Part shown: positions 1 to 64,000 of the stretch, piece after piece
How the letters are laid out: each line of letters begins with the position of its first letter
Numbering within the stretch: position 1 is the stretch's first letter
Assembly: GCF_000420165.1 (NCBI RefSeq)
Contig: NZ_ATUK01000014.1
Location: forward strand, 144,001 to 208,000
Length of the DNA stretch: 64,000 bases
Source of the DNA: Thioalkalivibrio sp. AKL19
GTDB lineage: Bacteria; Pseudomonadota; Gammaproteobacteria; Ectothiorhodospirales; Ectothiorhodospiraceae
Reading direction: 5' to 3'
The notes under the pieces: model-generated
Told to the model about the DNA's origin: nothing
What the model saw: the letters and a program-made list of their open reading frames with translations, nothing else
Databases searched by the model: none
Position numbers and translations under genes: made by a program

Positions 1-646
1 CCAGCCGGTCGAGCACCGCATCGGGGTTCTCGTCACGGATATCCTTGCCGTGGTTGTAGCCGTAGGTCATGCAGACGATCTGGAAGCCGGCCGCGCGCGC
101 GGCCTTCACGTCGCTCTTGGAGTCCCCGACCATCAGCGACTCCGATGGCTCCACGCCCAGCTTCTCCGCCGCGTGCAGCAGCGGCGCCGGATCCGGCTTC
201 TTCTGCGGCAGGGCGTCACCGGCGACCACGATCTCGAAGTCGTCAAGGATGCCCTTCTCGCGCAGCAGCGGCACGGTGAAACGCTCGGCCTTGTTGGTCA
301 CGCAGCCCAGGCGATACCCCGCGGCCTTGAGCTGGTCCAGCCCCTCGCGCACGCCCGGATAAAGCGGCGAACGCCCGGCCGTGTTCTGCTGGTAGATACG
401 CATGAACACCGGCAGCGCACGCGCGAACTGCTCCGCGTCCGGCTCGCCGTCGAGATCGTTGACCAGCGCGCGCTGGACCAGCCGTTCCACACCGTTGCCG
501 ACCCAGTTGCGCACGGCCGGCTCGCCGCGTTCGGGCAGACCCAGCTCGCGCATCATCGCATCCACGCTAAAGGCCAGGTCCGGCACGCTGTCGATCAGCG
601 TGCCGTCCAGGTCGATCAGGATCATGCGGGGGCGGTTCAGGGACAT
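1..646 (-). CDS. gph: phosphoglycolate phosphatase, 3' end outside window
   Basis: HAD-superfamily hydrolase that dephosphorylates 2-phosphoglycolate, the product of Rubisco oxygenation and of DNA repair. The start ATG is at 644-646, followed by the HAD motif I DLDGT (Asp12 nucleophile, Asp14). Motif II is the VTNK stretch near residue 115, and KPDP plus VGDSKSD give motifs III and IV. About 215 residues are visible; the C-terminus runs off the left edge. It lies 23 bases after rpe in the same direction, the usual rpe-gph pairing, which in autotrophs corresponds to cbbE-cbbZ. An in-frame Met at residue 8 is an alternative start. Family assignment is firm; substrate is inferred from family and neighbour. 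Confidence 0.9.
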   Translation of the reverse strand, partial: MSLNRPRMILIDLDGTLIDSVPDLAFSVDAMMRELGLPERGEPAVRNWVGNGVERLVQRALVNDLDGEPDAEQFARALPVFMRIYQQNTAGRSPLYPGVREGLDQLKAAGYRLGCVTNKAERFTVPLLREKGILDDFEIVVAGDALPQKKPDPAPLLHAAEKLGVEPSESLMVGDSKSDVKAARAAGFQIVCMTYGYNHGKDIRDENPDAVLDRL

Positions 647-669
647 CCCGGTCTCCGATAGCCGTCGAT

Positions 670-1359
670 TCAGGCCTTGGCCAGCTCGTCGCGCATCTGC
701 TGGATGATGCTGTCGTAGCGGTTCGGGTCGGCGTCGCTGCCGGCACCGAAGATCGCGGACCCGGCGACGAAGGTATCGGCACCGGCGGCCTTGATCTCGC
801 GGATGTTGTCGGCCTTCACGCCACCGTCGATCTCGAGGCGGATGTCACGCCCGGAGTCGTCGATCATCTTGCGCGCGGCGCGCAGCTTGTCCAGCGTGTT
901 CGGGATGAACTTCTGGCCGCCAAAGCCCGGGTTCACCGACATCAGCAGGATCATGTCGACCTTGTCCATCACGTATTCGAGATAGGACAGCGGGGTGGCC
1001 GGATTGAACACCAGCCCGGCCTTGCAGCCCTCGGAGTGGATCAACTGCAGGGTGCGATCGATGTGGTCCGACGCCTCCGGATGGAAAGTGATGTAGCTGG
1101 CACCGGCCTGGGCGAAGTCCGGGATAATGCGATCCACCGGCTTGACCATCAGGTGCACGTCGATCGGCGCGGTCACGCCGTGCTTGCGCAGGGCATCGCA
1201 GACCAGCGGGCCGATCGTCAGGTTCGGCACGTAGTGATTGTCCATCACGTCGAAGTGCACGGTATCGGCACCGGCCGCCAGGACGTTGTCGACTTCCTCG
1301 CCCAGGCGGGCAAAGTCGGCGGACAGGATGGACGGGGCAATGAAATCGGGTTGTGCCAT
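670..1359 (-). CDS. rpe: ribulose-phosphate 3-epimerase
   Basis: Interconverts ribulose 5-phosphate and xylulose 5-phosphate in the pentose phosphate and Calvin cycles. The 229-residue TIM-barrel protein matches the family length (about 225). Visible signatures are [12 protein letters not shown] near residue 35, HLMV, the phosphate-binding loop NPGFGGQKF near 143 and EIDGGV near 178, containing the metal-binding His and Asp residues. It is first of a leftward pair with gph. A GC-rich stretch of about 130 bases separates it from the terminator of the cytochrome gene upstream. Confidence 0.96.
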
Positions 1360-1487
1360 GGGAAGCCTCGCAGGAATCTCGGGTGAAGCAGGACCGACCG
1401 TCGGTCGCGCTCTCGGAACCGCGAAACTTTACCGGATGCCGCCATGCCAGGCAAAAGCCGGCAGGCATGACCGGCCCTCCAACGCAA

Positions 1488-1513
1488 ACGGGCCGGGGTT
1501 TCCCCCGGCCCGT
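1488..1513 (-). terminator. intrinsic terminator of the cytochrome c gene
   Basis: A perfect 11-base inverted repeat (1488-1498 with 1503-1513, loop of 4) lies 36 bases past the stop of the leftward cytochrome gene. On the minus strand it is followed by only a modest T-rich run, so the call rests mainly on stem strength and position. Confidence 0.65.
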
Positions 1514-1549
1514 GGACGGCTTGCGCCGGCCTTCGACAAGGCGCCCGAA

Positions 1550-1873
1550 TCAGTTGAACTCGGCCGCGATGTAGCTGGACAGGTTGGCAATGTCATCGTC
1601 GCTCAGGCCCTGGGCCTGCGGGCGCATCAAGGCCGTGTGGTCACCCACTTCCTCGCCCGCGCGATAGCGTTGCAGCAGGTCTGCCAGGTAGTCCGCATCC
1701 TTGCCCACCAGCGCCGGAAATATCGCCTGACCCTGGCCCTGGGCACCGTGGCAGCTGGCGCAGGTGTTCTGGTACTTGGACTGACCGGCCTGGATATCAG
1801 TGGCCTGGGCGGCGCTGGACAGCATCAGGATGCTGCCGGCAATACCGGCCAGCACGAACAGCTTGGTTTTCAT
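1550..1873 (-). CDS. small periplasmic class I cytochrome c
   Basis: A 107-residue single-heme cytochrome, probably a soluble periplasmic electron carrier. It has a signal peptide (MKTKLF, hydrophobic core, cleavage near AQA-TD at residues 24-25) and one heme site, CASCH at residues 38-42; the distal ligand is probably the Met in LMRPQ near residue 83. Size and the loop after the heme resemble c4/c5/c553-type domains. I chose the ATG at 1873 because GAGGAG precedes it at normal spacing; an upstream in-frame ATG at 1894 would add seven residues. It stands alone with its own terminator. The redox partner cannot be read from the window. Confidence 0.88.
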   Translation of the reverse strand: MKTKLFVLAGIAGSILMLSSAAQATDIQAGQSKYQNTCASCHGAQGQGQAIFPALVGKDADYLADLLQRYRAGEEVGDHTALMRPQAQGLSDDDIANLSSYIAAEFN

Positions 1874-1901
1874 TGTTGTGGTCTCCTCGTTCACGATCCT
1901 G

Positions 1902-1921
1902 GACAGGGTCCTCGCCCTGTC
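1902..1921. promoter_or_regulatory. 7-bp inverted repeat before the cytochrome c gene
   Basis: GACAGGG, 6 bases, CCCTGTC lies about 30 bases upstream of the cytochrome start codon, in its probable leader or promoter. It could be an operator or an mRNA hairpin; nothing further identifies it. Confidence 0.35.
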
Positions 1922-2043
1922 TTGAAGCGAACGTTAGCAGGGCTTTCCTGAATGGTGCATTAACATAGAACCAAACAGGGAAATAGCCACAGGCCGCTCC
2001 ATGGAGCCATTCGAGGGGTCGAAAAATGCGGGCCGGTGCCGTC

Positions 2044-2709
2044 CTAGCGCCCGTGGATGTAGCGCTCGTCCGACCAGGTCGCCAGCCACTCGGGACGCAC
2101 CATCACCAGCCCGGTGATCACGATGCCGTTGACCACCGCCTCAGGGAGCACCAGCAGGGCCAGATAGCGCAGGTAGTCACGATAGATATCGCCCCAGGCC
2201 AGATCGGTGAACACCCCGTAGATCGCGGCCGAGGCCAGCACGGTGGCCACCACCGACAGGGCACCGCCGAGGAAACCGACGGCATAGAGATAGATGAACA
2301 TGTGGGCCGGCAGGCGCGCCTCGGACAGCCGCAGCAGCCCCCAGGTCACCGCGACCGGCAGAATACCTGCCAGCAGCACGGTCAGCGGAAAGGCGGCCAG
2401 CGGGAGGGCGCCGAACAGGCCCAGGAGTGCCACCACCAGGAAGACCATCAGGATCGCCAGCTGCCAGCCGAACATCAGGGTCACGGTGGTCATGCCGAGG
2501 AAGTGCAGGGCCAGCCCGTCCAGGGTCTGCGCCCGCAGGCTCCAGATCAGCAGCAGGCACAGCGTGGCGATCACGAACAGCTGCGCGCGCCCGGGCACGA
2601 AGAAGGCCTCCCAGGGCATGCGACGGAGCATTACCACCATGCCAATACCCAACAGCACGGAGGACAGCACGCGGAGCGCGACCGGCAGTTCGCCCGCCCC
2701 CTCCACCAT
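2044..2709 (-). CDS. CbiM-like energy-coupling-factor permease family membrane protein
   Basis: A 221-residue integral membrane protein with about six or seven hydrophobic segments. Segment content (LHFLGMTTVTLMFGW, then a helix pair ending in a LPEAVVNGIVITGL stretch) resembles the CbiM/NikM substrate-binding permeases of cobalt or nickel ECF transporters (COG3235-type). No ATPase (CbiO) or CbiQ gene is nearby, so whether it transports metal alone, uses remote partners or does something else is open. It starts 2 bases after the stop of the upstream methyltransferase and is the last gene of the leftward purE-purK run, so it is probably translationally coupled. The family call is from sequence impression only. 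Confidence 0.6.
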   Translation of the reverse strand: MVEGAGELPVALRVLSSVLLGIGMVVMLRRMPWEAFFVPGRAQLFVIATLCLLLIWSLRAQTLDGLALHFLGMTTVTLMFGWQLAILMVFLVVALLGLFGALPLAAFPLTVLLAGILPVAVTWGLLRLSEARLPAHMFIYLYAVGFLGGALSVVATVLASAAIYGVFTDLAWGDIYRDYLRYLALLVLPEAVVNGIVITGLVMVRPEWLATWSDERYIHGR

Positions 2710-2711
2710 GC

Positions 2712-3329
2712 TCAGTCAGGCTCGCGCACGGCGGCCGCGACGGTGTACTCGCGGCCCTGCTTGACCTTGTCGTAGTTGCCGAACACTTCCTTGAACCCCT
2801 TCTCGATGAACCGCCGCAACCCGGTAATGGTTACGACATGGATCCGTCCACCCGGGTTCATCTGCTCGTGGGCGTCCAGCAGGTAGGTGTAGAGCATCTC
2901 GCGCCCCACCTTGGCCGGCAGGTTCGAGGTGACCAGATCGAAACGCCGGTCACGGATCTGCGCGAAGCCGTTACTGGTCACGCAGTCCACATTGGTGATG
3001 CCGTTCAGCTCGGCGTTACGCCGGCTGTACTCCACCGCCAGGAAGTTGGTGTCCACCAGCGTGCAGTGGCCCTGCGGCGCCTTGCGCGCCAGCGTCAGGC
3101 CGATCGGGCCATAGCCGCAGCCCAGATCCAGGCAGGCATCGGTTGGCTCCACCTCGATGCGCTCCAGCAACATCCGCGTGCCATCGTCGATCCGCCGCGG
3201 GGAGAACAGCCCCCAGGTGGTGCGAAAACGCAGGTGCTCGCCCGCCAGGGTGTCCTCGAACTCCAGGTCGCGCTTGAGCTCTGTCTGCCGCGCGCGGCGC
3301 GCCTGGGGGGTGGGGAAGGCCTCGCTCAT
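2712..3329 (-). CDS. class I SAM-dependent methyltransferase, RsmC-like
   Basis: A 205-residue Rossmann-fold methyltransferase. Motif I is DLGCGYGPIG near residue 72, followed by the acidic residue in LVDTN; the catalytic-loop motif is SNLPAK near residue 134, a variant of the NPPF/NPPY loop of small-domain methyltransferases (RsmC, RlmG). This points to guanine-N2 methylation of rRNA, but the variant loop leaves the target open. The start ATG at 3327-3329 overlaps the purK stop as ATGA. A longer reading frame exists upstream but lies inside purK and is discarded. Confidence 0.8.
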   Translation of the reverse strand: MSEAFPTPQARRARQTELKRDLEFEDTLAGEHLRFRTTWGLFSPRRIDDGTRMLLERIEVEPTDACLDLGCGYGPIGLTLARKAPQGHCTLVDTNFLAVEYSRRNAELNGITNVDCVTSNGFAQIRDRRFDLVTSNLPAKVGREMLYTYLLDAHEQMNPGGRIHVVTITGLRRFIEKGFKEVFGNYDKVKQGREYTVAAAVREPD

Positions 3330-4495
3330 GCCTCTCCCTCCCCGACGGCGGCGGCCAAGCCCAGCCACAGGGCCTCGGCGGTGGAGGCCGCGGCACCGGC
3401 GTCGTCCTCGCCCGGCAGACCGAGCACGTTGACATGCCCCATCTTGCGCCCCGGACGGGCCTCGGTCTTGCCGTACAGGTGCAGCCGGGCCCGGCCGACC
3501 GCCAGCACGCCCCGCCAGTCGGGCGCGCCGGCCGCGGGCCACAGGTCACCCAGGAGATTCACCATCGCGACCGGCACAGTCAGCAGTGCCGGGGCCAGCC
3601 CCAGCCCGCAGACCGCGCGCACCTGCTGTTCGAACTGGCTGACGGTGCAGGCGTCCTGGGTGTAGTGCCCGGAGTTGTGCGGGCGCGGCGCGATCTCGTT
3701 GACCAGCAGCTCGCCATCGACGGTCAGGAAGAACTCGACCGCCAGCACCCCCTGGTAGTCGAGCCGCTCGGCGATATGCCGGGCGATGGCCGTAGCCCGT
3801 TCGCGTACCTCGTCCGCGGCCCGGCCCGGGACCCGCGTCAGGTGGAGGATGCCGTCGCGATGGGCGTTCTCCGCGACCGGAAAGGCCTCGTGGGCGCCGT
3901 CCGCCGTGCGTGCCACCAGCACCGAGAGCTCGCGCTCCAGCTCGACCCGGGACTCCAGGACGCAATCCACCTGTCCCAGTTCGACGTGCGCCGCCGGCAG
4001 CTCGCCGGCCCCGGCCAGCCGCACCTGACCCTTGCCGTCATAGCCCAGGCGCGCGGTCTTCAGGATCGCGGGAAAGGCCGGCGCGCCGGCATCGTCTTGG
4101 ACGTCGGGGGTCGCGCCCGCCGGCACGGCCTGCCACGGGGCCACGGCCACGCCGATCTCGCCGAGAAACGCCTTCTCCTCCAGGCGATCCTGGGCGATGG
4201 TCAGGGCGCGCGGCCCCGGGCGCAGACAGGCGTGGGCATCCAGCCACTCGACGGCCGGGCGCGGGATGTTCTCGAACTCGGTGGTAATCACCTCGCAGGC
4301 CCCGGCCAGGGCCTGCAGGGCATCAGGGTCGTCGAAGGCCTGGCACAGGTGCCGCGCCGCCACCCGCCCGGCCGGACTGGCCGGGTCCGGGTCCAGCACC
4401 CACACGGCATAGCCCATGCCCTGTGCGGCCTCCACGAAATAGCGGCCGAGCTGCCCGCCACCGAGCAGCCCGAGAGTCGCAGGGGGCTGGATCAT
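3326..4495 (-). CDS. purK: N5-carboxyaminoimidazole ribonucleotide synthase
   Basis: Uses ATP and bicarbonate to convert AIR to N5-CAIR in purine synthesis. The 389-residue protein has the N-terminal GGGQLGRY nucleotide-fold loop, the ATP-grasp core ([12 protein letters not shown] near residue 150) and the metal-binding [12 protein letters not shown] stretch near residue 268. It overlaps purE upstream and the methyltransferase downstream, each by ATGA, so the block is translationally coupled. Family length and motifs are normal. Confidence 0.96.
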
Positions 4496-5010
4496 GACGG
4501 GTCCGGCGGCAGGGTCTGCCCCAGCACGGCCTGACTCTGGGACTGGCGAAAGGCATCCAGGCGCTCGCGCAGGCCCGGATCGTGGTTCGCCAGCATCGCG
4601 GCCGCGAATAGAGCGGCGTTGGCCGCGCCCGCCTCGCCGATCGCGAAGGTCGCCACCGGGATGCCGCGCGGCATCTGCACGATGGACAGCAGCGAGTCCT
4701 GTCCCTTCAGGTGGCGCGAGGCGACCGGCACCCCGAGCACCGGCACCGGCGTCTTGGAGGCCAGCATCCCTGGCAGATGTGCCGCCCCTCCGGCCCCGGC
4801 GATGATCGCCTGCAGGCCCCGCTCGCGCGCCTGTTCGGCGTACTCGAACAGGAGATCCGGCGTGCGATGGGCCGACACCACCCGGGCCTCGAACGGGACC
4901 CCGAGTTCGTCCAGTACCGCCACCGCCCGCTCCATGGTCGTCCAGTCGGAGGTGCTGCCCATCACCACGCCCACCCGGGGCGCCGCCGAATTGCCTGCCA
5001 TCTCAGTCAT
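4492..5010 (-). CDS. purE: N5-carboxyaminoimidazole ribonucleotide mutase
   Basis: Class I PurE, which moves the carboxyl group of N5-CAIR to give CAIR. With the start at 5010 the protein is 172 residues, near the usual 160-170. The GSTSDW substrate loop is near the N-terminus, then SAHRTPD and [11 protein letters not shown]. The upstream in-frame Met at 5067 would add 19 unconserved residues and run into the inverted-repeat element, so it is rejected. First gene of the leftward purE-purK-methyltransferase-permease operon. Confidence 0.95.
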
Positions 5011-5051
5011 GGCCCGAACGATAGCGACCCCGGCCCCACCCGACAAGCCAC

Positions 5052-5250
5052 GCGCACCACGAAGCACCCAAAGAAAAACGATTCACAGGAAGTTAAGAAG
5101 ATTGGAAGAAAGATGATTTGGGCGCTACTCCTGAACCCTCAGGCGATACACGACCCCGGGCGGGCCCCCGCCCGGCTCTCACCAATAAAACCTTCTAACC
5201 TTCCCATCTTCCTGTAGATCGCCCTTGACCTGGCTTTTGTCGTGGTGCGC
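5052..5250. repeat. dispersed inverted-repeat element, copy A
   Basis: About 199 bases ending in perfect 11-base terminal inverted repeats, GCGCACCACGA (5052-5062) and its complement (5240-5250). Inside each end lies a less perfect arm carrying the family core, GGGCGAT(T/C)(T/C)ACAGGAAG, near 5079-5092 and 5207-5226 on opposite strands. The middle differs from the other copies and has its own GC hairpin near 5156-5174. Copies B and C lie at 43382-43674 and 45057-45370. It contains no plausible gene and sits in the promoter region shared by purE and purC. I do not know a published name for it. Confidence 0.75.
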
Positions 5251-5265
5251 CAGGCCGGTGGTCGG

Positions 5266-5271
5266 TAGAAT
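5266..5271 (+). promoter_or_regulatory. candidate -10 box for purC, leaderless spacing
   Basis: TAGAAT stands exactly 6 bases before the purC ATG, and no Shine-Dalgarno sequence lies between. If used, transcription would begin at or next to the start codon. No good -35 box is seen, since the upstream sequence belongs to the end of repeat copy A. Confidence 0.4.
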
Positions 5272-5277
5272 CGCGGC

Positions 5278-6174
5278 ATGACTGACACCCTGCTTGAAAG
5301 CCACATCCCCGACCTGGAACGCGTGCATCGTGGCAAGGTACGCGATCTCTATGCGGTGGACGCCGACCACTGGCTGATGGTCACCACCGACCGCCTGTCC
5401 GCCTTTGACGTGATCCTGCCCACGGCCGTGCCAGAGAAAGGCCGGGTACTGACCGAGATCACGCAGTTCTGGATGCACAAGGTGGAGCGCGAACTGGGCA
5501 TTCCCAACCAGTTGACCGATATCCCGCTGGAACAGGTGATTCCGGACCCAACCGTTCGTGCCCCGCTGGAAGGACGCAGCCTGGTGATTCGCCGGCTCGA
5601 AGCCCTGCCGGTGGAGGCGGTGGTACGCGGCTACCTGATCGGCTCCGGCTGGAAGGACTACCAGGCCAGCGGCGCGGTCTGCGGCATCCCGCTCCCGGCC
5701 GGCCTGGAGCTCGCCTCGAAGCTCCCCGAGGCGATCTTCACCCCCAGCACCAAGGCCGACGTCGGCGACCACGACGCCAATATCGACTTTGATGCCGTCG
5801 TGGCGACCATCGGCGAGGACCGGGCGCGGCAGGTCCGCGACGCAGCACTCTCGATCTACGCGATGGCGCGCGACTACGCGGCCGAGCGCGGCATCATCAT
5901 CGCCGACACCAAGTTCGAGTTCGGCGTCGATGCCGCCGGCACCCTGCATCTGATCGACGAGGTCCTGACCCCGGACTCCTCGCGCTTCTGGCCCGCCGAC
6001 CGCTACGCGCAGGGCACCAGCCCCGAGTCCTTCGACAAGCAGTACGTACGCGACTACCTCGAGACCCTGGACTGGGACAAGCAGGCGCCCGGCCCCGAGC
6101 TGCCCGCCGAAGTGGTGGAACAGACCGCGGCGCGCTATCGCGAGGCCCTGGAGCGCCTGACCCGCGACGCATGA
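5278..6174 (+). CDS. purC: SAICAR synthase
   Basis: Phosphoribosylaminoimidazole-succinocarboxamide synthase: joins CAIR and aspartate with ATP in purine synthesis. The 298-residue form has the GKVRDLY loop near residue 17, the TDRLSAFD signature near 38, and DTKFEFG and [12 protein letters not shown] near 208-238. It is longer than the E. coli enzyme (237) and resembles the longer eukaryote/alpha-type form. Divergent from purE across repeat copy A; its stop overlaps the bioD start as ATGA. Confidence 0.96.
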
Positions 6175-6890
6175 GCCCGACACAGACAGGAGCGCCCCCG
6201 CAGGGCCTGTTCGTCACCGGCACCGACACCGGCGTCGGCAAAACCTTCGTCAGCTGTGCCCTGCTGCAGCTTTGGCAGGAACGCGGCCTGCACCCGCAGC
6301 CGCGCAAACCGGTGGAGTCCGGCTGCCCACCGGGCCCCGATGGACTGCGGCCCGAGGACGGGATGAACCTGACCCGCGCGGCGGGCCTTCCGGACGCCGC
6401 CATCGAGCAGGTCACGCCCTGGCGCTTCCCCGATGCCATCGCCCCGGACCAGGCCGCTGCGAACCAGGGCGTGCGCCTGACGATCGCGGAGCTGGCCGCG
6501 GCCTGCGCAGCCGACGGCACGGGCCCGCGGCTAGTGGAGGGTGCGGGGGGCTTCTACTCGCCGCTGTGTACCGATGGCCTGAACGCGGACCTCGCCGAGG
6601 CCCTCGGGCTACCGGTCCTGCTGGTGGCCGAGGACCGCCTGGGCACGCTGAACACCTGCCTGCTGACCCTGGAGGCCCTGGAACGACGCGGCCTGCAACT
6701 GGCCGGGATCGTGCTGAACCGGCGCCGGGTGGATGCCGACCCGCGCCTCGACAATGCCGCCGCGCTGCGTTCACGCACGAGCGCGCCGATCATCGAGTCA
6801 GCGGAAGGCATCACCCGCGCGGCGCTGGTTCAGAAGCTCTCCACCTCGAAGTTGTCCGGGCGCACCCCGCCGGAGGACTCGCGCTCCTGA
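6171..6890 (+). CDS. bioD: dethiobiotin synthetase
   Basis: ATP-dependent carboxylation of diaminopelargonate to dethiobiotin in biotin synthesis. The 239-residue protein carries the P-loop GTDTGVGKT at residues 17-25, KPVESG near 47 and [11 protein letters not shown] near 121. The start overlaps the purC stop by ATGA, an unusual pur-bio coupling. The last 61 bases overlap, tail to tail, the 3' end of the SYLF gene on the other strand. No other bio genes are in the window. Confidence 0.93.
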
Positions 6891-7609
6891 CCGCGGGACT
6901 CGGAGGCCGCAGGGGCTTCCTCTTCGTCAACCCGGAACCCGGCCAGGGTCTCGCGCAGGGCACGGGTTCCCTCACGGTCGACGCGACGGGTCTCGATGAT
7001 ATGCACCGGGCGCTGGGATTCGCCGTAGTACGCCTCGTTGAAGTCGTCGCGTACGGTCATGCGCGAGCCGGAAAAGCTCATGCCCAGGTACGCGCCACGC
7101 GCCCGCGAGTAGGACAGAAAGTCGGCGGTCGGCGTGGTGCTGCGGCCCGCGCCGACCGGACCGGCGGCCACCGAGGCATCGCCCCCCAGACGAATGGCGG
7201 ATCCGAACATCGAGTCCACCGCATCCTGGGTGCGCGCGACCATCACCACCTCGGCGGCGTCACCGCCGAACTGCATGCCGAAGCTGACCGAGCCAAGCGA
7301 GTAGAACGCCACCGGCGAGTAATCGCCGCGCTCGTCGTCCCAGGCCAGGAACACCCCGATGCCGCCGGACCCCCCCACGAGAAAGGCGCCGCGGGCCACG
7401 CGCGGGAAGATCACCACGCCACGGGCATCGCGCAGGTCTTCTTTCAGGGATTCGTACTCGGGATGGGTGACCATGTTCTCCACCGTCGCCTGGGCGCGAT
7501 CGATGATGTCCTGCGGATCGATCTCGCGGCTGAACGGGTTGGCATGCGCCGTACCGGCCATCGCCACCAGCAACAGCGTCGTCAGGCAGAGAAGGATCAG
7601 TCGTTGCAT
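6830..7609 (-). CDS. lipid-binding SYLF (Ysc84-like) domain protein, exported
   Basis: A 259-residue protein with a clear signal peptide (MQRLILLCL, cleavage near AHA-NP at about residue 19) followed by a SYLF/DUF500 domain: a helical lead, GVVIFPRVARGAFLVGGSGG near residue 63, then beta-rich SVSFGMQFGG and a GRS-T-TAD-SYSRARGAYLG stretch. The family binds phosphoinositides in eukaryotes; bacterial members are mostly of unknown role. The start at 7609 is set by GGAGGT just upstream; an earlier Met at 7648 is rejected. The C-terminal 40 or so residues are acidic and low in complexity, and their codons lie opposite the end of bioD. Confidence 0.85.
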   Translation of the reverse strand: MQRLILLCLTTLLLVAMAGTAHANPFSREIDPQDIIDRAQATVENMVTHPEYESLKEDLRDARGVVIFPRVARGAFLVGGSGGIGVFLAWDDERGDYSPVAFYSLGSVSFGMQFGGDAAEVVMVARTQDAVDSMFGSAIRLGGDASVAAGPVGAGRSTTPTADFLSYSRARGAYLGMSFSGSRMTVRDDFNEAYYGESQRPVHIIETRRVDREGTRALRETLAGFRVDEEEAPAASESRGQERESSGGVRPDNFEVESF

Positions 7610-7689
7610 CGCGGAAACCTCCAGAAAGGCCAAGGGAGACGCGGCCACGCGAATGCGTCGGCGTCTCCCTAACGAATACGTTCATCATG

Positions 7690-7726
7690 GCACAAAAAAA
7701 GGGGGCCGAAGCCCCCTTTTTCGTGC
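7690..7726 (-). terminator. intrinsic terminator after fba
   Basis: A 37-base inverted repeat: GCAC with an A-run, then GGGGGC, tetraloop CGAA (TTCG on the minus strand), GCCCCC, a T-run and GTGC. It begins 15 bases past the fba stop. The stem reads well in both directions and the minus-strand T-run is strong. It also separates fba from the SYLF gene. Confidence 0.9.
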
Positions 7727-7740
7727 TGCAATCCGCAGGA

Positions 7741-8805
7741 TCAGTTGACCTTGGGATCCAGCTCGCCGGACAGGTAGCGCTTGACCATGTCGTCCAGGGA
7801 GATCGGCTTGATCTTGGACGCCATGCCGGCGCAACCGAAGGCCTCGTAACGGGCCTGGCAGAGGTCCTTCATCGCGGCGGTCGAGGCCTTCAGGAACTTG
7901 CGCGGATCGAATTCCTTCGGGTTCTCGGCCAGGAACTTGCGCACCGCACCGGTGGAGGCCATGCGCAGGTCGGTATCGATGTTGACCTTGCGCACGCCGT
8001 GCTTGATGCCTTCCTGGATCTCTTCGACCGGCACGCCGTAGGTCTCGCCCATGTCGCCGCCGTACTTGTTGATGATATCCAGCCACTCCTGCGGAACGGA
8101 GGAGGAGCCGTGCATGACCAGATGGGTATCCGGGATGCGGGCGTGGATCTCCTTCACGCGCTGGATGGCCAGGATGTCACCGGTCGGCGGACGGGTGAAC
8201 TTGTAGGCGCCGTGCGAGGTGCCGATGGCGATGGCCAGGGCGTCGCACTTGGTGTTCTTCACGAAGTCGGCCGCCTCGTCGGGGTCGGTCAGCAGCTGGT
8301 CGTGGGACAGGGTGCCCTCGGCGCCGGAGCCGTCTTCCTCGCCGGCCTGGCCGGTTTCCAGGGAGCCCAGGCAACCCAGCTCGCCTTCCACGGAGACACC
8401 GCAGGAGTGCGCCATCTCGGAGACCTTGGCGGTCACGTCGCGGTTGTACTCGTAGGTGGCCGGGGTCTTCATGTCGGGCATCAGGGAGCCGTCCATCATC
8501 ACCGAGCTGAAGCCGGACTGGATGGAGCGCAGGCAGACCGCCGGCTCGGAGCCGTGGTCCTGGTGCAGCACGACCGGGATGTCCGGGTACTGCTCGATGG
8601 CGGCGATGATGTTGTGGCGCAGGAAGGGCTCGCCGGCGTACTTGCGGGCACCGGCGGACGCCTGAATGATCACCGGGGAGTCGACCGCGGCGGCCGCTTC
8701 CATGATCGAATGGACCTGTTCCATGTTGTTGGCGTTGTACGCCGGCATGCCATAGCCATGCTCGGCGGCATGGTCCAGAAGCTGGCGAAGTGAGATCAGT
8801 GCCAT
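7741..8805 (-). CDS. fba: fructose-bisphosphate aldolase, class II (Calvin-cycle type)
   Basis: Zinc-dependent aldolase that joins or splits triose phosphates; the Calvin-type form can also act on sedoheptulose bisphosphate. The 354-residue protein shows NANNMEQ near residue 24, the zinc ligands in LHQDHGSEP near 80, [10 protein letters not shown] near 228 and NIDTDLRMA near 284. The start at 8805 follows AAGGAGGAA; a Met 20 codons earlier is rejected. It is the last gene of the leftward tkt-gap-pgk-pyk-fba block and is followed by a strong terminator. Confidence 0.95.
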
Positions 8806-8884
8806 GGATTCCTCCTTACGGGATTCGGACTGAGGTAGTGAAAAAGTCGGTTCTTGATTGCGCAACCACCGGGCGGTGCGCGGG

Positions 8885-10315
8885 TCAGGCCAGTTCGCCG
8901 ACGCGCACGATCTTCATGGCGTTGGTGCCGCCATGCTCGCCCTGCAGGTCGCCTTTCGTAATGATAACCAGCCCGCCATCCTGCACGACGCCCTCGGCCT
9001 TGAGCAAGTTCACCGCCTCACGGTTCACGCTCTCGTGGCTCTCGGGGATCGGGTTCAGGGTGACCGGGTAGACGCCACGATAGAGGGTCATGCGGCGGCT
9101 GGTCGACTCGTGCTGGGTGAGCGCGTAGATCGGGATACCCGAGCTGATGCGCGACATCCACAGCGCGGTGGACCCGGATTCGGTCAGCGCGGCGATCGCG
9201 TCGACATCGAGATGGTTCGCGGTGTACATGGTCGCCATCGCAATCGCCTCGTCGACCCGGCCGAAGGTCGAATCCATGCGATGGTCGGACTGACGCGCCG
9301 CGCGCTGGCGCTCCGCGGCCTCGCAGATCCGGTCCATGCTGGTGACCACGCGTGCCGGGTAGCGTCCGGTGGCGGTCTCGCCGGAGAGCATCACCGCATC
9401 CGTGCCGTCCAGCACCGCATTCGCCACGTCGAACACCTCGGCGCGCGTGGGGATCGGGTTCTGGATCATGGTCTCCATCATCTGGGTCGCGGTAATGACC
9501 AGACGATTGAGCGTGCGCGCCCGGGTGATCAGAGTCTTCTGCACGCCGGGCAGCTCGGCATCGCCGATCTCCACGCCCAGGTCGCCACGCGCGATCATGA
9601 TGACCTCCGAGGCGGCAATGATCTCGTCAATCACCTCCAGGGCCTCGGAACGCTCGATCTTGGCACAGATACCGGCTTCCCAGCCGGCGTCCTTCAGCAG
9701 GCTGCGCGCCAGATGCAGATCCTGGGCGGAACGCGGGAAGGAGACGGCCAGGTAGTCCACCTGCAGCTCGGCGGCCAGGCGGATGTCCTCGCGGTCCTTG
9801 TCGGTGATCGCGGGGGCGGACAGACCGCCGCCCTGGCGGTTGATGCCCTTGTTGTTGGACAGCTCGCCACCGACCTCGACGGTGGTCTCGATCCGGCTGC
9901 CATTGACCGCCGTGACCTTGAGCACGATGCGGCCGTCATCCAGCAGCAGGATGTCGTCCGGCACCACGTCCGCCGGGAGTTCCTTGTAGGTCAGACCCAC
10001 TTGGGTAACATCGCCCGCATCGCGATCCAGTTCGGCATCCAGGGCGAAGGGCGCGCCCTCTTCCAGATGCACCTTGCCCTGCTGGAAGCGGTCGATGCGG
10101 ATCTTGGGGCCCTGCAGGTCGCCGAGGACACCGACACAGCGGCCGGCGCGCGCAGAGGCGGCCCGCAGCCGCGCCAGGCGCTGGCGGTGGTCATCCGGAT
10201 CACCGTGCGAGAAATTCAGCCGGACCACATCCACACCCGCCCGGATGATGGCCTCCATGGCCTCGTCGCTGTCCGTCGCCGGCCCCAGCGTGGCTACGAT
10301 CTTGGTGCGTCTCAT
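8885..10315 (-). CDS. pyk: pyruvate kinase
   Basis: Transfers phosphate from PEP to ADP in lower glycolysis. The 476-residue protein opens with [12 protein letters not shown], has NFSHG near residue 35, the active-site lysine in AKIERSEA near 222, [12 protein letters not shown] near 240 and a C-terminal regulatory domain. In an autotroph it would feed pyruvate into biosynthesis. It lies 37 bases after pgk and 79 bases before the fba start, on the same strand. Confidence 0.96.
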
Positions 10316-10352
10316 CCGCGCGCATCTCCGTCAGCGGAACGGGACAAGGGCC

Positions 10353-11531
10353 TCACCCCTTGGCTCGCTCTTCCAGGATGGCGACGGCCGGCAGGGTCTT
10401 GCCTTCGAGGAACTCGAGGAAGGCGCCACCGCCGGTGGAGATGTAGCTGATACGGTCGGCCAGGTTGTACTTGTCGATCGCGGCCAGGGTGTCGCCACCT
10501 CCGGCGATGGAGAACGCATTGCTCTCCGCAATCGCCTCGCCCAGGGCCTTGGTGCCACCGGCGAACTGGTCGAACTCGAACACGCCCACCGGGCCGTTCC
10601 AGACGATGGTGCCGGCATTGCGCAGGGCCTCGGCGTAGGTGGCCGCGGTCTCGGGGCCGACGTCGAAGATCATGTCGTCGTCCGCAACGGCGTCCACGGC
10701 CTTGGTTTCGGCCGGGGTCGACTCGGAAAACTCCTTGCCCACGGTCACGTCGGTCGGGACCGGGATCTCGCCGCCCTTGGCGCGGGCGGCCTCCATCAGG
10801 CGCTTGGACTCGTCGACCAGATCCGCCTCGTACAGCGACTTGCCGACACTGTGGCCCTGGGCCGCGATAAAGGTGTTGGCGATGCCGCCACCGACGATCA
10901 GCTGATCGACGACCTTGGACAGCGACTCCAGCACCGTCAGCTTGGTCGAGACCTTGGAGCCACCGACGATCGCCACCAGCGGGCGCTTCGGGGTCTCCAG
11001 GGCATGCCCGAGGGCCTCCAGCTCCTTGGCCAGCAGCGGGCCGGCGCAGGCCTGCGGGGAGAACTTGGCCACCCCGTGGGTGGAGGCCTGGGCGCGGTGG
11101 GCGGTGCCAAAGGCATCCATCACGAACACGTCGCACAGCGCGGCGTACTTCTTCGCCAGCGCCTCGTCGTCCTTCTTCTCGCCGGCGTTGAAGCGTACGT
11201 TCTCGAGCAGGATGACCTCGCCCGGCTTCGCGTCCACGCCGTCGAGGTAGTCGCGTACCAGGCGCACTTCGCGCCCGAGCAGGCCGCCCATGTGCTCGGC
11301 CACCGGGGCCAGGGAATCCTCCTCGGAGAACTCGCCCTCGGTCGGGCGTCCCAGGTGCGACATCAGCATCACGGCGGCGCCGCCGTCCAGGGCCTTCTGT
11401 ACGGTCTCCAGGCTCGCGCGAATGCGGGCGTCGGAGGTGACCTTGCCGTCCTTCACCGGGACGTTCAGATCCTGACGCACCAGTACGCGGCGACCCTGCA
11501 GGTCGAGATCGGTCATCTTGATGACAGACAT
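10353..11531 (-). CDS. pgk: phosphoglycerate kinase
   Basis: Interconverts 1,3-bisphosphoglycerate and 3-phosphoglycerate. The 392-residue protein has [11 protein letters not shown] near residue 16, the SHLGRP loop near 61, the hinge GGSKVSTK near 195 and the nucleotide loop GGGDTLAAI near 356. The start at 11531 has GAGAGG upstream; the reading frame extends 41 codons further but across the hairpins after gap, so that start is rejected. Upstream, two hairpins separate it from gap. Confidence 0.96.
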
Positions 11532-11572
11532 GGGAGTACCTCTCGAAATACGGTTGGAAAGAAAAAGGCTTC

Positions 11573-11598
11573 GGGCGAGCCCCCGACGGGGCTCGCCC
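11573..11598 (-). terminator. second hairpin between gap and pgk
   Basis: An 11-base stem (GGGCGAGCCCC and its complement, loop 3-4) reads on the minus strand into GAAGCCTTTTTCTTT. It lies about 40 bases upstream of the pgk start, after the first gap terminator. It may end leftover readthrough or stabilise the end of the gap mRNA. Confidence 0.65.
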
Positions 11599-11626
11599 CA
11601 GGCCTCTGGGCCCCGGGAAAACGGAA

Positions 11627-11654
11627 ATGGCCGGGCCCCGTGGGGCCCGGCCAT
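11627..11654 (-). terminator. intrinsic terminator after gap
   Basis: A perfect 13-base inverted repeat (11627-11639 with 11642-11654) starts 6 bases past the gap stop and reads on the minus strand into TTTCCGTTTTCCC. A strong stem with a moderate T-run. Confidence 0.8.
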
Positions 11655-11660
11655 CCGGCC

Positions 11661-14701
<3,041 letters not shown>

Positions 14702-15024
14702 GCTGATCTCCTGCTCTAAGTAGTGTTGGGTTTGGCTGATGGCGGGCGGCGGCGCGAGGCGCCAGCGGCGGCCGACCCGGACGAGTCGGTCGAAACCAGG
14801 GGCTCACGGTTATATCGGCCGGCGTTGCAGTGCGCGGCGGCCCGAGCAGCCTGCGGGGCAGGCGCTACCCGACTGCGCGAACACGCGGCGGGCGGCCCTC
14901 CCCATCAAACGCGGTGCATTTTGGCCACTTTCGCGCACCGGGGCAAGTCGCCCCCAGACCGCGCCACGCCGCGCCATCGCCACCGGCGCGGAGGCGCATG
15001 CCCCTACCTTTGCCGGGGAGGGGC

Positions 15025-15054
15025 TTAGAAAAATGCCGCGAGTCGCGTTACACT
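15025..15054 (+). promoter_or_regulatory. candidate metK promoter
   Basis: TTAGAA (15025-15030), an 18-base spacer and TACACT (15049-15054). The -35 match is weak and the -10 match is fair. Transcription would start near 15061, at the foot of the leader hairpin. Confidence 0.5.
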
Positions 15055-15057
15055 AGC

Positions 15058-15090
15058 GGTCGTTTTGCGCAAAACTAAATGGAAACGACC
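15058..15090 (+). promoter_or_regulatory. leader hairpin directly before the metK ribosome binding site
   Basis: GGTCGTTT (15058-15065) pairs perfectly with AAACGACC (15083-15090), and the 14-base palindrome GTTTTGCGCAAAAC (15062-15075) overlaps it as an alternative fold. The metK ribosome binding site AAAGGA begins 3 bases later. Position suggests control of translation, or an operator in the DNA, but no known SAM riboswitch class was recognised. Confidence 0.5.
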
Positions 15091-15105
15091 ATAAAGGAAC
15101 GCCTA

Positions 15106-16278
<1,173 letters not shown>

Positions 16279-16308
16279 TAGCACCCGACATTTTGTAAGC
16301 GAAATACC

Positions 16309-16389
16309 CATCCGGCTGAGGAGCGCTGCAGCGGTTCCACCGTCAGGCTCAGCCGGATGCTCCCCTGAAACGTGAACACGGCGCTCATC
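16309..16389 (+). ncRNA. S-adenosylhomocysteine (SAH) riboswitch
   Basis: A perfect 12-base outer stem (16309-16320 with 16348-16359) closes the conserved core GAGGAGCGCTGCAGCGG...CGTCAGGCTC. The loop sequence GAGCGC (16321-16326) can form a pseudoknot with GCGCTC (16381-16386) downstream. This architecture and the core match the SAH aptamer known upstream of ahcY in proteobacteria, where SAH binding turns expression on. It sits in the leader of ahcY, 23 bases before its start. Confidence 0.93.
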
Positions 16390-16412
16390 CAGATAGACGG
16401 AGAAGTTAATCC

Positions 16413-17825
16413 ATGAATGCTGTGATGAACGACAAGAAAACGACCGATTACGTCGTCAAGGACATTAACCTTGCCGAGTTCGGCCGCAAGGAAATCGCGA
16501 TCGCCGAGACCGAGATGCCCGGCCTGGTCCAGACCCGCGAAGAGTTCGCGGCCTCCAAGCCGCTGAAGGGCGCCAAGATCGCCGGCTCCCTGCACATGAC
16601 CATCCAGACGGCTGTGCTGATCCAGACCCTGGAAGCCCTGGGTGCCGACGTGCGCTGGGCCTCCTGCAACATCTACTCCACCCAGGACCACGCCGCGGCC
16701 GCCATCGCCGACAACGGCACCCCGGTCTTCGCCGTCAAGGGCGAAACCCTGGAAGAGTACTGGGACTACTGCCACCGCATCTTCGAATTCGACGGCGGCG
16801 CCAACATGATCCTGGACGACGGTGGTGACGCCACGCTGCTGCTGCACCTGGGCGCCAAGGCCGAGAAGGACCAGTCGGTCATCTCCAAGCCGGAGAACGA
16901 GGAAGAAGAGGCCCTGTTCGCCAAGATCAAGGAACGCCTGGCCGAACAGCCGACCTGGTACTCCGACATGCTGTCGAAGATCCAGGGCGTGACCGAAGAG
17001 ACCACCACCGGTGTCCATCGCCTGTACCAGATGGCTAAGGACGGCGAGCTGGCCTTCCCGGCGATCAACGTCAACGACTCGGTCACCAAGTCCAAGTTCG
17101 ACAACCTGTACGGCTGCCGCGAGTCCACCGTGGACTCCATCAAGCGCGCCACCGACGTGATGATCGCGGGCAAGATCGCCGTGGTCGCCGGTTACGGTGA
17201 CGTCGGCAAGGGTGCCGCGCAGTCGCTGGCCGGCCTGGGTGCCACCGTGTGGATCACCGAGATCGACCCGATCTGCGCCCTGCAGGCCTCGATGGAAGGC
17301 TTCCGCGTGGTCACGATGGAAGAAGCAGCCGACAAGGCCGAGATCTTCGTCACCGCGACCGGTAACAAGGACGTGATCACCGAAGATCACATGACCCGCA
17401 TGAAGAACCAGGCCATCGTCTGCAACATCGGTCACTTCGACTCCGAGATCGCCGTGGCCGCGATGCGCAAGTACGAGTGGGAGAACATCAAGCCGCAGGT
17501 TGACCACATCATCCTGCCGAACGGCAACCGGATCATCATGCTGGCCGAAGGCCGTCTGGTGAACCTGGGCTGCGGCACCGGTCATCCGAGCTTCGTGATG
17601 TCCAACTCCTTCACCAACCAGACCCTGGCTCAGATCGAGCTGTGGACCAAGGGTGACCAGTACGACAAGAACGTCTACGTGCTGCCGAAGCACCTGGACG
17701 AGAAGGTCGCGCAGCTGCACCTGAAGAAGCTGGGTGCCAACCTGACCCGTCTGACCGACGAGCAGTCCAAGTACCTGGGTCTGCCGGTGGATGGTCCGTT
17801 CAAGCCGGAACACTACCGCTACTGA
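16413..17825 (+). CDS. ahcY: adenosylhomocysteinase
   Basis: Hydrolyses SAH to adenosine and homocysteine, removing the inhibitor of methyltransferases. The 470-residue protein is the long bacterial form with an insert near residue 150; it has the NAD loop GYGDVGKG near 259, [15 protein letters not shown] near 388 and the C-terminal HYRY. GGAGAAG precedes the ATG. Controlled by the SAH riboswitch immediately upstream, and followed by a hairpin region and metF. Confidence 0.96.
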
Positions 17826-17835
17826 TCGGCCAGCC

Positions 17836-17862
17836 TCACATTTCAATTCGTTGTTAATGTGA
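17836..17862 (+). other. 7-bp hairpin after ahcY
   Basis: TCACATT and AATGTGA with a 13-base loop, 10 bases past the ahcY stop and just upstream of the terminator-like hairpin. It may be a 3' mRNA structure or a part of an attenuator for metF. Confidence 0.35.
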
Positions 17863-17870
17863 ACGCCGGG

Positions 17871-17906
17871 GCGGGCCGCATGTTCGTGCGGTCCGCCTTC
17901 TTTTTG
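17871..17906 (+). terminator. terminator or attenuator between ahcY and metF
   Basis: A 10-base stem with one G-T mismatch (GCGGGCCGCA, loop, TGCGGTCCGC) followed by CTTCTTTTTG, ending 15 bases before the metF start codon. It looks like an intrinsic terminator; its place tightly before metF raises the chance of attenuation. Confidence 0.75.
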
Positions 17907-17920
17907 TCTGGAGGACAAAC

Positions 17921-18775
17921 ATGTCTGCACAAGAACGCGTCTATAGCGTTGAGTTTTTTCCGCCCAAGGACGAGGCCGGAGCCGAACGCCTGGCCAAGGC
18001 CCGCAAGCGCCTGGGCGCCCTGAACCCCGAGTTCTATTCCGTCACCTTCGGCGCCGGGGGTTCCACCCGCGACCGCACGCTGGAGACGGTCCGGGACATC
18101 ATCGACAACGACGGCTTTCCCGCCGCCCCGCACGTCTCCTGCATCTCCTCCACCAAGGACGAGTTGCGCGAGCTGCTGTCGACCTACCGCGATATCGGCG
18201 TGAACCGCATCGTCGCACTGCGCGGCGACCTGCCGTCCGGCACCAAGAATTCCGGTGGCGATTTCCGCTACGCCTCGGAGCTGGTGGAGTTCGTGCGTGC
18301 CGAGTTCAACGACCAGTTCAAGATCGAGGTGGCGGCCTATCCGGAATTCCACCCGCAGGCGCCGAACGCCGAAAAGGACCTCGAGAACTTCAAGACCAAG
18401 GTGGATGCCGGCGCCGACGCCGCGATCACCCAGTACTTCTACAACGTGGACGCCTACGTCGCGTTCATGGAACGGGTGGAAAAAATGGGCATCACCATCC
18501 CGATCATTGCCGGGATCATGCCGATCACCAACTACACCCAGATCGTGCGCTTCTCCGAGATGTGCGGCGCCGAGATCCCGCGTTACATCCGCAAGCGGAT
18601 GGAAGCCTATGGCGACGACAAGGAATCGATCCGCAAATTCGGGATCGAGGTCGCCACGCGTCTGACCGACGACCTGCTCGACAAGGGCGCGCCGGGAATC
18701 CACTTCTATTCGATGAACCAGGCCGGCCCCACCGAACAGATCTGGAAGGCCCTGGACCTCGACAACCGGAAGTAG
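17921..18775 (+). CDS. metF: methylenetetrahydrofolate reductase
   Basis: Flavoenzyme that reduces 5,10-methylene-THF to 5-methyl-THF for homocysteine remethylation. The 284-residue TIM barrel opens with VYSVEFFPPKDE, has TFGAGGSTRD near residue 44, LRGDLP near 104 and the FAD/folate region ITQYFYNVDAY near 167. CTGGAGG precedes the ATG. It completes the metK-ahcY-metF block and ends 5 bases before rsmE. Confidence 0.95.
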   Translation: MSAQERVYSVEFFPPKDEAGAERLAKARKRLGALNPEFYSVTFGAGGSTRDRTLETVRDIIDNDGFPAAPHVSCISSTKDELRELLSTYRDIGVNRIVALRGDLPSGTKNSGGDFRYASELVEFVRAEFNDQFKIEVAAYPEFHPQAPNAEKDLENFKTKVDAGADAAITQYFYNVDAYVAFMERVEKMGITIPIIAGIMPITNYTQIVRFSEMCGAEIPRYIRKRMEAYGDDKESIRKFGIEVATRLTDDLLDKGAPGIHFYSMNQAGPTEQIWKALDLDNRK

Positions 18776-18780
18776 ACTGC

Positions 18781-19527
18781 ATGCGCTGCCCCCGGCTATT
18801 GCTCGAATCCGAGGCACTGGTCGAGGGGCAGTCGCTTCCTGCCCCGCAGGACCGGCTCCACTACGCCACCACCGTCCTGCGTCTGAAGAGCGGCGCCCCC
18901 TGCCGCGTCTTTGACGGCCTCGGCAACGAATTCGACGCGACCCTCGAACTGAGCGACCGACGCCACGGCACCTTCCATCTGGGCGAACGTGCCGCCGCCC
19001 CGACCCATCCCGTGTTTCCGATCCACCTGCTGCAGGGCGTGGCCCGTGGCGACCACATGGACCTCGCCATCCAGAAGGCCGTGGAGCTGGGCGTGCAGTC
19101 CATCCGCCCGGTGCTGTGCGAGCGCTCGCGGTCGGCCGCCGCGCACAAGGGGCTGGACAAGCGCCAGCGCCACTGGCAGGGCATCCTGCGCGCCGCCGCC
19201 GAACAGTGTGGCCGCAACGAGCTGCCCGAGCTTTTCGAACCCGCTCCGCCGGAGACGGCCCTCGCGGGCTGCGCCGACGGCCTCGGACTGCTGGCCGAAG
19301 AGGGGGCCCCCGGGCTGGATGCGCGCCTGGGCGAACGCCACCGCTGGCCCTCGTCGGTCGCGCTCTATGTTGGTCCGGAAGGCGGGCTCACGCCCGCGGA
19401 AGCCGAGCATGCTCGGGATGCGGGGTTTCTGGGGGTCGGGATGGGGCCGCGCACCCTGCGCACCGAGACCGCCGCGATGGCCCTGGTCACGCTGGTCCAG
19501 TCGCGGCTGGGCGACCTGCGAGGCTGA
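18781..19527 (+). CDS. rsmE: 16S rRNA m3U1498 methyltransferase
   Basis: SPOUT-class (knotted) methyltransferase acting on U1498 of 16S rRNA. The 248-residue protein has an N-terminal PUA-like part, then QGVARGDHMDLAIQKAVELG near residue 80, ERSRS, AAEQCGR near 140, and the knot sequence VGPEGGLTPAE near 197 and GPRTLRTETA near 222. The start at 18781 is 5 bases after metF, so it is likely cotranscribed. The longer frame running back into metF is a shadow. Confidence 0.93.
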   Translation: MRCPRLLLESEALVEGQSLPAPQDRLHYATTVLRLKSGAPCRVFDGLGNEFDATLELSDRRHGTFHLGERAAAPTHPVFPIHLLQGVARGDHMDLAIQKAVELGVQSIRPVLCERSRSAAAHKGLDKRQRHWQGILRAAAEQCGRNELPELFEPAPPETALAGCADGLGLLAEEGAPGLDARLGERHRWPSSVALYVGPEGGLTPAEAEHARDAGFLGVGMGPRTLRTETAAMALVTLVQSRLGDLRG

Positions 19528-19582
19528 CCGGAAAAGCGGCTCGGAAGTCTAGGCGTGCACCGCAGCGGGGGCGGGAGGGCTC

Positions 19583-20074
19583 TCAGGCCGGCTGGCCCTC
19601 GGCGATCTCCAGCAGACGCTGCTCGAGGATATCCAGGCGCAGCAGGTGCGTCGTCACCCCCGACGCCTTGACGCGCCAGGACCACGGCGTGGCATCGGAA
19701 TCCTCGAGCGCGTAGATGTTCTGCGGAGTGATCTGCACCGGATGGGGCGTACCGCGAACCTCCAGCGCATAGAACGGCAGGTGATCCGGTTCCATCACCG
19801 CCTGCATCACCAGCAAACGCGTGAAACGGCGACGGTCCTCGCCCGTGTCGCGGCCCGGGTCCAGAAGCTGGTTCACGTTAACCACCGGCACCTGCACGTC
19901 CTGCCAGACCAGGCTGGGCTCCAGCCACTGAATATCCGGGTGCTCGGAGGCCTGCTCCACCGCCCCCGCCCGCGTCGTGACCTCGAGAAAGGCACTACGC
20001 GGCAGCAGGATGGATCCCGCATCCAGCTGCACGATCACGGCCTCGACGGCCTGGGCCTGTGCCTCGTCGCTCAT
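19583..20074 (-). CDS. chpC: CheW-like protein, ChpC type
   Basis: A 163-residue single-domain CheW-like adaptor. The fold is suggested by IVQLDAGSILLP near residue 14, VPVVNVNQLLDPG near 62 and FYALEVRGTPHPVQIT near 100. In Pseudomonas ChpC follows chpA in the Pil-Chp cluster and helps couple additional receptors to the kinase. Its start overlaps the chpA stop by ATGA. The symbol is assigned mainly from position, since CheW domains diverge fast. Confidence 0.72.
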   Translation of the reverse strand: MSDEAQAQAVEAVIVQLDAGSILLPRSAFLEVTTRAGAVEQASEHPDIQWLEPSLVWQDVQVPVVNVNQLLDPGRDTGEDRRRFTRLLVMQAVMEPDHLPFYALEVRGTPHPVQITPQNIYALEDSDATPWSWRVKASGVTTHLLRLDILEQRLLEIAEGQPA

Positions 20075-23000
20075 GCGGACACCTCCTGCAGTTGCTCGCG
20101 GATCGCATTCAGCAGGTCATTCTCGAGATACGGCTTGCCGAGATACCCGTTGACCCCGAGGCGGTCGGCCCGCTCGCGGTGCTTGGTCCCGCTGCGCGAG
20201 GTAATCATGATGATCGGCACATGCCCGAAGTCCGGGTGATCGCGCACGTGCGCGGCGAACTCGAAGCCATCCATGCGCGGCATCTCGACATCCAGCAGGA
20301 TCAATTGCGGGCGGCGCTCGTCCAGCAGGCCCACCGCATCCAGGCCATCGCGCGCGGTCACCACGTCGTAGCCGTGACGGGTCAGCAGGCGCGCCGTGAC
20401 CTTGCGGATGGTGATCGAGTCGTCCACCACCATGATCCGTCGGGAACTCGCGCCCTCCGCCGCCGTCTGCGGTGCCTCGGGCAGCGACGCGGCGGCCTCG
20501 GCAAAGCGCACCAGCATGCTGAGATCCAGGATGAGCATCACCGACCCGTCGCCCTGCAGGGTGGCCCCGGCCACGCCCGGAATGCGGCTCAGCACCGGCC
20601 CCACGGACTTCACCACGACCTCCTGGCTCCCCAGCAGGCCGTCGATGCGCAGGGCGACGCGCCGATCGTCGGCCCGAACCAGCAACAACGGGAACGGGTG
20701 ATCCGGGAAGTGGTCGATCCCGGCCTGGCTCTCCACGCCCATCAGGTCGCCCAGGCCACGCACCTCGTAGTCCTGGCCGATGTAGTTGTAGGTCGCCTTG
20801 CCATCACGCGCGTCGATCTCCTCGGCGCGGGCACGCACGACCCCCTCCACCGACGCCATCGGGACGGCGAAGGTCTCTTCGCCCACTTGCACCAGCAGGG
20901 CCTGGGAGATGGCCAGGGTGAACGGCAGACGCATGGTGAAGCGCGAACCCTTGCCGGGCGTCGACTGGATCTCCAGTGTGCCGCCCAGCTGCTTCACGTC
21001 GCTGTTGACCACATCCAGGCCAACCCCGCGCCCCGCGACCTGCGAGACCGCGGCGGCCGTGGAGAACCCGGACTGGAGGATCAGTTGCAGGGCCTGGGAG
21101 TCGCTTACGTCGGCATCGGCCGCGATGAGGCCCCGCTCGATCGCCCGGGCGCGGATGGCCTCGGCGTCGATGCCCTTGCCGTCGTCGGTCACCTGCAGGC
21201 GGATCTCGCTGCCGGACTGTTCCAGGCTGACATCGATCTGCCCCTGCGCGGGCTTGTGCGCCTGCTCGCGCTCGGCCGGTGCTTCAATGCCGTGCGCAAT
21301 GGCGTTGCGCAGCAGGTGTTCCAGCGGCGAGACCAGCCGTTCCAGCAGGGCGCGGTCAAGCTCGGCCCCCTGTCCGGTAAACTCGACCCGGACCCCCTTG
21401 CCCAAGTCCTCGCCCGCCTGGCGTACCACCCGGCGCAGTCGCGGGGCCATGCGGGCAAAACGCACCATGCGCTGCCGCATCAACTGGTCCTGCAGGTCGG
21501 TGCCAACGCGGCGCTGCTGCAGCAGGATCCCGCCGGCGTTCTGCAGTTCGTCGCCGACCTCCTGCTTCAGGGCCTCGAGGTCACTGACACTTTCGGCCAG
21601 GGCGCGCGACAACTGCTGAATACCGGAATAGCGGTCCATCTCCAGGGGATCGAAGTCGACGGCCTCCTCACCGCTCTCTTCCTCCACCCGGAACAGGATC
21701 TGCGCCTCGGTCTCGATCTCGAGCTTGCGCAGCTGGTCGCGCAGGCGGGCGATCGTACGGTCGAGTTCGTCGACCTGTCCTTCGACCCGGCCGACGGTCT
21801 GTTCGAAACGACGATGGAACGTCGCCAGCTCGCCGGCATTGTTCACCAGGCTGTCGAGGACCTCGGCGTCCATGCGGACCTGGTCCTGGATGCGCCGGCC
21901 TTCGGTCTCCGGCATCTCGTGGGAACGGCGATCGGTCTCGACCACCTGTGCTGTCGCCAGATCGGCGCCGACGGCGTCTTCGGCCGCCGAATCATCGGGC
22001 TCCGCGGCATCCGCCTCGCTCGGGTCCACGGGTGCCTCGGCATCCGATTCGCCCGCAGACCAGGCACGCAGGGCGGGCAGCGAGTCACTGGCCGCCTCGT
22101 CCATCTGCCAGGCGCCAACTCCGCGCTCGACCAGATGCTGCACGTCGGTCAGGGCACGCTCCGTGAGCTGGAAGAAGCCGTCACGCGGTTCCAGGCCGGT
22201 CTCGGTCTCTACGCTCAGGGCGCTTTCCAGGGCGTGCGCAATCGCCCCGACCACGGTGAAGCCGGCCATGCGCGCGCTGCCCTTCAGGGTATGCACCTCA
22301 CGCTGGAAGGCATTCTGGTCCGGGCCCGGACGGCCGCCGGCCTCGCGCCAGCCATTGAGGGCGGCGAAGGCGGCGTCGAGGATGTCGCGGGCCTCCTCGA
22401 TGAAGACCTCGGCGAACTCCCAGTCGATCTCCAGCTCGGGCTCCGGCTCGCCGGACACGTCCGGTTCCGTCTCCGCGCCGGACGCGGCGGGCTCGACATC
22501 ATCGAAGTCCGACGCCTCTTCCTCGTCCGCCTGTTCCTCGGCGCGCAAGAGCTGCTCGGCCGTCGCATGATCCAGCAGGGCGTAGACCTCCGAGGCCCAG
22601 GGCGGCGGCTCCAGCACCTTGGCCGGGTCCGGCTCGTCGTCCCCGACCGCATCGGCGACATAGGTCTCGAGCTGACGCAGGAGCGCGACGGCGCCGGCCG
22701 GCAACGCCCATTCCATGTCGCGGTGGATGCGGATCAGGCGCTCGAACGGGCCGCAGACCGAGTAGATGCCCCGGATGTCGGCCGTGCGTGCGCTGCCGTT
22801 CAGGGTGTGCAGTGCCCGTTCGAGATCGTGATTCGGGACCCGGTCGGGACGCCACTGGGCCTCGTCCAGCCAGCCACGCAGGGTGAGCAGATGGACCTGG
22901 GCCTCGGCCGCAAACACCTGCCACAGCTGCGGATCCGTATCCATGCGTGCGGCCACAGGTTCCGCGGGTGCATCCTGCAGGTCGGGTTCGACTGCCGCCG

Positions 23001-25818
23001 GCTCCTCCGGCGCGATGCCTTCTTCGGCATCCCCTTCCAGCGGTGCGCCCGCCTCCCCCGCCTCGATCACGGCGTCGGCCGCCAGCGAGTCGTCCTCGTC
23101 CAGGGCTTCTTCCGTCACCTCGAAGGCGTCGGAGGGAAGTTCGAGATCATCCAGGTCCAGCGGCTCGACGGCCGACCCGGATGCCGACGGCTCTTGCGGG
23201 GCGGGCTCCGCGTCCTGCTGCGGCCCGGGCGTTACGGTATCCAGGTCGCCCGGCTCGAGCGCATCCGGCGGGAGATCCGGCACGAACGCGCCCGGGTCCT
23301 GCGGGAGCTCCCCGGCCGCCTCGTCCGGGTCCGCCTCGGCGGTATCCGTGATGTCCGTGGTTTCCGTGCCCGCCGGGGTATCGGTGGGGTCCATCCCGTC
23401 GAGGGTCCGCGCCAGCGCCTCGAACTCCGCGGCCGCCCCCGGGGGCGCGGCGCGCTCGGCCGCCTCGTCGTCCAGCTCGGCCTCGGGTTCCGGCTCGCCG
23501 GCGGCCAGAGCCCGCAGGCGCAGGGCGATGTCGAGGACCGGCGTATCCGGCCCGGTGTCGTCACGGACCTCGGCCACCAGCCCGGGGAGCACCCCGATGG
23601 CATCCTCGATCACCTGCAACGTGGCGTGATCGGCCTCGTGGTCCGAATCCAGCAACCGGTTGAGGAACGACTCCACGGCCCAGGCGAACTCGCCCAGGCG
23701 CAGGGCCCCGGCCAGGCGGCCCGATCCCTTCAAGGTGTGGAAGGAGCGCCGGATCACCGACAGGCTGTCGAGGTCGGCGGGGTTGGCCTGCCAGAGCGGG
23801 AATTGCTGGCGCAGGCTCGCCACCTCCTCGTCCGCCTCCTCGAGGAAGATCTCGAGGATCTCCGGATCGACATCGGGCCCGCGTACCTGGTCGGCCAGCA
23901 CGGTGTCGTCGAAGGGCAGCGAATCGCGGCCCCCGGCCGGCACCGGGGTGGCCTGGGGAGGGGGCGGCGGTGCTTCGGCATCGGCTGGCGAGGGCTCAGC
24001 GGACGGGTCAGGCGACACTTCGGCGGGTTCTTCGTCGGCGGCGCCGAAATCGAAGTCCGGAAGGTCGCCGGGGGCGGACTCGGCCTCGTCGAGCGTGGGC
24101 GTCGGCGGTGCTTCATCCGCCACGTCCGGCGCGGCGGCCAGGCGCAGATCCGCGGCATCACCGCCGGAGATTGCGCCAATGCGCTGCAGTGCCGCGATTC
24201 CACGCTCGTGGACGCTATCCAGTTCGCGCCAGGGCTGACCGGAGGACTCGAGCGCCACCTCGATGCTGCTGAGCACCTCGGCCAGCGCCTCGATCTCGCC
24301 CTCGTCGAGCTCGGTCGCGGCCATGCCAGCGCGGGAATCGAGGTGGCGGATCAGTGGTCCGAGCAGGGCATGCAGGGCCTCGAAGCCCGACATCGACATC
24401 GCGCCCTCGATGCGGCGCAGGCCCTCGCGGGCCTCGTCGAGTCCGTCATTACTGGCGTCTGCCCCCGCATCCAGGAATCCGAGGAAGATATCGCGAACCC
24501 GGCGCACATCGACCAGGGCCTCCTTGTACACGGCCGCTGCCAGGGCGCGGTCGAATTCAGCCTGTGGCGTTGGGCTGTTGCGCTGGCGGCGCAGGCCCGA
24601 CTCCAGCAGGGACTCGAGCGCCAGCAGGTGCTCCGCGAGCACCATGTCGACCTGGTCGTCCGCCTCGCCGGCACGTTCCGGCGTCAGCGAGGCGGTCAGG
24701 GCGTCGGTATGCTCCTGCCCGGCATCCAGCCCCAGGAGGCTGAGCGTCGAGCCGATACGTTCGACCTGCTCGCGCAGGTTGGCGAGATCCTCGGTCCCGC
24801 GCACCGGGGAACGCATCAGCACATCCAGCCGCTCGCGCACCTCGGCAAGGTCGTCTTCCAGTGCCTGGCGCAGGTTGTCGTAGACCGATCGGCCCACGCC
24901 GCTGCCACCGTCCTCCAGGCTAAAGTGATCGAGCCCGAAGACCTCGCGCACGGCGAGGGTCTGCTCCCCCTCCGAGGTGGCACAGGCGACATGGAACAGC
25001 AGGGTCTTGATCAGGTCGGACGGCGCCTCGTAGGCGGGTTCCGACCCGGGATCACCGGCTTCCACATGGGTCGTCAGGACATTGAGGTAGCGCCCGAGTT
25101 CACGATCCACCCGTCCCACCAGCCGGCGGACGTCGGTATCGGCCTCGATACCGCCCTGTGCTAACGCCTCCAGCATCGCCCCGGCGACCCAGAACAGGCG
25201 CCGCGCCTCGCCAGCCGGAACTGCTTCCTCGACCACACGCGCAGTCGCCTGCATGCGAGCGGCCGGATCGAGCACATCCTCGCCCCGCACCAGTTCCAGA
25301 AGGTCACGCTGGAAGCGGCGGCGCGCCTGTTGCAACACCGGGATGCGCGAGGCCGGATCCTGCACTTCGCCACCGGAACCGACGCGTTCGTCGTCCACGG
25401 CCTGCGGGTCCGGCATCAGCGCCGCGACATCCAGCAGCAGCGATGCCCCTCGACTGCTGCGCAGCTCGTTCAGCAGGGGCACCAGGATCATCGGCGAGGG
25501 CAGCTCGCCATCGCCCTCATTCTCGAGATAGTCCGGGAGTTGCAGGGAGGCGCGCAGCAGGGGCTCGGTGGCCGCCATGTTCGGCTCGTCGGCCTGCTGG
25601 AGTTCATCCAGGACCTGCAGCATCTCGTCCAGGATCAGGACCACGCTCTCGACCTGGACCATGACCAGGGTGTTGCGGATCTGCTCGACCCGGCTGCGAG
25701 CCTCGGCCAGGCAATCACCACAGGCCGGGTCGTCGGAATACCGCCGCAAGGCGTCCTGGACCTCGACAAACAGCTTGTCGAGTTCGTCACGGACCCAGTT
25801 CAGTGCGCTGGATGCCAT
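20071..25818 (-). CDS. chpA: hybrid sensor kinase of the Pil-Chp system (ChpA/PilL)
   Basis: A 1915-residue CheA-type kinase controlling type IV pilus behaviour. Order: an N-terminal helical half (1-650) with Hpt-like bundles lacking a clear HTLKG site; three Hpt domains with intact histidine sites, HTLKGSGRL near 693, HTLNGSART near 1004 and HTLKGSARM near 1174; acidic Ala/Pro/Glu linkers between them; a kinase core with N box LRNAIAHGIE near 1503, G1 TDDGKGID and G2 GRGVGLDVV near 1598; a CheW domain (about 1640-1760); and a C-terminal receiver, VVDDSITIRK near 1800, phospho-Asp in LLDVEMPRMDG. The acidic linkers make it GC-rich and give long false reading frames on the other strand. Confidence 0.93.
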   Translation of the reverse strand: MASSALNWVRDELDKLFVEVQDALRRYSDDPACGDCLAEARSRVEQIRNTLVMVQVESVVLILDEMLQVLDELQQADEPNMAATEPLLRASLQLPDYLENEGDGELPSPMILVPLLNELRSSRGASLLLDVAALMPDPQAVDDERVGSGGEVQDPASRIPVLQQARRRFQRDLLELVRGEDVLDPAARMQATARVVEEAVPAGEARRLFWVAGAMLEALAQGGIEADTDVRRLVGRVDRELGRYLNVLTTHVEAGDPGSEPAYEAPSDLIKTLLFHVACATSEGEQTLAVREVFGLDHFSLEDGGSGVGRSVYDNLRQALEDDLAEVRERLDVLMRSPVRGTEDLANLREQVERIGSTLSLLGLDAGQEHTDALTASLTPERAGEADDQVDMVLAEHLLALESLLESGLRRQRNSPTPQAEFDRALAAAVYKEALVDVRRVRDIFLGFLDAGADASNDGLDEAREGLRRIEGAMSMSGFEALHALLGPLIRHLDSRAGMAATELDEGEIEALAEVLSSIEVALESSGQPWRELDSVHERGIAALQRIGAISGGDAADLRLAAAPDVADEAPPTPTLDEAESAPGDLPDFDFGAADEEPAEVSPDPSAEPSPADAEAPPPPPQATPVPAGGRDSLPFDDTVLADQVRGPDVDPEILEIFLEEADEEVASLRQQFPLWQANPADLDSLSVIRRSFHTLKGSGRLAGALRLGEFAWAVESFLNRLLDSDHEADHATLQVIEDAIGVLPGLVAEVRDDTGPDTPVLDIALRLRALAAGEPEPEAELDDEAAERAAPPGAAAEFEALARTLDGMDPTDTPAGTETTDITDTAEADPDEAAGELPQDPGAFVPDLPPDALEPGDLDTVTPGPQQDAEPAPQEPSASGSAVEPLDLDDLELPSDAFEVTEEALDEDDSLAADAVIEAGEAGAPLEGDAEEGIAPEEPAAVEPDLQDAPAEPVAARMDTDPQLWQVFAAEAQVHLLTLRGWLDEAQWRPDRVPNHDLERALHTLNGSARTADIRGIYSVCGPFERLIRIHRDMEWALPAGAVALLRQLETYVADAVGDDEPDPAKVLEPPPWASEVYALLDHATAEQLLRAEEQADEEEASDFDDVEPAASGAETEPDVSGEPEPELEIDWEFAEVFIEEARDILDAAFAALNGWREAGGRPGPDQNAFQREVHTLKGSARMAGFTVVGAIAHALESALSVETETGLEPRDGFFQLTERALTDVQHLVERGVGAWQMDEAASDSLPALRAWSAGESDAEAPVDPSEADAAEPDDSAAEDAVGADLATAQVVETDRRSHEMPETEGRRIQDQVRMDAEVLDSLVNNAGELATFHRRFEQTVGRVEGQVDELDRTIARLRDQLRKLEIETEAQILFRVEEESGEEAVDFDPLEMDRYSGIQQLSRALAESVSDLEALKQEVGDELQNAGGILLQQRRVGTDLQDQLMRQRMVRFARMAPRLRRVVRQAGEDLGKGVRVEFTGQGAELDRALLERLVSPLEHLLRNAIAHGIEAPAEREQAHKPAQGQIDVSLEQSGSEIRLQVTDDGKGIDAEAIRARAIERGLIAADADVSDSQALQLILQSGFSTAAAVSQVAGRGVGLDVVNSDVKQLGGTLEIQSTPGKGSRFTMRLPFTLAISQALLVQVGEETFAVPMASVEGVVRARAEEIDARDGKATYNYIGQDYEVRGLGDLMGVESQAGIDHFPDHPFPLLLVRADDRRVALRIDGLLGSQEVVVKSVGPVLSRIPGVAGATLQGDGSVMLILDLSMLVRFAEAAASLPEAPQTAAEGASSRRIMVVDDSITIRKVTARLLTRHGYDVVTARDGLDAVGLLDERRPQLILLDVEMPRMDGFEFAAHVRDHPDFGHVPIIMITSRSGTKHRERADRLGVNGYLGKPYLENDLLNAIREQLQEVSA

Positions 25819-25833
25819 CGGCCGCGTCCGCCG

Positions 25834-27924
25834 TCAGGCCCGCTGTTCGTCGGAGGGCGGCGTGCCGGAATCGGGGTCGGGATCCGCCTCGTCGGGGGTA
25901 CCGCCCAGGGTGTCGGCACGACCTTCCGGCTCGGGTAGCTTGAAGTCCGACACCGAGGACTGGAGCTGGGCCGAGAGCTGGGCGAGGTCGCCGATCGCCG
26001 CCGCGGTGGACTGGGTGCCCTGCGTGGTCTCGGAGGTGATCTCGCGGATCTGCGACATGATGGACGTCACGTCCTGCGCCATCTCGGACTGCTTGCGCGC
26101 CGAAGAGGAGATCCCGTCGATCAGGTCGGCCAGGTCGGCCGAGACCTGTTCGATCTCGGACAGCGCCTCGCCCGCGGCCTGGGCCAGTTCGGCCCCCTGC
26201 ACCACGTTGGCGGTACTTTGTTCCATGGAGCTCACGGCCTCGCTGGTATCGGCCTGGATGGCCTTGACCAGCCCTTCCACCTGACGGGTCGCGCTGGAGG
26301 AACGCTCCGCGAGGCGCTGGACCTCATCCGCCACCACCGCGAAGCCGCGACCGGCCTCGCCCGCGGCAGACGCCTGGATCGCCGCATTCAGTGCCAGCAC
26401 GTTGGTCTGTTCGGCGATGTCGTTGATCAGGCCGATGATGTCGCCGATCTCCTGCGACGATTCACCCAGGCGCTTGATCCGCTTCGCCGTCTCCTGGATC
26501 TGCTCGCGGATACTGTCCATGCCCTCGATGGAGCGACGCACGGTACCCGCCCCGCGGGATGCGATCTCCACCGAGTTACGCGCCACGGAGGCCGACTGCT
26601 CGGCGTCCTGGGCGACCTTGTCGACCGAGCGCGACACCTCGTCGATCGCGTCGTCCGCGCGCTGGATCTCGCGGGCCTGCTCTTCCGACTTCTCGGCCAG
26701 CCCGAGCACCTGGGAACGCGTAGTGGCGGAGGATTCGCTGATGTCGGCCGCCACCGTGTTGATGGTCGCGACCAGGGTCCGCAGGTTCTCGATCGCGTAG
26801 TTCATCGAGTCCGCGATGGCGCCAGTAAAGTCCTCGGTCACCGTCGCGTTCACGGTGAGGTCCCCGTCCGCCAGGTTCATCATTTCATCGAGCAGGCGCA
26901 GGATCGCCTGCTGGTTGCGTTCGTTCTGGGCCTCGGTCTCGGCCAGCTCGCGCTTGGTATCGCGGTAGAGGAACAGCCCCATCGCGATCAGCAGGAGCAG
27001 CGCCAGACCGCCGAAGCCGAAACCGATCAGCGCAATCACGCCCGCGCGATCGGCCTCCCGGGTAATCGCGTTCTCGAACTCGCCGGTCGTCTCCAGCATG
27101 GCGCCGCTGCTGGCCTCGACGCTGGAGGCGGCCGCATTGACCTCGAACACCTGGGTGGAGGTATCCAGCACGCCCTCCACCGCCTCGCTGAAGGCGACGA
27201 ACAGGGTGGCGATCTCCTGCAGCAGCGCACGGGCCTGCGCATCATCGACGGGTTCGACGCCCAGCGGGGCAAAGCCCTCGATCAGGCCGTCCAGGACGCG
27301 ACCGTACAGCGTCGCATCACGCTCGAAACGCTCGATCGCAGTGGCCGCCTCGGCACCGCCCTGGAGCACCTGCCCCAGGCTGTTGGCGATGCGCTGGATC
27401 AGCATGGTCTGACGCGCCGCGACGTAGACCTGCTCGGGCGGCTCACCGATCTGGGTCATGCGTCGCACGACATCATCGGACAACCGCGAAAGCTCCGGCG
27501 AGAAGGCCGCCACCGCGTCGGAAAACTCGGTGATCAGCTGAATATCCGAGCGTCCGAGGATGACCGTGTTGATGTGCTCCCGGTACGCCGCCCACGCGCG
27601 ATCGACATCGGCGATGTCGTCGTGGAGGGGTTCGGGCAGCGGCTGCAGGCCTTCACCTCCCTCGCGGATCCGCTCCAGGCGCGCCTCGAAGTCATCGCGC
27701 AGGGACTGCAGGTCGGTGAACGCCTGCTCGGAGCCCGCCGCGGCCTCCAGCGAGCTGGTGGCCAGCCGCTGTGACAGCAGGCGCAGATCGTTGGCCAGCG
27801 CGATGCGGTCGCGATACTGACTCTGCTCGTACTCGTGGTAGGTGAAGGCCCCGCCGGTCGCGATCAGGGCCAGTACCAGCAGCCCCCCGAGGACAAGATT
27901 ACGTGCGCGACGACTCGATCCCAT
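25834..27924 (-). CDS. pilJ: methyl-accepting chemotaxis protein, PilJ
   Basis: The 696-residue receptor of the Pil-Chp system. TM1 lies at about 11-27, a periplasmic helical sensor region (two PilJ-type modules) runs to about 295, TM2 is near 297-322, then HAMP and a long cytoplasmic coiled coil with the conserved hairpin tip [20 protein letters not shown] near 510. There is no C-terminal CheR-docking pentapeptide. It lies between pilI and chpA on the same strand. Methylation sites may be present in the helices, but no pilK or chpB is nearby. Confidence 0.92.
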
Positions 27925-27960
27925 CAGTTCATACCCCCTGTCGCAGCCCCGCGACCCGCG

Positions 27961-28542
27961 TCATTCGACGGCGGCTGCGGACTGTTCGCTATTGGATGTA
28001 CCGGCCAAGCCCGTGCCGGTAAAGCGATTGTTGTCATTCAGCAGCAGATCCAGGTCCAGCACCGGGTGCAACCGGTGCCCGAGATCGAATCCGCCAGTAA
28101 TAAAGGGTCGGACGGCCTCGGGGACCGAGACCTCCAGGCGGCGCTGGGACGGGATGCAGCGGCGCATCCCCTCGACCTGGCTGACCAGCAGCCCGGCCAT
28201 GCCCTGGCCCTGCGGCGCCACGACGATACGCTGCCCGGTCGCATCGTCCGGCAGCGGACGGTCCAGCAACAGCTGGCCCATGTCGAACACCGGCAGCACC
28301 AGCCCGCGCAGATTGCCCACGCCCAGCACGGCGGAATCCGCCAGCGGGACGCGTGTCAGCGTCATCGGGTCGGCGACCTCGGCGATCGAGTCCATGTCGA
28401 CCAGGAAGCGGAAATCCCCGACGCGCAGCAGCACGCCGCGCCAGCCGGTACCAATGTCCCGCCGCAGCTCGCGATTGACGCGGCGCCCTTCGCGATCAAG
28501 GCTCGCGATCAGCGCATACGGCGTGGACAGGTCGGTCTTCAT
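27961..28542 (-). CDS. pilI: CheW-like adaptor, PilI
   Basis: A 193-residue CheW-domain protein that links PilJ to ChpA. The core includes FRFLVDMDSIAEVAD near residue 43, the NLRGLVLPVFDMGQLL stretch near 78 and a regular CheW beta pattern up to residue 170. Its start overlaps the pilH stop by ATGA (28539-28542). Identity follows from fold and from its place between pilH and pilJ. Confidence 0.88.
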   Translation of the reverse strand: MKTDLSTPYALIASLDREGRRVNRELRRDIGTGWRGVLLRVGDFRFLVDMDSIAEVADPMTLTRVPLADSAVLGVGNLRGLVLPVFDMGQLLLDRPLPDDATGQRIVVAPQGQGMAGLLVSQVEGMRRCIPSQRRLEVSVPEAVRPFITGGFDLGHRLHPVLDLDLLLNDNNRFTGTGLAGTSNSEQSAAAVE

Positions 28543-28904
28543 GCCGACAGGTACTTCCCGATGGTTTCCAGCAGATTCTTCTCCACTACCGGCTTGGTGA
28601 TGTAGTCCCGGGCCCCCTGGCGCATCGCCCAGACTCGGTCGGTCGCCTGATCCTTGGTGCTGACCACGACGACCGGCACATGCGCCGTCTCCTCGGCCTG
28701 GGACAGCTGGCGCGTCGCCTGGAAGCCATTCAGGCCGGGCATCACGACATCCATCAGCACCAGATCCGGAACCTGCGACTTGGCGGCCGCGACCCCGTCC
28801 TCGCCACTCTCGGCCGTCGTTACCGAGTGCCCGTGTTTCTCGAGCATGGTGCGCAGGACGTGGATCTCGGTCGGCGAATCGTCAACGATCAGAATGCGGG
28901 CCAT
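28539..28904 (-). CDS. pilH: response regulator PilH
   Basis: A 121-residue stand-alone receiver (CheY-like). Acidic pocket residues are in ILIVDDS, the phospho-acceptor Asp is in LVLMDVVMPGLNG near residue 52, and Thr/Lys are in VVSTKDQ and ITKPV. In Pseudomonas PilH lowers pilus/cAMP output, possibly as a phosphate sink. The start at 28904 gives a normal receiver; the longer frame runs back into pilG and is rejected. Confidence 0.92.
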   Translation of the reverse strand: MARILIVDDSPTEIHVLRTMLEKHGHSVTTAESGEDGVAAAKSQVPDLVLMDVVMPGLNGFQATRQLSQAEETAHVPVVVVSTKDQATDRVWAMRQGARDYITKPVVEKNLLETIGKYLSA

Positions 28905-28941
28905 GGGGTTCGTCTTTCCTTGGTTGATGTGACGGGGTGCG

Positions 28942-29358
28942 TCATGCCGAGGGGCTGGCGTACTGACGCATGGCACCCAGGAGGTCGTCCCTGGTGAATG
29001 GCTTGGTGAGGTAGTCCTCCGACCCCACAACGCGGCCCTTCGCCTTGTCGAACACGCTGTCCTTGCTCGACAGCATGATGATCGGCGTGGCGCGAAACTG
29101 CTTGTTGTTCTTGATGAGGGCGCAGGTCTGGTAGCCATCCAGACGCGGCATCATGACATCGATGAAGATAATGTCCGGGCGCGACTGGGCAACCTTGGAC
29201 AGCGCCTCGAAGCCGTCCACGGCAGTCACAACCTCGGCCCCGTGCTTCTGCAGCAAGGACTCGGCAGTGCGCCGGATGGTCTTGCTGTCATCGATCACCA
29301 TGACCTTGAGTCCCTGAAACTCGGTGGCCGAGTCCGCTTCGGCAAGCGCGTTAGACAC
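28942..29358 (-). CDS. pilG: response regulator PilG
   Basis: A 138-residue receiver protein, first gene of the leftward pilG-H-I-J-chpA-chpC operon. It has VMVIDDSKTIRRTAE near residue 20, phospho-Asp in FIDVMMPRLDGYQT near 70 and LTKPF near 120. PilG is the activating output regulator of the system in Pseudomonas. The start codon is GTG with GGGGGAGAAG before it. The protein reads normally to the end. Confidence 0.93.
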   Translation of the reverse strand: MSNALAEADSATEFQGLKVMVIDDSKTIRRTAESLLQKHGAEVVTAVDGFEALSKVAQSRPDIIFIDVMMPRLDGYQTCALIKNNKQFRATPIIMLSSKDSVFDKAKGRVVGSEDYLTKPFTRDDLLGAMRQYASPSA

Positions 29359-29403
29359 CTTCTCCCCCTGAGGTCATTTCGCCCCGAATCTAGCGGAAGC
29401 GGG

Positions 29404-29422
29404 GTCCTGTGACAAACAGGAC
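29404..29422. promoter_or_regulatory. 7-bp inverted repeat between pilG and gshB
   Basis: GTCCTGT, 5 bases, ACAGGAC, in the 182-base divergent interval, about 45 bases upstream of pilG. Its place suits an operator for the pil operon or a leader hairpin. No regulator is identified. Confidence 0.4.
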
Positions 29423-29540
29423 GCCATGATATTGCATCGCGTCCACCGCAATGCACCGGATACCGGGCCGGGCGCACAGGACCGCGCCGCCCCCGACCGG
29501 CATGGCATACTCCCCGGACACCCCGTACGCACGAGGCAAC

Positions 29541-30491
29541 GTGGCCAAGAACATTGCCATCCTGATGGACCCGGTCGCCAGCATCAAACCCTGGAAGGAC
29601 ACCACCTTCGCGATGATGCTGGCGGCGCAGGCTCGCGGGCACCGTCTGCACTATCTGGAACCGGCCGACCTCTGGATCGAGGAGGGCCGCGCCGCCGCGC
29701 GCAGCCACCCGATCGAGGTGCGCGACCAGCGCGAGGATTTCTTCTCCCTGGGCGCGGCGGAGACCGGGCCGGCGGCGCGCTTCGACCTGCTGCTGATGCG
29801 CAAGGATCCGCCATTCGACCTGGAGTACATCTACGCCACCTACGCCCTCGATCTCGCCGAGCGCGAGGGCGTGCGCGTCTCTAACCGCCCACAGGCATTG
29901 CGCGACGTCAACGAGAAGGCCTTTACCGCCCACTTCCCGCAGTGCTGCCCACCCACGCTGATCACCCGCGACCGCGGCCGGATCCGCGCCTTCCTCGAGG
30001 CCCACGGCGATATCGTCGTCAAGCCGCTGGACGGCATGGGCGGGGCCTCGGTATTCCGGATCCGCGAGGACGACCCGAACACCTCGGTGATCCTCGAGAC
30101 CATCACCGAGTTCGACCAGCGCAGCGTGGTCGCGCAGCGCTTCCTGCCAGAGTACACGGCCGGCGACAAGCGCATCATCCTGATCGGCGGCGAACCCTAC
30201 GCACACGCCCTGGCGCGCATCCCGGCCGCCGGCGAAAGCCGCGCCAACCTGGCCGCCGGCGGGCGCGGAGAGGCCCGGGCACTGACCGACCGCGACCGCT
30301 GGATCTGCCGCGAGATCGCCCCGGAGCTCAAGGCCCGCGGCCTGGACTTTGTCGGCATCGACGTGATCGGTGACTACCTGACCGAGATCAACGTCACCAG
30401 CCCCACCGGCGTGCGCGAACTGGACGCCGCGGGCGGGCACGATCTGGCCGGGCAGTACATCGACTACCTCACCCGCGCGATGGAAGGATGA
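29541..30491 (+). CDS. gshB: glutathione synthetase
   Basis: ATP-grasp ligase that adds glycine to gamma-glutamylcysteine. The 316-residue protein opens with NIAILMDPVASI as in E. coli GshB, and has LMRKDPPFD near residue 87, KPLDGMGGASVFR near 161, the ARIPAAGESRANLAAGGRG nucleotide region near 225 and NVTSPTGVRE near 287. I prefer the GTG at 29541, preceded by GAGG, because it matches the family N-terminus; an ATG at 29502 would add 13 residues and overlaps a -10-like CATACT. Divergent from pilG, as in Pseudomonas. Confidence 0.93.
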   Translation: MAKNIAILMDPVASIKPWKDTTFAMMLAAQARGHRLHYLEPADLWIEEGRAAARSHPIEVRDQREDFFSLGAAETGPAARFDLLLMRKDPPFDLEYIYATYALDLAEREGVRVSNRPQALRDVNEKAFTAHFPQCCPPTLITRDRGRIRAFLEAHGDIVVKPLDGMGGASVFRIREDDPNTSVILETITEFDQRSVVAQRFLPEYTAGDKRIILIGGEPYAHALARIPAAGESRANLAAGGRGEARALTDRDRWICREIAPELKARGLDFVGIDVIGDYLTEINVTSPTGVRELDAAGGHDLAGQYIDYLTRAMEG

Positions 30492-30496
30492 CCGGT

Positions 30497-31534
30497 ATGC
30501 GCCTCGTGATGACCCGCACCCTGCCCCTGCTGCTTGCAACCGCCCTGCTGGTCGCCTGCGGCGGCGAGGAACCGGATACCGAACAGCTGGGGTTCTACGC
30601 CTTCGGCACGCTGGTGGACCTCAGCCTCTACCCCGCCGGCGAATACGACGTGGAGGCGATCGGAACCGCCGTCCAGGAGGAGCTGGAGATCCTGCACACC
30701 TCCTGGCATGCCTGGGAGCCCGGGTCGCTTGGTCGCACCAACGAGTTGCTGGCCCTGCAGGGCGAATTCAGCGCCCCGCCGTCGGTGCTCCCGCTGATCG
30801 AACGCGGCCGCGAGATGGAGGCCCTGAGCGACGGTTTGTTCAACCCCGCCCTCGGCAAGCTGGTCGCCGCCTGGGGCTTCCACCAGGACGAACCCGAAGG
30901 CCCGCCGCCGGATGACGACACCCTGGCCGAACTGCTGGACGATCCGCCCGGCATGCAGGACATCGAGCGCAACGGCGTCCGCCTGCGCGGCACCCACCCG
31001 GACCTGCAGCTCGACTTCGGCGGACTGGCCAAGGGCCTCGCGGTGGAACGCGTGCTGGAACTGCTCGCGGAGCAGGGGGTGGAGGCCGCGATCTTCAACG
31101 CCGGTGGCGACCTGATGACCCTGGGACGCCCGCAGGGGCGGCCGTGGCGCGTCGGCATCCGCCACCCCCATGGCGGCGTACTCGGCAGCATCGAACTGGA
31201 CGCCGGCGAGGCCCTGTTCACATCCGGCGACTACGAGCGCGGCTACGACTGGGAGGGCGAACGCATCCACCACGTGATCGACCCGCGCACCGGCCGCCCG
31301 AGCCGGGGCATCGACAGCGCCACCGTGCTCCACCACGACCCGGCCGTGGCCGACGCCGCCGCCACCACCCTGATGATCGCCGGGCCGGATGCCTGGCCGG
31401 AATACGCCCGCAAGATGGGCATCGAACACGCCCTGGTGGTGCTGGAAGACCGTATCGAGGCCACGCCAGCGCTGGCCGAACGGGTACAACCCGGCCGCGA
31501 CCGGGAACCGCTCGTGGTGCGCGAACTGCCGTGA
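30497..31534 (+). CDS. apbE: FAD:protein FMN transferase (ApbE), lipoprotein
   Basis: Covalently attaches FMN to Thr/Ser of extracytoplasmic redox proteins, using FAD. The protein is about 345 residues with a signal ending in LLVACG (lipobox), so it should be anchored in the periplasm. Family signatures: the HTSWHAWEPGS stretch near residue 63, LDFGGLAKGLAVERV near 172, FNAGGDLMTLG near 197 and the HHVIDPRTGRPSRG stretch near 257. The ATG at 30497 is best placed behind GGAAGG; an ATG at 30488 overlaps the gshB stop. No obvious FMN-acceptor gene is in the window. Confidence 0.92.
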   Translation: MRLVMTRTLPLLLATALLVACGGEEPDTEQLGFYAFGTLVDLSLYPAGEYDVEAIGTAVQEELEILHTSWHAWEPGSLGRTNELLALQGEFSAPPSVLPLIERGREMEALSDGLFNPALGKLVAAWGFHQDEPEGPPPDDDTLAELLDDPPGMQDIERNGVRLRGTHPDLQLDFGGLAKGLAVERVLELLAEQGVEAAIFNAGGDLMTLGRPQGRPWRVGIRHPHGGVLGSIELDAGEALFTSGDYERGYDWEGERIHHVIDPRTGRPSRGIDSATVLHHDPAVADAAATTLMIAGPDAWPEYARKMGIEHALVVLEDRIEATPALAERVQPGRDREPLVVRELP

Positions 31535-31905
31535 CGGGCGGCCTGCTGCGCTGGGGCGACGCCCTGATCGGCACACTGGCCGCGGCGATCGTGCTCACGG
31601 CCTTCGTGCTGGCCTACAGCCCTTCGGGCGATGCCCGGGTGCTGGTCATCAGCCAGGCCGGGGCCGAACCCCGGCACGAGCCACTGGACCGGGCCCGGGT
31701 CCTCGAGATCCGGGGGCCGGCCGGCATTACCCGCATCGAGATCGAACCCGGCCGGGCGCGCTGCGCCGAATCCCCCGGACGCCAGGACATCTGCGAGGCC
31801 AGCGGCTGGCTGCAGGCCCACGGCGAGGTGGCCGTCAGCCTGCCCAACCGGCTGACCCTCCAGGTCCTGGGCACGGAACCGGGCTTCGACAGCATGCATT
31901 ACTGA
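31531..31905 (+). CDS. NusG domain II-containing membrane-anchored protein
   Basis: A 124-residue protein with one N-terminal membrane segment (ALIGTLAAAIVLTAFVLAY, residues about 10-29) and a small extracytoplasmic beta domain with GPAGITRIEIEPGRARC near 65 and CEASGWLQ, fitting NusG domain II (COG5341-type). It starts at GTG overlapping the apbE stop (GTGA) and is followed directly by a Gx transporter gene. These three families occur together in other bacteria, often linked to ApbE-dependent flavinylation or Rnf/Nqr-like redox systems. Exact function unknown. Confidence 0.75.
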   Translation: MTGGLLRWGDALIGTLAAAIVLTAFVLAYSPSGDARVLVISQAGAEPRHEPLDRARVLEIRGPAGITRIEIEPGRARCAESPGRQDICEASGWLQAHGEVAVSLPNRLTLQVLGTEPGFDSMHY

Positions 31906-31906
31906 C

Positions 31907-32464
31907 ATGGGGACCCCGGCCGGCGATCCACGGGCCGGCAGCGACGCCCGTGACCGCGCCATCGCGGCACTGGCCGCCATCGCGATCGGCATCCAGATCC
32001 TGGAGGCCGCGATCCCCAGCCCGGTCCCCGGCATCAAGCCGGGGCTGGCCAACATCGTCACCCTGATCACCCTCCTGGTCCTCGGCTGGCGCGCGGCCGT
32101 CGCGGTCACGCTGATCCGGGTGGTCGGCAGCAGCCTGCTGCTGGGGACCCTGCTGAGCCCCGCCTTCTGGCTCTCGCTGGCCGGGGCCGTCGCAAGCCTG
32201 GTCCTGCTGGCCGCACTGCGGCCCTTCACACCCCGGCATGTCGGGCCCGTGGGACTGGCCATTGCGGCCGCCATGGGCCACATCACCGGGCAATTCCTGC
32301 TCGCCTGGGCGATCATCATCCCGCATCCCAACCTGCCGCTGGTACTGCCGCCACTGTTGCTCGCGGCCCTGATCGCCGGCAGCCTGACCGGTATACTGAC
32401 CGCCCAGGTCCTAGCCGATCCCCGAATCCAGCGTCATGTCCGCAAACCCGCTCCCAGTTCATAG
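31907..32464 (+). CDS. Gx transporter family protein (heptaprenyl diphosphate synthase component I-like)
   Basis: A 185-residue membrane protein with about five or six helices, carrying the conserved GIQILEAAIPSPVPGIKPGL stretch near residue 28 and NIVTLITLLVLGWRAA after it, typical of COG4769. It resembles ECF-S-like small permeases; substrate unknown. It begins 1 base after the NusG-II gene stop, forming a tight apbE/NusG-II/Gx unit. A GC hairpin (about 32472-32492) without a T-run lies in the 66 bases before tonB. Confidence 0.78.
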   Translation: MGTPAGDPRAGSDARDRAIAALAAIAIGIQILEAAIPSPVPGIKPGLANIVTLITLLVLGWRAAVAVTLIRVVGSSLLLGTLLSPAFWLSLAGAVASLVLLAALRPFTPRHVGPVGLAIAAAMGHITGQFLLAWAIIIPHPNLPLVLPPLLLAALIAGSLTGILTAQVLADPRIQRHVRKPAPSS

Positions 32465-32530
32465 CACCCCCAGGCCCCGCCACTCGGCGGGGTCCGGGCG
32501 TGCGCGCGCCGAGCGCGGGCCGGGGGCGGC

Positions 32531-33472
32531 ATGACGCGCCCCGCCACACCGGGCGCCCCGCCACCGGAGTCGCCGCGGATGCAGGACCACCTGGGGACCA
32601 TGATCTTCCTCGCGGTGGTCGCGCACGCGCTGATCATTCTGGGGATCGGTTTCGCGGTCGATCCGATCGAAAGCCCCACCCGCGAGCCCCTGGACATCAC
32701 CTGGGTCACCGACCCCGATGCCCCGCCACCGGAGCTGGACGAGGAGATCGAGCACATCGCCACCCGGGACCAGGCCGCCAGCGGCGAGGGCGAGGAAATC
32801 CAGGAGGCCCGGGCCCCGGAGGCCGACGATGCCGGCGTCGGCGAACCCGAGCCGGAGGGCCTGGACGCACCCTTGCCGGAGGCAGGCCCGCTGATCATGG
32901 ACCCGGCGCAGCCGGAACCCGAGCCGGAACCCGACCAGGTCACCGCCGACACCCCGGACGAGCGTGCCGCGCCGCCCGAGGTCGCCGACCCCGAGCCGCT
33001 GGAGGCCCCGGACGCCGAGGAGCGGCCCTCCGCCGCGACGCTGATGAACCGCGGCCTGGAGAGCGCCCGCGCGGCACCGGCGGAAGAGCGCCAGACATTC
33101 TCCACCCGCGCCAGCCGCACCCGCTATCTGGATAGCCTGGCCGCGCGCAGCGCCCCCGAGGCCGCCTACCTGCAGGCCTGGATCAACAAGGTCGAACGCC
33201 TGGGCAACCTGAACTATCCGGACGAGGCGCGGCGCCGGGGCCTGTCCGGAACCCTGGTCCTGTCGGTGCGCATCAACCCGGAGGGCGAGCTGCTCGATAT
33301 CGAGGTCGCGCGCAGTTCCGGGGAACCGGTCCTCGACCAGGCCGCCATCCGCATCGTGGAGCTGGCGGCCCCGTACGCACCCTTCACCGACGCGATGCGC
33401 GAGGAATACGACGAACTGGTCATCACCCGCACCTGGGCCTTCCGCCGCGACCAGATGGAACAGATCCGCTGA
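32531..33472 (+). CDS. tonB: TonB-family energy transducer
   Basis: A 313-residue inner-membrane protein. One membrane helix spans about residues 24-42, a long Pro/Glu/Asp-rich periplasmic spacer runs to about 190, and the C-terminal TonB domain shows YLQAWINKVERLGNLNYPDEA near 215, the GTLVLSVRINPEGEL stretch near 238 and ASIR-like AAIRIVELAAPYAPF near 276. In Pseudomonas the equivalent gene between gshB and yqgE is tonB3, linked to twitching motility and pilus assembly. No ExbB/ExbD genes are near. Confidence 0.88.
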   Translation: MTRPATPGAPPPESPRMQDHLGTMIFLAVVAHALIILGIGFAVDPIESPTREPLDITWVTDPDAPPPELDEEIEHIATRDQAASGEGEEIQEARAPEADDAGVGEPEPEGLDAPLPEAGPLIMDPAQPEPEPEPDQVTADTPDERAAPPEVADPEPLEAPDAEERPSAATLMNRGLESARAAPAEERQTFSTRASRTRYLDSLAARSAPEAAYLQAWINKVERLGNLNYPDEARRRGLSGTLVLSVRINPEGELLDIEVARSSGEPVLDQAAIRIVELAAPYAPFTDAMREEYDELVITRTWAFRRDQMEQIR

Positions 33473-33499
33473 CGGACCGGACAAACCCGGCCGCCTTCC

Positions 33500-33528
33500 T
33501 TGCGACCGGCCGGGCCAGCATCGATACT
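33500..33528 (+). promoter_or_regulatory. yqgE promoter, leaderless spacing
   Basis: TTGCGA (33500-33505), a 17-base spacer, GATACT (33523-33528) and then exactly 6 bases to the yqgE ATG. No Shine-Dalgarno sequence fits before the ATG. The geometry predicts transcription from about the first base of the start codon. Confidence 0.6.
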
Positions 33529-33534
33529 GTTGGC

Positions 33535-34113
33535 ATGAAGCCGACGACCGCCCGCCACGAGCCCGACAGCCTGCGCGATCACTTCCTGATCGCGATGCCG
33601 AGCCTGAACGATGGCTACTTCAGCCATGCGGTCACCTACATCTGTGATCACGACGAAGAAGGCGCGCTGGGTCTGGTGATCAACCAGCCCACGGAATTTT
33701 CACTGCGCGAGCTGCTGGAGCACGTGGAACTGGAACCCGGCGAGGACCTGCCGGAGATGCCGGTCTACCGCGGCGGCCCGGTACAGCCGGAACACGGCTT
33801 CGTGCTCCACTCCGCCGAGCAGACCTGGCGTGGCAGTCAGCCCATCACTGACTCCATCGTGCTGACCACGTCGCGCGACATCCTCGAGGCGATCAATGCG
33901 GGCCGCGGCCCGCGCCGGGTCCTGATCGCGCTGGGCCATGCCGGCTGGGGCCCCGGCCAGCTGGAGAGCGAGCTGGCCGAGAACGCCTGGCTGACGGCCC
34001 GCGCCGACGCCGACGTCCTGTTTGATCACCCCAGCGCCGAGCGCTGGCGCGCCGCCGCCGAACTGATCGGCATCGACGTCAACCTGATCAGTTCGGCCTC
34101 CGGTCACGCCTGA
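33535..34113 (+). CDS. yqgE: YqgE/AlgH family protein
   Basis: A 192-residue protein of the conserved UPF0301 family. It opens with LRDHFLIAMPSLNDGYFSHAVTY (position 10 on), then EGALGLVINQP near 42 and the VYRGGPVQPEHGFVLHS stretch near 79, all family hallmarks. Biochemical role unknown; AlgH was linked to alginate regulation in Pseudomonas. It begins the yqgE-ruvX-pyrR-pyrB-pyrC' series, with the same order as Pseudomonas. Confidence 0.93.
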   Translation: MKPTTARHEPDSLRDHFLIAMPSLNDGYFSHAVTYICDHDEEGALGLVINQPTEFSLRELLEHVELEPGEDLPEMPVYRGGPVQPEHGFVLHSAEQTWRGSQPITDSIVLTTSRDILEAINAGRGPRRVLIALGHAGWGPGQLESELAENAWLTARADADVLFDHPSAERWRAAAELIGIDVNLISSASGHA

Positions 34114-34115
34114 CC

Positions 34116-34511
34116 GTGGGGCTGCTGGCGTTCGACTACGGGCGACGCCGGATCGGGGTGGCGGTTGGCGAGGAACTGACCGGCTCGGCCCGCGGCCTGC
34201 GCACGCTCGCCAGCGATGCGCCGGACCTGTGGCCCGCGATCGACGCGCTGGTGGCGGAATGGGCCCCGGAGGGCTTCGTGGTCGGCTGGCCGACCCAGGC
34301 CGACGGCAAGCCCACGCCGCTGGCGCGGCGCATCCGGGGCTTCGCCCGCACCCTCGAAGAACGCTACCGGCAACCGGTATACTGGTGCGACGAGCACCTG
34401 ACATCCCACCTGGCCCGCGAGCGCCGTCGGCCGGGACGCCATGACCCGGGGCTGGACGCCCATGCCGCCGCGGTCATCCTCGAAGGCTGGTTCCTGGAGA
34501 ACGCATCATGA
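34116..34511 (+). CDS. ruvX: Holliday junction resolvase-like protein RuvX (YqgF)
   Basis: A 131-residue RNase H-fold nuclease, implicated in 16S rRNA 5' processing and/or junction resolution. LAFDYGRRRIGVAVG lies at residues 4-18, GFVVGWP near 50, the DEHLTS catalytic motif near 90 and an essential late Asp in PGLDAHAAAVIL near 114. GTG start 2 bases after yqgE; the stop overlaps pyrR by ATGA. Confidence 0.93.
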   Translation: MGLLAFDYGRRRIGVAVGEELTGSARGLRTLASDAPDLWPAIDALVAEWAPEGFVVGWPTQADGKPTPLARRIRGFARTLEERYRQPVYWCDEHLTSHLARERRRPGRHDPGLDAHAAAVILEGWFLENAS

Positions 34512-35026
34512 CACCGGACGTCCCGACCCTGCTCGACGACATGGCCGAACAGGCCCGCCACTACCTCAAGACCCACGGGATCGAGCAGCCCATCGTGGTC
34601 GGCATCCACTCCGGCGGGGTCTGGATCGCGGAGCACCTGCGCGAGCGTCTCGGGGTAGAACGCCCGCTGGGCAAGCTGGACATCAGCTTCTACCGCGACG
34701 ACTTCTCGCGCATCGGTATGCACCCGCAGGTGCGCCCGTCGGAACTGCCGGAAGACCTGGATGGCGAACACGTGCTGCTGGTGGATGACGTGCTGTTCAC
34801 CGGGCGCACCATCCGCGCGGCCCTGAACGAGCTGTTCGACTACGGTCGTCCGGCCTCGGTGACGCTGGCGGCGCTGGTCGAGCGCGACGGCCGCGAGCTG
34901 CCGATCGAGGCCGCGATCGTCGGCGCCCACATGGAACTGGGGCCGGCCGAACAGATCAAGCTGCGGGGCCCCGAGCCGCTGCGCCTGGAGCGGGTGGCCA
35001 TCGACCCCGAGGACCTCGAGGCCTGA
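34508..35026 (+). CDS. pyrR: PyrR, uracil phosphoribosyltransferase / pyr regulator
   Basis: A 172-residue type I phosphoribosyltransferase. The PRPP loop [18 protein letters not shown] is near residue 90, with IGVHSGG-like [16 protein letters not shown] near 28. In Bacillus PyrR is an RNA-binding attenuator of the pyr operon; here no attenuator leader was recognised before pyrR or pyrB, so it may act mainly as an enzyme. It is followed 19 bases later by pyrB. Confidence 0.92.
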
Positions 35027-35045
35027 GCCAGCGGAATCACGACGG

Positions 35046-36059
35046 ATGACCGAGACCCTGATCGCCCACCCGGGCGCGCGCCTGCCCGAGCCGGGCCCGC
35101 TGCCCAACCGCCTGCAGCTGACCGACGACGGGCAGCTGCGCCACATGCTGACCATCGAAGGCCTGAACCGGGAGCTGTTGACCGAGATCCTGGACACCGC
35201 CGAGTCATTCGCCAACATGAACGAGAAGGCGGTAAAGAAGGTCCCGCTGCTGCGCGGCAAGACCATCGTCAACCTGTTCTTCGAGGCCAGCACCCGCACC
35301 CGCACCACCTTCGAACTGGCCGCCAAGCGCCTGTCCGCCGACGTGCTGAACGTCAACATCAACACCTCCTCGGCGGTGAAGGGCGAGAGCCTGCTGGACA
35401 CCCTGCGCAACATCGAGGCGATGAACGTCGACATGTTCGTGGTGCGCCACGAAGAGAGCGGCACCGCGCACTTCATTGCCCGCCACGTGGCCCCGGGCAT
35501 CAGCGTGCTGAACGCCGGCGACGGCCGCCACGCGCACCCGACCCAGGCCCTGCTGGACATGTTCACCATCCGCCGCCACAAGGGCGACTTCACCAAGCTG
35601 AAGGTCGCGATCGTCGGCGACATCCTGCACTCACGCGTCGCGCGCTCGCAGATCCATGCCCTGAATATCCTGCAGACGGGCGAGGTGCGAGTGGTCGCGC
35701 CCTGCTCGCTGCTGCCGGCGAATGTCGATCAGCTCGGGGTGCATGTCTACAACGACCTCGACGCGGGGCTGAAGGACGTCGACGTCATCATCATGCTGCG
35801 CCTGCAACGCGAGCGCATGGAACATGCCCACCTCCCCTCCGAGCACGAGTACTACCAGCTGTTCGGCCTCACCTCGCGGCGCCTGCAGCTGGCGCACCCG
35901 ACCTGCCTGGTCATGCACCCCGGCCCCGCCAACCGCGGGGTAGAGATCGAGTCCGCGGTGGCCGACGGGCCGCACTCGGTGATCCTGGAGCAGGTCACCT
36001 ACGGCATCTCGGTACGCATGGCGGTGATGTCGATGGTCATGGGGGCCCACCAGGCATGA
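35046..36059 (+). CDS. pyrB: aspartate carbamoyltransferase catalytic subunit
   Basis: Joins carbamoyl phosphate and aspartate, the first committed pyrimidine step. The 337-residue protein has the carbamoyl-phosphate loop [15 protein letters not shown] near residue 79, HPTQALLD near 161 and a C-terminal [11 protein letters not shown] near 288. It is longer than the E. coli chain (311) at the N-terminus, like the Pseudomonas enzyme, which forms a dodecamer with PyrC'. The stop overlaps pyrC' by ATGA. No pyrI is present. Confidence 0.95.
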
Positions 36060-37348
36060 GCGTGCTGATCGAGAACGCCCGCATCCTCGACCCGGTGGAT
36101 GGCTACGACACCATCGGCTCGCTGTGCGTGCAGGGAAGCGAGATCCTCGCCCGCGGCCAGGCACCGGACGGCTTCGAGCCCCGCCGGCGCATCGATGCCA
36201 GCGGGCTGTGGCTGATCCCCGGCCTGATCGATCTGGCGGCACGCCTGCGCGAACCGGGCCAGGAGCACAAGGCTACCGTCGCCAGCGAGACCCTAGCGGC
36301 GGCCAGTGGCGGGATTACCAGTCTGGTCGTCCCGCCGGATACCGAACCGCCGATCGACTCGCCCGCCGAGGTCGAGCTGATCAATCGCCGCGCCCGCCAG
36401 GCCTGCGGCGTTCGGGTCTACGTGCTCGGGGCGCTCACCCATCAACTGGAGGGCCAGCAGCTCGCCGAGATGGCCGCCCTGATGAACGCCGGCGCGCGCG
36501 GGGTCAGCAACGCGAACAAGCCGCTGGCCAGCCTGCTCGTGCTGCGCCGGGCACTGGAATACGCCACCACCTTCGGCCTGACCATCGTGCTGTCGGCCCA
36601 GGACCCGGCCCTGACCGGCTCCGGCTGCATGCACGAGGGCGCGGTCTCCACCCGACTGGGACTGGCCGGCATCCCCGAGGCCGCCGAGACCGCGGCGCTG
36701 GGCGCCATCCTGGCGCTGGTCGAGCAGACCGGGGCGCGGGTCCACGTGGCGCGACTGTCGACCCGGCGCGGCGCGGAGATGATCGCCAAGGCGCGCGCCG
36801 AGGGTCTGCCGGTCAGCGCGGATGTCGCCGCCCACCAGCTGTTCCTGACCGAGGTGGACGTCGCGGAATACGACCCGAACTGCCACGTGATCCCGCCCCT
36901 GCGCGTCCAGCGCGACCGTGACGGGCTGCGCGCGGCGGTCGCCCGCGGCGAGATCAGTGCGATCTGCTCCGACCACCAGCCACACGAGCCCGACAGCAAG
37001 CTCGGCCCGTTCGCCGGCACCGAGCCCGGCATCTCGGCGCTGGAGACCCTGCTGCCGCTGACACTGCGTCTGGTCGAGGACGGGCTGCTGAGCCTGCACG
37101 ACGCACTGGCCCGGGTCACCACCGGACCGGCGGAGATCCTCGGCTTTGCCCAGGGTCGCCTGACTCCGGGTGCCCGCGCCGACTTCGTTCTGTGGGACCC
37201 GGCCACGATGCAGGAGGTCCACCGCGAGGACTGGCTGAGCGCCGGGCATAACACCCCCTTCTTCAACTGGACCTTCTCCGGACAGGTCCGCGAGACCTGG
37301 GTCGCCGGACGTCCGGTCTGGACCCGGCCCAGCGAGGACACCGCATGA
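36056..37348 (+). CDS. pyrC': dihydroorotase-like PyrC' (catalytically inactive homologue)
   Basis: A 430-residue amidohydrolase-fold protein. Active dihydroorotases have DxHxHLREPG; here the site reads [10 protein letters not shown] near residue 60, so both N-terminal metal histidines are missing, and the later HCED site reads SAQD near 181. The downstream [12 protein letters not shown] region is kept. The same losses mark the Pseudomonas PyrC', which has no dihydroorotase activity but is needed for the ATCase complex with PyrB. Coupled to pyrB and to the next gene by ATGA overlaps. The functional dihydroorotase must lie elsewhere. Confidence 0.9.
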
Positions 37349-38253
37349 CCGCGCCCGCCCCCCATGCCCGTGCCCATCGCGGCACGATCTTCCAGGAAGA
37401 AGGCCGCATCCTCGACCACCATGATGCCGGGGCGGACCAGTGGATCCTGCGGGTCTCCGCGCCCGAATGCGCCCGCGCGGCACAGCCCGGGCAGTTCGCC
37501 CATCTGCAGTGCGCTCCGCGCCTGCTGATGCGCCGCCCGCTGTCGATCCAGCGCGTCGATCGCACGGCCGGCTGGGTGGAATTCCTCTACAAGGTAGTGG
37601 GGGACGGCACCCACGCCCTGTCACAGCAGGCGAAGGGCGACACCCTCAGCGTGCTGGGACCCATCGGCCAGCCCTTCCGCCTGCACCCGGAGCGGCCGAA
37701 GCGGCTGCTGCTGGGGGGCGGGGTCGGGATCCCGCCGATGATCTTCCTCGCCCACCGCCTGCACCTGCAGGGCGAGGCGGGACAGACCCACGCGATTCTG
37801 GGTTCCGAGGTCCCGTTCCCGTTCCACGCACGCCCCTCCGAGATCCTGTGGCCGGGGCTGCCGGACGGGGCGATCGCCACCCTTCCGCTGCTGGAGGACT
37901 GGGGGGTCGCCTGCCGCCTGACCTCGAAAGCCGGACTGCCGGGTGCCTTCGACGGCTTCGTGACCGACCTGGGGCGCGCCTGGCTGGCCGGACTCGCGCC
38001 GGAAGAGCGCAACCAGGTCGAGATCTTCGCCTGCGGCCCCCACCCGATGCTCGAGGCCTGCGCCGAACTGGCGGCGGAATTCGACCTGCCCTGCCAGGTA
38101 TCACTGGAGGAATTCATGGCCTGCGCGGTGGGCGGCTGCGCCGGCTGCACGGTGCCGGTGCGCACCCCGGACGGGGTCGCGATGAAGCGGGTCTGCGTGG
38201 ACGGCCCGGTGTTCGCGGCCTCCGACGTCTTCCCGGAGCCGACGAGCGCCTGA
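37345..38253 (+). CDS. PyrK-like dihydroorotate dehydrogenase electron-transfer subunit
   Basis: A 302-residue ferredoxin-reductase-type flavoprotein. FAD binding: MRRPLSIQRV near residue 54; NAD binding: LLLGGGVGIPPM near 121 and FACGPHPML near 229; a C-terminal [2Fe-2S] site with CAVGGCAGC near 255-263 and a fourth Cys in KRVCVDG near 280. This matches PyrK, which passes electrons from PyrDB to NAD. No pyrD is adjacent, and gammaproteobacteria normally have the quinone-linked PyrD that needs no PyrK. Its start overlaps pyrC' by ATGA. It may serve a remote PyrDB or another oxidoreductase. Confidence 0.82.
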   Translation: MTAPAPHARAHRGTIFQEEGRILDHHDAGADQWILRVSAPECARAAQPGQFAHLQCAPRLLMRRPLSIQRVDRTAGWVEFLYKVVGDGTHALSQQAKGDTLSVLGPIGQPFRLHPERPKRLLLGGGVGIPPMIFLAHRLHLQGEAGQTHAILGSEVPFPFHARPSEILWPGLPDGAIATLPLLEDWGVACRLTSKAGLPGAFDGFVTDLGRAWLAGLAPEERNQVEIFACGPHPMLEACAELAAEFDLPCQVSLEEFMACAVGGCAGCTVPVRTPDGVAMKRVCVDGPVFAASDVFPEPTSA

Positions 38254-38294
38254 GGCAAAAAGCCCGGAAGAGGCCTTGGCAGGGGCTTCGCCTC
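38252..38294. terminator. imperfect hairpin between convergent genes
   Basis: GAGGC (38252-38256) pairs with GCCTC (38290-38294) and AAGCCC (38260-38265) with GGGCTT (38283-38288), with a small internal loop. It lies between the PyrK-like gene and the convergent PilT-family gene and may end transcription from both sides; no long T-run is present. Confidence 0.35.
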
Positions 38295-38305
38295 CGAACA
38301 GGCTC

Positions 38306-39424
38306 CTATCGGTCGGGGAGTTTCAGTTCTTCCTCGGTCTCGTCGGCGGAGGCCACCCCGCCCCCGAAGTTCAGGCGCCACTCGAGGTCGGCACGCGAGT
38401 CGGCCTTGTTCAGGGCCTCGTCCAGCATCACATCCCCGGTCTTGAACAGCTTGACGATCGCCTGATCGAAGGTCTGCATGCCGACCGATCCGCCCTTGCC
38501 CATGATTTCCTTGATCTCGCTGATCTTCTCGTCGCGGATCAATTCGCTGACATAGGGGGTATTAACCAGGATCTCCAGCGCCGCGACCCGCCGTCCGTCC
38601 TTGGTCTGCAGCAGGCGCTGGGCGACGATCGCGCGCAGGTTGAGCGACAGGTCCGACAGGATCTGCGGGCGGTTGTCCTCCGGAAACAGGTTGATTACCC
38701 GGTCCAGCGCCTGGGTGGCGTTGGTCGCGTGCAGGGTGGTCAGCACCAGGTGGCCGGTATCCGCATAGGTCAGCGCCGCGCGCATGGTCTCGCGCGAGCG
38801 CACCTCGCCCACCATGATCACGTCCGGGGCCTCGCGCATGCCTTCCTGCAGGGCGTGGTCGTAGCTGGGAGTATCGATCCCCACCTCGCGCTGACCGACA
38901 ATCGAACGCTTGTGCGAGAACAGGAACTCGATGGGATCCTCGACCGTGAGGATGTGCCCGCTCTGGATGGTGTTGCGGTGGTCGATCATCGACGCCAGCG
39001 TGGTCGACTTCCCGGTCCCGGTGGCCCCGACGATCAGGATCAGCCCGTCGTTGTAAGCCACAAACTGCTTGAGCACCTCGGGCAGCCCGAGCTGCTCGAT
39101 GGTCGGGATGGCGACCCGGATGAAGCGGATGACCATCGCAACCTCGCCGCGCTGGCGATAGACGTTCACGCGAAAGCGCCCCAGGCCCTCGCGCGACAGG
39201 CCGAAGTTGACGGCCGTCTCGCGCTCGAAGATCTCCGCCTGATGCTCGCTCATCATCTCGCGCGCGATGCTCTCGGCCTGACCGTACGCCAGCGCCTTGC
39301 GCGAGATCGGCTGCAACTGACCATCGACCTTGATGCTGGCCGGCGCGCCGGTCAGGAAGAACAGGTCCGAGGCGGCCTTCTGCGCCATCAACTTCAGGTA
39401 GGGCTCGATCTGCAACTGGCTCAT
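38306..39424 (-). CDS. PilT/PilU-family retraction ATPase (third paralogue)
   Basis: A 372-residue hexameric secretion ATPase of the PilT class. Walker A GATGTGKST is near residue 130, the Asp box TVEDPIEF near 160, Walker B DVIMVGEVR near 197 and the His box HLVLTTLHATNA near 217. The C-terminal part has TPYVSELIRDEKISEIKEIM in place of the PilT AIRNLIRE motif, closer to PilU. It follows a PilU-like gene by 20 bases and ends convergent with the PyrK-like gene. A third such gene in tandem is unusual. Confidence 0.85.
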   Translation of the reverse strand: MSQLQIEPYLKLMAQKAASDLFFLTGAPASIKVDGQLQPISRKALAYGQAESIAREMMSEHQAEIFERETAVNFGLSREGLGRFRVNVYRQRGEVAMVIRFIRVAIPTIEQLGLPEVLKQFVAYNDGLILIVGATGTGKSTTLASMIDHRNTIQSGHILTVEDPIEFLFSHKRSIVGQREVGIDTPSYDHALQEGMREAPDVIMVGEVRSRETMRAALTYADTGHLVLTTLHATNATQALDRVINLFPEDNRPQILSDLSLNLRAIVAQRLLQTKDGRRVAALEILVNTPYVSELIRDEKISEIKEIMGKGGSVGMQTFDQAIVKLFKTGDVMLDEALNKADSRADLEWRLNFGGGVASADETEEELKLPDR

Positions 39425-39444
39425 GATTTCAGCTTCCCTGGCGT

Positions 39445-40617
39445 CTAGCGCAGGTTGAAGTCCTCGGCGCGCTCGTCCACGGACAGGCCTTCGCCCTCGT
39501 CCTTCACCGCGGGCGCCCCGTCGTCCTGGGCGCGCTGGCTGTCGAGCTTGATGCGCAGGCGCAGGTCGTTGACCGAGTCGGCGTTGCGCAGGGCCTCGTC
39601 ATAGCTGATATTGCGGGACTCGTAGAGATCGAACAGGGCCTGGTCGAAGGTCTGCATGCCCTGCTCGCGCGAACGCGACATCAGCTCTTTCATGTTGTGG
39701 ACCTCCCCCTTCAGGATCAGGTCGGCCATCAACGGGGTATTGATCAGGATCTCCACCGCAGGCACTCGTCCATCGCCGCTCTCCTTGCGCACCAGGCGCT
39801 GCGAGATCACCGCCTTGAGGTTCAGCGAGAGGTCCATCAGCAACTGCTCGCGCCGGTCCTCGGGGAAGAAGTTGATGATGCGGTCCAGTGCCTGGTTGGT
39901 GCTGTTGGCGTGCAGGGTGGACAGGCACAAATGCCCGGTCTCGGCGAACGCGATGGCATAGTCCATCGTCTCGCGGTCACGGATCTCGCCGATCAGGATC
40001 ACATCCGGCGCCTGGCGCAGGGTGTTCTTCAGCGCGATCTCGTAGTTCTCGGTGTCCACCCCGACCTCGCGCTGGGTGATGATGCTCTTGTCGTGCTCGT
40101 GGACGAACTCGATCGGATCCTCGATGGTGACGATGTGGTCGGGCATGGTGCGGTTACGGTAGCCGATCATCGCCGCCAGCGAGGTCGACTTGCCCGACCC
40201 GGTCCCGCCGACGAAGATCACCAGACCGCGCCGCTCCTGGGTGATCTTCTCCAGCTGCGGGGGCATCTGGATGTCCTCGAACTTCGGGATCACCGAGTTG
40301 ATGGTCCGCAGCACCATGCCGGGGCTGCCGCGCTGGGTGAAGACGTTCACGCGGAAGCGCGACACACCCTGCAGGCCGATCGCGAAGTTGCACTCCTGGT
40401 GGCGTTCGAACTCGGCCGACTGTTTGTCGTTCATCAGCGAACGCACCAGCGCCTGGGTATGCGAAGGCGTCAGTTGCTGTTCGGTCATCGGCACCACCCG
40501 GCCATCGATCTTGGCCGCAGGCGGCATCCCTACCGTAATGAACAGATCCGACCCGCCCCGGTCCACCAGGGCCCGCAGCAGGTCGTGCATGTACTTGATC
40601 GCCTTGTCACGATCCAT
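39445..40617 (-). CDS. pilU: PilU-type retraction ATPase
   Basis: A 390-residue PilT-class ATPase. Walker A GGTGSGKST is near residue 139, Asp box TIEDPIEFV near 169, Walker B DVILIGEIRDRE near 206 and His box HLCLSTLHANS near 226. The C-terminal region, PLMADLILKGEVHNMKELM near 290 followed by MQTFDQALFDLYE, is characteristic of PilU, the accessory motor that supports PilT. It follows pilT by about 50 bases. Confidence 0.9.
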   Translation of the reverse strand: MDRDKAIKYMHDLLRALVDRGGSDLFITVGMPPAAKIDGRVVPMTEQQLTPSHTQALVRSLMNDKQSAEFERHQECNFAIGLQGVSRFRVNVFTQRGSPGMVLRTINSVIPKFEDIQMPPQLEKITQERRGLVIFVGGTGSGKSTSLAAMIGYRNRTMPDHIVTIEDPIEFVHEHDKSIITQREVGVDTENYEIALKNTLRQAPDVILIGEIRDRETMDYAIAFAETGHLCLSTLHANSTNQALDRIINFFPEDRREQLLMDLSLNLKAVISQRLVRKESGDGRVPAVEILINTPLMADLILKGEVHNMKELMSRSREQGMQTFDQALFDLYESRNISYDEALRNADSVNDLRLRIKLDSQRAQDDGAPAVKDEGEGLSVDERAEDFNLR

Positions 40618-40668
40618 GGCGTTCTCCCCTAATACCCGTTGCGGCGATCACGCCCAGCGGGCCGCTGA

Positions 40669-41703
40669 TCAAATGGAATCCGGGTTGGCGGCCTTGCGCC
40701 GCGCGTCCTCGCGGCTGATCACGCCCTGGGCGAGCATGTCCTTCAGGCACTGGTCCAGCGTCTGCATCCCGGTGCCGGCACTGGTCTGGATGGTCGAGTA
40801 CATTTGCGCGATCTTGTTCTCGCGGATCAGGTTCCGGATCGCCGGCGTGCCCAGCATGATCTCGTGGGCCGCGACGCGTCCGCCGCCGATCTTCTTCATC
40901 AGGGTCTGGGCGATGACCGCGCGCAGCGACTCCGACAGCATCGCGCGCACCATGTCCTTCTCGGCCGCCGGGAACACGTCGACGATGCGGTCGATGGTCT
41001 TGGCCGCGGAGCTGGTGTGCAGGGTCCCGAACACCAGGTGGCCGGTCTCGGCCGCGGTCAGGGCCAGGCGGATGGTCTCGAGATCACGCAGCTCGCCGAC
41101 CAGGATGGTGTCCGGATCCTCGCGCAGCGCCGAGCGCAGGGCCTCGGAAAAGCCGTGGGTGTCACGATGCACCTCGCGCTGGTTGACCAGCGACTTCTTC
41201 GATTCGTGCACGAACTCGATCGGGTCCTCGATGGTGAGGATGTGCCCGTAGTCGTTCTCGTTGCGGTGGTTGACCATGCCCGCCAGCGTGGTCGACTTCC
41301 CCGAACCGGTCGGCCCGGTCACCAGCACGATGCCGCGCGGATAGTTCGAGATCTCCTCGAAGATGCGCGGGGCGCCGAGCTCCTCGAGGGTCAGAACCTT
41401 GGAGGGGATGGTGCGGAAGACCGCCGCCGCGCCGCGGTCCTGGTTGAACGCGTTGACACGGAAGCGGGCCAGCCCCGAGACCTCGAACGAGAAGTCCGTC
41501 TCCAGGAACTCCTCGTAGTCCTTGCGCTGGCGGTCGTTCATGATGTCGTAGATCAGGCCCTGGACCTCCTTGTGGTCCATGACCGGCACGTTCACGCGGC
41601 GCATGTCGCCGTCGATGCGCACCATCGGCGGCATGCCGGCAGAGATGTGCAGGTCCGAGGCCCCGTTCTTGACCGAGAAGGCCAGCAACTGCGTGATATC
41701 CAT
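40669..41703 (-). CDS. pilT: type IV pilus retraction ATPase PilT
   Basis: A 344-residue hexameric motor that depolymerises the pilus for twitching. It starts MDITQLLAFSVKNGASDLH, with Walker A GPTGSGKST near residue 130, Walker B DTILVGELRDLET near 197, His box HLVFGTLHTSSA near 217 and the PilT-specific AIRNLIRE motif near 278. The ATG at 41703 gives the standard N-terminus; ten extra codons upstream are rejected. First of three consecutive PilT-class genes, divergent from yggS as in Pseudomonas. Confidence 0.95.
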   Translation of the reverse strand: MDITQLLAFSVKNGASDLHISAGMPPMVRIDGDMRRVNVPVMDHKEVQGLIYDIMNDRQRKDYEEFLETDFSFEVSGLARFRVNAFNQDRGAAAVFRTIPSKVLTLEELGAPRIFEEISNYPRGIVLVTGPTGSGKSTTLAGMVNHRNENDYGHILTIEDPIEFVHESKKSLVNQREVHRDTHGFSEALRSALREDPDTILVGELRDLETIRLALTAAETGHLVFGTLHTSSAAKTIDRIVDVFPAAEKDMVRAMLSESLRAVIAQTLMKKIGGGRVAAHEIMLGTPAIRNLIRENKIAQMYSTIQTSAGTGMQTLDQCLKDMLAQGVISREDARRKAANPDSI

Positions 41704-41808
41704 GCATCCCCCTGTTGTCGGGCGCCACGCCAAGGCGCGTCAGCACCCGGGTGGCGGCCGCGACCACCACGCCCTGTCGCTTGATGAAGGGCCGCGTGAA
41801 AATCCGCG

Positions 41809-41838
41809 GTGACCTTGTGTTCTTCCGGACTATATCAT
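41809..41838 (+). promoter_or_regulatory. yggS promoter, leaderless spacing
   Basis: GTGACC (41809-41814), an 18-base spacer, TATCAT (41833-41838) and 6 bases to the yggS ATG. The GGGA just before the ATG is too close for a normal ribosome binding site. Confidence 0.5.
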
Positions 41839-41844
41839 AGGGAA

Positions 41845-42561
41845 ATGACCACACCAGACCATGCCCTGGGCACCGTTCGGGCCCGCATCGAGGCCGCCTG
41901 CCGCGAGGCGGGTCGCGACCCGGATTCGGTCCGGCTGCTGGCCGTCAGCAAGACGCGCGGCGCGGACGAGATCCGCGCCCTGCACGCCCGCGGCCAGGAC
42001 GCGTTTGGCGAGAACTACGTCCCCGAACTGGTGGACAAGCACGACGCCCTGGAGGCGCCTCCCGCACCGCTCGGGCTCGAGTGGCACTTCATCGGTGCGC
42101 TGCAGGGCAACAAAACCCGCGCCGTGGCCGAGCGCGCCGCCTGGGTGCATACCGTCGACCGCGAACGCATCGCCCGGCGCCTGTCGGACCAGCGCCCGGC
42201 GGGCCTGCCGCCACTGCAGGTCTGCCTGCAGGTCAATATCAGCGAAGAGCCGCAGAAAGCCGGCGTGGCACCCGCCGAGACCGCCACCCTGGCCGACGCC
42301 GTGCGCGACCTGCCGGGCCTCGACCTGCGCGGCCTGATGGCCATCCCGGCTGCCGAAGAAGACCCCGGGCGCCAGCGCGAACCCTTTGCACGCCTGCGCG
42401 CCCTGCGCGATACCCTGAACACCCGGGGCCATACACTCGACACGCTGTCCATGGGCATGTCCGGCGACCTCGAGGCCGCGATCCTCGAAGGGGCGACCCT
42501 GGTGCGCGTCGGTACCGCCCTGTTCGGCCCACGCCAACCCCCATCCAAGGAGTCCGCATGA
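41845..42561 (+). CDS. yggS: YggS/PLPBP family pyridoxal-phosphate homeostasis protein
   Basis: A 238-residue alanine-racemase-fold PLP-binding protein that buffers PLP; no enzyme activity is known. It has LLAVSKTRGADEIR near residue 33 (PLP lysine), FGENYVPEL near 54, WHFIGALQGNKTR near 83 and SMGMSGDLEAAI near 203. The start at 41845 matches the family; the frame extending upstream crosses the promoter. It overlaps proC by ATGA. The yggS-proC pair beside pilT is conserved in gammaproteobacteria. Confidence 0.94.
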   Translation: MTTPDHALGTVRARIEAACREAGRDPDSVRLLAVSKTRGADEIRALHARGQDAFGENYVPELVDKHDALEAPPAPLGLEWHFIGALQGNKTRAVAERAAWVHTVDRERIARRLSDQRPAGLPPLQVCLQVNISEEPQKAGVAPAETATLADAVRDLPGLDLRGLMAIPAAEEDPGRQREPFARLRALRDTLNTRGHTLDTLSMGMSGDLEAAILEGATLVRVGTALFGPRQPPSKESA

Positions 42562-43376
42562 CGGAACACCGCTACGAGGTCGGCTTCGTCGGAGCCGGCA
42601 ACATGGGCGAGGCCCTGCTCCAGGGGCTGGTCCAGTCCGGTCACGCCGCCGAACACATCGCCATCGCCGACAAGAGCGCCGAGCGCGTGCGCGACCTGCA
42701 GGCCCGCTACCCCGGGCTGGCGAGCGGCAGCGCGAGTGACCTGGCCGCCAGCAGCGCCACCCTGGTCCTCGCGGTCAAGCCGCAGACCCTGCCGGAGCTG
42801 GCCCCGACTTTGCGCGACGCGGTGAACCAGGGCCAGCCGCTGGTAATCTCCGTGGCCGCCGGCATCACCACCACGCAGCTCGCCGGATGGCTGGGCGACG
42901 GCACGCGCCTGGTCCGCGCGATGCCGAACACCCCGGCCCTGGTCGGCGCCGGGGTCACCGGGCTCTATGCCGCGCCCACCGCAGGCCCCGAGGATCGCGC
43001 CACGGCCACCCGGCTGCTGGAGGCGGTGGGCCGCGCAATCTGGGTGGAGGACGAGGAGCAGATGCACGCCGTGACCGCCACATCCGGCAGCGGACCGGCC
43101 TACGTGTTCCTGATGATCGAGGCGATGCAGGAGGCCGCGCAGTCGCTGGGCCTGCCGGCGGATACCGCTCTCGAGCTGACGCTGGGCACCCTGGCCGGCG
43201 CCACCCGCCTGGCCGCGGAGAGCGACGAGAGCGCCGCCGAACTGCGCCACCGCGTCACCTCCCCGGGCGGCACGACCGAACGCGCCCTGCAGGCCCTGGA
43301 AGACGGCGACCTGCGCGAACTGATGCGCCGGGCCATGACCGCGGCCGCCGACCGCTCGCGCGAACTCGGCCGCTGA
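42558..43376 (+). CDS. proC: pyrroline-5-carboxylate reductase
   Basis: Last step of proline synthesis. The 272-residue protein begins with the dinucleotide fold VGFVGAGNMGEALLQGL near residue 8, has AVKPQTLPEL near 75, AMPNTPALVGAGVTGL near 118 and the C-terminal SGSGPAYVFLMIEAM and TSPGGTTERAL stretches. AAGGAG precedes the ATG. Its stop lies 5 bases before repeat copy B. Proline is also an osmolyte, which would suit a halophile. Confidence 0.95.
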   Translation: MTEHRYEVGFVGAGNMGEALLQGLVQSGHAAEHIAIADKSAERVRDLQARYPGLASGSASDLAASSATLVLAVKPQTLPELAPTLRDAVNQGQPLVISVAAGITTTQLAGWLGDGTRLVRAMPNTPALVGAGVTGLYAAPTAGPEDRATATRLLEAVGRAIWVEDEEQMHAVTATSGSGPAYVFLMIEAMQEAAQSLGLPADTALELTLGTLAGATRLAAESDESAAELRHRVTSPGGTTERALQALEDGDLRELMRRAMTAAADRSRELGR

Positions 43377-43381
43377 AAAAT

Positions 43382-43674
43382 CCACCACGAGGCACACGAA
43401 GAAGGGCGATTCACAGGAAGAAGGGAAGTCAGGAAGAGGTCTTGTAGGGCGGCTGAGGGGCATGTCCCTTTGCTGTTGCCTGCGCGCTCACGGCTGGGGC
43501 TGTCGGCAGCGAATTGCCAGCAGTGCGCCGGGCCAGATGCTTTGCCACTCGCCCCTGCAGACGGACAATCCCTGACGCAAGAGCCCCGGCGCCCCCGCCC
43601 TGCAACCCATCGCCCACCTTCCGATCTTCAAACCTTCCTGTGATTCGCCCTTGACCTTCTTCGTGAGCCTCGGG
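43382..43674. repeat. dispersed inverted-repeat element, copy B
   Basis: About 290 bases filling the 306-base gap between proC and the fructosamine-kinase-like gene. The left end reads CCACCACGAGGCACACGAAG, then GGGCGATTCACAGGAAG; the right end is its near complement, with CCTTCCTGTGATTCGCCC followed by TTGACCTTCTTCGTG. The arms match copies A and C; the middle is different and GC-rich. No gene is recognisable inside. Confidence 0.75.
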
Positions 43675-43682
43675 CCAAGCAA

Positions 43683-44600
43683 TCAGCGCAGTTCGGCCAG
43701 GAGCTGGCGGATCATGCGCTCGGCCTGGGAACCGTAGCCGCCGCCGAACAGGTGGTCGTGATTGAGGATGTGGTAGAGGTTGTAGAGCGTGCGCCGCACC
43801 CCGTAGCCGGGGTCGATGGGCAGGATCTCCTCGTAGGCGGCGACGAAGTCCTGTCCGGGGTGGCCGAACAGCTCCATCATCGCCAGGTCGGCCTCGCGGT
43901 CGCCGTAGTACACCGCCGGATCGAAGATCGTCGCGCGGCCATCGTCGAGGAAGCCCCAGTTGCCGCTCCACAGATCCCCATGCAGGAGCGATGGTTCCGG
44001 CCGGTAGTCGACAAAGAAACCGCCCAGAGCGGCCTCCAGCTCCTCCAGCGCCCCCAGCAGCGAACCCGCCGCCCCGCGCTCCCGCGCCAGCCGGCGCTGG
44101 AAGCCGAGGCGCTCGTCGCGGTAGAACGACACCCAGTCGTCGTGTTCGGTGTTCGACTGCGGCGTGCTGCCGATGAAGTTGTCGTGATCCAGCCCGAAAC
44201 GCGGCCGGGTCTTCTGGTGCATGTCGGCAATCCCGTGGCCCAGGGCCACGCCGTCGCGGCGCCCGCCAAGGGCCAGGTTTTCCATCACCAGGAAATGGGT
44301 GCCGCCGACGGAGCCCGTGCCGACCACTTCGGGGATCTTCAACCGCTCGCAGCGCGCAAGCGCCTCCAGGCCGCGCGCCTCGGCGGCGAACATCGCGGCG
44401 CCTTCGCCGCCACTCAGCTTGACGAAGAACTCGCGGCCGTCGCTACCGGTCAGGCGCTGCGCCTGGTTAATGGAGCCCCCGGAGCAGGCCTGGCTTCCTG
44501 ACGGCTGGAAGGCGGTTCCGGTATGGTCGCTAATGCACTGGGCCACCGCCGCCGTCACGGCATCGGGGCCCGCTGAATCGAATCGGTTCATCCTCGGCAT
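43683..44600 (-). CDS. fructosamine kinase family protein
   Basis: A 305-residue kinase of the fructosamine-3-kinase/aminoglycoside phosphotransferase fold. It shows FVKLSGGEGAAMFAAEARGL near residue 59 (ATP lysine), the catalytic LLHGDLWSGNWGF near 207 and the metal-binding FDPAVYYGDREADLAM near 225. Family members phosphorylate fructosamines or ribulosamines on damaged proteins so that the sugar is released. An internal Met at residue 4 is an alternative start. It is divergent from a truncated hemoglobin gene; both lie between repeat copies B and C. Confidence 0.9.
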   Translation of the reverse strand: MPRMNRFDSAGPDAVTAAVAQCISDHTGTAFQPSGSQACSGGSINQAQRLTGSDGREFFVKLSGGEGAAMFAAEARGLEALARCERLKIPEVVGTGSVGGTHFLVMENLALGGRRDGVALGHGIADMHQKTRPRFGLDHDNFIGSTPQSNTEHDDWVSFYRDERLGFQRRLARERGAAGSLLGALEELEAALGGFFVDYRPEPSLLHGDLWSGNWGFLDDGRATIFDPAVYYGDREADLAMMELFGHPGQDFVAAYEEILPIDPGYGVRRTLYNLYHILNHDHLFGGGYGSQAERMIRQLLAELR

Positions 44601-44659
44601 CCGGGTTGCTCTGCAACGTGCAGGGTACCGGCTGACGCAGGATTCGTCAGGAGACCCCC

Positions 44660-45043
44660 ATGGCCTTTCGCAAGCTCGAACCCCTGTGCGACAAGATCGG
44701 CGCCGAACGCATCCGCGCGGTGATCGACGACTTCTACCGCCGCCTTTCGGCCGATCCCGAGATCGGTCATCACTTCGAGCGCATCCAGGACTTCCCGGAT
44801 CACGTCAACCGGATCGCCGATTTCTGGTACATGAATCTCGGCGGACGCCTGGAACAGCCGCCGACCATCGACATGGTCGGCAAGCACGCGCCACTGAACC
44901 TGACCGAGGCCGACCTGGCCGTCTGGATGCGCCACTTCAAGGCCACCACCGAGGAGCACCTGGAGGCACCGCTGGCGGCCGAATGGCAGCAGCTGGCCGA
45001 CGGCATCGCCAGCCGCATGCGCGAGGACATCATCAGCGGCTGA
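44660..45043 (+). CDS. group III truncated hemoglobin
   Basis: A 127-residue 2-over-2 globin. Features: DDFYRRLSADPEIGHHF near residue 23, DHVNRIADFWYMNLGG near 46, the proximal-side GKHAPLNLTEADLAVWMRHF near 74 and a final helix. This pattern is that of group III truncated hemoglobins; physiological role (oxygen, NO or sulfide chemistry) is not settled for the group. GTCAGGAG precedes the ATG. It is divergent from the kinase gene and followed at once by repeat copy C. Confidence 0.88.
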   Translation: MAFRKLEPLCDKIGAERIRAVIDDFYRRLSADPEIGHHFERIQDFPDHVNRIADFWYMNLGGRLEQPPTIDMVGKHAPLNLTEADLAVWMRHFKATTEEHLEAPLAAEWQQLADGIASRMREDIISG

Positions 45044-45056
45044 CAGGTCTCTGAGT

Positions 45057-45370
45057 GAACCACGGTGTGCCCGAAGAAGGTCAAGGGCGATGCACAGGAA
45101 GGTTTGAAGCTTGGAAGGGGGCTGATGGGCTGGAGGGCCGAGCAACGCAAGGTCTCGGCGCGACCACCGGCCGGCAATAAAAAGGTTGGGCATGAATACC
45201 GGCCAGCGAGCCGCTGGCGATTGGACGCCCGACACCCCCAACCGCGACCGCAAAGGCATCAGGGCGAGCGCATAGCTCGTTGCCACTTAACAGGGTTCCT
45301 TCCTTCCCTTCTTCCTGTGAATCGCCCTTGACCTGGCCCTTCTTCGTGCCTTCGTGCGCTTCGTGGTCAA
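45057..45370. repeat. dispersed inverted-repeat element, copy C
   Basis: About 314 bases in the 348-base gap between the globin and slt. Left arm: CCACGGTGTGCCCGAAGAAG, GTCAAGGGCGATGCACAGGAAG; right arm: CTTCCTGTGAATCGCCCTTG with a tail of CTTCGTG repeats ending in CTTCGTGGTC. The arms match copies A and B. The middle contains GGCCGGCAATAAAAAGGTT, which resembles the CCAATAAAACCTT next to the right arm of copy A. No gene is recognisable. Confidence 0.75.
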
Positions 45371-45391
45371 CAAGCCCTTCGCAAGCGAGTC

Positions 45392-47458
45392 CTAGCAGGC
45401 GTTTTCAGTGTAGCCCGGGGCGTCGCAGAAGGCGCGGCTGAGGGTAATGCCCGCATCGCCCGGCAACCCGGCCAGGTGGCGTTCGCGGCTCGTGGCCAGG
45501 CGGTCCTGCGGCGTAACCGGATACAGCAGGGTGGACAACGACGGCGGCTCCTGCCCCAGGCGCACCGCGTACAGGATGCGGTAGGCAAACACGCGGCGGA
45601 TGTAGTCGCGGGTCTCGGAGAACGGGATCAGCTCGGCCCAGATATCCGGGTCCATCGCACGGTCCTCCGGCAGCCAGGATCTCACGCGGTGGGCCCCTGC
45701 GTTGTAGGCCGCGGAGGACAGCAGGCTGTGGCCGCCGAAGCGGTCGAGGTTGCGCCGCAGGTAGTAGGTGCCGAGCCGGGCGTTGGTCGCCGGGTCGAGG
45801 ATGTCCCAGTCGGAGTTCACGCGCACACCCGCCGCCGAGGCGATGGAACGGCCGGTCGCGGGCATGACCTGCATGATACCCAGCGCCCCGGCACCGGAAC
45901 GGACGTCGTGGAGGAAGGCACTCTCCTGCCGGGCGATCGCCATGGCCCAGGCAGGATCGACGCCCTGTTCACGTGCCCCGGCCACGATCAGGTCATCAAA
46001 GGCGAGCGGGAAGCGCAGCTCGATGTCGTCCCAGTTGCGCGCCCGCGCCGCAGTGAAGATCGCGCGATCGTGCCAGCCCCAGTCGGCGAAGGTGCGCGCC
46101 GCCGCCTCCAGCTCTGCGGTATCCATGTCGGCTACCGCGCGCGTCCATTCGCGACGGGCCTCGGCGTTGCGGTCCAGGCGGACCAGCTCGCGCATGCGTT
46201 GCATGCCGGCGTGGCTGCGCATGGCCGCCCGCTGCCCGTCTTCCAGCACCAGGGGCTGATGCCCGATGCGATAGGGCTGACCCAGGCGATCGGCAGCCAG
46301 AAATCCGTAGAAGTTGCGCTCGCGTGCCGCGCGCTCGTAGAAACGGCGCGCGGCCTCCAGTGATTCGGTCTGTTCCAGGGCGCGGGCATACCAGTACTGC
46401 CAGGCCGCCTCGTCGCGCACGTCGCGATCCATGGCGCGGATCGCGTCCATGACCGTCTCCCAGTCGCGCTCGTAGAGCGCCGCACGCACCTGCCACTGGC
46501 GCAGCTGGGTATCGAATACCTCGGGCTCCAGGCGGGCCATGAAGTCCAGGGCCTCGGGGCGGTAGCGCAGCGCCAGACGCAGCGCCAGGGCGTGCTGCAC
46601 ACGCCCGGCGGCTTCGGCCGACAGCCCGAGTCCGTCCCCGGACGCCTCCCAGCCTTCCAGCGCGGCGTCCAGGTCCTGGCGGACCCAGCGGGTAAAGGCC
46701 CGCTCCAGAAGCGCCTCGGCCGAGCGGTGCTCGTCGGCCTGGAAGTCGACCTCCACCACCCGCGCGGGACGACTGGCCAGGTCCAGCCAGTGCTCCGCCC
46801 ACGGGCGGTCATCCGCGTCCAGATACCGGCGCAGATAACGCGCCAGGCCGGTCTGGCCCGCCTTCACGGCCAGTTCGAAGCGCCCCCAGGCGAGCTCGCC
46901 GGTCAGGCCGCCGGCGTCGCGCCAGGCGTCCAGGGCCGGATCGCAGGCCGACGGGCGGGACTGTCCGTGCAGCCAGATGGACTCCATGTCCTCCAGGGCA
47001 GCCTCGCGCTCGCCGGTCTTCAGCAATGCCTGGCGCCGGTGGCAGTCCTGCTCGACCGACAGCGACCCCTCCGGCCCGGTCGCCGCGACAAATCCTAGGT
47101 AGTCCTCCCACTGTTCCTCGCGCGCGAGGTGCGTCAGGTAGCTGCTGCGCAGCCGCGCGGCCAGCGGGGTGTCGTCGTGTTCGCGCACGAAGTCACGCAC
47201 GGCGTCCGGGTCGGCACGGCCCAGATTGCGCGCAAGTTCGCGGTAGTCCAGATAAGGGGTCAGCGGGTAGCCGGTCAGGGTGCTGCGCGCAGCACGGTAG
47301 GCGGTCATGTCGCCCCGGTTCAGCGCCCGCTCCGCGAGCAGGAACAGGCTGCGCTCGAAGGCGTAGCGGTCCTCCTCGGCAGCCGCTGCCGGCAGCACCG
47401 CGGCCAGGGACAGCAACAGGACGGCCAGCCCGGCAAATACGTTCCTGGAAAGGCGCAT
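45392..47458 (-). CDS. slt: soluble lytic murein transglycosylase
   Basis: Periplasmic enzyme that cleaves peptidoglycan glycan strands with anhydromuramyl formation. The 688-residue protein has a signal peptide (cleavage near AAA-EE at about residue 28), a long helical ring (about 30-480) as in Slt70, and a C-terminal SLT domain with the catalytic Glu in ARQESAFLHDVRSGAGALGIMQ near residue 525. The start at 47458 follows GAGGGCAGG. An earlier ATG 15 bases upstream is possible. Confidence 0.93.
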   Translation of the reverse strand: MRLSRNVFAGLAVLLLSLAAVLPAAAAEEDRYAFERSLFLLAERALNRGDMTAYRAARSTLTGYPLTPYLDYRELARNLGRADPDAVRDFVREHDDTPLAARLRSSYLTHLAREEQWEDYLGFVAATGPEGSLSVEQDCHRRQALLKTGEREAALEDMESIWLHGQSRPSACDPALDAWRDAGGLTGELAWGRFELAVKAGQTGLARYLRRYLDADDRPWAEHWLDLASRPARVVEVDFQADEHRSAEALLERAFTRWVRQDLDAALEGWEASGDGLGLSAEAAGRVQHALALRLALRYRPEALDFMARLEPEVFDTQLRQWQVRAALYERDWETVMDAIRAMDRDVRDEAAWQYWYARALEQTESLEAARRFYERAARERNFYGFLAADRLGQPYRIGHQPLVLEDGQRAAMRSHAGMQRMRELVRLDRNAEARREWTRAVADMDTAELEAAARTFADWGWHDRAIFTAARARNWDDIELRFPLAFDDLIVAGAREQGVDPAWAMAIARQESAFLHDVRSGAGALGIMQVMPATGRSIASAAGVRVNSDWDILDPATNARLGTYYLRRNLDRFGGHSLLSSAAYNAGAHRVRSWLPEDRAMDPDIWAELIPFSETRDYIRRVFAYRILYAVRLGQEPPSLSTLLYPVTPQDRLATSRERHLAGLPGDAGITLSRAFCDAPGYTENAC

Positions 47459-47573
47459 GTCCTGCCCTCGCATCAATGGTTGTTCATCATCGGCCAGCGA
47501 CGGGGTGCTTGCAACGGCTTCCGGCCGGTTTCGCGGGGGTGGGCGGGCAGTTCCGGCAGGAAGGCGTCCCGGA

Positions 47574-48113
47574 TCAGGGATCCAGCACGCAAACCTCGCC
47601 GCGCGCCAGGCCGTCGAGGGTCCAGGAGCCGACCCGGTAGCGCACCAGGCGCAGGGTCGGATGCCCGACCGCGGCGGTCATACGGCGGACCTGGCGATTG
47701 CGGCCCTCGCGCAGGGTGATCGCCAGCCAGCACGTCGGGATGTGCCGGCGAAAGCGGACCGGCGGGTCACGCTCCGGGAGATCCGGCGGATCCATGCGCT
47801 CTACCTTCGCCGGGCGCGTGCGACCGTCCTTCAGTTCGACCCCTTGGCGCAGGGCGGCGAGCGCGGCGTCATCGGGCTCGCCTTCGACCTGGACCCAGTA
47901 GGTCTTGCTGGTCTTGTGCTGCGGCTGGGTCAGCCGCGCGTTCAGGCGGCCGTCGTCGGTGAGGACCATCAGGCCCTCGCTGTCGCGGTCCAGACGCCCG
48001 GCAGGGTATACACCGGCCATGTCGATGTAATCGGCCAGCGTCGGCCGCCCCTCGGGATCGGTGAACTGCGGCAGCACGCCCCAGGGCTTGTGAAACAGCA
48101 CGATCCGGGCCAT
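47574..48113 (-). CDS. rluE: rRNA large-subunit pseudouridine synthase E-like
   Basis: A 179-residue RsuA-family pseudouridine synthase without an S4 domain, as in RluE (U2457 of 23S rRNA). It has [11 protein letters not shown] near residue 7, the catalytic [15 protein letters not shown] near 38 and the KTYWVQVEG stretch near 69, ending with [21 protein letters not shown] near 140. The start at 48113 is the normal family N-terminus; the frame continuing upstream is a shadow of the next gene. Confidence 0.9.
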
Positions 48114-48123
48114 GACCGCCGGG

Positions 48124-48783
48124 TCAGTCGCAGCGCACGGTGACGCGTTCGGCGAAGTAGCGCCCGAGGTCGTAATCGACACTGGCGCCATAGTCCAGCG
48201 CCATCGCCCGCGCCACCATGGCCGGATCCGGGCGCGGGCGTTCGAGCCGGGCCGCGCAGGTCGCATCCACCAGTCCGGAGGCATCGACGACCCGCGTGCC
48301 ATGGGGCTCCTGATGCAGGATCTCGATGAAGTAGGTCGGGTCGTAGACCTTGTACTCCAGCGACGCCACGGCAGGATCCGCCGGCTGCGCCAGCTCCAGC
48401 CGAAAGCGGAAATGCAGCAACCCGCCTTCCATCGCCATGCGCGGATCCCCGGCGGCCGCGATCTCGACCGCCTCATCCTCCACCTGCAAGTGACTGTACC
48501 AGCGGTACTCGTCCAGGTTGTCGAGGATCTCGCCCGCCAGCCCCTGCAGGCGCGCCTCGGGGGTGTCGCCCGACTGATGCTCCTGCGCGTCATCGAAAAG
48601 GTACTGCCCATAGGTCGGGTCGAAGCGCCAGTGGTGGAGCATGTGGGTGATCCGCCCATCGGCATCGCGCTCGAAGCTGATGCGCAGATCGATCCAGGCG
48701 TGCGGGTGGGCCTGCACCGCGACCGGCAACAGGACCAGGGCCATGACGATCAGGATCGCGGGGAGATACCGTCGCGGGTTCAT
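48124..48783 (-). CDS. DUF1007 family periplasmic protein
   Basis: A 219-residue exported protein with a signal peptide (cleavage near VQA-HP, residue 25) and the family start [18 protein letters not shown]. Members usually sit beside a NicO-type nickel/cobalt exporter and are treated as a metal-related periplasmic partner. No such gene is adjacent here. It overlaps the exonuclease gene start/stop by ATGA (48780-48783). Confidence 0.85.
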
Positions 48784-49736
48784 GCGGTCTGCCTCGTAGC
48801 GGCCCGGGTCCAGGCGTTGGCGGCGGCCAGGAGCGCCGCGTGATAGGTCGGGGCGACACCCAGGCCCTGCAGCCAGGCCGGCGCCTCCGGGTCGGGGCCG
48901 GCCGGGCGCAGTTGCCCGACTGGCGGCAGATCCGGGATGCGGTCGGCGAGGCCGGTCAACCGGCGCGAGCGGCGCAGCCTTTCGGCCTGCCCGGCGATGG
49001 ACGCGGCCACTGCGGGCGCGCGGCGGATATTGCAGCGCGCGACGGCCGTCGGGTCCGCCAGTACGCTGTCGAGGTCATGCAGACGGCGCAGGATGCGCGC
49101 GGCCGTCTTTGGCCCCACCCCGTCGATACCGGGAATGTTATCGCTGGCGTCCCCCGCCAGGGCCAGCATGTCCGCGACCTGCTCGGGCCGGATACGAAAG
49201 CGCTTCTCGATGGCACGGCGATCGAGGCCGATGCCCCGTTCGGGATCATGCAGCCGGTCCTGTTCGCCGAGGATGACCTGGGTCAGGTCCTTGTCCGCAC
49301 TCTTCACGTCGATACGATAGCCGGCCGCGCGTCCGGCGCGGGCCAGGCTGGCGATGAGATCGTCGGCCTCGTATTCCGGATCGGCCAGGGTCGCGAAACC
49401 CAGCCGGCCCAGCAGCTCACGGATGCGCGCGAACTGCTCGCGCAGCTCGGGCGGGGCCGGCGGACGATGGGCCTTGTAGGCGGGATCGATGCGATGGCGG
49501 AAGCCACGGCGCAGGCCGGTATCGAAACAGAATGCCACCGGCCCCGGCGCGCAGGCCGGCAGCCACTGGCAGAGCGAATGTACCAGGCCATGCAGCGCCC
49601 CGCCCGGCCGACCCTGCGGGTCCGGATCCAGGCCGCGCGCGAACCAGGCGCGGAAGACGAAGATGCTGCTGTCGACCAGGGTCAGGGTCGGCAGTCGCGC
49701 GCCCGGGACCGGGCCGGGTTCAGGCGAGGCGTTCAA
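48780..49736 (-). CDS. 5'-3' exonuclease, Xni/ExoIX-like
   Basis: A 318-residue FEN-type nuclease with only the nuclease domain, like E. coli Xni or the 5' domain of PolI. Metal residues are in LVDSSIFVFRAW near residue 20, YEADDLIASL near 121 and KSADKDLTQV near 140; the helix-hairpin-helix DNA clamp is DNIPGIDGVGPKTAARIL near 199. Its first 17 bases overlap the end of mdh. The length exceeds Xni (251) through N- and C-terminal extensions. Confidence 0.87.
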   Translation of the reverse strand: MNASPEPGPVPGARLPTLTLVDSSIFVFRAWFARGLDPDPQGRPGGALHGLVHSLCQWLPACAPGPVAFCFDTGLRRGFRHRIDPAYKAHRPPAPPELREQFARIRELLGRLGFATLADPEYEADDLIASLARAGRAAGYRIDVKSADKDLTQVILGEQDRLHDPERGIGLDRRAIEKRFRIRPEQVADMLALAGDASDNIPGIDGVGPKTAARILRRLHDLDSVLADPTAVARCNIRRAPAVAASIAGQAERLRRSRRLTGLADRIPDLPPVGQLRPAGPDPEAPAWLQGLGVAPTYHAALLAAANAWTRAATRQTA

Positions 49737-50643
49737 GGTCCTTCCGCACCCCGGCGATGGACTGGTCGAACGCGGCCCGCTCTTCCGCGTTCAGCTCCAG
49801 CTCGATGACGCGTTCCATGCCGCCCTGCCCCAGGATGCAGGGCACGCCCATGGCCACGTCACGCTCGCCGTATTCGCCGTCCAGCAGGGCCACCGTGGGC
49901 AGCACGCGCCGGCGATCCAGCGCGATCGCCTCCACCATCTCCGCGATCGCCGCGGCCGGGGCCCCGTAGGCGCTGGAGGTCTGTTTCAGGGCCAGGATCT
50001 CCGCACCACCGTGACGGGTGCGCTCGACGATGTCATCCAGTGTATCCGGATCCATGAAGTGGTGAAGCGGCACACCGTTGACCGAGGAATAGCGCAGCAT
50101 CGGGACCATCGCGTCGCCATGGCCACCCAGCACCAGCGCCTGGATGTCGTGGGTGGACAGACCGGTCTCCAGCGCGATGAAGGCCGCCATGCGCGAGGTA
50201 TCCAGCACCCCGGCCTGGCCGAAGATCCGGTCGCGGCTCCAGCCGGTCTTCTGCCAGGCGCGGTAGGTCAGCACGTCCACCGGGTTGGAGACCACCAGGA
50301 TACGGCTCTGCGGGGCGTGGACCAGGATGTCCTGCAGGATCTGGTCGAGGATCCCGACGTTCTTGTCCAGCACGTCGGAGCGCGACATGCCCGGCTTGCG
50401 CGGCAATCCGGCGGTGATAATCACCAGGTCCGCCCCGGCGATGACCGACGCCTCGTGACTGCCGGTCAGTCGGGTGTCGAAACGCAGCAGCGGTGCGGTC
50501 TCCTGGATATCCAGGGCGGCGCCGGCCGCCGCGCCCTCGCGCACGTCCAGCAACGCGATCTCGCGGGCGACATCGCGCCGCGCCAGGAACTGGGCCGTGG
50601 ATTCGCCGACACGTCCGGCGCCGACAATGGCGATCTTCTGCAT
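49720..50643 (-). CDS. mdh: malate dehydrogenase (LDH-like type)
   Basis: NAD-dependent malate/oxaloacetate interconversion. The 307-residue protein opens with KIAIVGAGRVGES, has ITAGLPRKPGMSR near residue 75 (substrate-loop Arg residues), the VVSNPVDVLTY stretch near 116 and the catalytic His in LGGHGDAMVP near 173. Arg in the mobile loop supports malate rather than lactate. It lies just after the malic enzyme gene on the same strand, giving a malate-pyruvate-oxaloacetate pair. Confidence 0.92.
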   Translation of the reverse strand: MQKIAIVGAGRVGESTAQFLARRDVAREIALLDVREGAAAGAALDIQETAPLLRFDTRLTGSHEASVIAGADLVIITAGLPRKPGMSRSDVLDKNVGILDQILQDILVHAPQSRILVVSNPVDVLTYRAWQKTGWSRDRIFGQAGVLDTSRMAAFIALETGLSTHDIQALVLGGHGDAMVPMLRYSSVNGVPLHHFMDPDTLDDIVERTRHGGAEILALKQTSSAYGAPAAAIAEMVEAIALDRRRVLPTVALLDGEYGERDVAMGVPCILGQGGMERVIELELNAEERAAFDQSIAGVRKDLERLA

Positions 50644-50672
50644 GCGCTGCTCCTCCTCTGGTTGGGGGTGAG

Positions 50673-51893
50673 CTACAGGCGGGCGACCCCGCTGTCGCGG
50701 GCGGCCTGGCTGATCGCCTGCGGCACGGTATCGATCAGGCGCGGATCAAACGGCGTCGGCAGGATATAATTCGGGCCGAACTCGAGGGCCTCCAGGCCAT
50801 AGGCATCCAGCACGGCCTGCGGCACGGGCTCGCGGGCCAGGCCGGCCAGCGCGTGCACCGCGGCCACCAGCATCTCGTCGTTGATGGTCCGCGCGCGCAC
50901 ATCCAGCGCGCCACGGAAGATGAACGGGAAGCCCAGCACATTGTTGACCTGGTTGGGGTAGTCCGAACGCCCGGTGGCCATAATCAGGTCGTCGCGGGTC
51001 TGATGCGCCAACTCCGGGCGGATCTCCGGGTCCGGGTTGGACAGGGCGAAGACAATCGGCTTCGGTGCCATGGACCGCAGCATCTCCGGCGTCAGCAGGT
51101 CGGGGCCGGACAGCCCGATGAAGACATCGGCGTCGCGGCAGGCATCGGCCAGGCTGCGCGCTTCGGTATCGACCGCGAAGATCTGCTTGTACTCGTTGAG
51201 ATCGTCACGCTGGCTGTGGATCACGCCCTTGCGATCCACCATGAACAGGTTCTTCTTGGCCGCGCCCAGACGGACCAGCAGCTGCATGGACGCGATCCCG
51301 GCAGCCCCGGCGCCGACGCAGACGATCTTCGCCTCGCTCAGCCTCTTGCCCTGGATCTCCAGGGCGTTGACCAGGCCGGCCGCAGTGATAATCGCGGTGC
51401 CGTGCTGGTCGTCGTGGAAGACCGGGATATCCAGGCGCTCGGACAGGCGGCGCTCGATCTCGAAGCAGTGCGGCGCGGCAATGTCTTCCAGATTGATGCC
51501 ACCGAAGCCGCCGGCGATGCGCGCGACCGTGTTGATGAAGTCCTCCGGCTGCGCGGCGTCCACCTCGATGTCGAAGACGTCGATATTGGCGAAGGCCTTG
51601 AACAGCACCCCCTTGCCCTCCATGACCGGCTTGGACGCCAGCGCACCCACGTTGCCCAGCCCCAGCACCGCGGTGCCATCGGTGATCACCGCGACCAGGT
51701 TGCCCTTGCCGGTGTAGCGATAGGCCAACTCCGGATCTTCGGCGATTGCGCGCACCGGCGCGGCAACACCCGGCGAGTAGGCCAGGGAGAGGTCATCCTG
51801 AGTGGCGGTGGGCTTGGTAACGTGGATCGCCAGTTTGCCGGCCGGGTGCTGCTCGTGGTACTCCAGCGCGCGCTGATTGAAATCCTTGGACAT
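50673..51893 (-). CDS. malic enzyme, short form
   Basis: Oxidative decarboxylation of malate to pyruvate. The 406-residue protein has [12 protein letters not shown] near residue 39, [17 protein letters not shown] near 77, the metal site [11 protein letters not shown] near 142 and the NAD(P) fold [10 protein letters not shown] near 178. It matches the N-terminal two thirds of MaeB but stops before the phosphotransacetylase-like domain of the long proteobacterial form. Cofactor preference is not clear. It precedes mdh by 29 bases. Confidence 0.93.
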
Positions 51894-51967
51894 GGTGTAG
51901 CGGGGCCTTTTTCGATCGGGGATGCATTGCGGTACTCAGCGCCCGGCGCGAGGCCGGAAGGTGAGCA

Positions 51968-52834
51968 TCAGTTGACTGGGTGCGTCGGAACACGACTATT
52001 GCGCGCGTCCTCGTAGAGCGGCCGGAAGCGGTCCGCCATGCGGGTGAGGTCACGCTGGCGCGATTCCGGGGCCGGGTGCGTACTGAGAAAGACCGGATGC
52101 CGGCCATTCGACTGCGCCGCCATCTTGCGCCAGAGACTGGCCGCGGCGTCCGGGTTATAGCCTGCGCGTGCCGCCAGTTCCATGCCGATCGCGTCGGCCT
52201 CGGATTCCATCGCCCGGCTGTGCGGAAGCTGGACCGCCAGCGCCGCCCCCAGCGCGGCGCCCGTGAGGGCCACCTGCGAGCGGTCGCCCGTCATCGCATA
52301 GCCGGCCACGGCCATGTTGCTCGCCAGCGCTACCGACATCTTCTCGGCGGTGTGCGCCGACAGCGCATGGGCGATCTCGTGCCCGATGATCTGCGCCAGT
52401 TCGTCGTCGGTCAGCTCCAGCTGTTCGATGATGCCCGAGTAGATGGCCATCTTGCCGCCCGCCATCGCGAAGGCGTTGACGGTGTCCGGGGCCTCGATCA
52501 CCACGATCTCCCAGTCCCAGTCGGCGGTCTCGGGGCGATAGTTCACGGCCTGGGCGACGACCTTTTCGGTAATGCCATGCACCCGGGCGGTCATCTCGGG
52601 GTCGGCATTGATGCGACCCTCCTCGCGCGCCGGCGCCAGCATCTCGACGTAGGCGGTGCGCGAGGCATCGATCGCCTGGTTCTCGGAGACCAGCATCAAC
52701 TGTGAACGCCCGGTCACCGGGTTGGTGGTGCACCCGGGGATAGCCACGGCGAGGCCGCCGGCGATCAGCACCGTCAGGAGCAGGGAGGTCAGGCGACCGC
52801 GAGCCATCCGCCACGAATTGGGAAACGCACGCAT
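51968..52834 (-). CDS. M48-family metalloprotease, lipoprotein
   Basis: A 288-residue periplasmic zinc protease of the LoiP/YcaL/OMA1 type. N-terminal signal with lipobox IPGC near residue 34, zinc site HEIAH near 155 and a third ligand Glu in ESEADAIGMELA near 200. Family members trim misfolded outer-membrane proteins. GAGGTG sits before the ATG. It is 15 bases after the SNase-like gene. Confidence 0.92.
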   Translation of the reverse strand: MRAFPNSWRMARGRLTSLLLTVLIAGGLAVAIPGCTTNPVTGRSQLMLVSENQAIDASRTAYVEMLAPAREEGRINADPEMTARVHGITEKVVAQAVNYRPETADWDWEIVVIEAPDTVNAFAMAGGKMAIYSGIIEQLELTDDELAQIIGHEIAHALSAHTAEKMSVALASNMAVAGYAMTGDRSQVALTGAALGAALAVQLPHSRAMESEADAIGMELAARAGYNPDAAASLWRKMAAQSNGRHPVFLSTHPAPESRQRDLTRMADRFRPLYEDARNSRVPTHPVN

Positions 52835-52849
52835 TATTCGAGCACCTCG

Positions 52850-53701
52850 TTAGTCCACTACCTCGAGATCGAGCGGATGCCATATGCGCATCCGGAGTCG
52901 GTCTCTCCAAGGATACACCTGACCACGCACAATCACCGCCTCGCCGGTCAAGGATTCGGGCTCGAGATCGGGCCAGTGATCGCGGTCATCCCCGCGGATC
53001 AGCACATCCAGGGGACCGTCCAGTTCCATCACCCAGTGACGCTCGGTCGCACGCACCGAGATCACCTCGCCCTGCACCCGCAGCCGCCCGTGGCGCAACG
53101 CGCCGTCCAGCGGGTCCAGGACCCGCGCGGGCAGGGCCGCCGGCCGCTCCAGCCACAGGCCACGCTCCCCGGCCCGCGCCTCGGCCGCGGCCGCATAGAG
53201 ACAGGCATCGAGGGGTTCCGGCCACGGCCCCGGCCGTGGCATCGCCGCACCCGCGGCGATCAGCCGGGCCGCCAGCAGCGCGCCGTCGGGGAGCCACGCA
53301 TGCATGCGCGGACGGCCCCTCGAGTCCCGGGCGGGACGTCCCGGGCGCAGGGTCAGGCGTTGGCCGGCCTCCTCCAGGCGTGCCTCGAGTGCGTCGCGCA
53401 ACCCTTCATGCAGGGAAAGGTCACGCACCGGGGCCATCGCCTCCGGCGACGGGGCGGCCAGGGCCAGGCCGATCAGGCGGATCGTCCGCCCATCGGCCAG
53501 CCGCAGCCGGTCGAACCCGAGGACACGCTCGACCCCGACCTCCTGCAGCCCCCGCGATTCCTGGTCCGCCAGCCGGCACTCCGCCGCGGCCGCCCCGGCC
53601 TGCGACAGAAGCAGCAGGCCCACAACGCAGACGAGGGCGCCCCGCAGGACGCCCTCGTCGGGTCGGACACGGCTCGCCAGGGCGGTCACGCGTCCGGTCA
53701 C
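52850..53701 (-). CDS. SNase-like (thermonuclease family) exported protein, start uncertain
   Basis: A protein of about 280 residues with an N-terminal hydrophobic segment (GALVCVVGLLLLSQAG) and a staphylococcal-nuclease-like OB fold: VERVLGFDRLRLADGRTIRLIGL in two parts near residues 60-80, and CLYAAAAEARAGERGLWLE near 165. Catalytic Arg/Glu residues of true SNase are not clearly kept (the Glu-for-catalysis region reads differently), so nuclease activity is doubtful. The C-terminal half has a second OB-like part. Start candidates are GTG at 53701 or 53689; an upstream frame overlaps rpmE and is rejected. No good ribosome binding site is visible. Confidence 0.65.
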   Translation of the reverse strand: MTGRVTALASRVRPDEGVLRGALVCVVGLLLLSQAGAAAAECRLADQESRGLQEVGVERVLGFDRLRLADGRTIRLIGLALAAPSPEAMAPVRDLSLHEGLRDALEARLEEAGQRLTLRPGRPARDSRGRPRMHAWLPDGALLAARLIAAGAAMPRPGPWPEPLDACLYAAAAEARAGERGLWLERPAALPARVLDPLDGALRHGRLRVQGEVISVRATERHWVMELDGPLDVLIRGDDRDHWPDLEPESLTGEAVIVRGQVYPWRDRLRMRIWHPLDLEVVD

Positions 53702-53729
53702 GTTGCGCGCCAGGCGGCGCGCCGCGGCT

Positions 53730-53933
53730 TCAGAATGCGAAGCGGCGGTTGAACTTGTCGACCTGGCCGGCGGTATCAACGATCTTCTGCTTGCCGGTGT
53801 AGAACGGGTGACACTGCGAGCACACGTCCACATGCATCTCCTCGCCGGAGAGGGTGGAACGGGTCTCGAACTGCGTACCGCAGCTGCAGATAACCTTGAC
53901 TTCGTGATAGTTCGGATGGATGTCGGCTTTCAT
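53730..53933 (-). CDS. rpmE: 50S ribosomal protein L31 (zinc form)
   Basis: A 67-residue ribosomal protein starting [12 protein letters not shown]. Cysteines in ICSCGTQF and [14 protein letters not shown] show the zinc-binding (C+) form. The start at 53933 is the family start; 19 extra codons upstream are rejected. The gene stands alone with about 370 bases upstream. Confidence 0.95.
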
Positions 53934-54302
53934 GGTCGGCTCACGCAGGTTCTGGCGAAAAGTCCGGTAGGGTAGCGGAGACCGGGGCACGGGCGCAAGA
54001 CCGGGTTACACCGCCTTCTGGACAGGCCGTTTGAAATCCGGGCGACAACCCCCTGAATGGCCACATGGTTTTACCCACGCGAACAACCTGTGGATAACTT
54101 TGTGGACGAATTGTCGCGCCCGGAACGGGCCACGCCGGAAACGTCAAGGGACACCCGCCGGAAAACCCCGGCTCGACACTTTAACGATTTGATTTTGAAA
54201 GGTTAAAAATCGGATCGTTCGCGACCCGGGAGATCGCGCCCCGGGCGGACAGGCCTTCCGGGCCATTCGCATCCGCTGTGCATAAGGGCCAACGTATGTA
54301 CC
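53934..54302. other. intergenic region upstream of rpmE
   Basis: About 370 bases without a gene. It must hold the rpmE promoter and the end of the leftward dehydrogenase transcript. Visible: a DnaA-box pair (54089-54109), an AT-rich block at 54181-54212 with TTAAC/GTTAA ends, and a CCCGGG-N9-CCCGGG stem (54225-54245) that could be a weak terminator. No small RNA was recognised. Confidence 0.6.
54089..54109 (-). promoter_or_regulatory. DnaA box and half-box
   Basis: TGTGGATAA (54089-54097) is the exact complement of the DnaA consensus TTATCCACA, and TGTGGACGA (54101-54109) matches 7 of 9 positions. They lie about 160 bases upstream of rpmE. Too few boxes for a replication origin; possibly a DnaA regulatory site or chance. 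Confidence 0.4.
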
Positions 54303-55184
54303 TCATGAACCCGCGGTTTCCGGGGCAATGGCCGCATAAATGGCGGAGTAGTCCGCGTCAGCCAGGCCCTGCTCGCGCACCCGGTCCAGCAGATCGGCCA
54401 GCAGCGGCAGCCACGGCCCGACCAGTCCGGCATCCTCCACCGCGCGCTCGGTCAGGCGCACATCCTTCAGCAGGTGCTTGACCGGAAAGTTGGCGGTACC
54501 GAAGTCACCGGAGACCATCTTGCCGAGCTTCTTGTCAAAGGTCGGGGCATACAGGGCGCTGTCGCGCAGGATCTCCATGAAGGTATCCACCTCCACCCCC
54601 TCGCGCCGTACCAGCCCCAGGCTGAGGGAAAACGCCGCCGTGAGACTCGCGATCAGCTGATTGAAGGCCAGCTTCAACGCCGCCCCCTGTCCGACCGAAC
54701 CGACATGCCGGGGTGTCTCGCCCAGAGCCGCCAGTACCGGCTGGGCCCGGGCAAAGTCGGCCTCGCGGTCGGCGCCCGCCATGATCAGCAGACGGCCATC
54801 CCGGGCCTCGGGGATGGAACCCAGCACCGGCGCCTCCAGGTAACAGGCGCCGGCGCCCCGCACCCGTTCCGCCAGGGCCCGGCTCTCGGCCGGCAGGATG
54901 GTCGCCATCTGGATCACGCAGCGACCATCCAGCGCGCCGGCCGGCAGGGCATCCAGCACGGCATGGATGGCGGCGGCATCACTGAGCATCAGCACCAGCA
55001 CGTCCGCCTCCGCGACAGCCGCGGCGGGCGAACTGTGAACGGTGACCCCCTCGGCCGCCAGATCGCTCGCGCGCGCGACCGTGCGGTTGTAAGCCACCAC
55101 GGGAAATCCGGCCTGCAAAAGACGCAGGCCCATGGGTTGCCCCATGAGCCCGCATCCCAGCAGCGCCACTCGGGACGCAGTCAT
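54303..55184 (-). CDS. beta-hydroxyacid dehydrogenase family oxidoreductase
   Basis: A 293-residue NAD(P)-dependent enzyme of the 3-hydroxyisobutyrate / tartronate-semialdehyde / glyoxylate reductase family. Nucleotide fold LLGCGLMGQPMG near residue 8, substrate loop APVLGSIPEARDGRL near 119 and the catalytic Lys in ALKLAFNQL near 170. The NRT after the second strand favours NADP. Resemblance to GLYR-type reductases suggests glyoxylate or succinic semialdehyde as substrate, which would fit photorespiratory carbon, but this is not certain. It lies 9 bases after the BCCT gene. Confidence 0.85.
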   Translation of the reverse strand: MTASRVALLGCGLMGQPMGLRLLQAGFPVVAYNRTVARASDLAAEGVTVHSSPAAAVAEADVLVLMLSDAAAIHAVLDALPAGALDGRCVIQMATILPAESRALAERVRGAGACYLEAPVLGSIPEARDGRLLIMAGADREADFARAQPVLAALGETPRHVGSVGQGAALKLAFNQLIASLTAAFSLSLGLVRREGVEVDTFMEILRDSALYAPTFDKKLGKMVSGDFGTANFPVKHLLKDVRLTERAVEDAGLVGPWLPLLADLLDRVREQGLADADYSAIYAAIAPETAGS

Positions 55185-55193
55185 CGTTACCCC

Positions 55194-56816
55194 CTACTTG
55201 ATCTTGTCGTCCAGATCTTCCGTATACCCCAACAGGGTATGCGGCGGCGGGGCCTCCTTCTGGTACTTGCTCGGGGTGACCGCCTCGGTCTGGTGCAGGC
55301 TTCTCCACAGACCGAACACCATGATCAGCATAATGACCGAGAAGGGCAGCCCGACACTGATCGCGGCCGCCTGCAGCGCAGCCAGCCCCCCTGCCAGCAA
55401 CAGGATGGACGCGACCACCCCCTCGAGGATGGCCCAGTACACGCGCTGGGTGACGGTCGGGTTGCGCACGTCACCGGAGGCCAGGGTGTCGATCACCAGC
55501 GAGCCGGAGTCCGAGGAGGTCACGAAGAAGGTGACGATCAGCACCGTCGCCGCCGCCATCACGGCCACGGACAGCCAATCCCACAGCGGCATGGCCTGCA
55601 GGGTCACGAACAGCGCGGTGGACATGTTCTCCGACACGGCGCCGGTCAGGTCGACCACGCCATCGAGCTCGTAACTCATCGCGGTACCGCCGAACACGGC
55701 CAGCCAGACGAAGGCCGCGGCGGTCGGGGCCAGCAGCACCCCGGCGACGAACTCGCGGATGGTCCGGCCGCGCGAGACCCGCGCGATGAACATGCCGACG
55801 TACGGGGCCCAGGAGATCCACCAGCCCCAGTAGAAGATGGTCCAGGAGGTCGCCCAGCCGGAATCCTCGATCGTGTCGGCCCACAGGCTCATCTCGGGCA
55901 GGAACTGGACGTAGACGCCGGTGCTCTCCACCAGGAGGCGCAGGATGAACAGGGTCGGACCCATGACCAGCAGCAGCGCGATCAGGATCACCGCCAGACC
56001 GATATTGAAGTTCGACAGGCGCTTGATGCCCTTGTCGACGCCCAGCGCGACCGAGCCCACCGCGATCAGGGTAATGATCGCGACCAGCACGATCTGCATG
56101 TAGGTGGATTCCTCGATCCCGAACACGAAGTTCAGGCCCGAGTTGATCTGCATGACACCGAGGCCCAGCGAGGTCGCCACGCCGAACATGGTGCCGAACA
56201 GCGCCACCACATCCACCAGGTGCCCCCAGGGGCCATAGATCCGGTCGCCGATGAAGGGGTACAGCGAGGAACGGATCAGCAGCGGGAGATTGTGGCGGTA
56301 GGCGTAATACGCCAGCGACAGGCCGACGACAATGTAGATTGCCCAGGCATGCAGCCCCCAGTGGAAGAAGGTATAGCGCATCGCCTCGACCGCCGCCGCG
56401 CCGGTCTCGCCCTCGACGTGCGGTGGGCTGAGGTAGTGGTACATCGGCTCGGCGATGCTCCAGAACAGCAGCCCGATCCCCATGCCCGCGGAGAACAGCA
56501 TCGCGAACCACGCGGTGTAGCTGAAGCGCGGGGCCTCGAACTGATCACCCAGGCGAACCCCGCCGTAACGGCTGAACATCAGGTACAGGGAGAAGACCAG
56601 GAACACGGTCACAACCAGCATGTAGTACCAGCCGAGGTACTCCCCGATGCCGCTTTGCAGCTGGTTGAAGACCGCTTCGGCGGTGTCCGGGAAGATCGCC
56701 CCGAACAGGACGAACAGCGCGATCACGATGCTGGAGGTGTAGAAGACCGGGCTGCAGATCACGCCAAAGCCGCCGAGGCGGGTTTGCGTCAGACCGGGGG
56801 TGGACTGCTCATCCAT
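55194..56816 (-). CDS. BCCT-family betaine/choline/carnitine transporter
   Basis: A 540-residue, 12-helix secondary transporter for compatible solutes. The family motif GMGIGLLFWSIAEP is near residue 110 and the signature helix WGWWISWAPYVGMFIARVSR, with its aromatic binding residues, is near 330; glycine/charge pattern in TM1' suggests sodium coupling but was not tested. AAGGGGAAA precedes the ATG. In a halophile it would import glycine betaine. About 180 bases separate it from rsmD upstream. Confidence 0.94.
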   Translation of the reverse strand: MDEQSTPGLTQTRLGGFGVICSPVFYTSSIVIALFVLFGAIFPDTAEAVFNQLQSGIGEYLGWYYMLVVTVFLVFSLYLMFSRYGGVRLGDQFEAPRFSYTAWFAMLFSAGMGIGLLFWSIAEPMYHYLSPPHVEGETGAAAVEAMRYTFFHWGLHAWAIYIVVGLSLAYYAYRHNLPLLIRSSLYPFIGDRIYGPWGHLVDVVALFGTMFGVATSLGLGVMQINSGLNFVFGIEESTYMQIVLVAIITLIAVGSVALGVDKGIKRLSNFNIGLAVILIALLLVMGPTLFILRLLVESTGVYVQFLPEMSLWADTIEDSGWATSWTIFYWGWWISWAPYVGMFIARVSRGRTIREFVAGVLLAPTAAAFVWLAVFGGTAMSYELDGVVDLTGAVSENMSTALFVTLQAMPLWDWLSVAVMAAATVLIVTFFVTSSDSGSLVIDTLASGDVRNPTVTQRVYWAILEGVVASILLLAGGLAALQAAAISVGLPFSVIMLIMVFGLWRSLHQTEAVTPSKYQKEAPPPHTLLGYTEDLDDKIK

Positions 56817-56996
56817 TCGGTTTCCCCTTGTATTCTTGTGGCAAGCGCAAGACCGGGCGGCCTGATTCCGGGGTGGTCTGGAAGCCGCGCGGGGTGGCGC
56901 CCGTTGGGCGTTGCCGCAGTTGGGTGGGACCCCGTCACCGTAGCGAAAGACTCATCCGACTGCAAAAGCGCGAAGAGCGTCACGCCCGGCGCGAGA

Positions 56997-57608
56997 TCAT
57001 GCCTGGGCACCGGGTGCGTGCTGGGCGAGCAGCAGGGCTCGGGCCTGCCCCCCCTGGCGTTCGCGCTCGACCTGCCAGCCGCCCGCGGCGAGGAAGGCCA
57101 GATCCGCCTCGGCCTCGATCTCGACATACACCCGGCTGTCCGCATGCAGCCAGCCCTGCGCCAGCAGGGCCTCCAGCACCGGCGGCACATGCCCCTTGCC
57201 GAACGGCGGATCCACCAGCACGAGGTCGTAGGCGAGGCCGTCGGGCGGCGGCTCTGCCAGCAGGCGCCGGGCGTCGTCCCGGCGCACGGTAACCTGCCCG
57301 GCGCCCAGGGTCTCGCAGTTCGCCTGGAGCTGCGCCGCGGCACGCGCATCGCGTTCGACCAGCAGCACCGTATCGGCCCCGCGCGAGGCGGCCTCCAGCC
57401 CCAGGGCCCCGGTGCCGGCGAACAGGTCCAGCACCCGCGCCCCCGGCAACCGGGGCTGCAGCCAGTTGAACAGCGTCTCGCGCAGGGCGTCGGCGGTGGG
57501 CCGGAGCCCACCCACTCCGGGCACCGGCAACCATCGGCGGCGCCAGGCCCCGCCAATGATGCGGATGCGTGCCGGGCGCCCGGCAGGGGCGCGCCTACTC
57601 CTGCCCAC
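56997..57608 (-). CDS. rsmD: 16S rRNA m2G966 methyltransferase
   Basis: A 203-residue class I methyltransferase. It begins with RIRIIGGAWRRR near residue 14, then RPTADALRETLFNWL near 36, SAM motif LDLFAGTGALGLEA near 60 and catalytic LVDPPFGKG near 131, all standard RsmD features. Its first 14 bases overlap the end of the non-catalytic M16 gene. The divergent ftsY-ftsE-ftsX neighbours are typical. Confidence 0.93.
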   Translation of the reverse strand: MGRSRRAPAGRPARIRIIGGAWRRRWLPVPGVGGLRPTADALRETLFNWLQPRLPGARVLDLFAGTGALGLEAASRGADTVLLVERDARAAAQLQANCETLGAGQVTVRRDDARRLLAEPPPDGLAYDLVLVDPPFGKGHVPPVLEALLAQGWLHADSRVYVEIEAEADLAFLAAGGWQVERERQGGQARALLLAQHAPGAQA

Positions 57609-58917
57609 CCACGATCACCGTGACCATCGCATCCGGATTGATGCGCTCGCGCAGGCGGGCATTCAGCTCGTCCAGCTCCACGGCCTCCATGCGCTCGATA
57701 TAGCGGTCCAGATAGTCCAGCGGCAGGTCGTAGAAGGCCATCATCCCGAGCAGGCCGACAATGTCGCTGTTCGAGGCCAGCGACAGCGGAAAGCTGTTGA
57801 CGACGTTCTCGCGCGAGGCCTCCAGCTCGTCGGCATCGACGCCTTCGGCGTGCCAGCGCGCCAGCTCCTCGCGCAGCGCCGTGACCGCCTCGTCCGCCTG
57901 ATCCACGCCGGTCTGCATCCCGATCCGGAAGGGCCCCTCGACCGCCATCGGCTGCAGGCGACTGCTCACCGAGTAGGCCAGGCCGCGCGCACTGCGGATC
58001 TCCTGGAACAGGCGCGAGGTGAACCCTCCGCCCCCGAAGGCGTGGTTGGCCAGGGTGAGGGCGTAGTGATCCTCGTCCCCGCGCCGCAGGGCCGGGGCCC
58101 CCATATGGATATGCGCCTGCTCGGAGGGGAAGTCGACGCGCTCCTCCACCGGCGCTCCGGGCAGCTCGACCGCGGGCAGCGGCTCCGCCGCCGGACCCTG
58201 TGGCAGGGCCGCGGAGATGCGCGCGGCAACGGCCTCGGCCTCCTCGCGGCTCAGCCCACCGGTGATCGCCAGGGCGCCGTTGCCCGTGGTGTAGAAGCGC
58301 TCGTAGAACCCGCGGGCATCCCCCGGCTCCAGCGCCTCGAGGGTCTCCCGCTCGCCGCCCGGCCAGTTGGCATAGGGGTGATCGCCGTACATCAACTCGT
58401 AGAAACGCCGGGTGGCAACACTCCCGGGATCCTGGCGCTCGCGCTGCAGCCCCTGCAGGGCCTGGCGCCGGGCCCGTTCAAAATCCGCCGCGGGGAAGGC
58501 CGGCGCGGCCAGCACGCCGGTCAGGGTCTCCAGCGCCGCGTCCAGCCAGTCCGGTTCGGTCAGGCTGCGCAGGCTGACGATGGCCATGTCGCGCAGCGAG
58601 TCGGTGTCGAACTGTGCCCCCACGGACTCGAAGCGCTCGGCCAGCGCGTCCGCATCCATCTCCGCCGTGCCGTGGCGCAGCGCAGAACTGGTCAGCGAGG
58701 CCAGGCCATTCTGCTCGCCGTCGCGCGAGGCCCCGCCGTCGAAGGTCAGGCGCAGGTCGACCATCGGCAGGTCCGGGGCCGCCACGTACAGCACCCGCAG
58801 CCCCTCGTCGGTCTCCCATTCCTCGATCTCCACCGCCTGGGCCGGCAGCGCCAGCGCCAGCAGCCACACAACGGCCGTCAGCCATCCTGCACGCATCATC
58901 TTGCCTCCGGTCATCAC
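57595..58917 (-). CDS. M16-family peptidase-like protein, non-catalytic partner
   Basis: A 440-residue pitrilysin-fold protein with a signal peptide. The zinc site HxxEH of the family is replaced: the equivalent helix reads NGLASLTSSALRHGT near residue 70. The C-terminal half keeps the FGGGGFTSRLFQEIR and GLAYSVSS motifs that complete the partner active site. It overlaps the catalytic M16 gene by ATGA, so the two probably form a periplasmic heterodimer. Confidence 0.92.
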   Translation of the reverse strand: MMTGGKMMRAGWLTAVVWLLALALPAQAVEIEEWETDEGLRVLYVAAPDLPMVDLRLTFDGGASRDGEQNGLASLTSSALRHGTAEMDADALAERFESVGAQFDTDSLRDMAIVSLRSLTEPDWLDAALETLTGVLAAPAFPAADFERARRQALQGLQRERQDPGSVATRRFYELMYGDHPYANWPGGERETLEALEPGDARGFYERFYTTGNGALAITGGLSREEAEAVAARISAALPQGPAAEPLPAVELPGAPVEERVDFPSEQAHIHMGAPALRRGDEDHYALTLANHAFGGGGFTSRLFQEIRSARGLAYSVSSRLQPMAVEGPFRIGMQTGVDQADEAVTALREELARWHAEGVDADELEASRENVVNSFPLSLASNSDIVGLLGMMAFYDLPLDYLDRYIERMEAVELDELNARLRERINPDAMVTVIVGGQE

Positions 58918-60326
58918 ATGCCCCCCGCGGGTTCGCCATAGGGTTCTACCGCACCCGGATCGGGCGGGTCCTCGCCATCCAGGGGCTGCGGGTCGAGAAC
59001 GCCGACCGTGCGCCGCTGTGGCACCAGGTATTCGCGGGCCACGCGCTGCACGTCCTCGGCGGTGACCGCGCGCACGCGCTCGACGAAGCGATCGCCCTCC
59101 TGCCAGCCGACCCCGATGGTCTGCAGCATGCCCAGCTGGAAGGCCTGCGAGCGTACCGAATCGCGCTGGTAGACCTCGGAGGCAATGACCCGCGCCTGCA
59201 CCCGCTCCAGCTCGCTGTCGCTGACCGGCTCGTCCTTCAGGCGCTCCACCTGCTCCAGCAGCGCGGCCTCCAGGGTCTCCACGTCGGTATCCGCCGTGGG
59301 GACCGCGGCGACCAGGAACAGGTCATCCAGCCGGCTGAACGGGCTGTAGCGGGCCGCGGTTGCGCCGGCCAGCTCGGCGCCGCGCACAATCTCGCGGGCG
59401 AAGCGCGAGGCCTCGCCGGAATCCAGAATCCCGGCCGCCACCATCAGGGCGTAGGCATCCATCGGGTCGTCCACGGTGTTCAGCACGGGCGTCTTCCAGC
59501 CCATCATCAGGTAGGGCAGTTCGGCGGGCGCCTCCACGGTAATGCGGCGCTCGCCCTTCTGCGGGGTCTCGGTACGCGGCTTCGCCTCGGGGAGATCCCC
59601 GGCCGGGATCTCGCCGAAGTGCTCGCGGGCCGCGTCGATCACTCGCTCGGCATCCACGTCGCCGACCACCACGACCACCGCGTTGTTCGGGTGATAGTAA
59701 CGGTCGTACCACGCCTGGTTGTCTTCCAGGGTGTAGGCCTCGATGTCGCTCATCCAGCCGATCACCGGATTACCGTAGGGATGGTTGAAGAAGGCCGTGG
59801 CCATCAGCTGTTCGCGCAGCAGGGAGTTCGGCTGGTCCTCGACCCGCAGGCGGCGCTCCTCCCTGACCACGTTCAGCTCCGGCCGGAACTCGTCTTCCTG
59901 CAGCTTGAGGTGCTGCATGCGTTCCGCCTCCATCGCCATCACCGTCTCCCAGTGATCGCGCCCGATCACCTGGAAATAGCCGGTGTAGTCGCGCCCGGTA
60001 AAGGCGTTCTCGCGCCCGCCCAGACGCGAGACGATGCGCGAGAATTCGCCGGGCTCGTACTGCTCGCTCCCGCGGAACATCATGTGCTCCAGCATGTGCG
60101 AGATACCGGTGACACCGCTGTGCTCGTCGGCCGAACCGACCCGGTACCAGACCATATTGGCTACTACCGGGGCACGCCGGTCCTCCAGCACCAGCACCGT
60201 CAGGCCGTTGTCCAAGGTGGCCTCGACCACGTCCGATTCGATTTCGGGCGCCGAGGCCGGGACCACGACGGGCCAGGCCAGCGCAAGCGCCGTGACGAGC
60301 ACTGTTACCAGGTTTTTACCGCGCAT
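58914..60326 (-). CDS. M16-family zinc peptidase, catalytic subunit
   Basis: A 470-residue pitrilysin-type protease with a signal peptide (residues 1 to about 26). The inverted zinc motif HMLEH is near residue 82 in the GISHMLEHMMFRGSEQ context, with the distal Glu about 77 residues later (LNVVREERR). It pairs with the inactive homologue downstream. Divergent from ftsY across 55 bases. Confidence 0.94.
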   Translation of the reverse strand: MRGKNLVTVLVTALALAWPVVVPASAPEIESDVVEATLDNGLTVLVLEDRRAPVVANMVWYRVGSADEHSGVTGISHMLEHMMFRGSEQYEPGEFSRIVSRLGGRENAFTGRDYTGYFQVIGRDHWETVMAMEAERMQHLKLQEDEFRPELNVVREERRLRVEDQPNSLLREQLMATAFFNHPYGNPVIGWMSDIEAYTLEDNQAWYDRYYHPNNAVVVVVGDVDAERVIDAAREHFGEIPAGDLPEAKPRTETPQKGERRITVEAPAELPYLMMGWKTPVLNTVDDPMDAYALMVAAGILDSGEASRFAREIVRGAELAGATAARYSPFSRLDDLFLVAAVPTADTDVETLEAALLEQVERLKDEPVSDSELERVQARVIASEVYQRDSVRSQAFQLGMLQTIGVGWQEGDRFVERVRAVTAEDVQRVAREYLVPQRRTVGVLDPQPLDGEDPPDPGAVEPYGEPAGGM

Positions 60327-60381
60327 GATTCATGAATCCTCGTGCTAGCATTGGCGAACTCTCTACTTGACCACATCGAGC

Positions 60382-61389
60382 ATGTTCGGTTTCCGCAAGA
60401 AGAAGTCCGAAGACCCCGCCACCCCCGATCCGGAGGCACCCGGCAGCGAGCCGGAGAAGCCCACCCGCGGCGGCTGGTTCCAGCGCCTGCGCAAGGGCCT
60501 GGCCAAGACCGGGCAGGCCCTGGGCGGGGACCTGGGTACGCTGTTCCGGCGCAAGATCGACGACGAACTGTTCGAGGAACTCGAGGAGCGCCTGCTCCTT
60601 GCAGACGTGGGCCTGGATGCGACCCAGCAGATCATCGATCGTATCACCCGCGAGGTAAAACGCGGACAACTGGACGACGCCGAGGCCCTGATGGACGCCC
60701 TGGAGGCGGCCATGATCGAGATCCTCGAACCGGTCTCGCGCCCCCTGGAAATCCCGGAGGCCGAACGCCCCTTTTCCATCCTCGTGGTCGGCATCAACGG
60801 CGCCGGCAAGACCACCACTATCGGCAAGCTGGCCCATCACCTGCAGGCGGATGGCCGCTCGGTGCTGCTGGCGGCCGGCGACACCTTCCGCGCCGCGGCG
60901 GTGGAGCAGCTGCAGACCTGGGGCGAGCGCAACGGCGCACCGGTGATTGCCCAGGGCACCGGAGCCGATTCCGCGTCGGTGGTGTACGACGGGCTGCAGG
61001 CGGCACAGGCGCGCGGCATCGAGGTGATGATCGCCGACACCGCGGGGCGTCTGCACACCCAGACCAACCTGATGGACGAGGTGCGCAAGGTGAAGCGCGT
61101 GATGGGGCGGCTGGACGAGCAGGCCCCGGACGAGGTCCTGCTGGTGGTGGACGGCGGGACCGGGCAGAACGCCCTGAACCAGGCACGCCAGTTCCACGAG
61201 GCCCTGGGCCTGACCGGGATCGTGGTCACCAAGCTGGACGGCACGGCCAAGGGCGGCGTGTTGTTCGCGCTGGCCGAACAGCTGGGGGTGCCGGTGCGCT
61301 TCATCGGGGTCGGGGAGAAGGCCGAGGACCTGCAGGTATTCGATGCCCGCGCCTTCGTCCGCGCCCTGCTCGGCCGCGACAGCGACTGA
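60382..61389 (+). CDS. ftsY: signal recognition particle receptor FtsY
   Basis: SRP receptor GTPase that delivers ribosome-nascent chains to the membrane translocon. The 335-residue protein has a short acidic A domain (about 1-35), then the N domain and the G domain with [15 protein letters not shown] near residue 140, [10 protein letters not shown] near 220, [10 protein letters not shown] near 286. The start at 60382 (MFGFRKKK) is the family start; a TTG frame five codons earlier is rejected. It heads ftsY-ftsE-ftsX-rpoH, an order kept in gammaproteobacteria. Confidence 0.95.
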
Positions 61390-61399
61390 CACGTTCCGG

Positions 61400-62077
61400 A
61401 TGATCCACCTGCAACGCGTCACCAAGCGGTTCGGCAGCGCGGGAGAGGCGCTCAGCAACGTCAGCCTGCGCGTCGACCCGGGCGCGATGGCCTTCATCAC
61501 CGGCCCCTCGGGCGCCGGAAAGAGCACGCTGCTGCGCCTGATCGCCGGGCTGGAACGCCCCACCCGCGGCCGCATCCGCGTCAACGGCCACGACCTCGAC
61601 CGGCTCTCCAACCGCGCCATCCCCGGGTTTCGCCGCAGCATCGGGCTGGTGTTCCAGGACCACCGCCTGCTGTTCGACCGCCCGGTGTTCGACAACGTCG
61701 CCCTGCCGCTGGAAATTCTCGCCTACCGCCGCCCGGAAATGCGCAAGCGCGTGCGCGCCGCACTGGACAAGGTGGGCCTGCTGCACAAGGAGACGGTCAA
61801 CCCGCGCACCCTGTCCGCGGGGGAGCAACAGCGCGTCGGGATTGCCCGCGCCATCGTCCATCGCCCGGTGCTGCTGCTGGCGGACGAGCCCACCGGGAAC
61901 CTCGACCCGGCGCTGTCGCGCGAGATCCTGCAACTGTTCGACGACTTCAACCGGGTCGGCATGACCGCCCTGATCGCCAGCCATGACCTCGGGCTGGTCG
62001 AGCGGATGGGCAAGCCGGTCCTGCACCTGGAGGACGGGCGCGTCGAAGCGCGGGCGGCCGGCGAGGGCACGGCATGA
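61400..62077 (+). CDS. ftsE: cell-division ATP-binding protein FtsE
   Basis: ABC ATPase partner of FtsX that controls septal peptidoglycan hydrolases. The 225-residue protein has Walker A GPSGAGKST near residue 36, the signature LSAGEQQRVGIARA near 136 and Walker B LLLADEPTGNLD near 158. The ATG at 61400 is 10 bases after ftsY. The stop overlaps ftsX by ATGA. Confidence 0.95.
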   Translation: MIHLQRVTKRFGSAGEALSNVSLRVDPGAMAFITGPSGAGKSTLLRLIAGLERPTRGRIRVNGHDLDRLSNRAIPGFRRSIGLVFQDHRLLFDRPVFDNVALPLEILAYRRPEMRKRVRAALDKVGLLHKETVNPRTLSAGEQQRVGIARAIVHRPVLLLADEPTGNLDPALSREILQLFDDFNRVGMTALIASHDLGLVERMGKPVLHLEDGRVEARAAGEGTA

Positions 62078-63003
62078 AGCCCGCGCGGCGCATGCTGGAT
62101 GTCGTCCCGGCCTGGCTGGAGGCCCACCGGGATGCCGGCCGGCGCAGCCTCCAGCGGCGCATGCAGGCCCCGGTCCTGAGCCTGATCAGCATCGCCGTGC
62201 TGGGCTTTATCCTCGCCCTGCCGGCCTACCTCTGGGTCCTGCTGGACAACGCCCGCGCCCTGTCCGCCCACGTGGACCACGACCCGCGCATCGCCCTCTA
62301 CCTCGACGGCGTGGAGGCGGCCACGGTTGCGGATCTGGAACGCCACCTGGAGACCGATGCGCGGGTGGAACGCTGGACCTGGATCGATGCGGATGACGCC
62401 CTGGCCACCTACCGCGAGGGAATGAGCGATCCGGGCCTGCTGGACTGGCTGGACGAGAACCCGCTGCCGGACGTGGTCGACGTCGTGCCCGCCACGGCCG
62501 ACCCGGACACGGTGGCGGCGCTGCGCGAGGCGCTCGCGGCGACCGCCCCGGACGCGACCGTAGTCAGCGACGACGAGTGGGTCCGCCAACTGAACAGCCT
62601 GCATCAACTGGGGCTGCGCATCCTGGCGGTGGTCGGCGCGTTGCTGGGCCTGGGAGCACTGCTGATCCTGGCCCTGGCGACCGCCTCGGAGCTGCGCGAG
62701 CGCCGGGAGGAAATCGCGATCTCGCGCATCAGCGGGGCCACCCACCGTTTCCTGCGCCGGCCTTCCCTCTACGGGGGCCTGATCACCGGCCTTGGCGGCG
62801 GGATCTTCGCCGGCATCCTGCTGCTGATCGGGATCGGGCTGAGCCGGGCGCCCCTGGAACAGGCCGCCGCGGCCTTCGATCTCGAATTCGCGCTCGGACT
62901 CCCCGGGGCCAGCCACCTCCTGACCCTGCTGCTGGCCGGGCTCCTCCTTGGCTGGCTGGGGGCGCGGCTGGGCAGCGGCCATGCCCTGCGCGATGCGCCG
63001 TAA
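62074..63003 (+). CDS. ftsX: cell-division permease-like protein FtsX
   Basis: A 309-residue membrane protein with TM1 near residues 34-55, a periplasmic loop (about 56-175) that engages hydrolase activators such as EnvC, then three helices near 188-212, 235-258 and 280-302. ELRERREEIAISRISGATHRF in the cytoplasmic loop near 208-228 is the coupling element to FtsE. It ends 42 bases before the CIRCE site of rpoH. Confidence 0.93.
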   Translation: MKPARRMLDVVPAWLEAHRDAGRRSLQRRMQAPVLSLISIAVLGFILALPAYLWVLLDNARALSAHVDHDPRIALYLDGVEAATVADLERHLETDARVERWTWIDADDALATYREGMSDPGLLDWLDENPLPDVVDVVPATADPDTVAALREALAATAPDATVVSDDEWVRQLNSLHQLGLRILAVVGALLGLGALLILALATASELRERREEIAISRISGATHRFLRRPSLYGGLITGLGGGIFAGILLLIGIGLSRAPLEQAAAAFDLEFALGLPGASHLLTLLLAGLLLGWLGARLGSGHALRDAP

Positions 63004-63045
63004 GGAGGCTCGGGCTGGCAAAAACGGCCGGAACTTTTGCAGGGT

Positions 63046-63072
63046 TTAGCACTCTTATCCACAGACTGCTAA
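63046..63072. promoter_or_regulatory. CIRCE-like (HrcA) operator at rpoH, spacer is a DnaA box
   Basis: TTAGCACTC (63046-63054), nine bases, GACTGCTAA (63064-63072). The consensus CIRCE is TTAGCACTC-N9-GAGTGCTAA: the left half and spacing are exact and the right half has one mismatch. The nine-base spacer TTATCCACA (63055-63063) is a perfect DnaA box. The site overlaps the likely promoter, so HrcA binding should repress rpoH. Confidence 0.75.
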
Positions 63073-63075
63073 TCT
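63046..63075 (+). promoter_or_regulatory. candidate rpoH promoter
   Basis: TTAGCA (63046-63051), an 18-base spacer and TAATCT (63070-63075) place the start of transcription near 63082, about 24 bases before the chosen start codon. Both boxes lie in the CIRCE-like site. Confidence 0.5.
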
Positions 63076-63105
63076 AGAGTAATGAACCCGGAGGTATCAC
63101 CACGC

Positions 63106-63969
63106 ATGACCCAAGCCCTGACCACCCCGCGCATCGACATGCCCGTACCGGTGGGCGACCTCGATCACTACATGCAGGCCGTTGGCCGCATCGAGGTACT
63201 GGACGTCGAACAGGAACGCGAACTGGCCGTGGCGCTGCACGAGCGCCAGGACCTGGACGCCGCGCGCCAGCTGATCCTGCATAACCTGCGCTTCGTGATC
63301 CACGTCGCGCGCGGCTACCAGGGTTATGGCCTGCCGCTGGGTGACCTGATCCAGGAGGGCAACGTGGGCCTGATGAAGGCCGTGCGCCGCTTTGATCCGA
63401 ATCAGGGCGTGCGCCTGGTGTCCTTCGCGGTGCACTGGATCCGCGCCGAGATCCACGAATTCATCCTGCGCAACTGGCGCATCGTGAAGGTCGCGACCAC
63501 GAAGGCCCAGCGCAAGCTGTTCTTCAACCTGCGCAGCGCCAAACAGCGCCTGGGCTGGCTGTCGAACGCCGAGGTCTCCGCCGTCGCGCAGGACCTGGGT
63601 GTCTCGGAGAAGGACGTCTGGGAGATGGAACGTCGCCTGTCGAGCCAGGATGCGAGCTTCGACCCGGGCCCGGAGGCCGACGACGAGGGCTACCAGTCCC
63701 CGTCCGAGCGCCTGAGCCTGGAGGACCTGAGTGACGACCCGGCGCACGTGACCGAGGACGAGGACTGGGACCGCCACTACCAGGAACGCCTGAGCCAGAC
63801 CCTGGGCGAACTCGACGAGCGCGCCCGCACCATCCTGATGCGCCGCTACATGGCGGACCAGAAGGCCACGCTGCACGAGCTGGCCGCGGAATACGGCGTC
63901 TCGGCCGAACGGATCCGCCAGATCGAGAACAACGCGATCAAACGCATCCGGGCAGCCTTCGACGACTGA
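63106..63969 (+). CDS. rpoH: RNA polymerase sigma-32 (heat-shock) factor
   Basis: Heat-shock sigma factor of 287 residues. Region 2 reads NLRFVIHVARGYQGYGLPLGD near residue 52 in part, DLIQEGNVGLMKAVRRF near 76 and VHWIRAEIHEFILRNWR near 104; the RpoH box QRKLFFNLR, diagnostic for sigma-32, is near 131; region 4 ends with SAERIRQIENNAIKRI. The ATG at 63106 has GGAGGT upstream and matches the E. coli N-terminus; an ATG at 63082 would add eight residues and falls at the predicted transcription start. Confidence 0.95.
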   Translation: MTQALTTPRIDMPVPVGDLDHYMQAVGRIEVLDVEQERELAVALHERQDLDAARQLILHNLRFVIHVARGYQGYGLPLGDLIQEGNVGLMKAVRRFDPNQGVRLVSFAVHWIRAEIHEFILRNWRIVKVATTKAQRKLFFNLRSAKQRLGWLSNAEVSAVAQDLGVSEKDVWEMERRLSSQDASFDPGPEADDEGYQSPSERLSLEDLSDDPAHVTEDEDWDRHYQERLSQTLGELDERARTILMRRYMADQKATLHELAAEYGVSAERIRQIENNAIKRIRAAFDD

Positions 63970-64000
63970 CGACCGGGTCTGGCGCCGGAAACGGAATCGC

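Follow-up and report, generated by a model that had tools for sequence, protein, structure and literature searches.

The standard picture of rpoH control derives from Escherichia coli, in which rpoH follows ftsX, as it does at the locus described here. The E. coli rpoH promoter P3 is RpoE-dependent and is the promoter through which RpoE was found, GGAACTT being the RpoE −35 box (PMC8103513). DnaA also acts at the E. coli rpoH region, where it was enriched 4-fold in ChIP-seq (PMC11317965), and it represses rpoH (PMC8203912). In Geobacter sulfurreducens, CIRCE, the HrcA operator, was predicted upstream of rpoH in 2004, with a consensus copy at −51 from the gene and further copies at groESL and at hrcA-grpE-dnaK (PMC545781, including Table 8).

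We analyzed a window of 64,000 nucleotides from the sulfur-oxidizing bacterium Thioalkalivibrio sp. AKL19, whose closest named relative, judged by RpoH, is Thioalkalivibrio sp. ALE14 (99%), and focused on the interval between an ftsX-like gene and rpoH, which holds the following features.

62074..63003, + strand: ftsX-like gene, upstream (best match TIGR00439, 206 bits, below the cut-off of 255)
63030..63036, + strand: GGAACTT, predicted sigma-E (RpoE) type −35; GAAC at −15/−16 from CIRCE in 45/46 family and 60/95 class sites
63046..63054, + strand: left CIRCE arm TTAGCACTC, identical to the consensus; the same in 46/46 family sites
63053..63057, + strand: TCTTA, predicted sigma-E type −10, 16 bases past the −35; its A is spacer base 3
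63055..63063, + strand: CIRCE spacer TTATCCACA, whose letters are those of a DnaA box; not conserved
63064..63072, + strand: right CIRCE arm GACTGCTAA, one base off the consensus; the same arm in 22/46 family sites, the consensus arm in 18
63067..63075, + strand: TGCTAATCT, possible extended −10 (main sigma factor), beginning within the right arm; T at +3
63090..63094, + strand: GGAGG, likely rpoH ribosome-binding site, read from the sequence
63106..63969, + strand: rpoH (sigma-32), 287 aa, ATG at 63106 (TIGR02392, 384 bits, cut-off 323)

A further ATG in the rpoH frame (63082–63084, 24 bases upstream of the start) has no obvious ribosome site by eye. Elsewhere in the window, an ordinary SAH riboswitch lies at 16312–16393 on the + strand (Rfam RF01057, 55.4 bits, gathering threshold 37), and the ORF 3′ of it, from about 16413, reads by eye like adenosylhomocysteinase.

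As the initial annotation had stated, positions 63046–63072 of the ftsX-rpoH gap read directly as TTAGCACTC, the spacer, and GACTGCTAA, a CIRCE with one mismatch to the consensus used (TTAGCACTC-N9-GAGTGCTAA, few mismatches allowed). This is the sole match at up to three mismatches within the window, and none of 100 dinucleotide shuffles gave one. Across the genome (2.88 Mb in 18 contigs), the same threshold returned two sites, one before rpoH and the other before groESL, and a reversed-pattern control returned none. The genome also carries hrcA in one copy (TIGR00331, 328 bits, cut-off 197), downstream of which lie ORFs that read by eye as grpE and dnaK. For the family, 47 genomes were searched with RpoH, and one of them (G031, 58% complete, with a weaker sigma-factor match only) was left out; at all 46 loci retained, a CIRCE with zero to two mismatches is found 29 to 87 bases upstream of the estimated rpoH start. 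The shuffles, the genome count, and the family conservation rule out a chance palindrome, and the site is a real one, predicted to be an HrcA operator over the rpoH promoter. The annotation had named the absence of hrcA, or half-sites not conserved together in relatives, as grounds against its reading; neither was found, and the further CIRCE it had suggested looking for is the one at groESL.

In the six family sites that carry neither GACTGCTAA nor the consensus GAGTGCTAA, the right arm takes other forms. A C at base 3 of the right arm co-occurs with an A as the last spacer base (last spacer base/arm base 3 in the 46 sites: A/C 23, C/G 13, T/G 4, A/G 2, A/T 2, C/C 1, and G/C 1). The arm GACTGCTAA was found in several genera, and groESL sites in Thioalkalivibrio often have GGGTGCTAA there. 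Among the eight closest genomes, the arms are nearly static, with 0.06 parsimony changes per column, and the spacer undergoes 2.1 changes per column versus 1.13 at 98 fourfold sites; the arms are thus kept and the spacer is free, as befits a CIRCE operator.

The arrangement extends well beyond this family. We looked for RpoH and HrcA in 143 genomes sampled across the class and found HrcA in 101 of them. The rpoH upstream region was read for 129 of these genomes (130 loci); the 14 left out, nine of which carry hrcA, comprised 11 without a clear RpoH as best match, one with no match, one cut by a contig end, and one split. A CIRCE with up to three mismatches lies upstream of rpoH in 86/92 hrcA-bearing versus 9/37 hrcA-lacking class genomes; the second rpoH copy of one genome (G078) has none. 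By eye, two of the six hrcA-bearing exceptions look like variants, one with the right arm only (G083) and the other with an 8-base spacer (G158). Completeness of the nine hrcA-lacking genomes that have the site is 62 to 85% in four and 97 to 99% in five. Among 80 named genomes, some of which are probably the same as genomes counted in the other sets, 38 have both hrcA and CIRCE, two hrcA only (both Nitrococcus), three CIRCE only (all three MAGs), and 37 neither; the last group includes Halomonas, Pseudomonas, Endozoicomonas, Marinobacter, and SAR92, as well as one genome (L094) with only 43 bases of upstream sequence. Fisher tests of hrcA against CIRCE at rpoH gave 5.6e-15 for the class and 1.5e-16 for the named genomes, raw values that overstate independence because the tree of the 80 named genomes holds only six independent pairs, of which four agree, none oppose, and two show no difference (p = 0.125). 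In Nitrococcus (L091 and L123), hrcA is present, rpoH has no CIRCE, and a GGAACTT-TC pattern lies at about −118. At another locus (L219, in G123), where hrcA was not detected, the CIRCE seems by eye to be short of one right-arm base, and GAACTT, a TC-type −10, and TGCTAAAAT are retained upstream of rpoH, as if the promoter had outlived the operator. A CIRCE over the rpoH promoter is thus common to many related bacteria rather than peculiar to one strain. The mismatch in the right arm and the hrcA-lacking genomes that retain the site would suit a relic, an operator without present importance in this lineage, but the contrast between near-static arms and a fast-changing spacer makes that reading extremely improbable.

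The spacer invites a different proposal, that DnaA and HrcA compete for one site and so tie rpoH to replication. The letters of the DnaA box are present at 63055–63063, as the initial annotation had pointed out in presenting the box as a design element. The exact sequence TTATCCACA occurs ten times in the genome, against one copy of a reversed control; the E. coli rpoH region, where DnaA binds and represses, also contains it; one relative (G023) has the spacer TTATTCACA; and, by eye, taking the most frequent base at each spacer position among the eight closest genomes gives the box. Set against this, the closest relative (G017, 97% rpoH DNA identity) has the spacer ctatcaata, the spacer as a whole changes faster than fourfold sites, and within it bases 3 and 9 alone are unchanged among the eight closest genomes. 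We surveyed 253 stretches upstream of rpoH, each at most 150 bases long and drawn from 46 family, 80 named, and 127 further class genomes: the exact box occurs in one, that of AKL19, and the looser TTWTNCACA in six, versus a mean of 3.3 expected from 50 Markov resamplings, the largest of which gave nine. Neither conservation of the box in relatives nor its enrichment at rpoH was therefore found in these sets. The E. coli box, moreover, lies by eye between the −35 and the −10 and not over the −10, and DnaA prefers closely spaced pairs according to the E. coli work cited above (PMC11317965 or PMC8203912). Spacer conservation, box enrichment at rpoH, and the local tree all reject a conserved DnaA-HrcA switch, and competition at this one site is improbable; the box looks like a local coincidence, a transient state of a fast-changing spacer.

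The annotation had also placed the operator over a plausible −35/−10 pair. A scan of 62900–63200 for consensus sigma-70 promoters (−35/−10 hexamers 16 to 18 apart) returned no sites, and such a promoter under the CIRCE at rpoH was rejected on that ground; the part of the claim that survives is a conserved promoter signature, and it is sigma-E-like. The −10 element of sigma-E promoters takes a TC-type form. At 63030–63057, GGAACTT and TCTTA stand about 16 bases apart, as the −35 and −10 of a sigma-E promoter do, and the −10 straddles the boundary between the left CIRCE arm and the spacer, with TC in the former and TTA in the latter. The resulting signature, GGAACTT-N16-TCNNA, keeps a conserved fixed register with CIRCE, and its −10 takes the last two left-arm bases. 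Relative to CIRCE, the first base of GAAC is at −15 in 51 of the 95 class sites and at −16 in nine, against a background of 77 occurrences in 25,196 upstream positions, and it is present in 35/41 named sites. An A at spacer base 3 is found in 39/46 family, 68/95 class, and 35/41 named sites, and a T at the third base past CIRCE in 46/46, 85/95, and 40/41, respectively. The sigma-E pattern matches the whole genome three times, including 63030–63057 (reversed control, none); one of the other two overlaps a stop codon of an upstream gene and is probably due to chance. A looser form of the pattern lies upstream of rpoH in 18/39 named genomes without CIRCE, as a raw count. RpoE itself is encoded in the genome above the curated cut-off (TIGR02939, 311 bits, cut-off 236); by eye, rpoE is followed by two ORFs resembling RseA and RseB, a nadB-like ORF diverges from it, and GAACTT-N16-TCCAT precedes it.

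The right arm continues as TGCTAANNT, which resembles an extended −10 and could possibly serve by itself as one for the main sigma factor. Because the consensus scan found no sigma-70 promoter, we offer this second rpoH promoter as a suggestion. One could go further and propose that the operator at rpoH belongs to HrcA but that the GGAAC block is used by a different ECF sigma factor or by some regulator, with the main sigma factor transcribing from the extended −10 alone. The conservation of TGCTAANNT, including the T at +3, speaks for this, as does the absence of GAAC from −16 to −8 in 31/95 class sites, 27 of them in hrcA-bearing genomes. We nevertheless find it unlikely, given that the E. 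coli rpoH P3 region (GAACTT-N16-TCTGA in K-12) shares the GGAACTT-N16-TC geometry, which recurs upstream of the strain's own rpoE, and that the sigma-70 scan was empty.

The signature also sets rpoH apart from the other target of the operator. In 27 family groESL CIRCE sites, GAAC is absent from −16 to −14, spacer base 3 is never A, and the +3 base is never T (0/27 each). The operator is the same as at rpoH, with a right arm that is likewise often one base off; however, the groESL sites are preceded by a TTGAC/TATTA-like promoter, whereas the rpoH sites are preceded by the sigma-E-type signature. A CIRCE-like site with five mismatches lies directly upstream of hrcA (L001, 1141–1167) and perhaps provides weak self-control. 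Upstream of grpE, CTTGAAA-N12-CCCCCA can be read by eye, a pattern that resembles the sigma-32 promoter form and suggests that dnaK is under sigma-32 control. If dnaK follows sigma-32, HrcA would control groESL directly, and its effect on the rest would pass largely through rpoH.

Taken together, these observations make it probable that the HrcA operator lies over a sigma-E promoter of rpoH and that HrcA blocks this promoter, perhaps along with one that the main sigma factor uses. The sigma-E −10 would combine the final two left-arm bases with the first spacer bases, and the right arm with the next three bases may form the second, extended −10 promoter. Bound to its operator, HrcA would cover both −10 elements and block both promoters. 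In other bacteria, HrcA leaves its operator upon heat or when chaperones are overloaded; here, its release would allow rpoH transcription, which would be strongest when sigma-E has been freed by envelope stress, and the sigma-32 made would then drive its own regulon. HrcA binding, repression, the transcription starts, and a joint HrcA/sigma-E gate are what we infer from the sequence. The palindrome might instead act at the RNA level, folding into a stem-loop of the rpoH transcript, CIRCE having been discussed as an mRNA element in other systems. We regard this as very improbable: because the −10 lies over the left arm, transcription would start near 63064, leaving the left arm upstream of the predicted start and untranscribed, and the presence of CIRCE tracks hrcA.

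The proposed HrcA-repressed sigma-E promoter retains from the initial annotation the presence of hrcA, the CIRCE at groESL, and the co-conserved arms; it drops the DnaA box and adds the sigma-E-type promoter that the annotation had missed. A broader proposal, to which we give an even chance, is that the common and possibly ancestral rpoH control in hrcA-bearing Gammaproteobacteria is a fused operator-promoter, fully on only when chaperone overload and envelope stress coincide, and that E. coli P3 is its remnant after the loss of hrcA. To our knowledge, E. coli has no HrcA, and in control searches with the HrcA family, which matched 7/14 genomes, E. coli was not among the matches. If HrcA and sigma-E share the rpoH control site in many Gammaproteobacteria, two classic heat-shock circuits would be stacked and not alternative, and the layout would directly predict how cytosolic and envelope stress combine at one promoter.

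Unlike the locus described here, E. coli rpoH has no CIRCE. G. sulfurreducens has one but belongs to the delta-proteobacteria, and the portion of its description available to us does not mention an overlap with a sigma-E promoter (PMC545781). In our literature search, we recognized no report of HrcA at rpoH in Gammaproteobacteria or of the sigma-E overlap, although the 2003 survey by Permina and Gelfand of regulons in the beta, gamma, and epsilon groups may already cover part of this. As far as these sources extend, a CIRCE at rpoH had already been predicted for G. sulfurreducens, and what seems to be new is its overlap with a sigma-E-type promoter and its breadth across Gammaproteobacteria.
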